From Hoplostethus atlanticus (taxonomy: Eukaryota; Chordata; Actinopteri; Trachichthyiformes; Trachichthyidae), in the NCBI GenBank assembly GCA_034670405.1, contig JAXDDX010000050.1, forward strand, positions 1,290,501 to 1,354,500: DNA of 64,000 nucleotides, given 5' to 3'. Shown here piece by piece: positions 1-64,000 of this stretch. Position 1 is the stretch's first letter, and each line of letters starts with the position of its first letter. The notes below the pieces were generated by a model. The model did not search any database, was not told the origin of the DNA, and worked only from the letters and a program-made list of their open reading frames with translations. The position numbers and the translations under genes were made by a program.

Positions 1-57
<57 letters not shown>
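1..57. repeat. (AG)n microsatellite
   Basis: Perfect AG dinucleotide run at the very left edge of the window, interrupted at base 58. It probably continues outside the window. Confidence 0.97.
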
Positions 58-63
<6 letters not shown>

Positions 64-1917
64 CACGGGGTCACCTTGTGGCAAGTGTGTAGTGCACATT
101 ACAAATTGAGAATTTGTTTATTATCATAGTTACACCACAACAAAAACAGTCTTTGTTGCGAGTATCAATATCAATATTTCAGAACACATATAATACACTT
201 TTAGAGGGATTAATATTCAGCCCTGAACTCTGCACCAATTTGTTTTTTTTAAACCTAAACTTCTTTTAACGGGTACTTAATGGAAACAATCACGCTAATC
301 AAAATAGAACAAAAAACATTACTTAACAAAATAGAATCAAAGAGTTGTCATCTTTATTTGCTTAGGTTGTGGAAGGCGGCACCAAATACCTGGGGAAGTA
401 CATGACATTTTCACAACAACAGATTTCAAAGTATTTTTTTCAAAGCTCAAAAAGGACCAAAACTTTGTGACGTTTCTTTCGATGCTGAAGGCAATGCATC
501 AGGTACTGTTGGCTATTCAGCATCAGCCAATCAGTTCCTGATGCAGTATCATCCACATCAGAAAGCTCTGCCTTCACCCCAACATCAGTGCAGGGGCAAC
601 AATAGCCAAATCATCTACAGCAAATTTGGTTCCATCAGCAATATCTCCTCATGATACAAAAATATCCCAAACTCAAACAACCTTATTATTCTTTGTGACC
701 AACAATAACACAATAGCCAGTACTGTACAGTACGCATCATTGTAAGTCAAGGTGGCAGCAGACGCATCTGCAAAGTGAATTCATGCAAATTCAAAATGGG
801 CATGCATTATGAAAGAGCTGCAAGAGATGGGGCTGCACTTCAAAAGACTGTAGAAAAGACATTTTTACAAAAATGGGTGAGGGGGATACAGGGGGGTGGG
901 GTGGATGTGAGAGGAGGAAGAGCAGACAGAGAGGGTGTCTGTGAAATGTGTTTGTGTAATTGCAGTGACATCTTCATTGAGAGCCCTCCATCTCTTTCCT
1001 GTGTGCTCCAAGGGGCGTCGCTGGTGCCGGTCGATGGGGAGAGCAGCCGAGGCGCTGTGTTTAGCATAATCCCAGAGGCCATTGTGAGAGGAGCTAGTGA
1101 ACGACTCACAGTTGCCAGCTGAGATTTCACCAAAACACAGCATAACACGAGAAGAGGATGAGACAGGAAAAGCGGAGGTGGAGGAGGGGTAAGAATGTGG
1201 AAAGGACTCGAAGGTGAGAGACAGGGTAGGTGGCAGTAGTAAGGGAGAGAGAGAGGCTAAGTGCCACAGACTACACTGTAAGGAATCTGAAAAGGGTGAC
1301 AATCATGTTATGTACATGCACAGTCTTCTTTTTGGTGAGTAGTGAGGAATGGCAGTATGGTTGTAGGATCAGAGTGGTTGTGGATATGGCTGTGGTGAGT
1401 GTTCTTCCAGGTGGAGTGCACCTGCTCAATAACCCCCCCCTTTCCCTTCTTGAAAACAATCAGTTACTGTCTTGACTTGAAACAGGAATAAAACGACCAA
1501 GAAAAACTGTCAGGACGCAACATTTCTTCTACTGTGTATCTTGGTGCAGAGATCATTACCTTCGACTACAACGTCAGATCCTTTCTCTTCACGATCTCAT
1601 TTGAACAGAGTGTGTTTTAGTACCAGGTATATGAAACCATCTGGTCACTCTCTAACATGTTTAAGAATACAATAAAATTGGAAATGTGTTGCTCAGACGA
1701 TGACATAGTATTCTTTACGGTTTCCCTGTGATGCAGGGAACTGAGGGACTTGAACTGAGCTAGAGCCACTGTCTAGGGCTCATGTTGCAAAGGGCATATT
1801 GGACAGACTGCAGAATCTCTCCAGGTGATTGTGAGAATATAAAGCACCATCACAGTTGCCTGCAGAGATTACCCAGTCTGTCCCTGGATTCCTCACTCAC
1901 AAGTTTCCGCATGCATG

Positions 1918-1963
<46 letters not shown>

Positions 1964-4900
1964 TCTGTGGTGGGTGTGTGCGCCTTTGGTGTTGTATCTA
2001 TGGATGTCAATTGGCAGCAGATGCTTAACACCGATCGGGATAAAGACCAAGCTATGACCCTACCCCCCATTCCGAAAGGTCCTCTGTTACCATGGTGACA
2101 GGGCCAGGGCACGTGCCTCCTATTGTCGAGTTGTATCCTCCAGGGTCAGCCACACGCCCAGTTTGGGTTCAAGTGTCACCCAGGCCTCTCACTAAGGTCA
2201 TGACTCACCAGCCCTCAGCCTTTGACCCCACCAAGCACTGAAACAAATTTGAGAGATGGGGGAGAGGGGAGGGTAAAATGGCAAAGTGAAACATGTAAAT
2301 AGTGCCTTTGAACAATTCTAATAGATTATATGATCATTGGAAAGTATGAGACATTTTGACAAACTTAAGGATTAGTTGCGCTTCGGGTGTTCTGAGTACA
2401 AAATAGTTTCAAGTGTTGCTACAGATTCCTGTGTGGACTCTATGGTTTAAGATCACTTCACATGTTACAGTATGTCCCCCTCTTGTGGTCAAGTATAATG
2501 GTTTGAAAACTTTTTGTTTCAACTTTTGTATGGACCTGGGTACAAAGTGTGCCACAAAAATACATCATTTGAACAATGTCATATCTTCTTGCTAAACTTC
2601 ATGATATTCACTTGCCTTTTATCCTTCCTAGTTCATTAGTAAGTAATTTCATGGTGGATTCTTACAAACACAAAATATTACATGATGCAATAAATCAACA
2701 AATTAAAAGAAGTGTCCTTCATGGCCATTCATTCTTGACCCAACCTTATTCTGTTTCATTATCAAAACATTATTACCCTATTGCAATTCAATTGGCTAAA
2801 TCAGATTGTAAAGTCTTTCGCCAGAGGTGCCATATTTTCCAGCAAGCCTAGATGCATGTTGGGATATTCAGGTCATCGAGTTGCAAAGTGTTGTTCAGGC
2901 GTTGACAAAAGAAAAATCTTAAGTTTATTAAACGGAACAGGCTGACAGTCCACACTTTGTTAGGCAGTGAATGAACAGAGTGGTTTTGACAGGCCTAACC
3001 TCTTAAGCTTCGGGTCCCACTGAGTCCGGCACAGCTAGAGCTAAATGCCATCTGTCCCAACATCATGAGCGCGCCCCTCCCACCCCCTCAACAGTTTAGC
3101 ATAAAAATCTGCTATAATGGTGAATAAAGATGATTTTACTGATTTGGTATCAAATCTCCAATTGAAACAAAATTTTGGCCTTTAATAACAAAGGCTTACT
3201 TTCAGTCTAACATTTTAAAGCCGTCCAAGTTTAATGCTAAAATAAAATAGCCGTGCTTATAATCCACATGATCTGGGTTTCAAAAAGGATACATGCAATA
3301 TATCTACAATGGAATATCAGTGAAAAAAATCTTAAATCTTAGTTCCTGCGAAAGTCTTTTTATTATTTAATTTGGGTTTTGTAAAACGTCTTTTTATGCC
3401 TAAACCTGTAGCCTGCCCTCTCAGTGGTTCTTGGGTTTGTGCTGGCCTTGCTCATAGGTGGATTTAAGAGGCACAGCATAAAGAGCAGCGCAGCCAGAAC
3501 ACTGGGAGAGACTAGGGAGAAGGAGGAGATGGTTAATCTGTACTGAATATCAGTTCAAACAGTGCATTGCTTCACTGCTACTGAATATATCAAGTCCTTG
3601 ATTTTTCAAAAGTTCATCATTTGTAAGTAGTGTTACTCAAACCGTTTACTCCAGTGGGTACTGATCCTTTTCGGGCAAGTGATACAATACATTAAAAAAT
3701 GATTGCTACCAAGATTTATTTTAAACAAATGTGAATACAGCATGTTTCACAGTAGTTTACACTGTATGGCTGAACACATAACATGTTTAATTTCTCAGAG
3801 GACAGAAATTAAACTTCTCTTTTAAGCTGGTGGACGAGAGCTGTGTATATTAGGGCTGCATTGTTTTCCTAGTGGATTTGATCTGCCCAAAAGTCTTTAA
3901 TTTAAAAATAGCAATTAGATATTGTTCTAGTTGTTGTTCTAGTTTTCAAGTAAATCACTTTCACAAGAGGGGACAGCACAGGGTCTCACCCCATAGGCTG
4001 GGAAAGTCAGGATCATACGGTATATTACTGGACCGTTACTGACCCAGGCCTACTCCTACTCATACTATGAATCATACTGTTTTCTTCAGTTAGTCTCTCA
4101 CTGTGACTCATCAATGTCAATTTTAAATTAAATTTTCGATGGGTCAGTTTTACGCTTTACTGACTTCCACATACAATACAACAGGGCAAGACAATAAAAC
4201 AATGATATCACCATATGAACTCCATCCTTCACAATGTTGTCTAATCCGTTAGCTGTCATCTAATGTTATGTGCAAAAGATGACCCTTGTGCCCTGTAGCC
4301 AATGTGTCTGCTTTAGCACTTCATTAAGGCAGTGGTCCTCCACTGTACAAGCAATTGTCCTCCAACAAAAAGAGAGACGCAATGTATCAGTTGGAGGTAA
4401 ATTTATCAAAGGAGGCCGGTACAATGGGCAGAGCAGCCCAAATTATAAAACAGGTCTGTAAGGGGCCTCCTGGGGAGTCATATTGTACTGTCTGTTGATG
4501 GTCCAGCTTGGACTGAAGGACGTGGGATCAGATTCAGATGGAGATAACAGCACATTTCATGTGAGTGTACAAATGTGAGTATGTGCGCACAGCAGTGCGG
4601 ATGTGCACATACAGTGTGTGTGTGTGTGTGGGGTGGGGTGGGGTTGCCTCTGCGTATCCGAGGCATGCTGAGAAACACAGACAACCCATAGACCTCTCAG
4701 ATGTACACACTGCCTACAAACAATTGAGATCTCCGTGAACTGATGTGACATGTGTATTTGTCCAAGCCTTTCCGTTAGAGGAGCCTTACTGTAGATGTGA
4801 AAGAAAGAATAGCAGCGAGGGATAGAGGGCCACTAGGATGGAGGGAGGGAAAGATAGAGGGAGGTAAGTGTAACAGTATAAAGCTGTACAGAATATCTGC

Positions 4901-5380
4901 GTATTGAGCGCCATTTCATTCATACAGCCATATGATGTGCACACAGTACGCTGTGTACACTTTGAAACATGAAGATGGTCCATATTTATACCTAAATTGA
5001 ACATTTGTCATTCTCTGTCATTTATATTGTGAGAAATTTCTCACATGTATGATGCTGGAGTCTTGGTTTTGCTAAAATCTATCAATACATAAGGATTACT
5101 ATTATACCAAAGACGATTTTACAATACAAACATTCAACCCACGGCTGATTTAACCTGCTATTCTGCCCTCCATTTACAATAGACTCTTAATTTCAAATAA
5201 AACCCTTCTCTATGCCACTATGGAGACCACACGGTGCAGTCTCAGATGAAATGGGCCGATGGCACATCAGACTACTGACTGTATGGACCATATTTACATC
5301 CCATCTCAGTTATTGGACACATAATTCCTCCACACATCCCTTCACTCTCATTCCACACACACACGGCTGACTATGATTAT
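58..5380. other. Intergenic, no gene recognised
   Basis: AT-rich single-copy-looking sequence. Open frames are short and overlap on both strands, with no recognisable domain and no chain of splice-compatible exons. It holds a perfect (CA)n run at about 1924-1961 and an imperfect GT tract near 4615-4630. I see no RNA gene. Confidence 0.6.
1924..1961. repeat. (CA)n microsatellite
   Basis: About 19 uninterrupted CA units. They produce artificial His/Thr- and Val/Cys-repeat reading frames on the two strands. Confidence 0.97.
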
Positions 5381-5384
5381 AATT

Positions 5385-5580
5385 TCATAAGCCCCAATGT
5401 ATCAGCCGCCCAGGCAATTTTCTGCCATTTAAATGTGAATTTATGTCTCATGTAAATGAGTGGAGAGTCGATTTAGGCCCATTGGAGGACTGGCCTTCTC
5501 CCAGGGAGCATGCTGTTATCGGCCTCTGGTCATTCCAAGGTCCTCGTTCATCACCTGAATACCATGGACAGCACTGACAC
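5385..5580. promoter_or_regulatory. Candidate conserved non-coding element
   Basis: A unique, non-repetitive block without coding potential. It contains ATTTAAATG and ATGTAAATGAG (one mismatch from a POU octamer) and TAAT-like cores. It stands out from the microsatellite-rich surroundings. The call rests on composition only; conservation was not tested. Confidence 0.25.
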
Positions 5581-5689
5581 TGAATGAGGCCTCACCATCT
5601 TATCACCCACCCCTCTCACCTAAAACATATATTCTAAATACAATATCACCCATTATGGCTCCTCTGCTCTTAAACACGATATGAAGCCT

Positions 5690-5875
5690 GTATTCAATGT
5701 CGCAAATATTATTTTCTGTCTCTTTCAACGGCATTATATCTGCAATCCTGATTACTGACAACCCTGAACAAAACATTCTAATTAGTCCATGTTTCACAGG
5801 GTCAGTTATTGGCTGCTTTATTGGCCACATCACAACACAGCGTGTGATAATAGGTGACCTTTGCAAAGAGCATTT
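5690..5875. promoter_or_regulatory. Candidate conserved non-coding element
   Basis: A unique block with several homeodomain-type cores (TCTAATTAGTCC near 5777, GATTACTGAC near 5748) and TTATTGGC/CCAAT-like boxes near 5805-5825. Both strands hold overlapping spurious open frames, so it is not read as coding. Enhancer function is a guess from composition. Confidence 0.22.
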
Positions 5876-6879
5876 CATGACAACCAGTAACCCCCATCAG
5901 AGGGCAGGTTTCCTCCTAGATTCATCACAGTTGAAAAAAAAAACCAGACAACTGTCGCTAGCCTCTACACAGTAATGTTTGGATGTCTTCTTTAAATCAC
6001 CTTTTTTATTTGTCTATACATGAAATGTAGTCTACTTAGGAAGAAAGGCTGCTTCCACGCTAAATGGAGAGACAAGATTTTGTATTGTAGTTTTGGGGAG
6101 GTTGGGTAAAGATAAATGATTCATTAATGAATGTTGTCCTTTTCCCCAGTAGTATGTTAACCTCTTCAAAAGATGAATCAGAAGTGAACTTCTCAGCTGA
6201 CCAAACTATGTCTGAAAGAGGGGACCTTGACCACATGCTTGATCACCTGCTCTTATCACAATAACAACCATGGCACCTGCTGCTTATCACACACCCCCTC
6301 TGAAACCTTCACCACTATTAGAGGATGCATAGAGCCCCCAGTCTACCGCCCTCATCTCTTATCCAAAACCCAAGGTCTTCTCACTCATCTATCAAATACA
6401 GCTGGCTGTTGCCCACACTACAGCCTATAGCTAATTTGATGGTGTCCTTGCATTGTGTAATGCAATGAGTGGCTGTTGTTTCAAGTCTTTGAAAATGAGA
6501 GGATGTTGGAGAAAGATGTAAAGGAATAAAAGTAAATATATTGTATAGGGATATAGGGCACAAGGCATAGGATATATTGTAGCCATTAGTGTAGTGGTCA
6601 TGCATAAGGATAAAGAAAATGGGGAGTTACATATGGGTGTGAGGCGCATGCAGAGCTGCATAGCAAGTGACATCAGCTACATGCAGGGAAACAAGATGTC
6701 AAGTGCGCATGTGGAGGGAGCTCCAGCAATGTGAGGCTGATACAGTAACACAGTAGTTACAGTGAGGGTAAGACCTACAATAACATACAATGCTATTATG
6801 TTATTTAACATTTGGGGCTTCCTCCATCTGTATATTTTGTATATATTTTGTTTAAAGACAGTGAAGGAAGGACAGGAAG

Positions 6880-7010
6880 CCAAGAGCACAAAAGACAAAG
6901 GGATTTTGGTGCAGGCTTGGCTGCAACTGGGAATTGAACCCTGGCACACACAAGGGAAATCATACTGTATTTGGCTAAGTATACCAGGCTGCCCTATGGG
7001 CTCCACCATA
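6880..7010 (-). repeat. tRNA-derived SINE remnant
   Basis: On the minus strand 6929-6945 reads GCCAGGGTTCAATTCCC, a good match to a tRNA/Pol III B box (GGTTCRANYCC). The upstream part is too decayed to give a clean A box. Boundaries are approximate. Confidence 0.4.
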
Positions 7011-7367
7011 CAGTTTCACCTATCATGATAGTTAAGAAGTGGCACAGTGTAAAAGTGTTACGTGAGTTATAGTGCAGAGTATAGGCAGTAAAAGTCCAGA
7101 AAAATGCAGTGTTGGGCGACAGGGCCCATGCAGGTAAAACGCTATATAATTCCAGCCCAGAGAAGGACTTGAGGGGCCAGCAACAGAGCAATGCGGCTCA
7201 CCATGCATTCGTGATTGATGGTCTCTGTCTGCGCAATAGCTGACTGAGCAACATGTACATCTCTCTTATTCACACACACGTAAGTGGACAAGCACACATT
7301 CTATAGCATACTCACTCTAACATATATGTAAGGTGCACATGGAATCTTCTTTGAGGAGATACACATC

Positions 7368-7530
7368 GGGGCATCCTGGTGGCTCAATTGGCTATAAGGT
7401 GTATAACACGTAACCACAACGTCCTGGGTTTGAGTCCAAACTGGGACCTTTGTCGCATGTCATACCTCGCTCTCTCGCCCATCTTTCCCATCTCAATTCA
7501 CTGTACATTGTCAAATAAAGCAGAATAGTC
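7368..7530 (+). repeat. tRNA-derived SINE
   Basis: The tRNA-like head has an A-box-like TGGCTCAATTGGC at 7380-7392 and a B box GGGTTTGAGTCC at 7426-7437. It is followed by the tRNA-unrelated body (TTTGTCGCATGTCATACC and a CT-rich stretch) and an A-rich tail with CAAATAAAGC. I recognise this SINE architecture from other teleost genomes. A functional tRNA is unlikely because the acceptor stem is not closed and the 3' half is non-tRNA. Confidence 0.75.
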
Positions 7531-10180
7531 ATGAAAATAATCTTGAAAAAATAAAAGGTAATACACATCTACAAAGCATTCTGTATGAGCACACATTTTT
7601 TCTCCATCCTTGCTCCTGTCACGTCTCTGTAGTCTGGTGCCAAGACATGCCTGGTCTGGCTGTTCGCCAGTCTGGGCTGGTCGCCACCACAGCCTAGCAG
7701 GCAGGCCTAGCTTAATGCTGACACATCGCTAACAGCAGCCAGGGAGAGGAGACCTCTGGGAGATGCTGAAACATCAGTACAACACCATTTCAGTCACATG
7801 GAGGTATTCACTTGCTCACATTCGGTAGAAATTGAGAAAATGTCACCAAAAATTCAGGAAAATTATTTAAATAAATCTCCTTTTAAAATTGAATAATTTC
7901 ATGTATTTCAAGATACTTGTGGCAACGCGTGATAACAGAAAATTGTGTGAATATGGTGAGAATGACCACAAAAAACTTATTCTATGATTAATCGAGGTCT
8001 GTCATGCTAGGGCTGACTGACTTCCATAGAAAACCATCCTACATTTTAAAACAAGTGGCTTAAATTAGCTGGATATTGAAAAATGTTATCCATCTTATCG
8101 TGCTAATTTTTGGTATCAATATAAAGTTTAAGGAATTAAAAGGTATCAAAAGAATAAAAAGAGTAAAAAAAATACAATTTGATTCCAGCAATAAGAATAC
8201 ATTTTCTTCTTCTTGATGGGCATTTACTGAGGAAATTGAGCAGGGTTTCTATTGATGAAAAGTAGATGACATTGACAAAATGTTAAAGGTAGAAAGGTAT
8301 CAAAAGGTTTGTTTGTGACCTGGGTCAGTATTGAAAAATTGACACTACCCAGCTTTATTCACAATATAAATTTATATCTCTCTGAAATGGATCAGGCTAT
8401 ATGATTATGATCACTGAACCATTGTGCTTTGCAAGCCATGCAAACGAGATTGGCAGAAACGAACGTGTCATCGATAGGCACAGCTATAACCAGGAGTGCC
8501 ACTGATTGATGATGCAAACCTTTTCCCTATAGCCTTGTGTGTGACCTCTGACTTCTCACCCCTCAAGGGGTTAAACTTATTACCCTTTGACTCCTGCGAC
8601 CTCTGATGTGAAAGGAGGGAGATTGAAGGATGACCACAGCTTTGGTCCTATTGGCCACTCTCTGACCAAACTGTGGCCAGAGGGCTGACCATCCAAACCC
8701 TAGAGGGAGGTGACCCTGGCCCTGCCACACGCTCTGTGGATAATACTATTAACAGGTCAATACAGGCCAAAAAGAGGGGGAGAGAACGCTGCTTTAACCT
8801 AAAGGAGGAGCAGAAGAAAGGGTTGAGGGGGATATATCGTTGGAAGAACAGATTTGCAGGATGGATTTGGAGGTTATGTCTGTTTGAACAAATGGCCTCC
8901 ATTTTGATTTCCAAAGTAGGGAGAAGTGACCTGGAAAAAATATTGAATACCACAATAGGGGCTATCTTGAAAACATTAACATTGTGAAAATTATGTTTTA
9001 AGTGCTATATGGTCATGTGAAGACTGTACAGTCCTTAATGTGCGCGGAGCGAACAAAAGAATGAAAGAAACACTGCACTAATTAAAAGATTTCTCAAAAC
9101 TATTGGGTAGCCCAAACCACACCAATACCGTTTAGCTTAGTCATCCTAGCAAAATCACCCTAAAGCTCAATATTTCAAATAAGATAGACATATAGCAGAT
9201 ATAGCAACTACAGAAATGAAGCATATATAGAACTTAAAATGACACATATAGCTATAAAATAACCATGCTGAATATTTTTACCAATCCAGTCAAAGGAGTG
9301 CTGCTTCAGACTGTAGCTCCAGCTCTATTGCGTGAAGAAAAAAAGGGGTGTATTGGTTGTTGCCAGGACAGCACACTAGTCTTGTGCTTGCACACGCTCT
9401 GTCTCTATCTCATACACACACACGCCCGCACACGGCATGTTTGTACTTTTGGGATTATTGGCCTTTTTATTTGATGCTTTGATCATTTAAGTGTTCCTTT
9501 CTCTGATTTATCTCTCTCTAATGAAGCATAAATCTGGTATGGCCTTTGAATAATGAAGCCTTTTGTGTGACATACAAATTTACTACTTTTTGTGATATTT
9601 GTGAACAATAAATATGCATCACCATGTCTGCAATTCAACTGACTAATTTGGGTTTTATTTGCATTGCTGTTCAATAAATGTTATGCAATGTGACCATCAT
9701 CAGCCCAGCCCCCCCAAAATAATCACTCACTGTACATCACCAAGTCTTTCTCACATACACCACCATTGCCACATCCTAAAAAAAATAAAAAAAGATGCAC
9801 TCTTGCTGTTATTGCAAATATTATGCCATGTAAATTGTACTAGAATTGACTACATGCCTCCATCCAAATATCATGGATATGCATAACAGAGGGTGTACAC
9901 AAGGCATACATAATGCACGTTGTCTTTCTCCACCCTGAAGAGTTGAGCACCAATAAACAAAGAGTGAGACTCAATAAAGCAACAAACTAAACCTATCACC
10001 CCATTAAATGGGTTTTGACAAAGGCATCATAATAAAGGCAAGATAATAAAAAAAAACTCAAGCTGAAACACATGCAGCCAATAGGTTCCTCTCCGCTAAA
10101 GTTGTCAGGAACTGCGGCTACAGTAGCACATGTAAACAACCATACAAGCACACGTACAGTCACACACATACAATCTCACA

Positions 10181-10182
<2 letters not shown>

Positions 10183-10212
<30 letters not shown>
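10183..10212. repeat. (CA)15 microsatellite
   Basis: Perfect CA repeat, preceded by an imperfect CACACA-rich stretch from about 10150. Confidence 0.95.
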
Positions 10213-10213
<1 letters not shown>

Positions 10214-13200
10214 TAGCAGCAGAGGCTACTGGATTACTCTGACTCAGGAGGAGAAGCCTCTAAGAAGCATAGAAGACATCCAAAGAAACAGAAGAAAAAT
10301 AAAAGGATAAATGAGAGATAGAAAGGAGAAAGAAACAAATGAAAATAGTACCTTCCAAAGCATCCATGTGAGAAGAGAGGGTGGGACACCTGCAGAACCT
10401 TGCATGGTCTATCCAGAGCTCTTCAGCGACTGCTCTCTCAAGGAGGAGTGTGTGTGAGAGAGAGCGAGATAGAGTATGTGTGTGTGTCGGTGGCTGAGGG
10501 AGGGGATCCTCCCCCTCCTCCTTAGGACTGTGCCTCCTTAACAGGATGGAGGGGTAGGTGGGGCCACCGCAATAAAGCAAACACACACACACACATTTTT
10601 CTATGGTTGTTACATCCTTGCTTCTCTTACTGTTTCCCGCCTCCACACTTCCATCTTCTGTCTCTTTCCAAGACTTGCTCTCTCCCTCCCAGACTCTCCC
10701 TCACGTTCTCCTTGCCTCACGCTTCCCCCTGGATCTCAGTCTGGCTACTAGCCTCTTGCTCCCTCCCTCCGCCCACCCCTCTCTACCCCTTGCCCCTGTC
10801 CCCTCCTCTCTGACTGTACGGTAATATTAACATGGTCTCATTAATCTGGAGAGGAGACAGACATATGCCGTTTCTGGCTGGTGGTCCACAACCTGCTAGA
10901 CTCCTGGTGTGTGTGTGTGTCTTTAGTCCCATAATAATACAGCTGGGATTAAGCGGGACAATCAGAGAGCATGGTGGGTTTGAGGGATGAAAAGAGAGAA
11001 GAGGGACAGCAGTGGATGAGAGAAGTAGTGCCATTATCAACAGTAGTGTAAACACTTTTTAACCTTTTGCAATTCTTCTTCCTCTGGATCTCTGTGCCAC
11101 AACCCCTCTTTCGGCCACCAAGCACAAATCCTATCTGATTCGGGGAGTAGCTATCCCTACATAAATCATTCCCTTATTCCATTGGCCACACGTTACATTG
11201 AAAATATTGATTTTTCTCCCCCGTCTCAGCGCTGATTGCTAGGAAACCCTTCACAATGGTCACAAACAGGAAGTGGAAAAACAAACCACGGGTGTATTTC
11301 GATTGACCACAATGGCGGACCCGAGGCTTTGGTCACACTTCGGAGAAGAGGATCTACGCCTTGCTGCACACACCACACTTGTGACAGAGGTGCCAAGACA
11401 CAAATCATAACACGTAAAATGCCCAAAAATTTAAAAATGCCCAGTCAAATGTAATAAGCTGTACAAGGATGATACTATGACAGGGCAAAAATTGTAGCCA
11501 CATTACCCTAAGGTACAAAAAAAGAAACAAACCAAGAAACATCAATGATTGCAGTAGGAACCATCATCTGTTTGTATTTAGATATTTTTTAAATTTGAAT
11601 TAAAGCCACCTAGATGAATATTTTGAGTTAGGAAATTAGGAAGAAAACACTTTGTCAAGTAAATGATTCCAGTTTTAGTGGTTTTGGAGCTATAAAACAG
11701 CAACTGAAACTATCATATTGTCTATGAATAAACAGCTCTAACTGCCCTGAGTATAAAGGTGACCATCAGAAGAGCAACCACTGCTGTTTCCATGACAGCA
11801 CAGCTGAGGATGCACTTTGAACTCTGACCTTATACTCCTGCCTGTGCTCTGAAGCAGTGACCAAACCCAGGGTCAATCAAAAAGAAGGTCAGGAGGGGTC
11901 AGATGGTAATGACTCTGGTTACACAACGATGCCGTATCAACCTCTAGCAAGATGCACCTAAACAGCATCCAATGCACTAGAAAGAAATGGCTGATGCTGT
12001 CTATATATATATATATAGCAAGATAAGTGAAGGCCTATGAAAGAGAATGAGTGTAGATTATGACACTGAAATGAGAAAATAAATCCACAATTAAGCTAAT
12101 TAAAGGATAAATCTGTTTGATTCCATTCTTATGTTTATACGAGTCATTTTCTGATTTTACAATTATTGGGTGCCAATTTTATATTAATTCCTTGCTTCGA
12201 GTATTCCGATTAGAAGCTATATCTATTAGTTAATTGGCCAACACTAATTCACAATGATGGACCGTAGCTTTGGATTGAGAAAGATGACTGTCAACAGGAT
12301 ACTTGATGGTGTTTCAAGATGGACAGGATCCTATGAGCAGCAAAATGTAATGGTCTTTGAGTGGCACATCTTAACATACGGTATGCACTGAAAATGTGTC
12401 TAGGTGGGTCGGAAGCAGGAAATAAATTAAAGATGAGCACAACATTCAATAGCACCATTTTTCCTTTAAGGTACATTTTCAGATACACTGGAAGCCTGTG
12501 TCAGTGATGAGTCAGCACAAAATGGACAAGAGTTCAATAAAGGATTAGGGTGCCAACAGTCCAATTTATGAACTCATTGGCATGGGACACACGTCAAAAA
12601 CACTGGCATTGTCTTTTAAGTGCTGACAAATGAGAGATGGAGTTATTAGACATGTAGAATAAAGGAGAGGAAGAGGGGATGCCCTTTAAGAAAGGATGTA
12701 GTCATCTTGGGGTAGAGAAATCAGGTTGGAAGAGAAGGGGGAAAGACAGATGAAGGGGTGGAGGGATTGATCAGAGGGGTGCCAGACACAAAGAGGCCAG
12801 GCCATGGCCGGTGGCACGCGATGGGCAGATTAACCAGCGTTTCCTCCCCTAACTGAAGCATTAGGACACCTGACTGAGTCCCGCCAATGGCAGCTGGCCA
12901 AGGAGAGAGGGGGCAAGCTGGAGCTCGCCTTTCAACACTGGGGCTCTTCAACAACACAAAGACGGGTGGGGTGGGGTGGAGAAGGGGGAAAAAATAGGGG
13001 TGGGGTGGGGGTGAGGGGGGGTTGGAATGGGAAGGGGGGCTACAAGCCTTACCCCTCACCATCTGCTGTCCAGGCTAAGTGAGGACAGGGGTAGGGCCAG
13101 AAAGTGGGGTGGAGTATGTGAGTGCATGTACACGCACAAAAACGTGTGTGCGTGCACGCGCATGTTTGTATGTCAATGGGTGGGTGGGTGGGTGGAATGG

Positions 13201-13299
13201 CAGATGGACAGGGCATACTCCTGGCACTAGTGCTTCGATGTTAGTCATCCCACATTAAGGAGTATCCCCTTCCCCCACCTTCCTAACCCCTGCTACCTA

Positions 13300-13450
13300 A
13301 GCCGCAGTGCCAGCCAATTCTTTATGTTTTGCTGGGTTTGATTAAGACATCCATAATTAGAGACATTAGGAGCTGGGCGAGCGGGGGTGTGTGTGAGCCG
13401 CTTATCCATACGGCTGTTTACTGTAATCAAAGCCAAGCCCAGACATAACC
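13300..13450. promoter_or_regulatory. Candidate conserved non-coding element
   Basis: A unique block containing TTTGATTAAG, CATAATTAGAG and CTGTAATCAAAG, which resemble homeodomain and TCF/LEF sites, close together in about 100 bp between simple repeats. No coding potential. The regulatory reading is speculative and rests on motif clustering only. Confidence 0.25.
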
Positions 13451-13630
13451 CCTTTTGCACACACACCACTTAGTGATAGCCATGACTCTTACACACAATT
13501 GTATCATCATCACTAACGATCAGTGACGGTTCCTTGTTTCCTTCTTTGATAAACATGATGCCAAAGCATGATGGAGTTGGGGGGGGGGGGGGCTCTGTAA
13601 CTGTACTGGGTGGAGCGGCTGTGTAAAACC

Positions 13631-13720
13631 ACACACACACACACACACACACACGGCATGATTCCCCCCAATACGTGTATATTTGTTTGTGCATGTTTTG
13701 AGTGCACTGTATTTTTTCCA

Positions 13721-13751
<31 letters not shown>
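13631..13751. repeat. (AC)12 and poly-A tracts
   Basis: A perfect (AC)12 at 13631-13654 and a 26-bp poly-A at 13726-13751. The poly-A could be a retroelement tail, but no recognisable body precedes it. Confidence 0.9.
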
Positions 13752-13754
<3 letters not shown>

Positions 13755-14121
13755 TGTCAGAGCAGCAGACAGTTCAGTCTTGCTGAGCAGTAATCTGAAA
13801 ATGCCTGTAATCCTCCATACAGAGCCCTTCTGGAGACTGTGGCATAGTGTGGCGAGGTGCAGCCTCATCTCAGTTAGCAGCCATGTGTCTGACCAAGCTT
13901 GACACGCAACCAGAGCCTTACAGCTGCCAGGACACACACTGAGAGATGAGGCACTGCAAAGCTGCCCCGGTCACTCAATGGAATAAATCTGCCAGTTTGC
14001 CCCCCCATTATGTAGTGTGATTACAGGTCACTGAACTTATTCAACTACATGTATGTTCTATTACACATGGCATCTAGTAACCATGAATTTACAAAATATG
14101 ATACATACATACATAATAGCT

Positions 14122-14253
14122 CAGTGGTCCCCGGGCTCCAGAGTACTGCTGGTTTTCTATCCTACCAGGTACTTCATTGCCTTCACCTGGCTTCCCTGAT
14201 TAGACAACTGGAATAGAAACCCAGCAGTACTCTGGTTCTCTTTAGGACCACTG
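14122..14253. mobile_element. Short hAT-like MITE
   Basis: A 132-bp element bounded by inverted CAGTGGTCC (14122-14130) and GGACCACTG (14245-14253). The inner arms also pair imperfectly: CCAGAGTACTGCTGG near 14138 against CCAGCAGTACTCTGG near 14221. Flanks TAATAGCT and GGATAGCC match at 5 of 8 bases, a decayed candidate target duplication. The CAGTGG ends resemble common vertebrate hAT MITEs. It has no coding capacity. Confidence 0.6.
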
Positions 14254-14401
14254 GGATAGCCTATATGCAAGCAGCACTATTTAGCAATAGGCCTACTGAC
14301 ATTTTCGTTAAACAAAAAACACCACGAAAGCAAAACGCACTTCAGCAAGAATTGTTTACTTGGAAACACCATCACCAATCAAGCAATTACAATAATTTAA
14401 G

Positions 14402-15005
14402 TCAAGCGCAGAGTTTCTGTGTAAGTACAGGTCCATTTTCCCAAGGTTTTTCAGTAACGATGAAATGGCACTGAAGTTTCTGAAATAAATCGCAAATTAG
14501 TGCATGTTCTTTACATAAGTTTCCACATTGCCACAAAATTTTTTTTTTAAAAATAAATAAATTCCGTACCACCTAATGACTTACCTTGGAGTCAGCCTGG
14601 ACAACACATGGCTCTGTGTCAGCGGTTTCCCCTTTCTTGCACAGGGTCCGTCCCAGCTGTACGTCTAGGATGTACTTTATTCCCGTAACTACCTACGAAA
14701 TAACGGCAGGGCTATTCTTAGGTGATTTTCTTCACGATTGAAATTTCCCCCCCGTTACTGATTCAAAACGCTTGCACTCAAAGTTTTACCTGAGCTTTGG
14801 CTGATGTTATGCTCATGATTTTGTAGGCAAACAAATCGTCGACGCCTTTGTTAAATTCACCTACAGCGAACCGTGCTGCCTCCAAAACATCGGTGCTGTT
14901 TAGCGGGACCTCATATGGCGCACCGGGCATCCCTTGACCATCGGCGACAAAGCACCCGGCCAAAGCACAGGCGAGAAAACAACAAACCGAAATGTACAGA
15001 GTCAT
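14402..15005 (-). CDS. Type-2 secreted cystatin (cystatin C-like), complete
   Basis: Secreted inhibitor of papain-like cysteine proteases (cathepsins). Three coding exons on the minus strand: 15005-14790, 14692-14585 and 14479-14402, joined by GT-AG introns of only 97 and 105 bp, all phase 0, giving 133 residues. Residues 1-24 form a hydrophobic signal peptide (MTLYISVCCFLACALAG). The family hallmarks are present: an N-terminal Gly (PGAP, residue 28), the QVVTG loop (72-76) split across the exon 1/2 junction, a Pro-Trp hairpin (120-121), and four cysteines (90, 101, 112, 132) for the two type-2 disulphides. NST at 36-38 is a possible glycosylation site. Exon 1 could extend upstream to an ATG at 15179, but a TATA box lies inside that extension and the signal peptide starts at 15005, so I chose 15005. 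The gene is cst3-like; which paralogue cannot be decided. Confidence 0.9.
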
Positions 15006-15042
15006 AATTGAAAGTAACCAGGAAGACGTTTCAAAAGTAGCC

Positions 15043-15053
15043 TTTATATAAAA
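15043..15053 (-). promoter_or_regulatory. TATA box of the cystatin gene
   Basis: On the minus strand this reads TTTTATATAAA, 38-48 bp upstream of the cystatin ATG. Initiation about 30 bp downstream would give a 5' leader of only some 10-20 nt. The position supports the chosen start codon. Confidence 0.6.
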
Positions 15054-15059
15054 CGGATA

Positions 15060-16497
15060 GTTCCGGTCCTTGGTTCTGATTGGCTGAGTCACGTTCCAAG
15101 CCTGTTTGAAATTCCAGATAAACGCGCACCTGTGGCAGCGTAATTGTAAATTCAAAAATGAATGCGCTAATGAAAACACCCACTCACACTAGTACTTACT
15201 TATGTGTAGCGTAGCGGCCACGTTTGGCTGCTGTTCAAGGGCTGTAATGCTAGGCGGAATAATGTAATTATTATTGATTAAAAGACGCCTTTAACATTTT
15301 CTCCTTTTATAACAATGGTTGCCGTTGTTCCATGAAATCAGTAAGGAGTAGCCTAACATACATAATATTGTTAGGCACGCCGAGAACGGCAATTGGCACA
15401 CCTGCGTGTATTTTGATAATTTTGCGCTTGTTTGATGCGGTGCGCAAAAAACAAAGACCCTGAAATGTTTGTGCGCACATAGCAATTGTGCATACATCCG
15501 CTTCAGAAATGTATAATAGATTGTGAAACACTTTTCCCTCTTTATCCCAACAGAAAAAAAACTAAAAGCCTTCACGTTCAGATCATTTTTATTTAAAAAC
15601 GGCAAAATATAAACACTACACTTTTGAATAGCCTATTTTCTCCTTTTGTACAAGAGATATTTGAGCGTTTAAAAAGATGGCCACGTGAACAAACAATCAT
15701 TACTAGGACAGGGAAGCCATCTCATTAGAAAGTTTCACAAAATGTATTCTTACATGGCTGGGTGTGATGGGAATCTGTTTTCACTACAACAAAATCAGAC
15801 CTCTCTGTAGACATGGGAAGAAGTGAAGGGCTCACTAAGCCAAAATAAAGGAAACAACTGGAGGGAGGCATGGCTTTTTTTTTTTAAAAAAGCACTCACT
15901 TCCATAAAAGCAAAAAACATCCAACAAAAATTAGTCTTAAACAAAACTATACCTTTAAGAACAAAGGAATGTAGTACTGGTTAATCTTTTTTCATGTCCT
16001 GAAATACCAGTGCAAAAACACACATGAAAAATATTTGACAATCCCATAGTCATCACCAACTGAACAGCTCAAGTACTACATAATGACTTGGTTTGCACGT
16101 TAACTGCCCAGTCCACCCTCATACTGCCTTTTTATTTTATTTTATATATTCTATGGTATTAAGTCTTGCTCCTCAGACATGGTTACTTGGTCATTGTTTT
16201 CAAACAACTCTGATTTAACAGATAGTGCAGGTCAATAACTGATATGTTCAGTGTTTTGGCAAAAAATGTGGTCATGTTATGTGCTGTATGGTATGTGCTG
16301 TGAATTAAATAAGCAATTCAAAACAGTATTTAGGCCTAGCAGGTTGTTCTATGGAACAGTTTCTCATATTTAAATCCTATTAATGTATAGCAACCATTTG
16401 TGAACACATTCCAGTTGCCTCGTAACGTAGGTTAACGTGTAGTTTCTTCGGCCCATTCTTCATAGGGTATGTACCTGATTTAGGTAAATGGAGACGT
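15060..16497. other. Intergenic between cystatin and xpo5 3' end
   Basis: AT-rich, with a T/A-rich stretch near 15877-15893 and only short unsupported reading frames. It holds the upstream region of the minus-strand cystatin gene. No further gene or repeat family is recognised. Confidence 0.55.
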
Positions 16498-16505
16498 GTC
16501 TGTAC

Positions 16506-17323
16506 CAGGGTTTCCCCAAGAACATTTTTCAGCTGGGAGACCAGGAGCCATGATGGCAGTAGTGTGGCCCCACAACATGCTCCCCAGTCTCAATGCTGCA
16601 AAGCCATATCTGCCAACACTGACGTCTGAAAATAAGGCAAAGTACAAGAAGTCCTCACTTCTCCACAAACACCACACAGTGCGCACACACACACACACAC
16701 CCTTAAAAGTATCCTGATGGGCTACTCCTATCACTATTGTTTTTGTTGCCATGTTGGCCTTATTTATGTTTGGATATTATAAAATGCCAATTCCTATGCT
16801 GAACAGCTTTCAGACCCCAGTTGGGTTCTCTGTGTGATTTCTTCGTTCATAGTCTATGATATACTTAGAAATTGAATGGGCAAATGCTGCCCCTTAATAA
16901 AATGATCAGAAAAGCAACAGAGCGAAATTACATTGACATGATTATTTCCAAGTAGTCTGGTGGCTCCAGGTTTCTGCTGTCGATCATTTATTTAAAGCTT
17001 GTCCCTAGCCAATAATCCTTATAGAGACAGACCATTATTTACCCGGTGATATTTTCTACAAATTTTCATAGCCCATATAGCTCTTGTATTGTATACGCAA
17101 AGGAATGTGGACGAAATGCGCAATGTAATTGACTCACCAGTACAAATGGCTGGTGGAAAGAGTAATTACTTTAAATACAGGGCATTAACAGGAGTAATGA
17201 CATCACAGGAGCACAATGAGAGCTAAAATAAGGGATAAAAAAGAAAAAGAAAAACAGGAACGTTGACAGATATGGTAGCCGGGGCGACACCGCCCCAACT
17301 GGAGCATGATAGGGGAAACCCTG
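16506..17323. mobile_element. Non-autonomous hAT transposon
   Basis: Perfect 12-bp terminal inverted repeats CAGGGTTTCCCC (16506-16517) and GGGGAAACCCTG (17312-17323) bound 818 bp with no transposase frame. The flanks GTCTGTAC (16498-16505) and GTGTGTAC (17324-17331) form an 8-bp target duplication with one mismatch, as expected for hAT elements. It lies 61 bp downstream of the xpo5 stop codon, so the xpo5 3' UTR very likely runs into it. Confidence 0.85.
16987..16992 (-). terminator. Candidate xpo5 poly(A) signal inside the hAT element
   Basis: TTTATT on the plus strand is AATAAA in the xpo5 orientation. It is the first canonical signal I find after the xpo5 stop codon, about 390 nt downstream, and it lies within the transposon. 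Confidence 0.4.
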
Positions 17324-17384
17324 GTGTGTACATATGATTGCTTCTACGGTCCAGTATGAAGTCTTTAAGAGCCACTATGTGCTC

Positions 17385-20300
17385 CTAGAGGGGTTTATGC
17401 TCTGGAGAGAAGAGAGCTGCCAGACCCAGTAGTTCACTGTTCAGTATTTCTTTGTCTGGCTTGGACTTTTTAAAGAGAGATGGAAGATTCCGGATATGAA
17501 CTTCCTTTCTGAATTGCTGGCACAGAGCTTTCTGTGGGGGAGTGACAGAGAGAAGAAAAGTTAAACAGGGCTATGCAAGATTATAAAAAACAAAATGTCT
17601 CATATTTCATCAAGGAAGGAATTTCATTAAATTGTACAGCCCTGTTGAATCCTACTGCTGTACAATTTTTGCCGCCTAGCACAGAAAATTTATAACAGCC
17701 AAAATCACATGGCTTACTAATGATTTACACTATTAGTCCTGCATCTGTGGTTGTATTTACTGAGCAAGTTACAGTGGCCACATTAGAGAAACACTGTCCT
17801 CTAGTGGCAAAATGTGGAATTACCCCCACAGTTCCAGCGATGAGCTTCTTGAATTGGTCTTTCCTCTTCTTTTCTCCAACCTTCTGGGCGTTTGGGTCCA
17901 ACAGCCTGTGATCATACTGGTCCAGAGCCTCCACACTGATGTTGGGGATCTGGGCCATCACTGCTCTCAGCTCCATGTAACGCGGCCACTAGGATAGACA
18001 GACGAATATGCACCGCACACGCAGGGTGAGGAGTGGATTTAACAGATGTATGTTGAGAAATTATTTTCAAAATCCCTCAAATAATTCTTCAAAACTGAGA
18101 TTATATTACAACCTGCAAAAATAAACAATGTCCACATCACAGCATGCATCCCTACACCTTTCTGCTCATCAAATTCCACAATTTTTCCAATACTATTCCA
18201 TCACATATAGCACAATTTCCATGACCAATATTTGTCACCGTCTATGCCGCCAGTGTTTTTACATTGAATATCTGACTTGAATGTCCCAGGTCTTATTTCT
18301 GGCTATAACTATTACTTAAGACCGATACCATCAGAATGTTCTGATTTGGGTTTCTAGTCCTCAAAAGATCAGCAATAAGCCAAGCTTGACATTAGATTAT
18401 CAACAAATTTCCATGATAGCTCCAAAACTATATGCACAAGTTCTATTCTTTTCCAGGCCTGGAAAATAATTTTTTCAAATTCCATTACTGTAGGAACCCT
18501 GGCATGAGTAGATAATTTGCTTTGCCCAGTCCTAGATGACTATTCAGACTTAGGATAGAGGAAAAGTGAGCCAAACAAAGGCCGAAATAAAGAGCAGATA
18601 TGGACGGAATAGGGATGTGGGGTGATGTTATTAGCCTCACCAGGCTTTCGTAGATGAGCATGGCCAGCTGTGTGAGGGTAGAGTTGCAGACCTCGTGCTG
18701 CCCGTGCATCTGCAGGCCCCGCAGAACACTGGTGTAGAACCATGTGACCGGCCTCGGGTAGGAGGCTACCCCCTACCACCTGAACAGACACAACAAGTGG
18801 ATGTGGGATGAAAATTTAAAAAATGGGCAGTAGCACAAAGTTCAATGAATTTCAAAACCATGACACATTGAAGCCTACTGATAGAAAATGATTTCTCCCA
18901 CTATATTTATCTATTAACTGTCTTGAAATGCAAAATAAAACATTAAACAAGGATGCAGACATAACCGAGGTCAACAAGTTTGCAAAAATTCAAAGATGCA
19001 CCACAGCTAGTGTGGTCTGGGGGCATGCTCCTGCAGAGATTATATCAAAAACTAACTTGTGAACACTTCCAAGATGTTTTGTTTGTTGCTTTGAGCCATC
19101 AAGTACACAAACAGATTCTGATTCTTGTAAGATCGCCATGCCCCCCGATAACATTGTATGCAAGCTGTTTATAGGTTAATACTGGGAGTTCATTGTATTG
19201 CGTAGGCTACCTGTCGCAGCAGGCTCCAGCAGACCATGGAAGCAGTGCGGTGACAGTTAGTCGTGTCCTTCCACGACAGAGAGATGAAGGAAATGGTCAG
19301 CAGGTTCATATAGATGTTCTGGGCATGAAACAGTCAGACACAGAAATTAGTATGATATACGGCCCGTAAAGATATGAAGATCTGATTATGCTGCCCTCTG
19401 TGGAACTAATACAACGCGTCTGAGGCTGACCTCGTGTTTCACTAGACATTTTCCCAGCTCAGTCAGCTCGTCAGTGGGCTGGGCAGGAGACACCGTCTGG
19501 GCTGAGTCTGTCATCATCTCTTCCTCTACACATTTCACACAAAACTGTGAAACACTCATGAGAAAGTGTCAAACTTACAACAAAGGAATAAAAGCAACCT
19601 ACTGCATTCAAATTCTCTCGCTCTTACCGTCAATTTCCTCCTTATTCCCTGGTGGTTCAGGCACTTTCTTGGAAATACAGCTCACAGCTAGAAGGAAGAA
19701 GAGCAATATTAGGATATAATAAAAGATGATCAGGCAGTCGCTTGCCACCTCCTACCCTTTATATTTTTCAGTACCTTGGCAATACAGTCATGGCAAAATA
19801 TCACCCTTATAGCCCAATGTCCTGGGGGAATTCTTTTTTGCTGGATGTGCAGCAGGGCGAGAGGATTTTAGAGTTGAGAAACAGCAAGTATCCCACAGCT
19901 CTACTCTAAGGAGGAAGATAAAAGGAGCTCCATTTCATTCTTCCTGACCGCCAGAGGCGATGCTTTAGCACAAGATCTTCTCCATCTCGCACATGCGCAG
20001 GTCGAATCATTATAGCAACAAAGTCACCTGTGACCTGGGATGACGTAGGGCACGCCCCCAGTATAAAACCCCTCTTCATCCCATAATCTGTTCCCTTCTA
20101 TCTTCTCGCAATTGAATGCCAACGGTAGCAGGTCAACATTGCTAGCTGGTGGCTGGTCTGCTTGTAGTCTCGTAACCATAGGGCTGGCGCTACGTTTCTG
20201 TCCACCCGAGACTGCGACAAGCCTATTCCAGCTCTTTTCCCTCCAACAGTCAGCTGTGGCTGTGCTATATGTACTTGCTTAAGCAATAAGCCACAAGAGG

Positions 20301-23300
20301 CCATGCTTTACAATGACTTTAAAGCAGCGACATTGTTAGAAACAGCGAATAAGCATTCTATATCGCTTTCATAAAACCGCAGTAACAAATAATTGTACAC
20401 AAATATGATACATGTTTGATTAATCAATAATTAAATGTTATTCTGCCACCAAGGAATATAGTTCTTGAATGGTAGTTAAACACAAAGTGGTTGCTAAGCA
20501 GCACATTGAAAATGTTGTATTATTAGAAACCAAGTTACCTTCCCTCCTTCATCAAACCCCTAAATTAACTAGAGTAGAGTTACTCAAACTTACTGAGAAG
20601 ATCCAGGACCTCTCTGGTGACCAGGCGCACCAGCTGCTCCTCCAACATCTCCTGCGTCACCTGGCTCTCTTCACACACCACCTCCTCCTCATCCTCACCA
20701 CTAAACACAAAGAAGTAGACAGTTCAGTGTCATCACATTCACAATATTCAGCTTAGACACAGTCAGCCACCCAACAATTAAGCAATAAGCCACCAACAGA
20801 ACCAGAACAACACCTAGCTGCGTTTATGGTGGTAACACACCATGGCAAGAATTTTTTTTACGTTTTAACTAATAATAAATAAGTTATTCTTCAGCCAAGC
20901 AAAATAGTTCTAGTATGAGTGGTGATTTTCGGTTAAGGCATTAATATTTACCAGTTATGCAGCCGTAGTTGTACGTTTAATGGGCTTTTTACAGCTTTGA
21001 ACGGGACTAAATTTAAGCCAATCTCAACTGAGGACCTAATTGAACTATCTGTTAAATAAGGCAGACCCATTGCCATTTCCCATTACTTGGTACTTCTAAA
21101 TACATACATAAGCATGAACAAACACACACAGTAACTTACTTAACAGAACTCCTCTGGTTGATGACCTGCCACTTGACGTTGAGTCTCTGCAGTGTGAAAG
21201 GGAAACAAAGCTATGACCATTGGCGTCAAAACAACTCTGAGATTCTGATAGTTGAGATTAACCGAGATTATAAGAGTGCTGTCTGATTGGTGTCACTAAT
21301 GATACTGTCACATAGTGGGGAGTGTAGAGATCCTGACCTGCAGCATGTAGGCAAACAGAGGGCCCAGCAGGGGGCAGAGCAGACTGTCATAGTACTCCTG
21401 AGGACATGATAGCACCAGCTGCTTCAGAAACACCCGTGCACAGGTTAAAGAAATATGATGGTCACATAAAGCGATAGTTCAACTTTGCAGCTAATTAAAC
21501 TCATATACAGCTACAGTTGTATCTGTCTAGTTAAATCCAAGAGACATGTCTTCCATGCAACCCAGGTATGCCCAAAAGTATGGAAATGGTGAGAATTGGT
21601 GGATCAAACAGACCAAAAGAAAATAAGGATATGAATCATAGGGCGAAGTCTGTGGTCAGGCACATGGTCGAGGGAGACAAAGGCAGAGCCAACTATTTGT
21701 TCAGCCAACCCCTCGATGGTGTAGAAGTCCTGTTGCAGGGATAGACCTGCATTTCCCAGGATGTGGAAACTACAAAAGGTAAAGAGAGCAGTAGAGGAAG
21801 CATAATTCAATCTGTAATAGCATGTAAAGGATATAAATATAACAAGGCACACAAGGAAATGATTATTACTCATCATTAAAATAATTTGTTGAGGGAAGGG
21901 GCATATAAAAAAAGAATCAAAGTTGGGAAAAATCATGCTGCTACTACACACTTCTCACCAGTTGTCATACAATGTGCAGAAAAATCCTTGCATGCGCTCC
22001 AGGTTGGTTTTATACACAGGAGAGTCATAAATATCCAGCAGAGGCTGAGGAAGACCTAGAGAAAGCATGGCATTGAGCAGGTTTCACCACGACAACCCGG
22101 AACCTCTTCAGATGATGGCTCATTGTGGGCAAGAAATCAAACACAGCAAAACTGGCTCAGAATAAAACCTCAATATTGAGCTGAAGCATTAACAAAGAAA
22201 GTTCCTCTCACCTAGAACCACGTTCTTTTCTACATCCATCACCTCATAGGCCTTGGAGAAGGTTTCACTCAGACGAGCCATGTTCTCTGGCATGAACAGA
22301 CTGTTATGAGTTCTTCAGTGAGTGTGGAGAAAGATGGGATTAAGAGAAAAAGAGATTGGTGACCGCCATCAATATAATATTAATAGGCATAATTAACAGA
22401 GTAAGAAACAGAGCTAATGAATGCAATGTGAAATCAACCTGATGAGAGCCAGCAGGTTTGGCAGCAGGGCTAGAACCTGGGCAGTGCAGGGGTTTCTGTA
22501 GATGGGAGCCCCAGTGGGGGTGTACCCCACCACAAAGCCCCCAGCCTTGGCCTCCTCCAGGTCTGCAGGCCAACGTGCCCTCTTCACCACCCCCAAGATG
22601 GTGTACAAACAGAAACTCAACTGGACAATGACAAACCAGCGGGATAAAAGACATACGTCAATAAATGTGCAATTGGCACAGTTTACCACATGAGACTAAA
22701 AAAATAAAACCACTCCATTTACACACATGCCCTTACCCGTGCCCTATTAATGCCCGTTGTGTCTGTATCTTTGCTTTGCTGACTGACCACCTGATCAGCA
22801 CCGACAAAGGACAAGAACAGGGCAGGGTCCCACAGCACACTGAAACATATGGAAAAGAGACAGTCACTTCTCCATAACAACATAAAGATATGTACAGTTT
22901 GAGAGAGCAAAAGAACGCACTGCCTCATCTCATCTGAGGTCCACTGTGCGACCACTGAGGCCATGAGTTCCTCTACGAAGGCCTTCTGTTTGGCAAAGTC
23001 TTTGAACTGGTTACTGATGAGGACCAGGGCCTCCATCAGGGCACATTTCTCCATTTGGGTTAGCATGGCCTCGTTGGTGAACAGCTTCTTCACATGGTTG
23101 TAGAGCATGTCGAAACAAGGCTGGAGAGGAAAAAGTGAACAATATAAGCAGGTAAGTGTTAGCAAACACGCCTTCTTATCCATGACTATACACCCAAGTG
23201 TGTTTCAGTTATCCATGTATGCGTTTTTGCTCCATCAACTGAAAAGCATAGTCATACTCTTCGCTTCAACTGTGATACAATGACATTTACTTACCAAAAC

Positions 23301-24254
23301 GAACTGTGGGTAATCCCGGCACATCTTGATGATGGAAGAGCAGGCATGTCTCCTCACATTCTTTACAGCTCGTGTCCGAGGCACCTGAAGATGTCAACTG
23401 CAATATTATTTTCTTTGTTCTTGGATGTGAGGAGAGAGTGAAGGGCTGATTTTTCTTGTGTTCGTAAAGACAACTCACCTTGCTTTCCTGGACAACTTCA
23501 AATGTGATAGCAGCAAACAGCTGTGGTGCCAAAAGAATAAGGGGAATTGAACGGCAATTACAGTATGTGTCGGCTTTAAAAAGAGACGATCACCATTTTA
23601 ATGTGAGACCTCAAAGAAACACAAGGCAGCTAAGAGAGTTCCAAAGACGGCAAATAGTTGGTGCCGAAATTACAGTAGCGTCGGTCAGGATAATTACCAA
23701 ACACCACAAAACTACAGCCTCGAAAAACATCAAAATACCAGAATTGAATCAACACCTCTGTGATAGTCTCAACTGAAACTGGTATTTACGGGAGGGCTGC
23801 CAGATTTCCACCCTTGTTATCCCTCCAAGAAGTAAAGGCTTTCTGTCTTGAAGAATGGTCCAATATCAAACTTCACACAGTTCAGTACTTGTATGGCAGC
23901 TCTCCAAGTAAGTAATAGTAAGTAATGAAGTGTCTCTGAAGGCAAAGGGTGGCACTAGTCCTTATTAGGTACTTGATATTTGTATAGAGATAAATAGACA
24001 GAGACATAAAATATAGTAACCAAAGAATGGCTCAGCTGACCTTGAAGAGGACCTGGGGCAGAAAGTGAGGTCTGTGTATGACAAATGGGAAGAGGGCAGA
24101 GACGTTGGTGAGGACACAGGACAGGATGAGTGGGTCTTTGGTGTCGTAGTTCAGCACAGCCTGCAGGAGCTCCATGCCCTGATCTATGGGCAATTTCTAC
24201 ACAGCATGAGACAGAAGGAGTAGGCAAACCTTATTATTATCATCATCATAACTG

Positions 24255-24290
<36 letters not shown>

Positions 24291-27200
24291 ATGTCAAACA
24301 GTTTTGTTTCTTAATAGTGTTGCTGGTACGTACCTCCTCCTCCAGATTTTTGAAGGTCTGTCCCACCACGCACTCTGTGAAGACTGTCATGGCATCCCAC
24401 TGGACCGCTGACGGGGACAGGATGGAGCACAGGCCCTCGGCCGTCTTAGCTAGAAAGGAATGGAGAGAGAGAGAGAAGTGAAAATGAGGATAAGACGATT
24501 GATATGACTTAATTTCTTGAGTTGAGATGTCAAACGGACAAAAATAACTGTCCTGGCCAAACGACCAGAGTTGCAGGTACACACATACAGAGTGATCAAT
24601 TTCCCTCTCTGACACTGCATCAAGCTGTCAAGAGTAAAGATAAACCACACTTACAAGTGGTGTTCCCAGTGTCAATGGGGCTGGTGATCTGATACTGTAA
24701 CCATTCTGCTGCTATCCGGAACGCTTCCAGAGGAACAATGCGACAGGCGCTCCTCACCACCTCTCCCTGCTGCGCCCGGAAAGCTGGGGAGCATCAGAAC
24801 AGATTGTAAAGAAAAAAAATTTAAAAAATTTTAAAAAATCAGACAACACACAGTATCAACAATAACTTAAGTAAAACTAAATATATAATACTTACAGTTA
24901 AAGAATGAGTTGAAGTCCTCGTCACTGTCAAAGTCCACACGGGAGTACTCACAGCTTGGGTTATCAATCCTGGATGGAAACCCAGTCTGGAATGAAGGAC
25001 AAAAAAACTACATTAACAATCCCTATGGCTTCTATGTGCACTTGTATTGCACTTTTACCACTGTCTCAGCACCTTGACTAGGTTGGTCATGGTTGTTCTT
25101 AGGTACTTGATGGCCAGCTCCACCACAACTGGGTCCTTTGACAGAATCTCATGTCTGAACAGAGCTCCCCAAGTGATCTGAGTGGAGGACTTTAAAAACT
25201 GGAGAGGAGAGGGAGAATCAGAGGAGGCACTAAACAACACAGCTTGAAAATTCAGATGAAAGCATCAGGTAAAGCCCATCATAAAACCTTCCAAACTTTT
25301 GTCTCACCTGACTGGGGTGTGTAGTGAAGGCTAAGAAGGCTTCCATGTACTTGCTGAGGTTTGCAGGTACCTCAACCTCTATGTCTGAACCCTGTGGACA
25401 GGAAATCGGATCAGTACTATCATGGATAGATTTGCAGTAAATGGCTTTGTTACTGTATGTGTCTTTTTATGTGGACCAAACTCACATAAAAGATTGTATA
25501 GACAAACAAAGGAATCAGTATCAAATTAGGATAGACTCACCACCAATGAGCAGAGTTGGCTTCCCAGGGCACACAGGACCTGACACAGCCTCTTCAGGAA
25601 GATGTAACGTCGTTCTACCACTCCCGCTGGTCTATAGTATATACACAGATCATTGCATAGGCTACACTGAATAAGCCTATTTCTATGCTTATTTTCTCAC
25701 TGTCCAACCCCTGTCAGTGTGTGATGCACAATATGTAAGTGTGTGACGTTACTTACGGTGTTTGAGAGGATTTGTTACATATTGCAACTCCGTCTGCTGA
25801 CCTGCAACCAGATAGAACCTGCCAGTCAACAACACTGAAAAGGGTAAGTTGAGGCCTATCAAGAGGGAGGATACAGAGAATAAGACTGCAGCAGGTGTAC
25901 TCACTGCGCTGCAGAAAGGATGTAGTGGATGGCCACATCATCAAACAGCAGCATGAATGGCTTCCTGTCCTCCAGCTTGCCCTGTGACAACACAACAAGT
26001 GATTACAGTTTTGTATTGTCACCTCTATTACAAACAAGACAAACATCCACTGACTCAAAACTTCTCCTGTTGCTACTGAGGCACACTGTTACATGGCTCA
26101 TCAGATCTATGGTTCTACAAGCAATTATTTCATACTCTAAAGATATCATCCACATGACATAGCCATCTGTTACGCATTCTGGCTCAGGCATGGCCCTTTT
26201 CAAGACGTGTTGCCCTGTGACCAACCTTCCGGCTGATGGCGATGAGCAGGCACTCTGCTGCCTCCAGCTGCAGCTCTGCCTCGCTCAGCAGCAGACACAG
26301 CATCTCCAGCAAACGACAGTTGTCATTGGTAATGTGGGCCAGGGCCACCCAATCTATGTAGCCTGCAAGTGTGTTCAGAGTTGCCACGGCGACCCGACAG
26401 TGAGCTTTGGCCTGTACATTGAGAGAGGGGAGCACAGGATGGTTGTTGAAGTCATCAAGACAAGTTCATTTGAGAGCAGAGACGCAGTGAAGTTTTCTCA
26501 CCTGTAATTCCTGTCCAGGTATCCTTTTCTGGGTAAGAAAAACAATTAGAAACACGTTATTGTTCAATTTACACTTTTGAATGAACAATTATGGAAAGTT
26601 TGTGAGCCTAAGACCCCCACTGACCAGTTTGCGATAGTCATCAACATTAAGCTGCAGGATGGCCAGCAAGAAGCTGAAGACACTGTCCATATTTTGGGTG
26701 AGGGTCTGTTGGATGTCTCTGCGCCGCTGCGTGGGCAACGTCTGGAAGGTGATCACATCCTCTGCCAGCCGCAGCAAGATCAACATCACGAGCTCCGTCT
26801 GAGCCTCCTGGGAGAGGCAGGGAGAACAGGATTCAATTTCAGTTCAGTCAGTCAGGGTTCGTACACATTATTGCTAATCAAATCCCATGACATAAAGGGA
26901 CATTTCAATTACCATTATTTGTCAGTGTCTGAATGCTGAAATGCTACATCTGTTTTATAGATGAAATTATCAAGTGGGATTTAGGTGATAAAAGGTTCTA
27001 AACAAATGTTCATGCCATTTCCAAAGCCTTTTGAGTATTTAATCTAATCCATCTGCCAATGTGTTAAAACTATGATGACGCCATGTGAATACGAAAATAA
27101 CAACACCACCATGATTTGGCCTTATTTGCATGTGAGTTATTACATCATTGTATGCAAATTGCATGCAACACGGTAAAGGAAATGACTGGTATGCAGTAAC

Positions 27201-28508
27201 CGCACATGTCCAGCACTCTGTGAGTTACTCACCCCAAGGCTAGTGAGAGTCTCCATCTCTTTCAGCATATCTGGCCAGTGTTGAGGCCATTCCCGCTTTA
27301 TCATTTCCACTATGATGCGTGAGAGGACGTCTTTGATGTGGCTCTCCTCCTCCAGGATAGAATGAGTTCCCTGATGAAATACAAAACAGGTAGCAGATTG
27401 GCATCTACTGTTGTAACATTCAGGAAGACTTTAATTTTTATAACATCTGACAGATGGTTCATTTGAATGTGAGTCAGTTCATGTACATTGAGAGCAGCCT
27501 TTCTATTACCCTTTCAGACTTACATTTGATAGCAGCTGCATGGCACAATTCTTCAACTGGACTTTCTCTTGTTGTGGCATGTTGTTCCATCGGAACCTGC
27601 GCTCAGAAGAGAAAACTTCTGAAGCATGTTGCTTATGTCACGCAATCATGTTATACTTCATTTAACATGAATATGTTACACTCACTTGATGACGTGTTCC
27701 AGGATTTGCAGACCAAAGTGTCTCACTACGGCTGTCTGGGCTTTCTCAGCCAATTGTAAGCCACATGGGACACAAAAAGTGCACGTCTCTTTAAACTCTT
27801 CACAAAACTGTTGTAATAAAAAAAAAAAGAGCTTGTCAAACTATGGACAACGAGTTATACGGCACATTATTTCAATAACATTTGTTGTTGTTGAATGTTA
27901 TATTACAAATGTAAATATTGCAAGAGAATTTAATGCAGCAGCTACCCGAACAGCATTACACATAACTGCATGACATGGAGCACAAGGCTAACTTGCCAAC
28001 TAGCAAATAATGAAATGTAACATTGCCTTTAGTAACACAGCGGACCCTCTTAAGTCGAGCTTCTAGCCAATTCGTCTTCCTCAAAACTTCCGTTGGGCTA
28101 TCAGTACGAAGACAGATATTGCCATGACCATGAATTAACCATCTGACAGTCGGCAATGGATGTGGTGGTGATGATCTTGGCATGCTAGCTTGCTAAGCAG
28201 CTGGCTGTCATCATTACTACTTACATACTAGTGAATGAAATGTATAACCGGTTCTAATGTAGTTAGTGCGACAGATGAAGCTGGATTTTGTCTTTCGGTT
28301 AAGCAAGCACTTGCTTCTAAAGTCAAAACAAAAAATTCTAATAACTGCCAATGTCAGCTAGCTAACGTTAGCTAGCTAGCATCTCCAACCCATCACGATG
28401 CTATACCTTTAGGGCCTCCAGTCGGTATTTTTGGCTTGTCCCTGCATCCATCATCACATTCACAGCTTTGATAAGCTGGTCGCACATGGCAGCCACCTGC
28501 TCAGACAT
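17385..28508 (-). CDS. xpo5: Exportin-5, complete 33-exon coding region
   Basis: Karyopherin-beta receptor that carries pre-microRNA hairpins (and some tRNA/dsRNA cargo) out of the nucleus with RanGTP; a HEAT-repeat superhelix with an Xpo1-like domain near residues 100-270. Exons (high to low): 28508-28407, 27807-27686, 27596-27524, 27370-27233, 26807-26625, 26528-26502, 26411-26226, 25981-25905, 25801-25757, 25631-25541, 25391-25308, 25198-25073, 24986-24896, 24783-24655, 24449-24334, 24196-24041, 23520-23479, 23384-23295, 23120-22921, 22839-22737, 22620-22439, 22312-22212, 22055-21959, 21769-21633, 21435-21338, 21186-21140, 20700-20594, 19687-19628, 19525-19431, 19318-19211, 18779-18641, 17988-17824, 17531-17385. 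Phases agree throughout except exon 31, which has one extra nucleotide. Total about 1,220 residues; mammalian XPO5 is about 1,204. Landmarks include REWPQHWPDML, EEAKAGGFVVGYT and KDQFKKLIAG. Intron 24 is AT-AC. Shared upstream region with tp53bp2. Confidence 0.95.
18641..18779 (-). other. xpo5: xpo5 exon 31 with apparent +1 frame disruption
   Basis: The exon joins in phase 0 on both sides and should be a multiple of three, but from acceptor 18779 to donor 18641 it is 139 nt. The first ten codons give VVGGSLLPEA, as expected for XPO5; the family frame then resumes one base later as VTWFYTSVLRGLQMHGQ. One extra base near 18748-18753 explains this. An alternative AG acceptor 7 nt downstream (exon from 18772, 132 nt) keeps the frame open but replaces the segment with GVASYPRP. 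Allelic null, sequence error and alternative splicing are all possible. Confidence 0.75.
19800..20300 (+). promoter_or_regulatory. TATA-containing LTR-like promoter block in xpo5 intron 27
   Basis: Antisense to xpo5. It contains a CRE-like TGACGTAG (20041), a GC-rich CACGCCCCC, then TATAAAA at 20062-20068, followed by a CT-rich stretch where initiation would fall near 20095. This compact arrangement inside an intron resembles the U3/R part of an LTR retroelement, but I find no clear TG...CA ends, second LTR or coding part. It could instead be an unrelated promoter-like insertion. Boundaries are approximate. Confidence 0.3.
20277..20545. repeat. Dispersed repeat, copy 1 (xpo5 intron 27)
   Basis: It begins with TTAAGCAATAAGCCAC and contains CAAGGAATATAGTTCTTGAA and GTGGTTGCTAAGCAGCAC. 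These strings recur in the copies at 20776-20990 and 49545-49800. The TTAA start with an AGCAATA terminus suggests a piggyBac-like MITE, but the class is not proven. Confidence 0.5.
20776..20990. repeat. Dispersed repeat, copy 2 (xpo5 intron 26)
   Basis: Starts with the same TTAAGCAATAAGCCAC as copy 1 and carries GGTGGTAACACACCATGG, TTATTCTTCAGCCAAGCAAA and CAGTTATGCAG, shared with the copy in tp53bp2. Non-coding. Confidence 0.5.
21436..21632 (-). other. xpo5: AT-AC (U12-type) intron 24 of xpo5
   Basis: In the xpo5 orientation the intron starts ATATCCTTAT and ends TTTCTTTAACCTGTGCAC. No GT-AG pair joins the flanking exons. Splicing at AT...AC joins ATTC to GGGTGTTT, giving RLRPMIRVFLKQLVL, which matches the XPO5 family. 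The start fits the U12 5' splice site (RTATCCTT) and TTCTTTAAC fits the U12 branch site, about 10 nt from the AC end. The intron is 197 bp and needs the minor spliceosome. Confidence 0.9.
24256..24290. repeat. (TCA)n trinucleotide repeat
   Basis: About 11-12 TCA units in xpo5 intron 15. It creates a false poly-Met/His frame and is not coding. Confidence 0.95.
26502..26528 (-). other. xpo5: 27-nt microexon of xpo5
   Basis: A phase-0 exon encoding KRIPGQELQ, between a TTACCCAG acceptor and a GTGAGA donor. It replaces a divergent linker in mammalian XPO5 that lies just before the conserved CRV..ALNTLAGYIDWV segment. It is too short for an ORF scan and was found from phase and splice sites. Confidence 0.7.
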
Positions 28509-29687
28509 GATTTCAGGAAGCGTCTGAGAGTATTATAAGACGAAAGCGAGTGGTACCCTTATGCAAAACACCTGCAGAACAGTGGACTGCGTGCGTTTAG
28601 AAAACCACTGGTGTGCACAATCACAAAACGTGCTGCCTGCGTACTGGAAACTTTCGCTCGCCGTTTACGAGGAATTCTGGGAGTTGGAGGCCAACACCTA
28701 GATTCCTAGACCATCTATGTTTTAAAAGAGGAATCACTCATTAGTAAAAGTATTTCCCATCTTCCGGTCTGTAAAAGTGGGTGTTAACGCTCACATGTGC
28801 TCTTCCGAAAATCTGCCCCAGACTGAGGCGACATTAGCAAAACCATAGCGTCCGATATTAAATATGAACAAATAATTTTTCTCGAAAACTACTCATCACA
28901 AAAACGTAATATAAGCTATACATAAAATATGTTCTAAATAAACTGTAGATGTTTTTAACGCAAGATACGTACAACAGTATGGTATATCTCAACATTTCCA
29001 TTAACGCCAATACATTGTGAGCAGAGTGAGAGCTCTTACATCTCCTCCTCTCTGATTTAGCCCACGTCCCTCTCTCCCTTTTCCTTGTCTTTTTGGGGTT
29101 GTTACTGCTGTTGATCAACTGGATTATGTTGAAGTGATGTACCATTGTGTGTGAAAATAAGAGTTGATATTTTGTGCAAGCCCTACAATAATAAAGGGGA
29201 CAAGTTTTATATAGTACCAAGATAGATACATAGACAAGTGTGGTGGGGTGTTTCCTTGTTCCAAAACGAGGCGGAGCTTGAATTCCAGTGTGGGATGAGT
29301 TTCCTCTCACTACGTCACTCTGGGATAGGCTGCAAGCTACCGAACAACACTGTCAACGGACTGAACACCTACACGACCTCGGGCAAGTACAACTTATAAA
29401 ATTTAAAATAATTACTGGATATCTTGACTGTTTTATTTTTTTACATGTGAAGTAACGTTAGTCAAACAAAATATCAGTTGTTTAGTAAATGCATCGCGCT
29501 CGCAGTGAGGTTACAAACTTCCAAGCGATGCTCTTAACAACTCCAACGGAAACTTTCTCGTGAAGGCCTCATTATTCGTTGCAACAGGTCCACGACAGAG
29601 AATACATTTAGCTACAATAATGTTTTTTTTACTTTTTGTGTTTGGATTGAATTCGGCCAAAAACTGTGTACTGTGTTTTAAATACAG
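28509..29687. promoter_or_regulatory. Head-to-head xpo5/tp53bp2 promoter region
   Basis: The xpo5 start codon (28508, minus) and the first recognised tp53bp2 exon (29688, plus) lie 1.2 kb apart and are divergently transcribed, so their core promoters probably share this interval. A non-coding tp53bp2 first exon may end near 29386 (CAA before GTACAA), but that donor is weak. No TATA box was recognised near the likely start sites. The minus-strand open frame at 29310-28858 has no recognisable domain. Confidence 0.55.
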
Positions 29688-29793
29688 GACAGGACCCCGA
29701 AGCAGGAGAAAGTCGTCTTGCCCATCGCGGCTTTAGACTCCGGGATTAAAGACATCGCAGCCTTCGCTTTCGTCGAAACTACCAGTGGGATTC

Positions 29794-29814
29794 ATGCTCT
29801 TGTTGGTTAGCTAA
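29794..29814 (+). promoter_or_regulatory. tp53bp2: uORF abutting the tp53bp2 start codon
   Basis: ATG at 29794 opens a six-codon frame (MLLLVS) whose stop TAA (29812-29814) directly precedes the first in-frame tp53bp2 ATG at 29815 (TAAATG). The conserved ATGATG of ASPP proteins follows at 29833-29838, with an A at -3. Scanning or reinitiating ribosomes may favour those codons. Confidence 0.55.
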
Positions 29815-32800
29815 ATGCGGTACGAAGCTAAAATGATGCCGGTGAGTTTATGTCGCTTTTTCCTTACAGTTTTTAGGTTTATTTTACATAGCCCACTGCT
29901 TTCTGTCTTCGACACACACCACTGTACAATGTCCGTAGCACTGTTAATACTGTACCTGGGCATTTAAATTGACGTGGCAAGTTGATGCAGTTGCTATTTT
30001 GTGGCATTCAATCTTCGACTGCAGCTTCTGTTGTGAAGTTTATCATTGCAGACGTGTGTTTGTGTGTACTCTACTCTTGGTTGTATAATTTGTATAATGG
30101 TTGTATAATGCTTTGATTTAAGATTAAGATTAAGATTTGTCTTTATTTGCAACATCGCACACAACACATGCAGGGGCGAAGTGGCCGCCAAACACAACAC
30201 ACACACATGCAGAGTAGAGTGTCCGAGTTGAGTGTCCGACATGTGTGATTCAGTGCGTACATGTAGATTGTGAAACCAGTCAAAATATTCAGCAAGACGC
30301 CTTTATTCACGTCTGTTTCGCATATGATATCTGCATATCTGCATTCAATCACTCAACCTGTTGTAGGCTTTATAATGTGTACACATCCAACCTACTCAGA
30401 GAACATAACAAGCTACTTGCCAAGTCTGGCTAGCACTACACTAAGCCCCCTCTGGCAAGCTGCCATGTCATCATCATCAGAGGTCCATTGCTTTTGCTGC
30501 AGCGCAAGGCTCCATCTCTCAGCACTTCTTTGACGAGTGTAGTGAGAACAGTGATATGTGTGTAGAGAGATCATCCCAAGAAACCATGATTGTGACAGGA
30601 GGATAGTTTTGGGGGTGAAAAGCAGTCTTCTTTCTGCTTAGTAACTTAGCCTGTAAGTCCAAAGAAGAAGTGAACATGAAGTGAGGCTGGATGGGTAACT
30701 GGTTAGCATTAAACCCAGCACAATTTGTAAGGCTGAGATTGATTTCCCTGAGGGTGCCATGATCAGGACGTTTAGTTCATAGAGAAGGGACAGCCCTCAT
30801 CTGAGGGTTGGCTGTTGCTTTTACACTATGATATTTTTGTGTTTCATCTGGTAATCTCTGGTTTATTTTGGATCTTGTTTCTCTGTTGAATAAGCATATT
30901 AAGCTATATGGTGTACAGCACCAGGTTACATTTTGTTAACTATGTTCATAACTAATTGTAAGAATGCTGCTTAATTTTGTGTGAAAGTGTGCTCAGACCC
31001 CCCTTCCAATAAAACAGCTGGATCAGTGAATTAATCATCTTGTCAGTGGAAAAGAGTGATACTGGGATGACACCCGTCTGTTGCATGACCTAGCTCTGCT
31101 ATTTTCACATAGTCATTTGTTACCACCAAGCTACATTCTCAAGAACATCAATATAAATTGTCACCCTGACATGTTTCCCTATGAGATCTATTTCTTTATA
31201 GGCCATGCGAGACCTTGGCTATTACCGCCTCACCCAAGTGTGTGGGTGTGTGGGTGTGTGTGGTTGTGTGTGGTTGTTTGAGTGAGATATAGCCTGGCTC
31301 TTTAACATGTCTGTGCTGTCAGCCTCATCAGCAGAAAATGGTCTCTGCAATATATAGCCATGTCTGACGTGAGGTATTGTCTGAGCCTGTACAAATATCC
31401 CATGACCCTGCTTGTACAGGCCAGGGGCTCGCAGGGAATTAGAACGTAATTGCTGGCTGGGATGGTAAATAGGGGGTCACTGTTTCCTGAACACAATGAG
31501 TTCCAGGGACTCTTTTACGACATTGTGGGAGAGCACATTGTGTGTGCCTGTGCTGTGGCAGCACCCTGATAAGGGATACTCTTTATTTATTGAACCATTA
31601 CAGGGTGCAACTCTTTTACCCTGATTCACCCTTATCTCCAGTCAAACCAGTCTTTGTTCTGCTGATGTTGAGCGATGCCACATTTAGCATAGCCATCTGT
31701 GCTGGTTTATTAGTTCATATTTCACTGTGGTATACTTCTTTTTAAATGGTAAATTCCATTCATCAGAGTATTTATTTTGTTTACAGTTTCTAAGTCTGTA
31801 TGGGCAGTTTCCCCAATGTTTTGGATTTCAAATGTTGTAGGGGCAAATCTCAGAAATAATTTCCTCATTCATCTCCCATGGCAAGAACTGCTAGATGTGT
31901 AGATTTTCAAGCAGATAAGATTGTGTGCCTGGCACATTTAGTTGTGGGTTCTTTGACCACACACATCTTATGTTGTAGGCTACATTGTCTAGCTTAGACC
32001 GCAACAATCTCACCACTGCTAAACTTTGTGGTGGTATTATGATGGTGGGGAAATGAGGTAATGCTCTGTGTAGACTGACTTTGCTGTGTATGTCAACGGA
32101 AATCTGAGCAGGCTTTGTGTTTACTCTGTGGGAAGGTCTCTGGTAGTTACGTAAGCAGACAGTCACATCAGGGATAGCCAAGGACATACAATGTTTTGAA
32201 CTGCTATCTGCTTTTAAGAAAAAATGATTGTAAAACTCAACCAATTTGGAGTGGTTAAAAATAGGCTTGTGATGAAGCCTTGTTCTGGCAAAACTCCCAT
32301 CCCAGCAAGCCATTTATCTATGTAATAACTCCAGTACTGAACTCTGTTCAGGGTCAGTCTTGGTGAATCTTGGAGCGCTCCACACTACACGAACCCGGCC
32401 AGACAAAATCAAACACAATCATGTTGGGCCAAAGGGCCAGAGTTGGCAGTCTTGAGCCCGTTCACACTACAGGATGGTCTCTGCCGACCGCTGTGCCCAA
32501 GCAGCATTTGTTATGGAAAATAAGGAAAGACTTAGAGCTCACAGATGGATGGAAGCTTATCTTCGCCTATCATCCACAACTATATACCTAACATAGCAGG
32601 TAAATAAATGTCTTGAATGCATAGTGTTATATACTCAACAGTGCCCAAATGCCACATAATGCCAGCGTCACATTAGCCTGGTTCCTGAGAGGATGAGAAA
32701 ACACACCGGAGTCACCTGAGCGTGTATCAGCTTACCTGCCTTAGAGTATTTAGTGTCTGACATCTGTGAGGAATCCAGGTGAAAAGGGGAAGTGCATGTT

Positions 32801-33796
32801 AAAGTGGTACAATTCCAGAAAGACCCCTTTTCACACAGTGAGGACATTGTGACAGTAATGTCTGAGGTCGAAACACTAGTCTACCCATGGGGAGTAGAGA
32901 TGCCATGGTTGAGAAGTGTACCGGGGGAATTAGCCTGAAACTAGTCGGGGCTGTTTTGCTCGCATTTGTGAGTAAAAAAAAATGTTGGGGATAAATTGAT
33001 CCACTACAATGTAACAAGCACATCGGTGTTATAGTTATCCTGGTGTTTTGGCATGATACAGACCAGAAGATATAGGGTTCATGCCATTGTCTATTTGCTG
33101 TAATATTTAAAGACATGAGTCCAAGTTGTGACATTTCTGATTGTAGCCTAGTTGTTACTCTGAACGACTTCATCCGAGCAGTGGCAGGGCTTGGGAGGAG
33201 GATACATACTCCCTCCTGCGTAATTGCGACTCCCTTTCCCTTATCTCTCACAGGAAGCACAAAGTTTGAACCGTCTCATCACATAGACCAGGAATGGAAG
33301 CGTACAGAGAGATAGCAGATTATGACATGATAGGCTAAGCACTGCAGTGCAGACAGAGAGAAAAGCTTGTCCTAATCGTAGAGTTGCAACTTGCTGCAGT
33401 TTCAGTGTGTTCTAAGGACTACACGTCTTTCCTGAATATTGCAGCTAAATTGGGCTACTATGCGTTCTGATTTCCCCTACGTTCTGCTTCCTGTTACCCC
33501 TGACCTTTTCTCCCTCGCCCCCTCATCCTCCTAATGCAGCGGAGAGAGAGATGAAGAGGAATAATGCAGAAAGCCATGAGGGAGTTTTCTGCTGCCTTGC
33601 CTTTTTGAAGGACTGCCGTGCTGGAACAGTGTCAACTTTTAAAGCACAGGCTTTGGCAGGGAGGACAGAGGCGCACATAGAGATGCTGCTGCAGTGTCTG
33701 GAGCAGCATGTCTTATAAATTCGTAGTAATCAGATTCAGAGGTGACTCGCTCAACAAGACCTACTTGGCTCGATTGCTTACTACAGCAATATCTAT

Positions 33797-33835
<39 letters not shown>

Positions 33836-36800
33836 CAGAAGGCCCAGCAGCCCGTACTGAGACCCCTCAGGCATGGTCAAGGATGTGGCCCCTGTTACCT
33901 TCTACTGCTGTGACCCTGCCTCTCACCGTCCACTTTCCCAGCTGCCCCAGTTCTCCCCTAGGCTTTATGTCTGATGCTGTGCATCTGTGGCAGTCAGTCT
34001 AATTGTATCTGGCCTGTCTGAAACTCTTGCACGTGGATTCAAATATATGTCATATTTTAGTAGGTTTGTGTTCATTTACACACCTCATTCATTAACACAG
34101 ATTCACATAACTTGCCTCCACTTATCTCCATATTTGGAGCATACTGCGAATGGATCCGAATTGCTATGATTGAATGGTTCCCTGCTTGTGGAGCCCACTA
34201 ATACTCAATGATTAGCATCATGTTTGTTATAATTGCTTCAATTTTACACTATCCTAACACCCAAGATGGTTAGCATATTATGTGAATTTCCATAGTGCTG
34301 ACTTCCTTTAGACCTACTGTACTGGTTGCATCTTCACTTTCATGTCAGCAAGTGATTATAATCAGATCTAACTGGGACCATAATTATACAGGCAAACTTT
34401 GAAAGTTCACTATATGAGGCTAAACAATCTCTCACAACACACAAAACCAATATCACTTTTTATGCTAGTTATATAGAGAGAAGACTGTACATAGATGTTT
34501 TGGTTGAGTTATATGAGTCACAAGAACACTTAATAGTAGTGTTAAAAGACAACTTAACTCATCTATACAAATAATGTCTATGGAGTCAAACATTTGATTG
34601 TCTAAAAATCATGCTTTATGCTTCTAGAAAATAATGTTTCTACTGTATCTAATTCATTGTCTGAACCTTACATCATTCAGTCACTCTTACTTCCAGCTTT
34701 GCTATTGCCAAGTGCTGGAAAATACCACTTGCTGTGAGGTCAGATAGACTCTTAGATGTCTCAGTGTTTGTTGTTTTCATTGTGATTCAAATTTTGGACA
34801 ACCGCCTTTAAATTTCCTGTGCCTCGTGCCCTGAATTTCTATTTAACATCACTCGTTGCCCACTGAATTATGTCCCCTCTCCCATATCTTCCTCCTCAAC
34901 CTAATCCAGTCTGTTCTTATCTTGGGGAAAATTCTCCCTACCTCTCTCTTAGCCCTTAATGTTTCTTGGCCTCTGCGCTCTTTACTATTGGTTGCTTGTG
35001 ATGTTTATGATTCATGATTTTAAGCTTATGCTACTGTTGCACTCATTCTAAGTCAGGTTAAGATAAGAGTTTCAGCTAAATGCCTAAAATGTAAATATAA
35101 AGACTATAGCCTAGGTCCCTCTGCAGCCATCTAGAGCCTGGAGCCATATTTTCTTGTTAGATGTTAAACAGAGAAACAAAAAAAGCTATCCAAAGTACAA
35201 GTACAAGTACAAGTACTGTCCGAACTAATTTGAGTAGAAAACATTTACTAGTAACAGGGCACATTAGGTCCATTTCAGGATATCTTACGGCAGTTTTTTC
35301 CAATTACCAAACCCGCATTATGAAATACCCCCAAGGTTGCAATGAATCTTTATAGCTGTATTGACGTTTATTCCCTTTTCTTTTGGTCGTTACCCTGACG
35401 GGGCAGAGTAATACCATTAGTACTGTGTTTATTCTGGAGATAGGAAACTGCAGTGGCAGACAGTTTTGAACGCTCTTTATTCTAACTCAATAAGAGAGCA
35501 ATTGGGTTGGTACATATATCTCGAGAGACTAATGCCGTAGAATTGACCCTCACAAGGAGAGAATGGACTATTGCAGCTCAGAGAGGGACATTGGGATTGA
35601 AATACTATTACGCCTGTTTGAAGTTGACTTTAGTATAACTCTAAAGCAACATAAACAAAGGCTCACTCTAAACATGTTTCTGACTTTCAACCCCAAAGCT
35701 TTGCATTAAGCCGACAATTCTCTGTCAACTGCTGTCTGCTTGTGTGCGGCACCACTTGTGAAGCGCACATGCACATTATCTGAATGATCAGTGGGAGTGC
35801 CATCACACACATACACATACATATACACTCCTTGCTGTAATTGGCTGTGGGTAAAATGTTGATCTTTATACCCCAGTCATCTCAGTCCTCTGCCTAAACA
35901 ACCAGAGAGGCTTGAAAAGCCTATTCCCCATAGCCTACCCTGTGGTTGATCAGCACACACAAAGGCAGGTTTGTCAAAGGCAGCTATGGTGAGAGAAGGG
36001 AGTCAGATTAGGATGTATAGGGCCAAATCAGGCTCTTACTAGCAGTAGGGTGTTTGTGCCAGTGATCGTCAGTATACTTGGCACAGACTGGCCCTCCTAG
36101 GTGGATCATGGCTTATTCGACTTCAGTCAGGATAGACGGACAGACACAAGGATACAGTTTTCTCTCTGTCTGTCTCTCTCTCTAAGAAAGCAACCCCTGG
36201 GCCCAAGGACAGGTCAGTGTAGTGTTTTCAGCTGTACCCACTCTCTTCCTCTTAAAGTGCTCAACCAGTATCTCTTGTCTGAGGGTTTGATGTTACTGCC
36301 TTTCATCACTGAGACACTTTAATGGCACATGCTTGAGAACCACTGGTGTAGACACAACAGGATGTGTGGATGCAATTGCTTTGATGGCACTTACTTTTTC
36401 CCATTATAAGAAATGGACTCCTTACCTGTTGTAGGTTACTCAAAAGGAGATTCTTTTACAGACTACAGACTTACAGACTTTGATACACTTATTTGTCTTA
36501 GCTCTTGTTTATTTGGTTCACTTATTTGTCTTAGCTCTTGTTTATTTGATTCTCTTATTTGTCTCATTTGTTTAAGATATAGTAGGTTGCTAACTTATTG
36601 CACTCTTACCTTAACACTAGTTATGCTCTTAGTCGCTTGTTTAGGAAGGAAATGCACTTACGATTTCTGGTGACTATTAGTTTTCTTGCCTACCTATGTT
36701 GAATGCACTTATTGTAAGTCGCTTTGGATAAAAGCGTCTGCTAAATGACTGTAATGTAACTACAGGCATACTGCATGTAGCCTAGCTGCAGGCTATTAAG

Positions 36801-39800
36801 TTGAAGCTTCCTATTGTAAGACTGAGCCAGTAGTCCAGTGCAAGGCTAGACTTTTATATGGAGGATTAATTTAATCCCTGAGATATAGCCCCAATGATCT
36901 AGCCTTATAGCTGCACTGCTTTGGGACTCTACAGCTCAGGCTACAATACTCATCACTACATTGTTTCACTGTCTATATTGTGAGTATGCAATTATGAGCT
37001 GTCACATTATGTCCCAAAGTCTGGGAGACAGCACCCAGTAGCTTTCACCTAGCTGATACTGTGATGGAAATAGAAATCTATTGCTATGGTGCACCTCAGC
37101 CACTGTAGCAGCACGTCCCCTCCTCCTTCCCTAGGGCAATTGCCTTGCCCTGTCGCAGGCAGGAAGGAAGTGCCATTCAGCTTGCTTCTTTCATCCACTC
37201 TGATAGATGTAAGGTAAGCGCCGCACATTTTCATCAAACTTTGTAAAACCTAAATACGTTCAGGTCCCTTGTTATTCAAGGCTATTGAAAGCAATGTTCT
37301 CTGGTTAGCTGTAACTCTACAATTTGTTTGTGCTGCTTTGTTCCCATGAAAGGGACCTGTCAGGTTGTTATTGAGCTGTTTAATTTGCCTCATTGTGGTA
37401 TCTATGAATATTTAATGTACTTGTTTGGCTAAGAGAAAGCAGAGTGTCAGGACGCTCTCCTCACCTGTCTCTGTCTAGGCAGACCTAACTGTAGGCTGTT
37501 ACTCTCACCTTCATCAAGCTCACAGTTGAGGCTCTGAAGCTTGACTATCTCCCCCAAACAATGTTGATATGCAGAGATGTGTGTCAGAGTGAATCATCTA
37601 TAGTGGCAAAATGAAAATTGTTAGCTTAAGTAACCGATTATGGGCTAGGGTATAGACCTTAATCGGTTAATGTTAGACATTTTACTATCCCATCTTTGCC
37701 CACAAACACACACACTCTCTTTTCTGGTAATCTATTCAGAAGTGTCTTGCATCATGCAGTTTGGTTTATGTGCATTGGGGGAGCCAGCAAGGTGTATGAA
37801 GGTCAGCAGCAGACGTAGCAAAGTGCTAACTCATCTAGATATCTACATGGAGGCTCGGAGTGGCCAGTGGCAGTCCTGGATCATTAACTTTAGTGCTGAG
37901 GAGAACGGGCCTTTAACATTGCCTTGCCGCCCCCAAGACCCCATCCCCCTCCCCTTAATGTGGTTGCCACCACAACCCCACCCGCTTTGTTGTCTCTCTT
38001 TCACTGTCCAAATATTAACAGGGTTAATATAACAGTTAATGTATCAGGGTTAATATTTGGACTCATTCTAGGATTCATTCAGCTTCAGATTCACATTCAG
38101 CTGCACTGATCTCTGAATTACTTTTTTTTTTGGGGAATCCTTTATTGAAGAGATGCTTAGTGTATTTTCCTATATGAAATTGATGCCTTGTTTTTTCAGC
38201 ACACTCTGAAGCGCCTTTGACACTGGTGACTTTGTCATTTTTCAGGTACACTAAATGAAAAGCACAGTAATTCTACTCTGATTAGTGGGGAGGAGAAATC
38301 TTGTTTGATTCAGATATGGTGACATTGTCCTCTGACAGAGCCAATGCAGGGCTCAACAATAAATCGTTTTTCCACCACAGAATGAATGAAAAAGAGCTAT
38401 TTTTGAGTTATCTATTTCAAAATAAGGCTATGCAAATGTAATTAACTGTTTCCCCTGCGTCACTTTTTCTAAAAAAAAAAAAAACTTGTTGATGCATTGT
38501 TTTTATTGTGTTTTTTTATTTTTTAGAATCAAATTCCCTACACTGGCTTCAAACATTCTGTCCGCTACAATCGCTGGCCCCAGGGCTGTGACAGGCAGAG
38601 ACACAGGCAGGATGAGGAGAGTTCACTTTATTTGTATCACAACAACATAAGAGGACCCCATCTTGACTACCGCTTTCCAGCTCGTCTCGCTCAGCCAGCC
38701 TATCGGGCCAGTGACAGACCAATCAACTGTCCTAAACCTCTCTCAAACTGGCCCCAGGCCATTGGGCCATCCTTATTGTCGAGCCCTGTATTGGGTTTTC
38801 CGTGACGAGAACCAGTGAAAAAAGGGCAACATCTATTTACAGCTCTCTGTACTGTAGATTACTGAGCGTGGTGACTCACTGCTCATTAGCTCCATTGAGG
38901 GGGATCATTCATTTACATTCCTATGCAATTCCAAAGCAATTGGTTGAGTCAGATCCTCTGAGTCAGACCACCCCTCGCTCCCACCTTCAACTCCTCATAT
39001 TGGCAATATAGAGATTTCTGGCTGCGTTTGTTGCCGAGGAGATTTTTTTTTTAGGTAACCTTTCAACTACCGCCTCACTCAGTAGCTACATTTGAAGGAT
39101 AAAAGGGATAAAGGCACGTAGCTTAAGAGTATTGCTCACAGGCGCCTTTGCTTAGTGCAGCCCACAGTTCTAAACCCCTCCGACTACCTTTGTTTCCCCG
39201 TCAGTGCTGCAGCTGCTCTGCTGCTTGGCCTCCCAGCCCTTTGTGTCTGTGACCCCGCTGACCTGATGTTCCCAGCATAGCCCCTGTAGGCACAGCCGTT
39301 CACACCGGAATACTAAGAAAAGAAAACCGCACAGTCCATGCCGGGAGTTTGGGACACTGAGAGAGGGGAACGATGACAATATTCTAACAATGATTCTGGT
39401 GCTCCATCCATTTTTTTCTAGTTCATTGGCTGCTCTTAATTTATTGCGACTCTATTGAAGTTATTGTAAATTTTATAGACATCACGCTAGGCCATGGTCC
39501 AGGGCAGATAGAAAGGGTTCAGTAAGTTCAGGCCATGCCCCATGGCACCTGTCGTATAATATTGGTTTTATTACAGCCTTATTGAAGCTCTCATACCAAA
39601 CTGATGAACAGATTACAGCAGTAAGCATATTCCAGCAAGCCCCTAAAAGCCTCTTAAGCCCAATGACAACACACAGACCAGGTTTTTAGCTTTCACTGTC
39701 AGTGTTTGTCTGGGTTTTAGAGCATCACATAAGGCAGAATGAGTCTTCAATCCAGTGTATCTGTAAAGTTCCTGTGTAGGCCTATGTGTACAAGACATAG

Positions 39801-42011
39801 GCCCACTTTCTGTTATTAAATTTGACCCCTGATGGCTTGCCTAATTGCCTAGATTCATACAATTGATCAGAACTTTGTTTGTGGTGATTAGAGATAGATT
39901 TAGATCAGTTTCTATAAATTTACCAAGTTTATTTTGTGTTGGTCATGCCAATATTGTGGCAGTGCACCACAGATGAGCCTATATATAGGAATCACTGAGC
40001 CTTGAAGTATTCATTTGAGATTTGTTAGAATTTTATAAGGAATACAGTAGCTGTCAAAGAATGTGACAAGAATGCTGTTAGACAGTTTTTCTTGCTATTC
40101 GATTCCAACACGGTTGCTCTGCAGCAGCTGAAGGTTTTCACATTCCACTTCTGTCAGTGACAGCCTCATTGAGATAGTCCAGTCCTTTTTAGATAACCGT
40201 AAACCAGTCTCAACCATCTGTCAGTCAGATGCAAACACACAGATCCAGCTTCTCCAGAGTCCTCAGTGTCCTGCTCCTTCAGAGTGGTTGGCACAGGGGT
40301 ATTTAGTGTGTGTGTGTCTGGGAGGAGGGGGGTGGGGGGTCTCTCACAGTGGTGACAGTGCTAATTAGCAGACGGCTCAGAGCAGAACGGAATGCTAGGA
40401 GCTGGCCTCTGGTTTCTTTGTTGACACAGAGGAATGAGGGCTGGGACAGGGAGAATGATATCAGTGAAACACGCATACACACACAGGGAAAGTAGACACC
40501 AATTACAGAATTATGGTATACAATCTGTTTTCACCAAGGCCATCAGGACCCTCTGTCTCATGTTGGTTTTTCCTTCTCTATCTAATATGCCCCTCCCCCT
40601 CTCTCTCTCTCCACCTGCAGATGTTCCTGACAGTGTACCTCAGTAACAATGACCAGCATTTTACCGAGGTGCCCGTTACCCCGGAGACGTTGTGCCGGGA
40701 TGTAGTGGAGCTGTGCAAGGAGCCGGGAGAGACAGACTGCCACCTGGCGGAGATGTGGCGTGGGTCTGGTGAGTGACGGTGCTAGCCTGCCCCCTTGTTA
40801 TCTTCTTCCATCTACACAACACAGAGAACACAAGATCTTCAATCATGAGCTATTTTGTTTGTGAAGACAAGGGACAGGAGGTATTGCACAGACACTTCTT
40901 TGTCTTCTCCCTTCACCCCTCCACTTTAATTACAGTGAGATTTCTGAAGTAGACCACATATGGAAACGGGTTGTATTGCCAACTTGCTTGGTGATTCCTT
41001 TTTGACAGGCTTATCTTTGACTGTTTTGTGGGTCTGCAATGCAAATGAAGTAGAGTGTATAATCCCTCTAACAAACACAAGCTCACAGACGTCTCCCAGA
41101 TCTGTCTCAGGTTGGAGGGGGGTTAAGGTTTCATGCCTTTGCCATCTTTTGAATCTCCCCGAGAGTCAGGAAGTACTCAGAATCAGAACTAAAGGACCCA
41201 GGCTTCGCAGCCGTTTCCATGGTAATGCTGCCATAAGCGAGTGAAGAGAGTGCCAATTATTGTGTTTGAGTACTTCCACAAGAAGAAGAAATTGTCACAT
41301 AGTCTGAAAATCAGACTGCTCACTGCTGAAAAGAGTTTCTCATTTTGTACTCACTGCAGTCCACATTAAATTGACTGTTGTGTTAAGATTGGATATAAAT
41401 ATATTATAGTCTCCATATTATAATACATATATAGATTTGATCTGTTATCTGTGTAGCCATTCCATTGTAAATGCTGTTTCATTGACCTCCACTCGGCTGT
41501 ATCGTGTTGGTCCATTTACATAATGAAAAGGTACTAAGGAGGATGAAGAAAAGAGTTACAAGAATGAATGATGAGTCACATCAGTTGTTTCCCCAAGGCC
41601 ATTCCTCAGGAAGATCAACTAGACACGGATGTCCTGTTGAAATGGATCTCCTCTCAGTTTAGGCCAGCAGAGTCAGGCTAGTGAGGTTGGACAGGATTCA
41701 CAAAGCAAACGTCACACACACAAACACTTCACCTATATTGATACTGGCAAGTGTTTAATCCTGACAAGCTCAAGATGATTCTTCACTTTGTGGTTTATGT
41801 CTACCTCTCTTGCCTAGTACACAGATTTCCCCTGCTCTAACCACTGATCTAGTATTGTGTATTCTGCCCACAGAGCGACCTGTAGGTGAGGGAGAAAGGA
41901 TGCTGGATGTGCTCCAGCGATGGGGACAGCACAGGGCAGAGGTGCGCTTTTTCCTGCGACACGACCGAGCCCCTAGCAGGGAATCAGGTGAATGTCCACC
42001 TCTATACACAC

Positions 42012-42055
<44 letters not shown>

Positions 42056-45000
42056 ATAATGGAACAGAAGGCAGGAAGACTAGTTTTATATAAGAGTCAA
42101 GGGTTATTCTCAAAGAAATTACATTTTACACCTAGTTATTCAAGTGGAGAGATGCACTCAACCTCTAGACATACACACATCCCTGCTCCAGGTAAGCCTT
42201 TATGAAAGGCGTTTTACAAAAATTTGCCTGCTTGAAGACCACCTCTCCTTCTCCCAACAATACAAAGGTTTGGAAAATGTATTCTAAGACTCCCTTGATC
42301 CAATAGCAGGTTTCAAATCCCCGGGCAAGCCTTATTTAGCCCGAATGTTGGAGGCCTGGCTCAGTGGCAGGGTGTCCCAGTCATGTCGACATAAGCCTGT
42401 TACTTTCCAGTTTTCTTAGGAACACAGAAAACTCTAGTACATTGGTGTTGCGCTATCCTCTCAGCCCCTGGTTGCGTAACTAAGCTCTCTAACCCCTCAC
42501 AGCTTGAGTCTGGCACACGGATTAGATGGCTGTTTTCCCTTCCTGTTATCTTAGCCTGCTCTTGTTTTCCCACACCATTAGTTTAGCTCAGCCCAGTTGT
42601 GTATTAGCATATTCTTATTAAAGGTGCGCTTTACCTGTATTGTCTGCATTACTTATCAGAGCATGTTATGGGGATGGTGTTGTACTAATTGATCTACCAT
42701 TAGTATGCAGTCATTTAAGTAGACATCATGTCGGATGTTCTCATTTCCCTGACGCTGAGCAGGCATGTTCTCTCCCACCAGGTCGAAGACTAAATTTGTT
42801 CAATACTGTATGGAGCTAGCTACGTGTTTTCATACTGTATGTCTTCTATAGAGGCTTAGCATAGTCTTGTGTCCCTCGCTGACACTGAGCCAGTCCATGT
42901 ATGTAACATATGTATGTCATGGGTTATCCAAAACCATTATGTAAGCTAAAAGGCTTTGGTAATGGATCAGTGCTTTAGGGATGAGATCTGGTTCGCCAGC
43001 TCCCTAAGACCTCCCAGCTGTCAGAAGCCAATAGCAGGGATGGTTATATGTGCACTCAAGTACACAGACAGGCACACACACACACAATTGTGGGACCTGC
43101 CCATAGAAGGTTGTGTTGTACGTTAAATCCTGAGATTATTGCAAATCACAAAGCAACACTGATCCCACTTTGTTTCCTGAAGGTGCTTAGCTCCATCAGC
43201 ACTAGCCAGTCTGTGTTTGCCTAACCTCCCATTGACCTATACCCTCTATTGGAGCGAGCCTGGAGAAAGGCACACACCTAAGTGTGTATGGTTGTTGCTC
43301 CAAAGGAAAGAGAAAGTGACAAAAGAGAAAGAGGAAGTTCATTTTTCACAGCTGTCTGTTAAGGTGCAAACAATTTTGCAGGAGTGTTTCTGAGTTTGGA
43401 CTAAACAGGTCTTTCATGCAGCTCTGCAGTAGAATGTGATGTCTGACTGGATCTTGTTTTTCATGTTGCTGGTTATTCAGGAGGGTCAAGAGGCTCAGAG
43501 AAGAGAAACGGAGTAAAGGGCCCCCCAGACAGAAGGATGGAGAATGGGGTGAGTTCCTGTCTTTTTAGTCATTTAAAGAACATCCAACATCCTTGTTTGT
43601 TGCTCAGTATTTGAAAAATACAGATAATTGCATCATGTTACCATTTAAGTTCAAGTTTATTTGCACAGTGATAGCAGAATGATGAAAAACCAGTGATAAA
43701 ATCCATTCTTAAAAAATAGAAAGAAGAGATGTAATCAATAATTTGTACAGGTGAGATTTAAAAAGTCAAGTTCAAGAAAATAACCATCTGAAACAGAACA
43801 ACATTGGATAACAGCGTCTAAACAACAAATGAGTCAACATAGAATAGCAGAACAGCGATAAGATCCACAAAATGTCAAGGAAATAAACATTTGGTAACAT
43901 AACCCTGACTTAGCTAATGACAAACTGAATTATATTCACATTTTTTGAGTGTTTACAAATGATGGATATTTATTTCGGAAACTTTTGTTTTTTCATTTTT
44001 GACAACATGCAAATCGGGGTGTCTTTTAAAAAAATACATTTTTATGCTATTACATATAAATAGTTATTGGCTCTTTTTAAAAAGACTATTAGCTGCAAAA
44101 AGGTAATTTTAAGACTAAATTTGGATTGAAATTTGGATTGACCATGTGAGTTATTAGTCATATCCTTTCAGCACTTGTTTTCCTCTCCCTTGCTCAGTCT
44201 TGCAGAGAAGTAAGCTGAGAGTGTAGCTACTCTTGGAATGGGGACATGCACTTGTTTTGGCTCTAGATTTTTTTTTATGCAGTCATGCAAAGAATGGTTT
44301 AGGATTACCTTTAGAATTATAGTTGTAGAACCACTGTGAAGGTTATGCATAGTGGTGAGTTTGTCCTGAGTGTTATCTAATGGATACAAGTCAATAGAAT
44401 TTCCTCAAAAAGGATGCATGTGTTTGTGTGTGCATGTGCATTTATACTGACTTTCTCTCGCTCTCTCCCTCTCTCTTTTCTGTTCTTGCCCAGGTGGCGA
44501 CACCCCGGATGGACATGACCCTAGCCGAGCTGCAAGAGATGGCTGCCAGACAGCAGCAGCAGATAGACTCTCAACAACAACTACTCGCTTCCAAGGTACA
44601 GAGAGAGAAAGGGCAGGATGAGAGAAGGAATTGGATGCGAGATGGGTGGATGCGAGAGAAGAGGTTGAAAGAGATGGAGATGAAAGTACAAGGCAGCAGA
44701 GGAGAGAGAGGAAAAATGGAGTGAGATTAAAGGGGTGGTGGGATGATGCAGAGAAAGTGGAGAGATGGTACACACAACAAAGGTATTGAGGCAGAACCAG
44801 CGCACTTCTGGAAATTAAGATGGAGTGCATGTGGATGTTGGGGTAGACAGAGTTTAAGAGCAGATGAAAGTAATTGTGGATAGCTGAAGGTACAGTCTTT
44901 GTTATTTCAAAACCCTGAAAGAACTGGCTGCCTTGGATGGTCACTACTGATTTATTTCTTGCTATGCTCAGGATTTATTGGTGACGACGAGAAAGACTTG

Positions 45001-48000
45001 ACAGGCATGATATAATTCAATCTTTGGCTGACCCTTTTTTCCTTTTTTTCCTTTTTCTTGTCTATTAACCAGAAAACACTTCTTCATGGAGAGCAATCTC
45101 AGTCTGTCTGTCTCTCTCTCTGTCTCTCCACGCCCTAACTCCTTGAATATACCCTGCAGGGTTTGCTCAGTTTATGTCCTTTAGCCACTCAGGCTGGGTT
45201 ACATGCTGATCCAAACATTGTTAGTGTGTGTGCCTGAGGATAACACAGCAAGCTCAGGAATGTGACCTCAAGCAGTGATCTACACTTGCACACCAGTCAA
45301 GTAAACAAACAGGCATTACCATCAACACACACCTCCTGGAATGCTGGATAAAGGCTGTATTGTACTCATCTGGGAATCTGTTCAGGAGAGCTCAGTGTCT
45401 GGGTTATGACACACTGTGTAGTAGTGCAAGACTCTTGGATGATATTGAATGATTTAATTTAGCTTTACAGAATATTTTAACCTGTATTTAACCAAGCAAG
45501 TTGACTAAAACTACAATCTTATTTACAGCAACAGCCTTGGGTAGTAGTTGCAGGGAGAGGCTTAACATAGTGATAAGATGATATGCATAAAACTCTTGCT
45601 TTTCCTCCTCCTTTGTCCACAACTTCACCTTTGCATTACCCTCACCCTCTTTCTCCAGGAGAGTTTCTTTTACTTATCTGCCCCACAACAGAAGCACCAT
45701 AGTCTGATCTGTCATCTTCTCTTCTTTTCTCTTTTCTCCTCTCGGCATCACTTTTTTTTTTAATCCCATGATTTATTCAGCATTCATTCAAGTGTTTTCT
45801 GTTTCTTTCCCATTATTATGGGCAGTGGCAGTAGCCTAGAGGTTAGAGAAGTGGGCTTATGACTGGACTGGTTGCAGTATTGCATCCCTGGACTGACTGG
45901 GGAAAACTGGATTTAGAAAGTGAAGGAGGAACAATCTCCTATCCTTCATCAATTCTTGTTAAGGGTCCCTTGAGCAAGGCACCTAACCCCCAATTGCTCC
46001 CATGGAGCTGCTCAGTGACTAACAGGAGAAGACTGTGGTTGTGTTGTGCAGCCGACAGATGTGAATATGTGTAAAAAGAGCATGCATACTCAGCCATGGA
46101 TAAATGAAAGTTAATGGGGATGTTTTGGCCTAATCACATCCCTGACCCGTGTTCTCTCTTCCCTCTTTGTCCCCTGTCTCATCGCTCCAGGAGCAAAGGC
46201 TGCGCTACCTGAAGCAGCAGGAGCAGCGTCAGCAGCAGCAGGCCTCTGAACAGGAGAAGCTGCAGCGCCTCCGGGAGAACGTGGAGAACCAGGAAAGTCG
46301 ACTAAAGAAAGTTCGGGCCCTCAAGGGCCAGGTGGAGCAGAAACGTCTCAGTAATGGCAAACTGGGTGAGCTCACATGATGGCTCATGGATCAATGAATG
46401 AATGAATGGCTACAATCAGGATTGGATGACTGTTTGGGTGGAAGTACTAAGAAGTGTTGGATTTTATTTTTTTTACGTTTCCAATATATGGGTGATTTTA
46501 ATAGATAAAAGTTATTTGGGAGATGCCAAAATGTTTCTGGATTGTCTTTCTTTGAGTCTTTCTTAATGATATTCAATCTATTCTCTCCCTACCTGTTCCT
46601 CCCCCGCCTTCCACTACTCTTTATCCCTCTCCAGTGGAGGAGATTGAGCAGATGAACAACCTGTTCCAGCAGAAGCAGAGGGAGCTAGTGGTGGCCGTGT
46701 CCAAGGTTGAGGAGCTCAGCCGACAGCTGGAGATGCTCAAGAACGGCAAGATGGACACCTTCCACGACAACCAGAGCTCTGTGGCTGAACTGGACCGCCT
46801 TTACAAGGAGCTGCAGGTGTGTGTGTGTGTTTGTATAAACATTAATGTGTAAGCCACGGTTTGTCACATTCCCAAAGTACTACTACAGCAATAAAATGCA
46901 TGGAATGAAGTTTGACAACAAAGCCACATTGAACTTTAAAGATAATCAATAATCAACTAAGATGTTGACCTGTCTCTCCTCTGTCCTTTTGTCTCATCCT
47001 CTCTGGTGGCCAGCTGAGGAACAAGCTCAACCAGGAGCAAAACTCTAAGCTGCAGCAACAGAGAGAGAGCCTGAACAAACGTAACCTGGAGGTGGCTGCC
47101 ATGGACAAACGGGTCAGCGAGCTCCGAGATCGCCTGTGGAAGAAGAAGGCGGCTCTGCAGCAGAAAGAGAACCTGCCAGTGAGTTTAATTACACACACAC
47201 ACATGCAACATAACAGCACAACATAAACAAATATACACATGGCCTTGATGCAGGGCACCCTCACATGTCATCTTTGGCATTTGTCAAACTTGTTGACGTG
47301 GTTTTAAGACACTCTCAATTTGTCAGGACTCTAATGTTCATATCCGCTAATAAATAATTGAAAATGCTTTCGCTCAGAGCTCCCCCTAGAGGTCAGAGAG
47401 AATAAAGGCTGTTTGTTTGTATCTCTCTTTACCTCCGGAAGCCTCAGATTCCCTGGCATTCAGAGCCGACCCATACCAACGTAAGGCACCTCAACCACCT
47501 CACACAAAGGAGTCATCTCTGATCTCTCTCTTTCTGTCTTTGATCTCTCTCTGTCTGAAATGGCTGGTGGGGATCATGTCACAGAGTTGCATCTGCGTTT
47601 ACACTCCCACTTCACTCTGTGTCATCTGTTCCATTTGGCAGAAGCAACTGAAGATGAGAGAGGAGTAATGAGTGTAGGCAGACATGGCAGACAGGCAGGA
47701 ATGTCAAGGGAGATGCTATCTTTTCTGGCTGTGCTCTGACAGAAACAGGAAAAGGCAAACAACCAACTTACTCTTGTAACACAGAGGTGATGAGTCATTC
47801 TAGAATAGGCTGTATATAATTCAGCAAATACTACAGATCGGTTAGTTGGATCTAGTGAAATCCAATACTTCATGAGCGTTTTGTACTAGTCTTTTTAGGT
47901 GTTAATATTTTGGCTCTGAGCTCACTGCCTGGTGTCTCCCTGCTCCTCTGTTCCTCTCTCCCTGAGTTGTTTTGAACACTAGAGTTGCCATGGGACTGTT

Positions 48001-51000
48001 AAATAAGAGTAAACAAACTCCTCTTTGAAATAGTTTGTGTGGAGTAGAAATTAACATTCAGCGTGCTTCAGTTTGAGTGAGAATTTGCTGCATAATTGTA
48101 GGGAGAACCAAGGATGCAAGGAACAAGTGGCTGAAAAAGAAACATAATCAGACTCACTGGTTGATGGATAATTTTTGTTTCTTCTTCATCTCATAACATC
48201 TCAGTTGTATGTATCCTCTACAATATGCAGCCAATTTCACACATTTTTCAACCAATCAGGTTGACTGCCTGTCAAATATAATTATGGTGTTTTCGGTGTT
48301 TTAACATTCTTTTCTCAATCAAATTAACATTCAACCAACAACATTTAACCATATAGACTAGATTGTTGATATTTCTTATTATTCAATGCTGATTTATAAC
48401 TTCTTTGTGCAGAGTAAAAAGATGTATGTATTCAGAGTGCCATCCGTGGTCTTTATTGTAGATAAGGCAAAATGGCCTGCTTAGTATGCTGCATGAAGTA
48501 TTTACTAATCAAATACAGGCTGCGAGATCTCAAGTGGCCTATAAGTTAGGACATAGATAATTAATGTCATAATGGAAAATGAACATGTAATTTTGAAGTC
48601 GTACTTGAATACTTTTAGATAAATGAACAACTTGCACCCTGACAGTGGGAGAATCCAACATTAAAGAACCTTCTCTTTTGATGTACTTTTACCATATCAT
48701 GAAGTAGGAGTGTGTCAGTGTGTGTGTGTGTCTGTGTGTGTGTGTGTCTGGAGATGACGGGCTAAATAGGCCCCAATGAGGAGGTGATTTACCCACACTC
48801 TGCCTGGAATCATAATGAGTGGGCCTTTTTCACACAAGCACAAAGACACACTCCGTCCAGGCTGCTCTCTCCGCCAACCAAACAGCAAGGGTCTGGCTGA
48901 CATCACCCAACAAACATGTATAACCATACTGACTGAAGAGAGCTACTTTGAGAGATGCCAGCCTAGAGTCATATCATACTGTCTTCATCACATAGTCCTG
49001 GAAACAATCAGAAGGATAATAGTAGATTGGTAAACAGGGATTGGTTGGTATTTTGAACTGCTGTTGCATGTTTGTGTTTTTGTTTTCTCAAGAATGGCTA
49101 TCCTGGTAAAGAGAGGGCTTCAAAAGACACTCATCTCCAGGTAACTAAACTAGCATTGGAGCTGAACTTTTGTGTCTCATCCTTTCTCTAATCTGCCCCA
49201 TATTCTTGACAGGTCTTGAGTTCATCTTGTGTTAAAGGGTCACAGCTTGCCTTAATATCCTCAATTGTGTAAGATGAGTTTTCACCCAGTTTATGAGTTT
49301 TATTTTGAAAGATGGTAGTGAAATACTTTGCCCAAGTTTGAAGTAAACGTTAATCAGGCTGTATGTGGGGATTGGAGAGCATAAGGACATTTGTCTTAAG
49401 CCACAGTATCTATGATAAAGGTACTGTCATCTTTAGCACTCTGTATTTGAGTCTCAAATTGAGCAATAGACCATGAGTGATCATGCTGGCTGTGTGGGAG
49501 TGCCCAAAACCCTTTTAGCTGTTCTAAAATCACTGTAAATCACAGTGGTGAGTGGCGTATTGCTTTTATAAAATGGTGTTAACGCACCATGGTGTGAAAA
49601 AAGAAAGACTGTAAATGTTTTATTCTTAATGAATAATGATAATTGGCTATTCTTCTGCCAAGCAATATAGTTTATCAACAGTAGCTTAACAAGGTGGTTG
49701 CTAAGCAACACAAGTACCCGTATGAATGTTATTAATATTTAATAATATTTTAATATTTAACAGTTATGCAGTTATTAATGTGTGCATGTATTGGGTATTT
49801 ATTTGATCACCAGTAAAACATCAGATAAGCTTTTGGCTACCAGTTTGCTTTTTTCTGTCCCTCTCGCTCCCTTTCTATTCTCCAGCTGCCCTCTGATGGT
49901 CCAGCCGGTCAGCAGTCGGGTCCGTCTCGTGTGGCGGCGGTTGGTCCATACATCCAGTCATCCACTATGCCCCGTGGCCCAGTGAGACACGACCTGCTTG
50001 TCAAACCAGCCTACCCAGACGGCACTGCCACTCTACCAGCACACGACCTGCAGAGCAAGGGCCAGCATAGGTAAGCAACCAGATGAAACCCTTATTCTAT
50101 AGCTTCTCACTTGAGCCCTTCAATTTTCCAACCATGACATAGTCTCAGCCAGGGCCAAATATAGCAGCAGGCCTTCACTTTCACCCTTTTCTCATTTTAC
50201 ATTTACATTTTAGTCATTTAGCTGCTCTCATCCAGAGGGACTTTCAGTGAATGTAACAGTTGGGCTTAAATTCCTAGATCACCAATATTACAAGCAACCA
50301 ATAGTAAGGAGTACAAAGGCCATATCTTTATTACCCTTATAATATTTCTGTGACCATAGAACAGCCATGTAAGCACGAAGTGTTAGAAATGGAATAAAAG
50401 CCAAGGAAAGCATTAAATAGGAATTATTTTCTTCTCCACTACTGTGCATTATTGTTGCTTCACAAGGTCTCAAGGTCTACCTCAACATGGAGTCATGTTT
50501 TTTCTTTTAAGAGTTGAAATGTGACAAGAATGTCCTGCCCCCAGCAGGAGCAGAGGAGTCTGGGACACATTCTGCTTGCGATGTCACCCTGAGCTCAGAA
50601 GGTAGTTAGTTATTCCACATCCTGGATGGTGTGTTGTGGCCTAATAGTGCTTAAATATGGACCTGGCCATCATCAGCAACTTCTATTCACTCTTGTGAAT
50701 TTTCCTGAAACACTTGCGTTTGTTTTGCAGTGATTGAAGCAACTATGGTGTTAAATGTGACTATTGCCATGGTGTGTGTTTGTGCCCTTTTTTATCCCAA
50801 CATGCTCCACTAGTTTCACAAGGGCCAGAGAGATTTATTTATACATGGGCAAATTTCTCAAATGAATGCTCCCTGTAATGGTCAGGTTGTCCCACCAGAT
50901 GGGGATGGAGTGCAGGCTGCCAGACTACATATTACTTGTGCTGTATAATGGAGGGAAAGAAAGCCCGGTCAAACAAATGATGGAGAAGAGTGGAGACGTA

Positions 51001-54000
51001 TCCCATTTAGAGATGCTCTTTGTGCTACTCTTTACGCAGCAAGTCTTACTCACGCACTCTCTCAGCCCTCCTTAAATAACTCCCCCAGTGGGTTGTGGGC
51101 TGGCAGAGAGCTTGACGTCATCAAAAATGAATGATCTGACACCAAAATTAGTCATTACAAAACAACAGCACAAGGGACCCCCCCCCCCCCTCTCTCATCG
51201 CTCTCTCTTCCTCGCCTCCTCATCAGCCGTTTTTTCCTTGTATGTGTACATAGGTTAGAACTGTAGAAAGGCAAGAACTAAAAGTAACAGGTTTTTCCCA
51301 GTCTGCCATGATGTTGCATGCAATTACTTCTGCATGATGAGCCAATATGCAGTATGGAAAGAAGACGAGAGATTGGGGGGTGGTTGCAGAGGAATCTGCT
51401 GCCGGCATGCACCCATCCCCAGTTCCTGTCCAGCAGGGCCGTTGTGCAGAGCATCAGGCAGGATCCTGACTGTTGTGCTGGTCATTGCATGGCCCCTTGG
51501 AGGGGGGGCAGGCCCTGCCTCGGCCTAGCTAGCAACATGTCTAGAGCAAAGGGAGATTTGGATATCTAAGGCTTCTTTGGTTTTCTTGTCTCTCGTGTGC
51601 GTCTTCCTCAGAGGCCATGTTCTTGCTTAACCCTCTGAAAGAGCTGCGGGCTAAGAGAAAAGGTACACACTTCTGTTTGTGTGTGCGTGTTTACCCTCTG
51701 TGTAGATTCTCTATGGTCATTTCTTTTGCCTTTGTTAAGAGTGTGTTTATTCTTTGTGTGAGTGATTGCCATCGAAAAAGATGAAAAGGATAGATATTGT
51801 TTTCATCATTTCTTAGCTATATCTTCAGTCCTATTTGTTTGTTGTGCTGCTGTTTGTTAAAGCATGCTTGTTTAGCCTTTTCTCAGTTCTGTTTCTGCTG
51901 TTGTAAATGGGGCAGTTGGAACAAACACATAACCTTCAGCTGAACTGACATTCTGTGTGGATTCTGACCAACCCAATCAGGTCTCTTATGCTGCGTGTGT
52001 GTGTACAATACACTTTTTAAGAGGTAGAACACATTCAACTACGATCGCCAGGCAATGCGTTGGAAATGGTCATTTTATTGCCATATTTAATGTAATGCTA
52101 ATCTTGCCAGTTGCTAAGAGCCCCCTGCTTTTGTGGCTCATCCAATTGTTAGTATCTGAGGACATGTAAGGGGTCAATATTCAATCAACCAAAAAGATCA
52201 TTATGAGAAAAGAGGCAAAACCACTGTCACATGTCATTTGTTTTTCCACAAAACCCACAGTTCTTTTACAATATAATATTGTTCTTTGCAACTTTGGGCA
52301 GGTTATGACTGAAGTTAATTTCCACTTAGTGTTTCAGTACTTTGGTATCTTTGCTTCTATGGAAGATCCTGTGGTACACACTAATACCCAAACACCCCTT
52401 GCCCCTTCTTTCTTTCTGTCTTTTCTCCCCTCCTCTCTGTCTGTCCCTCAGGCATTCAGTCATCCAAGCTGGCTGAGCGGGGCTCTTCAGGTCCAGAGTC
52501 CAACACTAACGGTCATGGTCCCGCCTCAACACTGCCACGAATGTCCTCTCACTCCAGCCACAATGTAGAACAAGGTAACACGCATACACAAGCACAAGCG
52601 CACACACAGCCTCAGCCCAGTCTTTCCACGGTGTCACACAATGTCTGAACACATCACCAACAGATGAGACAGACTCCTGACTGTTTGTGGTGTTTTTTGT
52701 TTTTTGTATGTGTTAAGATGAGACAGAGTTGAAGAGGGACAGGAAGGTGCGTCCATTTTCTATGTTTGAGCCCACCGAGGCTCCCACCACCTCCCTACGC
52801 AAGAACCAGAGCAGTGATGATCTGGTCAGGGACGCACAGGTGAGAAGGAAAGAACACACACTATTTCTAATTCATCAGCTCTTGTCCTTTAAGTATGCAC
52901 ACCATGTACCTCCCATCTGGACAGCATTGGCTCAGTAGCAGCTTGTGATCTTGATGTGAAAGAGCTGACACACTTGGATGAAGGTTGATGTAAATTGCCC
53001 TGAATGCAGCCAAGCACTTAAACATAGGCATGATCTCCATGGTTCAAAACACTTATCTACTACTGTATTGTGCTCTACAGTTCCATTAGTTAGAGATTTC
53101 AGTTTTCAGATGACACTGGGAGATTTCACATTACAAGAATTACACAGTGGGTACCTCAAACACACATTTAGAAACTTAGTGCAGTGACCTGTGATCTGGA
53201 TAATGGATGATAACCAAAAAGACATTTTAAAACATCTTGGTCTAACTAGCTTTGACTTCAAGCTGTAAGTGGCCATATTGAGTAATTATGTGCTCTTATT
53301 GTAAATCATTTTAAGTAAGTATCTGCTCAAAAAGCCCTAAGCATTGATGCTGTCCTCGACCAGCCTGTAACGTAATGAGAAACCCATTGCTCCTGTAGAG
53401 TTAAACATCTTAGAGTCTTTACAGAAATAAATCACCGACCATGGTTTGTTCATTACCAGAAAGACTCCTCCCTGGTATCTAAATTGCTATCCCTGTTTCT
53501 CTCCTCACATCTCTCCAGTCTGCTGCTAAGGCCCCAGTCAAGGTGCCTCCACCTGTCCCCAGCAAACCTAAAGGCCCTGCTGCCGGGCCTTACGGAAAGT
53601 CAGCCCTCAACACGGGCACCTTCCCTAAAGCCAAGCCCCACAGCCAGCAGCCCCAGGCCGCACAGGGCCGCAGCCCCCTCCCACCCTCTCAGAGCCAGAC
53701 ACTCCCCCTGCCCTCCAAGCAGGATGCTCCACCTGCGGCCACAGTGAGGCCCTTCACCCCAGAGCTGCCCTCCTCTAAAGACTCCAGTCTGAGTAAGAAG
53801 CCCCAGACCCTAGCCGCCAGCTCCATCTACTCTATGTACACCCAGCAGCCTGTCCCAGGGAAGTCCCTCCAGCCTGGTGTGCAGGGGGCTCTCAATAGGG
53901 CCCAGACCCGCGGAAATGGATTTGTCAGTGGTAAGAAAGTTTTTCTAACTTTTTCAGATTCATGCCTGAATGATGTTGTTGAGGCTATAGCTTTATTTAA

Positions 54001-54927
54001 AGTTGAGTATCTCAACCTCCTGTGAATAGAGATGAATGGGATGTCTTTCTCCTTTTGATTTTCAGCATGGTACACTCAGTAGTAGAGTCCAAACATAGAC
54101 ATGTCCATTGCTCTACCTGGCTTCCCTCTAAATACAGTACTTAATCCAACCATATATGAGAGGGTCCTGACTGAGAACAAGCCTCAAATAATGAATGCCA
54201 TTGAATGCATCATTTTCTTTGCTTTAGGTTTAGATTGAAGCTGTATCAATCTCTGTGAGAAGTTTCCTCCTGAGTGGAGTAGGATAGCGATTTTGAAATC
54301 CTAAGACTAATACTGGAGTAATACAACCAGCTGGCTGGTTGGCTGTGTCAGTGTGGGTCCATATGCATAAAATATCTGAGAATAGGACTGCTGATCCAAT
54401 ATGAGTTTGGCTCTTCAGACATACAGAGGTTAGTGTGGTCATATGACTTGACCAGTGATCTTGAAATAATTATTCCTCTCCTGTGTCCTGATGTTTTATG
54501 CATACGAGTCTTGGTGATGCCATATGTAAGTCTAAGATGTACACAAGGCTGAAGTATTGTATAGGTCCAATGTATGTAAGGTAAATCCACTCCTCTGCCG
54601 TCCTGTTGAACATACTCAACATGAACATATTCACACGCCACTGACCAGATGAACAGCTAGAGAGGCTAAGCCATCTGTTACATCTTCTCTTCTTAAACAC
54701 ATTTACAGGCATCCATACATGCTGGTTGCTGGCTGGAAGTGTGGAAATGAAATGGAACAACATTTCTCCAGCCCTGATTCCATTTATAGGATTTTCTTGT
54801 AATGCACACTAGCACTGTGAAATTAATTGCAATGATATATTCTAATGCAGCGTTTCCCAACCTTTTCCCCTCTCTGGCACACTTTCCAAATTTACAGAAT
54901 CTCATGACACACCACTCTCAAAAACAT

Positions 54928-54959
<32 letters not shown>

Positions 54960-57900
54960 CTTAATGGTCAAGTAAATATGACTTAGGTAGGTATAATATT
55001 TCACAGTATGTATTAATAGCCATGCAGATGCCATATATACAGGTCTGCCAAAAATACAGACATTCTCAAATTCTCATTTGCCAGTGGTCCAGGGCCAGTG
55101 GTCATTATTCATTTGACAATGATACATTTAGAGAAACTCCTCTTACAGGTTACATTTAACTAGTAAAGCAAGATCGCACTTCCACAGACATCATGTTTAA
55201 CTTTGTTAACTTGTTTGCTGTCTGTGTTTGTATGTAGTGTATGGAAAACCAGTGATCCCCAGTGGAGGTTCCCAGCACCCAGAGAATCCTTATCTGGAGC
55301 ACCACTCCCCTGCCCTAGAATCTGAGGTGGACCACAGTGGAGCCCCCCAGGGAGGCCCTAGCCCAGCTGAGGGCCCCCAGCCAGAAGTGGAGCGTATCCC
55401 CCGGCCCCTCAGCCCCACCAAGTTGCTTCCCTTCATTTCCAACCCCTACCGCCACCAGAGTGACGGGGACCTGGAGGCCCTGAGGAAGAAGCTCTACAAT
55501 GCCCCAAGGCCCTTGAAGAAACGCAGCTCCATCACTGAGCCAGAGGGCCCTGCGGGGCCCAACATCCAGAAACTCCTTTACCAGAAGACCACACTGGCCG
55601 CTATGGAAACCACTGTCACACCAACCACTCCCACCTATCCTGGTGAAGCAGAGAGGGCAGCAGAAGGATTGTTGGGGCCGGGGGTTCCAGGCCCTCTGAG
55701 TGGTGCAGAGAACAGCCAATCAGACGAGGACCAGACTCTGGAGGGAGGACAGATCCCAGCACAGATCCCTGGTCCTAATGTCCCCAACCCAGCCCCTGCT
55801 GAACAGACCAACCCACCCTCCGCCACCACTGAGAGTGAGGACATTATCATCCCCCCTCCTCCCCCAGCACACCCAGCCCCCAGGCCAGATGATGCTCTCT
55901 TCCCACCACCGCCCCTTGCTGGCTTGGAGGAGACAACACCCAGCCTGCCCCCTCCACCTCCAGAGGGCTTCCTGGAAGAGTTTCCTCCCTACCCACCGCC
56001 CCCATACCCCAGCGGAGCAGAGCAGGATAGCTTTGGGGAGGACACCTTTAACATGAAGGCACCAGAGGTCACCGGACAAGTCACTCTGCCACCGGTATGG
56101 ATCAGTGTCTTAAACTGCTGAATCACAGTGATGTGGCTCTGAGTAGCCTACTTTGTATTTGCTGGTATAACTGTGGGTAACTGGGTACGTGTTATGACAT
56201 CAGGGTAGATGTAGATAATCCTTTTGTATGCTGTTGTACTATATGTGTTTATCAACTCCCTCACATGTTATTTGTTAGTTCCACAGTGGTAGGTCATGGG
56301 TTATTCTGCTAGTCCTGGCTACAGACTGCACATGCTCAATTTAATGACCCGCTGTTGACCTGTTGTAATGTTATATAATTAAATAATCCACATCAAGTAC
56401 CGCTATTGTTTGGGGAGAAAGTGGGCCCTATTCAGCTTATACTAAGCGGATATACCCTCCCAGATTTCTAGCCTACTCCTCCTCCCCTCCATTTATTGAG
56501 CTGTGTTCGATCCAATCTACATTTTCTTGTTCTTTAGCCTATATTGATCCTCAATAAGAGGGTTAAACTGTGAGGTGGAGGTGAACCATCTCTAATCAGC
56601 TTTCATAATCATAGCTTAGTGAAATCAAATGGTTTCATAGTGCTTGTGGTGCTAAGGTGGTTTAGTGCTGAAATAAGAGTTGGAGAAACAAGCCCCTCCT
56701 TCTCCTCCCTCAGACCACAGCAGTGAACACAGCTGAGTGGATGCTTCCACTTGACAGGTGTCTGGATGAGGCTCTAACAGTCTTGTTTGTCTTCTCTGGG
56801 TATTAGCTAGTGGCTGTTTGAGATCATCAGTGTGCGACAAAGCTTTTTTTTTTTTTTCTCAGAATAGCTGGACTTGTGCTCCTTCTCACCTGTATGATTG
56901 TGTCTTTAGGGAAAGCGGACCAACTTGCGCAAGACTGGCTCTGAGCGCATCGACCACAGCATGAGGGTGAAGTTCAACCCACTGGCTCTGCTGCTGGACT
57001 CCTCTCTGGAGGGAGAATTTGACCTGGTCCAGAGGATCATCTATGAAGTAAGACTCCACAAGATACACACGTCGTATACATCTCTCAGTTTATGTTGGTC
57101 AATAACATGTAACATGCCTGTTTTACTAACTGTAATTTCTTTAACACATTTCTTGCTGTAGTAGCAAGCTATCATGGTACCATAGAAAGTTCAATTTAAA
57201 ATAACTACATTTCTTTGAAAAAATATTTGCATCTCGGTTTCCCCTCGTCACACTAAATTTCTCGATCACAGGTGGAGGATCCCAGCTTGCCCAACGATGA
57301 AGGCATCACTGCATTACACAATGCTGTCTGTGCCGGGCATACCGAGATCGTCAAGTTCCTGGTCCAGTTTGGAGTTAATGTCAATGCTGCTGACAGCGAC
57401 GGCTGGTAAGTTAACTGTTATCTGGCTGTTTACGGCACCATTGTACAGCAGTAATACAAATCATCCCAGCTGCTCTTCTGTCTCCACCTGGATTAATGCA
57501 TTTGTAAACTCCCTCTATCCACCCCCGTTGCCTCATCCTTCTCCCTCCCTTTCCCCCCCTTTCCCCTTGACTTCTAATTCACCCACCCCTCTACCCCAGG
57601 ACGCCTCTTCACTGTGCTGCCTCCTGCAACAATGTACAAGTGTGCAAGTTCCTGGTGGAGTCTGGGGCAGCAGTGTTTGCAATGACGTACAGCGACATGC
57701 AAACAGCAGCTGATAAATGTGAAGAGATGGAGGAGGGCTACACCCAGTGCTCTCAGTTCCTCTATGGTCAGTGGATGCTACTGAAGTGGGTGTGTGTGGG
57801 TGTGGGATTGCGTGGAGAGAGAGAGAGTGATGTATGCTGTGTTTCTGTGTGGCTGAGGATGGCAGTTTCACTATGCTTATAATCTGCCTGTGCTGATATT

Positions 57901-58344
57901 TACTTTTCGATGTACATTAATCTCCTTCTGTGTCCATCCTCAGGTGTGCAGGAGAAGATGGGCATCATGAACAGGGGCGTGGTCTACGGTCTATGGGACT
58001 ACACCAGTGAAAACCCTGATGAGCTGACGTTCCGCGAGGGTGACTGCATGACCATCGTCCGCAGAGAGGATGAGGACGAGATCGAGTGGTGGTGGGCGCG
58101 CATGGCCGACACCGAGAGTTACATTCCCCGCAACCTCCTAGGGGTGAGTCACCGTGTCCAACGGCATCCTGGATCTACTAACTTCACATCAGTGTGCCGT
58201 CAAACATAGAACAAGTCAAGACAATGTAATGACGTTGATAAAGTGTTTCTGAAAAGTACAGTGCAGTGTGTTGATGTTGATGTCTTCCTGTTGTCCTAAC
58301 AGCTCTACCCCAGAATAAAGCCAAGACAGAGAAGCCTGGCTTAG
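29815..58344 (+). CDS. tp53bp2: ASPP2 (p53-binding protein 2)
   Basis: Scaffold that binds p53-family proteins, PP1 and junctional/YAP partners. Exons: 29815-29841, 40621-40768, 41874-41987, 43481-43548, 44494-44595, 46191-46365, 46635-46816, 47014-47178, 49886-50070, (51612-51662 uncertain), 52452-52574, 52718-52839, 53519-53930, 55238-56094, 56910-57047, 57272-57405, 57600-57766, 57944-58143, 58303-58344. Order of parts: N-terminal ubiquitin/RA-like fold ([10 protein letters not shown]), Gln/Glu-rich coiled coil (44.5-47.2 kb), proline-rich region with PPPPYPSG near 56000 (WW-binding PPxY), PP1 site RVKF (56964-56975), ankyrin repeats (57.27-57.77 kb), SH3 domain (57.94-58.34 kb) ending [10 protein letters not shown]. 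About 1,150 residues; human ASPP2 is 1,128. [10 protein letters not shown] and [15 protein letters not shown] favour ASPP2 over ASPP1. The canonical MMP start is at 29833; MRYEAK would be an N-terminal extension. Splicing between 50070 and 52452 is unresolved. Confidence 0.92.
33799..33832. repeat. (GT)17 microsatellite
   Basis: Perfect GT run in tp53bp2 intron DNA. Confidence 0.97.
35037..35097 (+). repeat. Degenerate retroelement 3' tail
   Basis: CTAAGTCAGG..AGATAAGAGTTTCAGCTAAATGCC is a decayed version of the tail seen intact at 36700-36760. No element body is recognisable upstream. Confidence 0.5.
36486..36570 (+). repeat. 33-bp tandem repeat
   Basis: About 2.6 copies of a 33-bp unit starting CACTTATTTGTCTTAGCTCT, at 36486, 36519 and about 36552. 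It sits about 130 bp before a teleost retroelement tail and may be part of that element's 3' end. Confidence 0.7.
36700..36760 (+). repeat. Teleost retroelement 3' tail
   Basis: TAAGTCGCTTTGGATAAAAG followed by CGTCTGCTAAATGACTGTAA is the widespread fish SINE/LINE tail. The reverse-oriented form occurs at 50196-50254. Confidence 0.75.
42006..42053. repeat. (AC)n microsatellite
   Basis: An AC run with one G interruption, starting 18 bp after the donor of the tp53bp2 exon that ends at 41987. Confidence 0.95.
45828..46070 (+). repeat. tRNA-derived SINE
   Basis: It begins with GGCAGTGGCAGTAGCCTAGA and GGTTAGAG (A-box-like) and has a decayed B-box region (GGTTGCAGTATTGCATCC). A conserved central part follows, CCCTTGAGCAAGGCACCTAA then CCCCCAATTGCTCC, then GGAGCTGCTCAGTGAC. 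I recognise this composite from teleost SINEs. It lies in a tp53bp2 intron, about 120 bp before the exon at 46191. Confidence 0.7.
49093..49140 (+). other. tp53bp2: Candidate alternative exon of tp53bp2
   Basis: A strong pyrimidine tract and TCAAG acceptor precede 48 nt that end CAG before GTAACT. It is phase 0 at both ends and open in frame ([16 protein letters not shown]), so it can be inserted between the exons ending at 47178 and starting at 49886 without shifting the frame. I do not recognise the peptide from mammalian ASPP2. Confidence 0.4.
49545..49800. repeat. Dispersed repeat, copy 3 (tp53bp2 intron)
   Basis: Shares GGTGTTAACGCACCATGG, CTTCTGCCAAGCAATATAGT, GGTGGTTGCTAAGCAACAC and CAGTTATGCAG with the two copies in xpo5 introns. 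It ends about 85 bp before the tp53bp2 exon at 49886. Confidence 0.55.
50196..50254 (-). repeat. Teleost retroelement 3' tail, reverse orientation
   Basis: TTTTACATTTACATTTTAGT followed by CATTTAGCTGCTCTCATCCA is the reverse complement of the tail type seen at 36700-36760, with a few changes. Confidence 0.65.
51612..51662 (+). other. tp53bp2: Candidate tp53bp2 exon with internal ATG
   Basis: A 51-nt segment with an acceptor CTTCCTCAG and a donor GTACAC. It is open in one frame only, [16 protein letters not shown], which needs one preceding nucleotide and leaves one G that joins correctly to the exon at 52452 (GIQSSKL). It cannot follow the exon ending at 50070 directly, since that reading stops after RGHVLA. 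It may be an alternative first exon starting at MFLL, or need a linking exon (possibly 51434-51480). Confidence 0.35.
54848..54925. mobile_element. Fragment with hAT-like terminus
   Basis: CAGCGTTTCCCAACCTTTTC resembles the terminal repeat of common vertebrate hAT elements. The matching inverted end was not found in the following 400 bp. A (CA)15 run follows at 54929-54958. Confidence 0.35.
54929..54958. repeat. (CA)15 microsatellite
   Basis: Perfect CA run within tp53bp2 intron DNA. Confidence 0.95.
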
Positions 58345-59545
58345 ACCATGAAGATCTCTATTTCAGTCTCCAAGATGGACTTTTTAACACACAAACAAGC
58401 TTTAACAGACTGGGAGAGAACAGGCCAACAATCAAATGAAGAAGAAGAAGAAGAATCAAGGACAGACCAAACAACATGAAGGATCTTTAACGACTATGAA
58501 CTCTCTGGCCCAACTGGCACTTTTCTATATCTACAGCAGAGGATTTCCACACGTATTTTTCCAGACCACTCTGTGTACTGTACTTAAGACACTAATGGCA
58601 TTATTTTTTTGTGACCTTTTTTGTAATCAAGTGTCTGGAACAGTTTATAAAGTGAATGGAATTCAAATGTTGGGATATAAATGGAACAAACAGTATTTTT
58701 ATGCTAGTGATTTTTACACTTTGAATAATCTTTTGAAGCTTGTCTTCTGGGTTACTGGCTATTTTCTGGTTTCATACAGTTGGGCCACAACAGTGCATGA
58801 GATGAATGAGTGGATGTTTCTGTTACCGTGACAATCTTTTGGGACTTGGTACCTATCATTATCTGTGTTGAGTAACTATGCCTCTGCATAACTGCATTGG
58901 AGGTGTACATTTTCACTTTCGACTACCACTGTTCTAGCGAAGTCAATAGAAAATGAAATGATTGGTGTATGTTCTGTTGACAAGCAGTGGTGAAACCTTT
59001 GAATGAACTATTGATTCTGTTGTCTATGATACCAAGAAAGCCAGTCTGTTTTCCCACACTGGCAAAGTGGTTGAGATACCATAGATATACTCTGTATACA
59101 TGTATTGTCACAGCAACTAGTGAAATATTACTACAGGTATATTATTGTGAAAACCGGCTTTGAAAATTGAGAGACCACTTGTCCAAGGAGGAGATGACAT
59201 GCAGTATGATCTTAATCATTTTATTACAGCAATTCAAGAAGGATAAGATAGTGTAAGGCAGCCTAATCCCAGAAACCTTGACTTTTTTGTAGTAATTGGT
59301 AAGAGATGACACTCTACATTATAAGGGCAGATGATAAATCATGTCAAATCATGTCTGTAAAGCAAATTTGATGGAAATTATCATTCATTCAAAGTTCCTG
59401 AAACTCGTCTCATCACGTATCTGTCAATGCAGATGTATTTATTTTTGTTACCATGTATTATGTTTTCTTTTATCCTCTTGTCAAAACCATAACCACACAT
59501 GTAGTATTTCAGACATTTACAATAAAATACTTTGTACTAAGTTTA
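58345..59545 (+). other. tp53bp2: 3' UTR of tp53bp2
   Basis: About 1.2 kb of AT-rich, non-coding sequence from the stop codon to just beyond AATAAA at 59521-59526. No other AATAAA was noticed earlier in this interval. The open frame at 58436-58831 lies wholly inside it and has no family similarity that I can see. Intergenic DNA from there to 60.0 kb shows only another AATAAA at 59842 and nothing else recognisable. Confidence 0.65.
59521..59526 (+). terminator. tp53bp2: Poly(A) signal of tp53bp2
   Basis: Canonical AATAAA about 1.18 kb after the stop codon, followed by a T-rich/GT-containing stretch. Confidence 0.6.
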
Positions 59546-60029
59546 CAGTCTATTGGTGTTACTGACCCCAAATGTTAACTTTTATTTATTGTTGTGGTAA
59601 GGGGTTATAGAAACCAGATTGATTTTATGCTACATCTATATCAGGCTGCCAATACATATTGTGTTCTTTAATAATGGTTATTCAGGAAAAAAATATTTTT
59701 GGTGACTTGGTACTGAACACTTCTTCTACATAATAATAAAATGTAGATGATATCCAACCACAGTAGAGTATAAAATGAGCAATGGACAGGACAGGACATG
59801 ACAGGAAGTGAACCTATCTGCCCAAAAAAAGCCTGTTTGCAGAAATAAAGATTATTGAATTGACATTGAATGTCTATCAATTGATATATTTTGGTCTGTA
59901 CTTATTAGCTACTTTGCAATGGCAATATAATTACAAGCAGGGCTGGGTCGGGCCATTGCTCCCAGGATTTAACTGACTGGTGACTCTTCTATTAGTGCTA
60001 TCCGGAGCTCGCTGGAACACTACTGTTGT

Positions 60030-60165
60030 TCCACCTGATGATCAATGATATTTGTCCACACACGAGTATCCTGCACCACTTCATGGGCCCAGTGTTGCTG
60101 TGACGCTCCCGCCATCAACTCGTGTGAATTTCTGTTGCTCCACATACAACTCTGGAGTTCCTGAG
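60030..60165 (-). pseudogene. Ig V-set domain 2 relic, pIgR-like unit A
   Basis: On the minus strand one frame gives ELYVEQQKFTRVDGGSVT followed by GPMKWC, the start of a pIgR-like/CMRF35-like V domain (GGSVT strand B, then the K-W/F-C segment). A near-identical stretch occurs at 62270-62390. The rest of the domain is not continuous, so it is a relic. The different open frame across 60271-60020 is not the Ig frame. Confidence 0.55.
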
Positions 60166-60537
60166 CACGGCGATAAATCCACGAGGAATCAGAGAATGAA
60201 CTCAAATATTTAACAGTGCCTCTCATACCACTTTGAAAAAGTGAAAAGCATAATGATTTTGCTTTCTGCATAGAGCATTAGAGTCTTCAAACAGTGATGC
60301 ATACACAATGCATACACTGCAAGCACTGAATATATATAACTATATAGTATAATATACTGCACAAATATATCACTATATCACTATTATTTGTATTTTCAGA
60401 GAGATTTAATAAGTCCACTAATATTTGTAGATAGTATCCCATTGTACATTAAACATGATTTGTGCATTGATCCAAAGTTATGAATACAAACGTACGTGGG
60501 CTGATAGATAGATGGTATTGTGGTCCCTGATAATCAG

Positions 60538-60790
60538 GTTCCCCATTAATCTCCACAGCACACCAGTGATTTCCAGAGTCTTTCAGGTTCACTTCAGTCA
60601 GGGTCACTGCTGACTTGCTTGCTGGATTATATCATCCAAGATTGAGGCCTGGTCTAGTTTCATAGCATCAGACAGTATGAAATAAATCCCCCTTACACAT
60701 GTATTTGACATGTTTGATGTACTTCTGATCATGTGAACATGGATGGATAGTGACCAAGCCACCTTTCTGCACAGGCACCTTTACAACACA
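60538..60790 (-). pseudogene. Ig V-set domain 1 relic, pIgR-like unit A
   Basis: The minus strand reads VPVQKGGLVTIHPCSHDQKY and then KHVKYMCKGDLF, a typical pIgR-like/CMRF35-like strand B to C region with its KY.CKG signature. After an in-frame stop the frame shifts and reads AVTLTEVNLKDSGNHWCAVE (strand F, D-G-W-C). At least one stop and one frame shift lie between the halves. This would be the first domain; domain 2 follows at 60165. Confidence 0.7.
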
Positions 60791-60799
60791 GTAAGTACC

Positions 60800-62080
60800 A
60801 GTGGCCATCGGAGAAGAAGAGAACTTGTTTCGGTAGCTCTGAATGTTTGACTACAGACTACAGGAGGTATGGCAAGACTTCAGCTTCCTGACTAAACACT
60901 GATTTCAGCTCTTCTCCTTGCTGCCTCTTTTATGTGCAAATGCTCCCCTCTGTGGAAAGAACTAAGTATTGTTTTTAATATGCCTGCCTTTTGGCTAGAG
61001 GAGTGGAGTGGGTAATACTGTCTTATTTTTACTGATTCTATTTTTTATTGTATTTGAATGATTTTTATGTTTGTTTGATAATTCAGATGCCTCCCCTGTC
61101 TCCTTGCCCTTCTGCCTTCCCATTCTGTGTAACACAAGCACAGACTTGTCACAATACTCCCAGATAGGGGCAGTGTTGGCTTGGTGTTACTTTGAGAGGA
61201 AATGGATCTCGTGAAGACTTAGTAGTCTCTGTCCTCCCTGAATGCAAGTGAGCCAGAGATGGGAGTGAAATTGCCGTGGTGTGACTATAGTACTACATAC
61301 ATAACAACATGCCAGCAGACTCTCAGCCATCCATGGCACATGAGTATTGGTACAGTCAACTAACATTGGTTATCTTTGCTGTGAACTGCATTTCAAATCA
61401 AAAGATGAATATGAGACAAAAAAGTTTATTTTTGCTCACTTGTTACAAATTGAATCAATTGTCCATAAAAAAGACTTTCACCTTGATTTCCTCTTAATCA
61501 ACTATCTCAAAATAAGAACAAAGAAAATAAATAAGAAAAATTGGGTTTTGAATGCCTCAGCAACAATGAATTTGTGTGCAGGAGTACAATGCAATTTATT
61601 TTTCTGTTTAATAATATTAAACTCAATAATCTATATTTGTCTTTATTGTAGTGTGTCAACTTCTGCAGGGCGTTCACCACTGGTTCATTATTTGTTACGC
61701 CAGAAACTCGTGTGTTCATGAGTTCAGCTGATGTTATTGTCCACGTGAAGTGTGAATGACGGACGTGACCAGATAAAAATGTTATATTGACGTGTTTTGC
61801 TCATAGGTTTTCCTTTACGTATAATCCTAGTGTACAGTGACACAACTCAGTGTTAATGTAAACCCATAAAGTATGTGATGAGATTCAAACAGCTTCTTGA
61901 AAAGCAGATACTACACAAATAATAGAATACATTCAAATCAAGTTGCCTGCAGCAGACAATAAACAATTCATGACTGGAATTTCAGCTGACTGGTTTGTGA
62001 TGAAGTTGGTTTTTTTTACTCACAGACAGTAATCTTGTTGCTGATACAACCCTTTATTGAGTTGTGTATTATGGAGTGAC
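60800..62080. other. Spacer between the two Ig relics
   Basis: AT-rich sequence without a recognised gene. Overlapping short frames at 61309-61721 on both strands show no family similarity. It would correspond to the upstream region or lost exons of unit A. Confidence 0.5.
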
Positions 62081-62084
62081 GATG

Positions 62085-62395
62085 ATATAAGCCGGCATCT
62101 GCAGGTCTTCCATTACAACCAGCCAAAGTGAAACAGATTCAATCCATTCATAGTCACGATCATGAATTTTCTATTGGTGTCATAAGAGACACGCTGTACC
62201 ACCACGGACGCTCCAGCTAGTAATCTACTATTTCCAGAATAGTTGTCCACATATGAGCTACCCATCCTGCATCACTTCATGGGCCCATTGTTGCTATGGC
62301 AACTACAGACAGTGGCACTCCCTCCATGAACTCCAGTGAACTTCTGTTGTTCTACATATAACTCTAGGGTTCACAGAAATCCATCAGGTATGACT
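62085..62395 (-). pseudogene. Ig V-set domain 2 relic, pIgR-like unit B
   Basis: The minus strand reads ELYVEQQKFTGVHGGSATV, then NNGPMK, a TGA stop where Trp is expected, then CRMGSSYVDNYSG, and VSYDTNRKFMIVTMNGL (strands D-E). A frame shift follows before GRPADAGLYH, the strand F (D-A-G-x-Y). The full V-domain order is visible, with one stop and one frame shift. It is homologous to the relic at 60030-60165. Confidence 0.75.
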
Positions 62396-62554
62396 AGGTA
62401 AACCATAAAAAACCCTTCTTGCAAGCCAATTCTGAGCGAGATAAAAGGGAGACTTCAGCATCAAGACTGACCTCTGAACAGTTAATTCAAAATTGATTAA
62501 AAGTTCTGTGGAAATAAAAGCAGCAGAATCACACCTGGAATGACAGAGAGCTGG

Positions 62555-62785
62555 TATTGATCAGACCTGTGACTGATTTCCACAGCACACTGGTATGTTT
62601 CAGAGCCATGCCTGGTTGTTGTCGTCATCAGAGATAAAGGCCTGATCTATATTCTTGTTGTTGGTCCGTATAAAATAATCATTAAAATCCCACTTGGACT
62701 TATATTTCACTTGGTTTGTGTTCCTCTGGGGAACATGGAGGAGTGATAGAGCCACCTTTCCTCACAGGCACCTTCATTAAGTGTT
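62555..62785 (-). pseudogene. Ig V-set domain 1 relic, pIgR-like unit B
   Basis: The minus strand reads KVPVRKGGSITPPCSP, then after a frame shift TNQVKYKSKWDFNDYFIRT and AFISDDDNNQ, and near the end TYQCAVEIS, again broken by a frame shift. This follows the pIgR-like V-domain order: GGS, C, VKY, ISDD, Y.C. It sits upstream of the domain-2 relic at 62395, so units A and B share the same two-domain layout and strand. Confidence 0.72.
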
Positions 62786-62799
62786 GAGTGCCTGTGTAG

Positions 62800-63700
62800 G
62801 CCTGTGTAGAGATCCAAAACATAATGTTTTTACCCAAGGGTCTGGAGATGAGGAGGGGGAAGCAGAGAGATTCATGAGAAGGCCATAGGTGGAATTAAGA
62901 CTTTGGGCCTTAATGTTAGTAATGTGTGCTTCTGTATTCAGCCAAAATGTGTGTTTTGGTGGAGAAAGGACCTAAACAAGAGTTACAGTGACTGTAATTG
63001 TTGTTGACCTTTAACCCTTTACTGGGTTATTCAAGAGCAATAAGGGGAAATGCTTCTTTATTTTTCTTTTTTTAATTCTTTTTTTTTTTAAGAATATTTT
63101 TCAAATGGGGAATGTACTGAATTGCTGTTGTAGAGCACCAATGTACATCACTGAAACATGCTGGAAAGGTTCAAAGTGATGCTTTTTGTCAGGTGTAATT
63201 AAATTTGAGTTTAAGGCAACATTAAAGCAAAACTGAGATTTGGCCATCAATAGTAGGGACTGAATTTATTTATTTATTTTAAATATACACAACAATCCAA
63301 ATCTATTTTGGATGTCAGTATGCAAACAATCCACAGTCAATTATAATAAATATTTAATATATGCCTCGTTTTCTATCTTCGTGAAAAATGTTGTGGAAAT
63401 GTATTTGTTGGACTAGAACTTTATTTCCTAATAGATCATACAGCAACAAACGTTGTGTGTAATTCCCTCTGTGTGCAGCAAGGTGTCAGTAAGACGTCGC
63501 CTTCTAATAACATTGAATGGGACAGGTTCATGCACCCTTTTCACTTTGCCTCATAATGTAACTGTACAGGCTATTTCTCCAGATACACCCAAGGCAAGTG
63601 TGCCAGTGAACCAGATAATGTCAGCAGTATCGGACTTCACATCATCAAATAACACCCTGCTGATCAAACTGGACGAATAGATTCAGTGTTGCCAGGCTAG
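62800..63700. other. Intergenic, nothing recognised
   Basis: AT-rich, with a T-rich run at 63060-63092. The 75-codon frame at 63453-63680 (+) resembles no family I know and has no exon context. Confidence 0.5.
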
Positions 63701-63719
63701 AGGGAAAAAAAAGTGAATA

Positions 63720-63928
63720 GGCTCGGAGGGCGGGCCACCTGTGACGGCAAATTATTGGCGAAGATCTGCGAGTTTTTCACAGGCGCTTCGCTGTCAGTAT
63801 GTCAGTGCGCCCGCTTGGCTCTGTGCTGGATGTGTGTGAGTGTGTGTAGGGGGCAAAACTCACTTGGATAATCTTGAGCACAGGCAACATCAATGTTCCT
63901 CTCTTCAAGGAATCTCCACATGATCCAG
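63720..63928 (+). promoter_or_regulatory. Probable promoter/first exon of a further gene
   Basis: GC content rises sharply against AT-rich flanks (GGAGGGCGGGCC near 63726, GCGCCCGC near 63807). The stretch ends CACATGATCCAG before GTAAGATTC, a good splice donor at 63929. The ATG at 63920 would give only MIQ before the intron, so the exon may be mostly 5' UTR. The gene lies beyond the window and cannot be named. Confidence 0.4.
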
Positions 63929-64000
63929 GTAAGATTCACTGAACATTGCGCGACTGCTGATTGGATATACACCAACGAAAAATCACTATAATAATCCTAT

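Follow-up and report, generated by a model that had tools for sequence, protein, structure and literature searches.

A predicted U12-type AT-AC intron in the exportin-5 gene of Hoplostethus atlanticus

The window, a stretch of 64,000 nucleotides of Hoplostethus atlanticus DNA analyzed at its full length, carries on its minus strand a gene whose coding region (17385..28508) was modelled with 33 exons and 32 introns. The exons were placed by hand and eye from reading frame and splice signals, with a preference for GT-AG boundaries. The product of exons 1 to 30 (1071 aa) matched human exportin-5 (PDB 3a6p_A) with 1608 bits over residues 3 to 1071, and the Pfam family Exportin-5 (PF19273) matched the product with 588 bits. 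Judged by this homology, which spans most of the exportin-5 length, the minus-strand gene is exportin-5 (xpo5). Exon 24 (21633..21769, minus strand, 137 nt) and exon 25 (21338..21435, minus strand, 98 nt) are given by both the gene model and the alignment with the human protein; exon 24 is flanked by the GT-AG intron 23 and the AT-AC intron 24.

Elsewhere in the gene, exon 9 (25801-25757, minus strand, 45 nt) encodes about 12 extra residues compared to human exportin-5, which is without them. Exon 31 (18779-18641, minus strand) has a one-base frame break, frame 0 reading VVGGSLLPEA and the next frame VTWFYTSVLRGLQMHG. Relative to the human protein the frame changes once; this is either an assembly error or a real break, and the xpo5 copy or its assembly may be imperfect. 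The window that holds this microRNA-export gene also contains mir-217 and two mir-216 precursors (475-567, 1059-1135, and 1805-1879, minus strand). Further features are a cystatin domain (about 14778-15179, minus strand), a UnaL2-type LINE 3' element (36700-36754, plus strand), and an SH3 domain (about 57910-58209, plus strand) that presumably belongs to an ASPP-like gene.

Intron 24 of xpo5 (21436..21632, minus strand) is 197 nt long, lies in phase 1, and has AT-AC ends: it starts with ATATCCTTATTT and ends with TTCTTTAACCTGTGCAC, the 3' terminal AC being at 21436..21437 on the minus strand. It is the sole non-GT-AG intron among the 32 modelled, the GT-AG ends of the other 31 being partly a product of boundary choice. 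When position 21633 is joined to 21435, the sequence reads ATT CGG with the junction after the C, and the product RLRPMIRVFLKQLVL aligns with RLRPMLRVFVKPLVL of human exportin-5 with no gaps; in human numbering, the alignment puts the junction at R893/V894. A C common to both intron edges leaves a one-base ambiguity; in the alternative register, the intron ends are CA...CA.

The consensus word of U12-type 5' splice sites, (A/G)TATCCTT, is highly conserved. The predicted 5' splice site of intron 24, ATATCCTTA (21624..21632, minus strand), agrees with ATATCCTTT in 8 of 9 letters, while the other 31 modelled xpo5 introns reach 5 of 9 at most. As a U12-type branch we counted a TTCCTTAAC-like sequence complementary to U12 snRNA; pairing was scored in a fixed register with a bulged A, and the last 45 nt of the other introns were scanned. 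The sequence TTCTTTAAC (21444..21452, minus strand) can pair at 8 of 8 positions, one of them a wobble, with GTAAGGAA of the genome's own U12 (from U12 nt 18), compared to 7 at most in the other 31 introns. The candidate branch A is 21446 or 21445 and is followed by 9 to 10 nt of intron (position -10 or -11). This spacing is short, at or slightly below the optimum of 11 to 13 nt between branch and 3' end that the available part of PMC3584512 gives for U12-type introns. The same part of that paper names the 5' splice site and the branch sequence as the defining features of the class.

Other properties of the 3' end were less distinctive. Between positions -20 and -3, intron 24 has 13 pyrimidines in 18 nt and the other 31 introns have 9 to 17, so that intron 24 does not evidently lack a polypyrimidine tract. 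When the register was left free, the duplex energy with U12 was -5.6 for the intron 24 branch stretch; the eight introns with the strongest duplexes, none of them intron 24, ranged from -11.0 to -8.9. Free-register energies of intron 3' ends are thus not discriminating for this branch. The original prediction had claimed an AT-AC intron at 21436..21632 whose 5' site and branch, about 10 nt before the AC, fit the U12-type consensus. Coordinates, ends, and motifs were all found as claimed, the intron being number 24 in the 33-exon model, and the letter match, the full branch pairing, and the 9-to-10-nt spacing bear out the consensus fit.

The whole assembly (632.8 Mb, 1161 contigs) was searched for genes of three minor-spliceosome snRNAs. 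Above the Rfam cut-off, genes for all three, U12, U6atac (2 matches), and U11 (1 match), were detected in the same genome. Positions +4 to +8 of the 5' site, TCCTT, can pair 5/5 with AAGGA of U6atac and, with one wobble, 5/5 with nt 4 to 8 of U11. When longer stretches of U11 or U6atac were used, other registers scored equal to or better than this pairing. The pairing at +4 to +8 is therefore consistent with the U12 class and is no proof of it.

How often such signals arise by chance was estimated in several ways. On both strands of the window, 8 of 9544 AT sites (intron 24 included) have at least 8 of the 9 letters of ATATCCTTT, and 1 of 7621 AC sites, intron 24 itself, has a U12-type branch sequence 8 to 20 nt upstream. 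With the junction position set by the protein, the joint frequency of the two sites is 1.1e-7, as a product in which intron 24 is counted in both terms. If the position is left free, 60 simulated 64-kb strands (first-order Markov) contained on average 0.083 donor-acceptor pairs, with at least one pair in 4 of the 60. The real minus strand has two such pairs, the second of which joins ATATCCTTT at 21834 to the intron 24 acceptor, and the plus strand has none.

Could nearby GT-AG boundaries, with or without a microexon, be used instead? We scored 742 combinations of donor and acceptor, drawn from five kinds of dinucleotide pair and leaving an intron of at least 40 nt, taking donors from 60 nt inside exon 24 to 190 nt inside intron 24 and acceptors up to 60 nt inside exon 25. 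In this range, 26 of 114 GT-AG pairs stay open through exon 26, so frame alone leaves a GT-AG intron possible. By BLOSUM62 score against the human protein, however, the AT-AC pair ranked first of the 742 with 333, followed by a runner-up with 314, and the top GT-AG pair reached 305. The top open GT-AG pair replaces the conserved residues RVFLK with HILIFFWS, and its donor has 3 of 9 U1-consensus letters. Moreover, the protein has no missing residues for a microexon to supply. We consider GT-AG usage of either kind to have next to no chance. The claim that the AT-AC ends restore the conserved reading exactly is thus upheld by the gap-free human alignment and the best score of all pairs. The accompanying claim that no usable GT-AG boundary exists does not hold with respect to frame, but it stands in the sense that no credible GT-AG alternative was found.

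Another explanation is that the major, U2-dependent spliceosome removes intron 24 despite its AT-AC ends. The consensus of U2-dependent AT-AC introns is ATAAG-like, and nothing of this kind is present in intron 24. Such introns do exist, according to the available parts of PMC3584512 and PMC8280824, and near its 3' end intron 24 is no different from the GT-AG introns in pyrimidine content. Against this, positions 3 to 9 of the 5' site have 6 of 7 U12 consensus letters, the branch pairs fully with U12, and +4 to +8 pair with both U11 and U6atac; U2-dependent removal therefore appears very improbable. Based on the scores, the gap-free protein, and the U12-type 5' site and branch, GT-AG usage, a microexon, and a U2-dependent AT-AC intron were all rejected. 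Since the 5' site, the branch and its spacing, the exact protein junction, and the predicted pairing with U12, U11, and U6atac agree, and no credible GT-AG rival was found, intron 24 of xpo5 is almost certainly a U12-type (minor-class) intron of the AT-AC subtype, as judged from its sequence.

For such a U12-type intron, U11 and then U6atac would pair with the 5' site. U12 would pair with TTCTTTAAC, bulging the adenosine 21446 or 21445, and the minor spliceosome would join 21633 to 21435.

Intron 23 contains a second ATATCCTTT (21826..21834, minus strand), a perfect U12-type 5' site word 202 nt upstream of the intron 24 5' site. Its 12-nt surroundings are identical to those of the real AT-AC 5' site at 11 of 12 positions, and in simulations the chance that an ATATCCTT falls in the 202 nt preceding the real 5' site is about 0.004. 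Splicing from this word (21834) to the AC at 21436 would lead to a stop at codon 855. Under a broader proposal, the A-type minor intron of exportin-5 is conserved and places pre-microRNA export directly within reach of minor-spliceosome disease genes such as CENATAC, and U11 also binds the intron 23 copy of ATATCCTTT, whose competition determines how much exon 24 is spliced productively. We regard this combined proposal as speculative and unlikely.

If intron 24 were retained, nine residues (HILIFFWSV) would follow exon 24 before a stop at codon 909. We also predicted the products of bypassing the intron by major-class sites: 17 of 24 such bypasses hit a stop, and the other 7 keep the frame through exon 30, the mildest of them losing 282 nt (exons 24 to 26). 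The nearest bypass by the major spliceosome at annotated sites joins exon 23 to exon 26 and causes a frameshift. A cryptic GT donor at 21613 joined to exon 26 leads to a stop at codon 906; one at 21609 is in frame with exon 26, and its donor match is poor (3/9). Skipping of exons 23 and 24 would be in frame with a loss of 234 nt, but it would require a GT donor to be spliced to the AC end. Because of these outcomes, full-length exportin-5 should need removal of intron 24 as predicted. Given the stop upon retention and the frameshift from exon 23 to exon 26, its amount would be expected to fall when the minor spliceosome is limiting. It follows from the U12 class that the output of exportin-5 should depend on the minor spliceosome. 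Such aberrant transcripts, carrying premature stops, have been reported to escape nonsense-mediated decay; because of this escape, loss of xpo5 mRNA is not to be assumed.

AT-AC ends are a routine subtype, and intron 24 is an ordinary, at most new, member of a well-known class. The available text of PMC7367187 gives AT-AC ends for 22% of the U12-type introns in zebrafish and 26% of those in human. That of PMC9501576 counts 662 zebrafish U12-type introns in 612 genes, with shorter introns reported among those that zrsr2 mutants retain. In the part available, PMC10639083 cites 91% of human minor introns as conserved in zebrafish. The string "xpo" was not found in the main text of PMC9501576, PMC6717393, PMC12332006, PMC10639083, or PMC8280824. 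Among the matches listed, no paper names a minor intron in exportin-5; supplements and minor-intron databases, which lay outside the scope of the search, may well list XPO5. In PMC11460701 and PMC8698559, minor introns and exportin-5 co-occur with no bearing on an exportin-5 intron. A scan of viral contigs with a 101-aa peptide (exons 24 to 27) produced 7 pattern matches, none of which was confirmed as a relative. If its splicing is confirmed, intron 24 would make exportin-5 one more gene that needs the minor spliceosome for its output.

IPO5 and exportin-5 are both transport receptors of the importin-beta family. In its available part, PMC8280824 links AT-AN minor introns, as a selectively responsive group, to CENATAC, presents human IPO5 intron 21 as an example, and describes the affected genes as enriched for nucleocytoplasmic transport. 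These CENATAC findings, as far as that text goes, make an effect on microRNA export in minor-spliceosome disease directly testable. As described there, IPO5 intron 21 is, like xpo5 intron 24, U12-type with AT-AC ends; the host gene here is exportin-5. The U2-dependent SYCP2 intron 5 and TAF2 intron 1, which appear in the same available text (PMC8280824), share their terminal dinucleotides with xpo5 intron 24 but differ from it in that the 5' site and branch of the xpo5 intron are of the U12 type.
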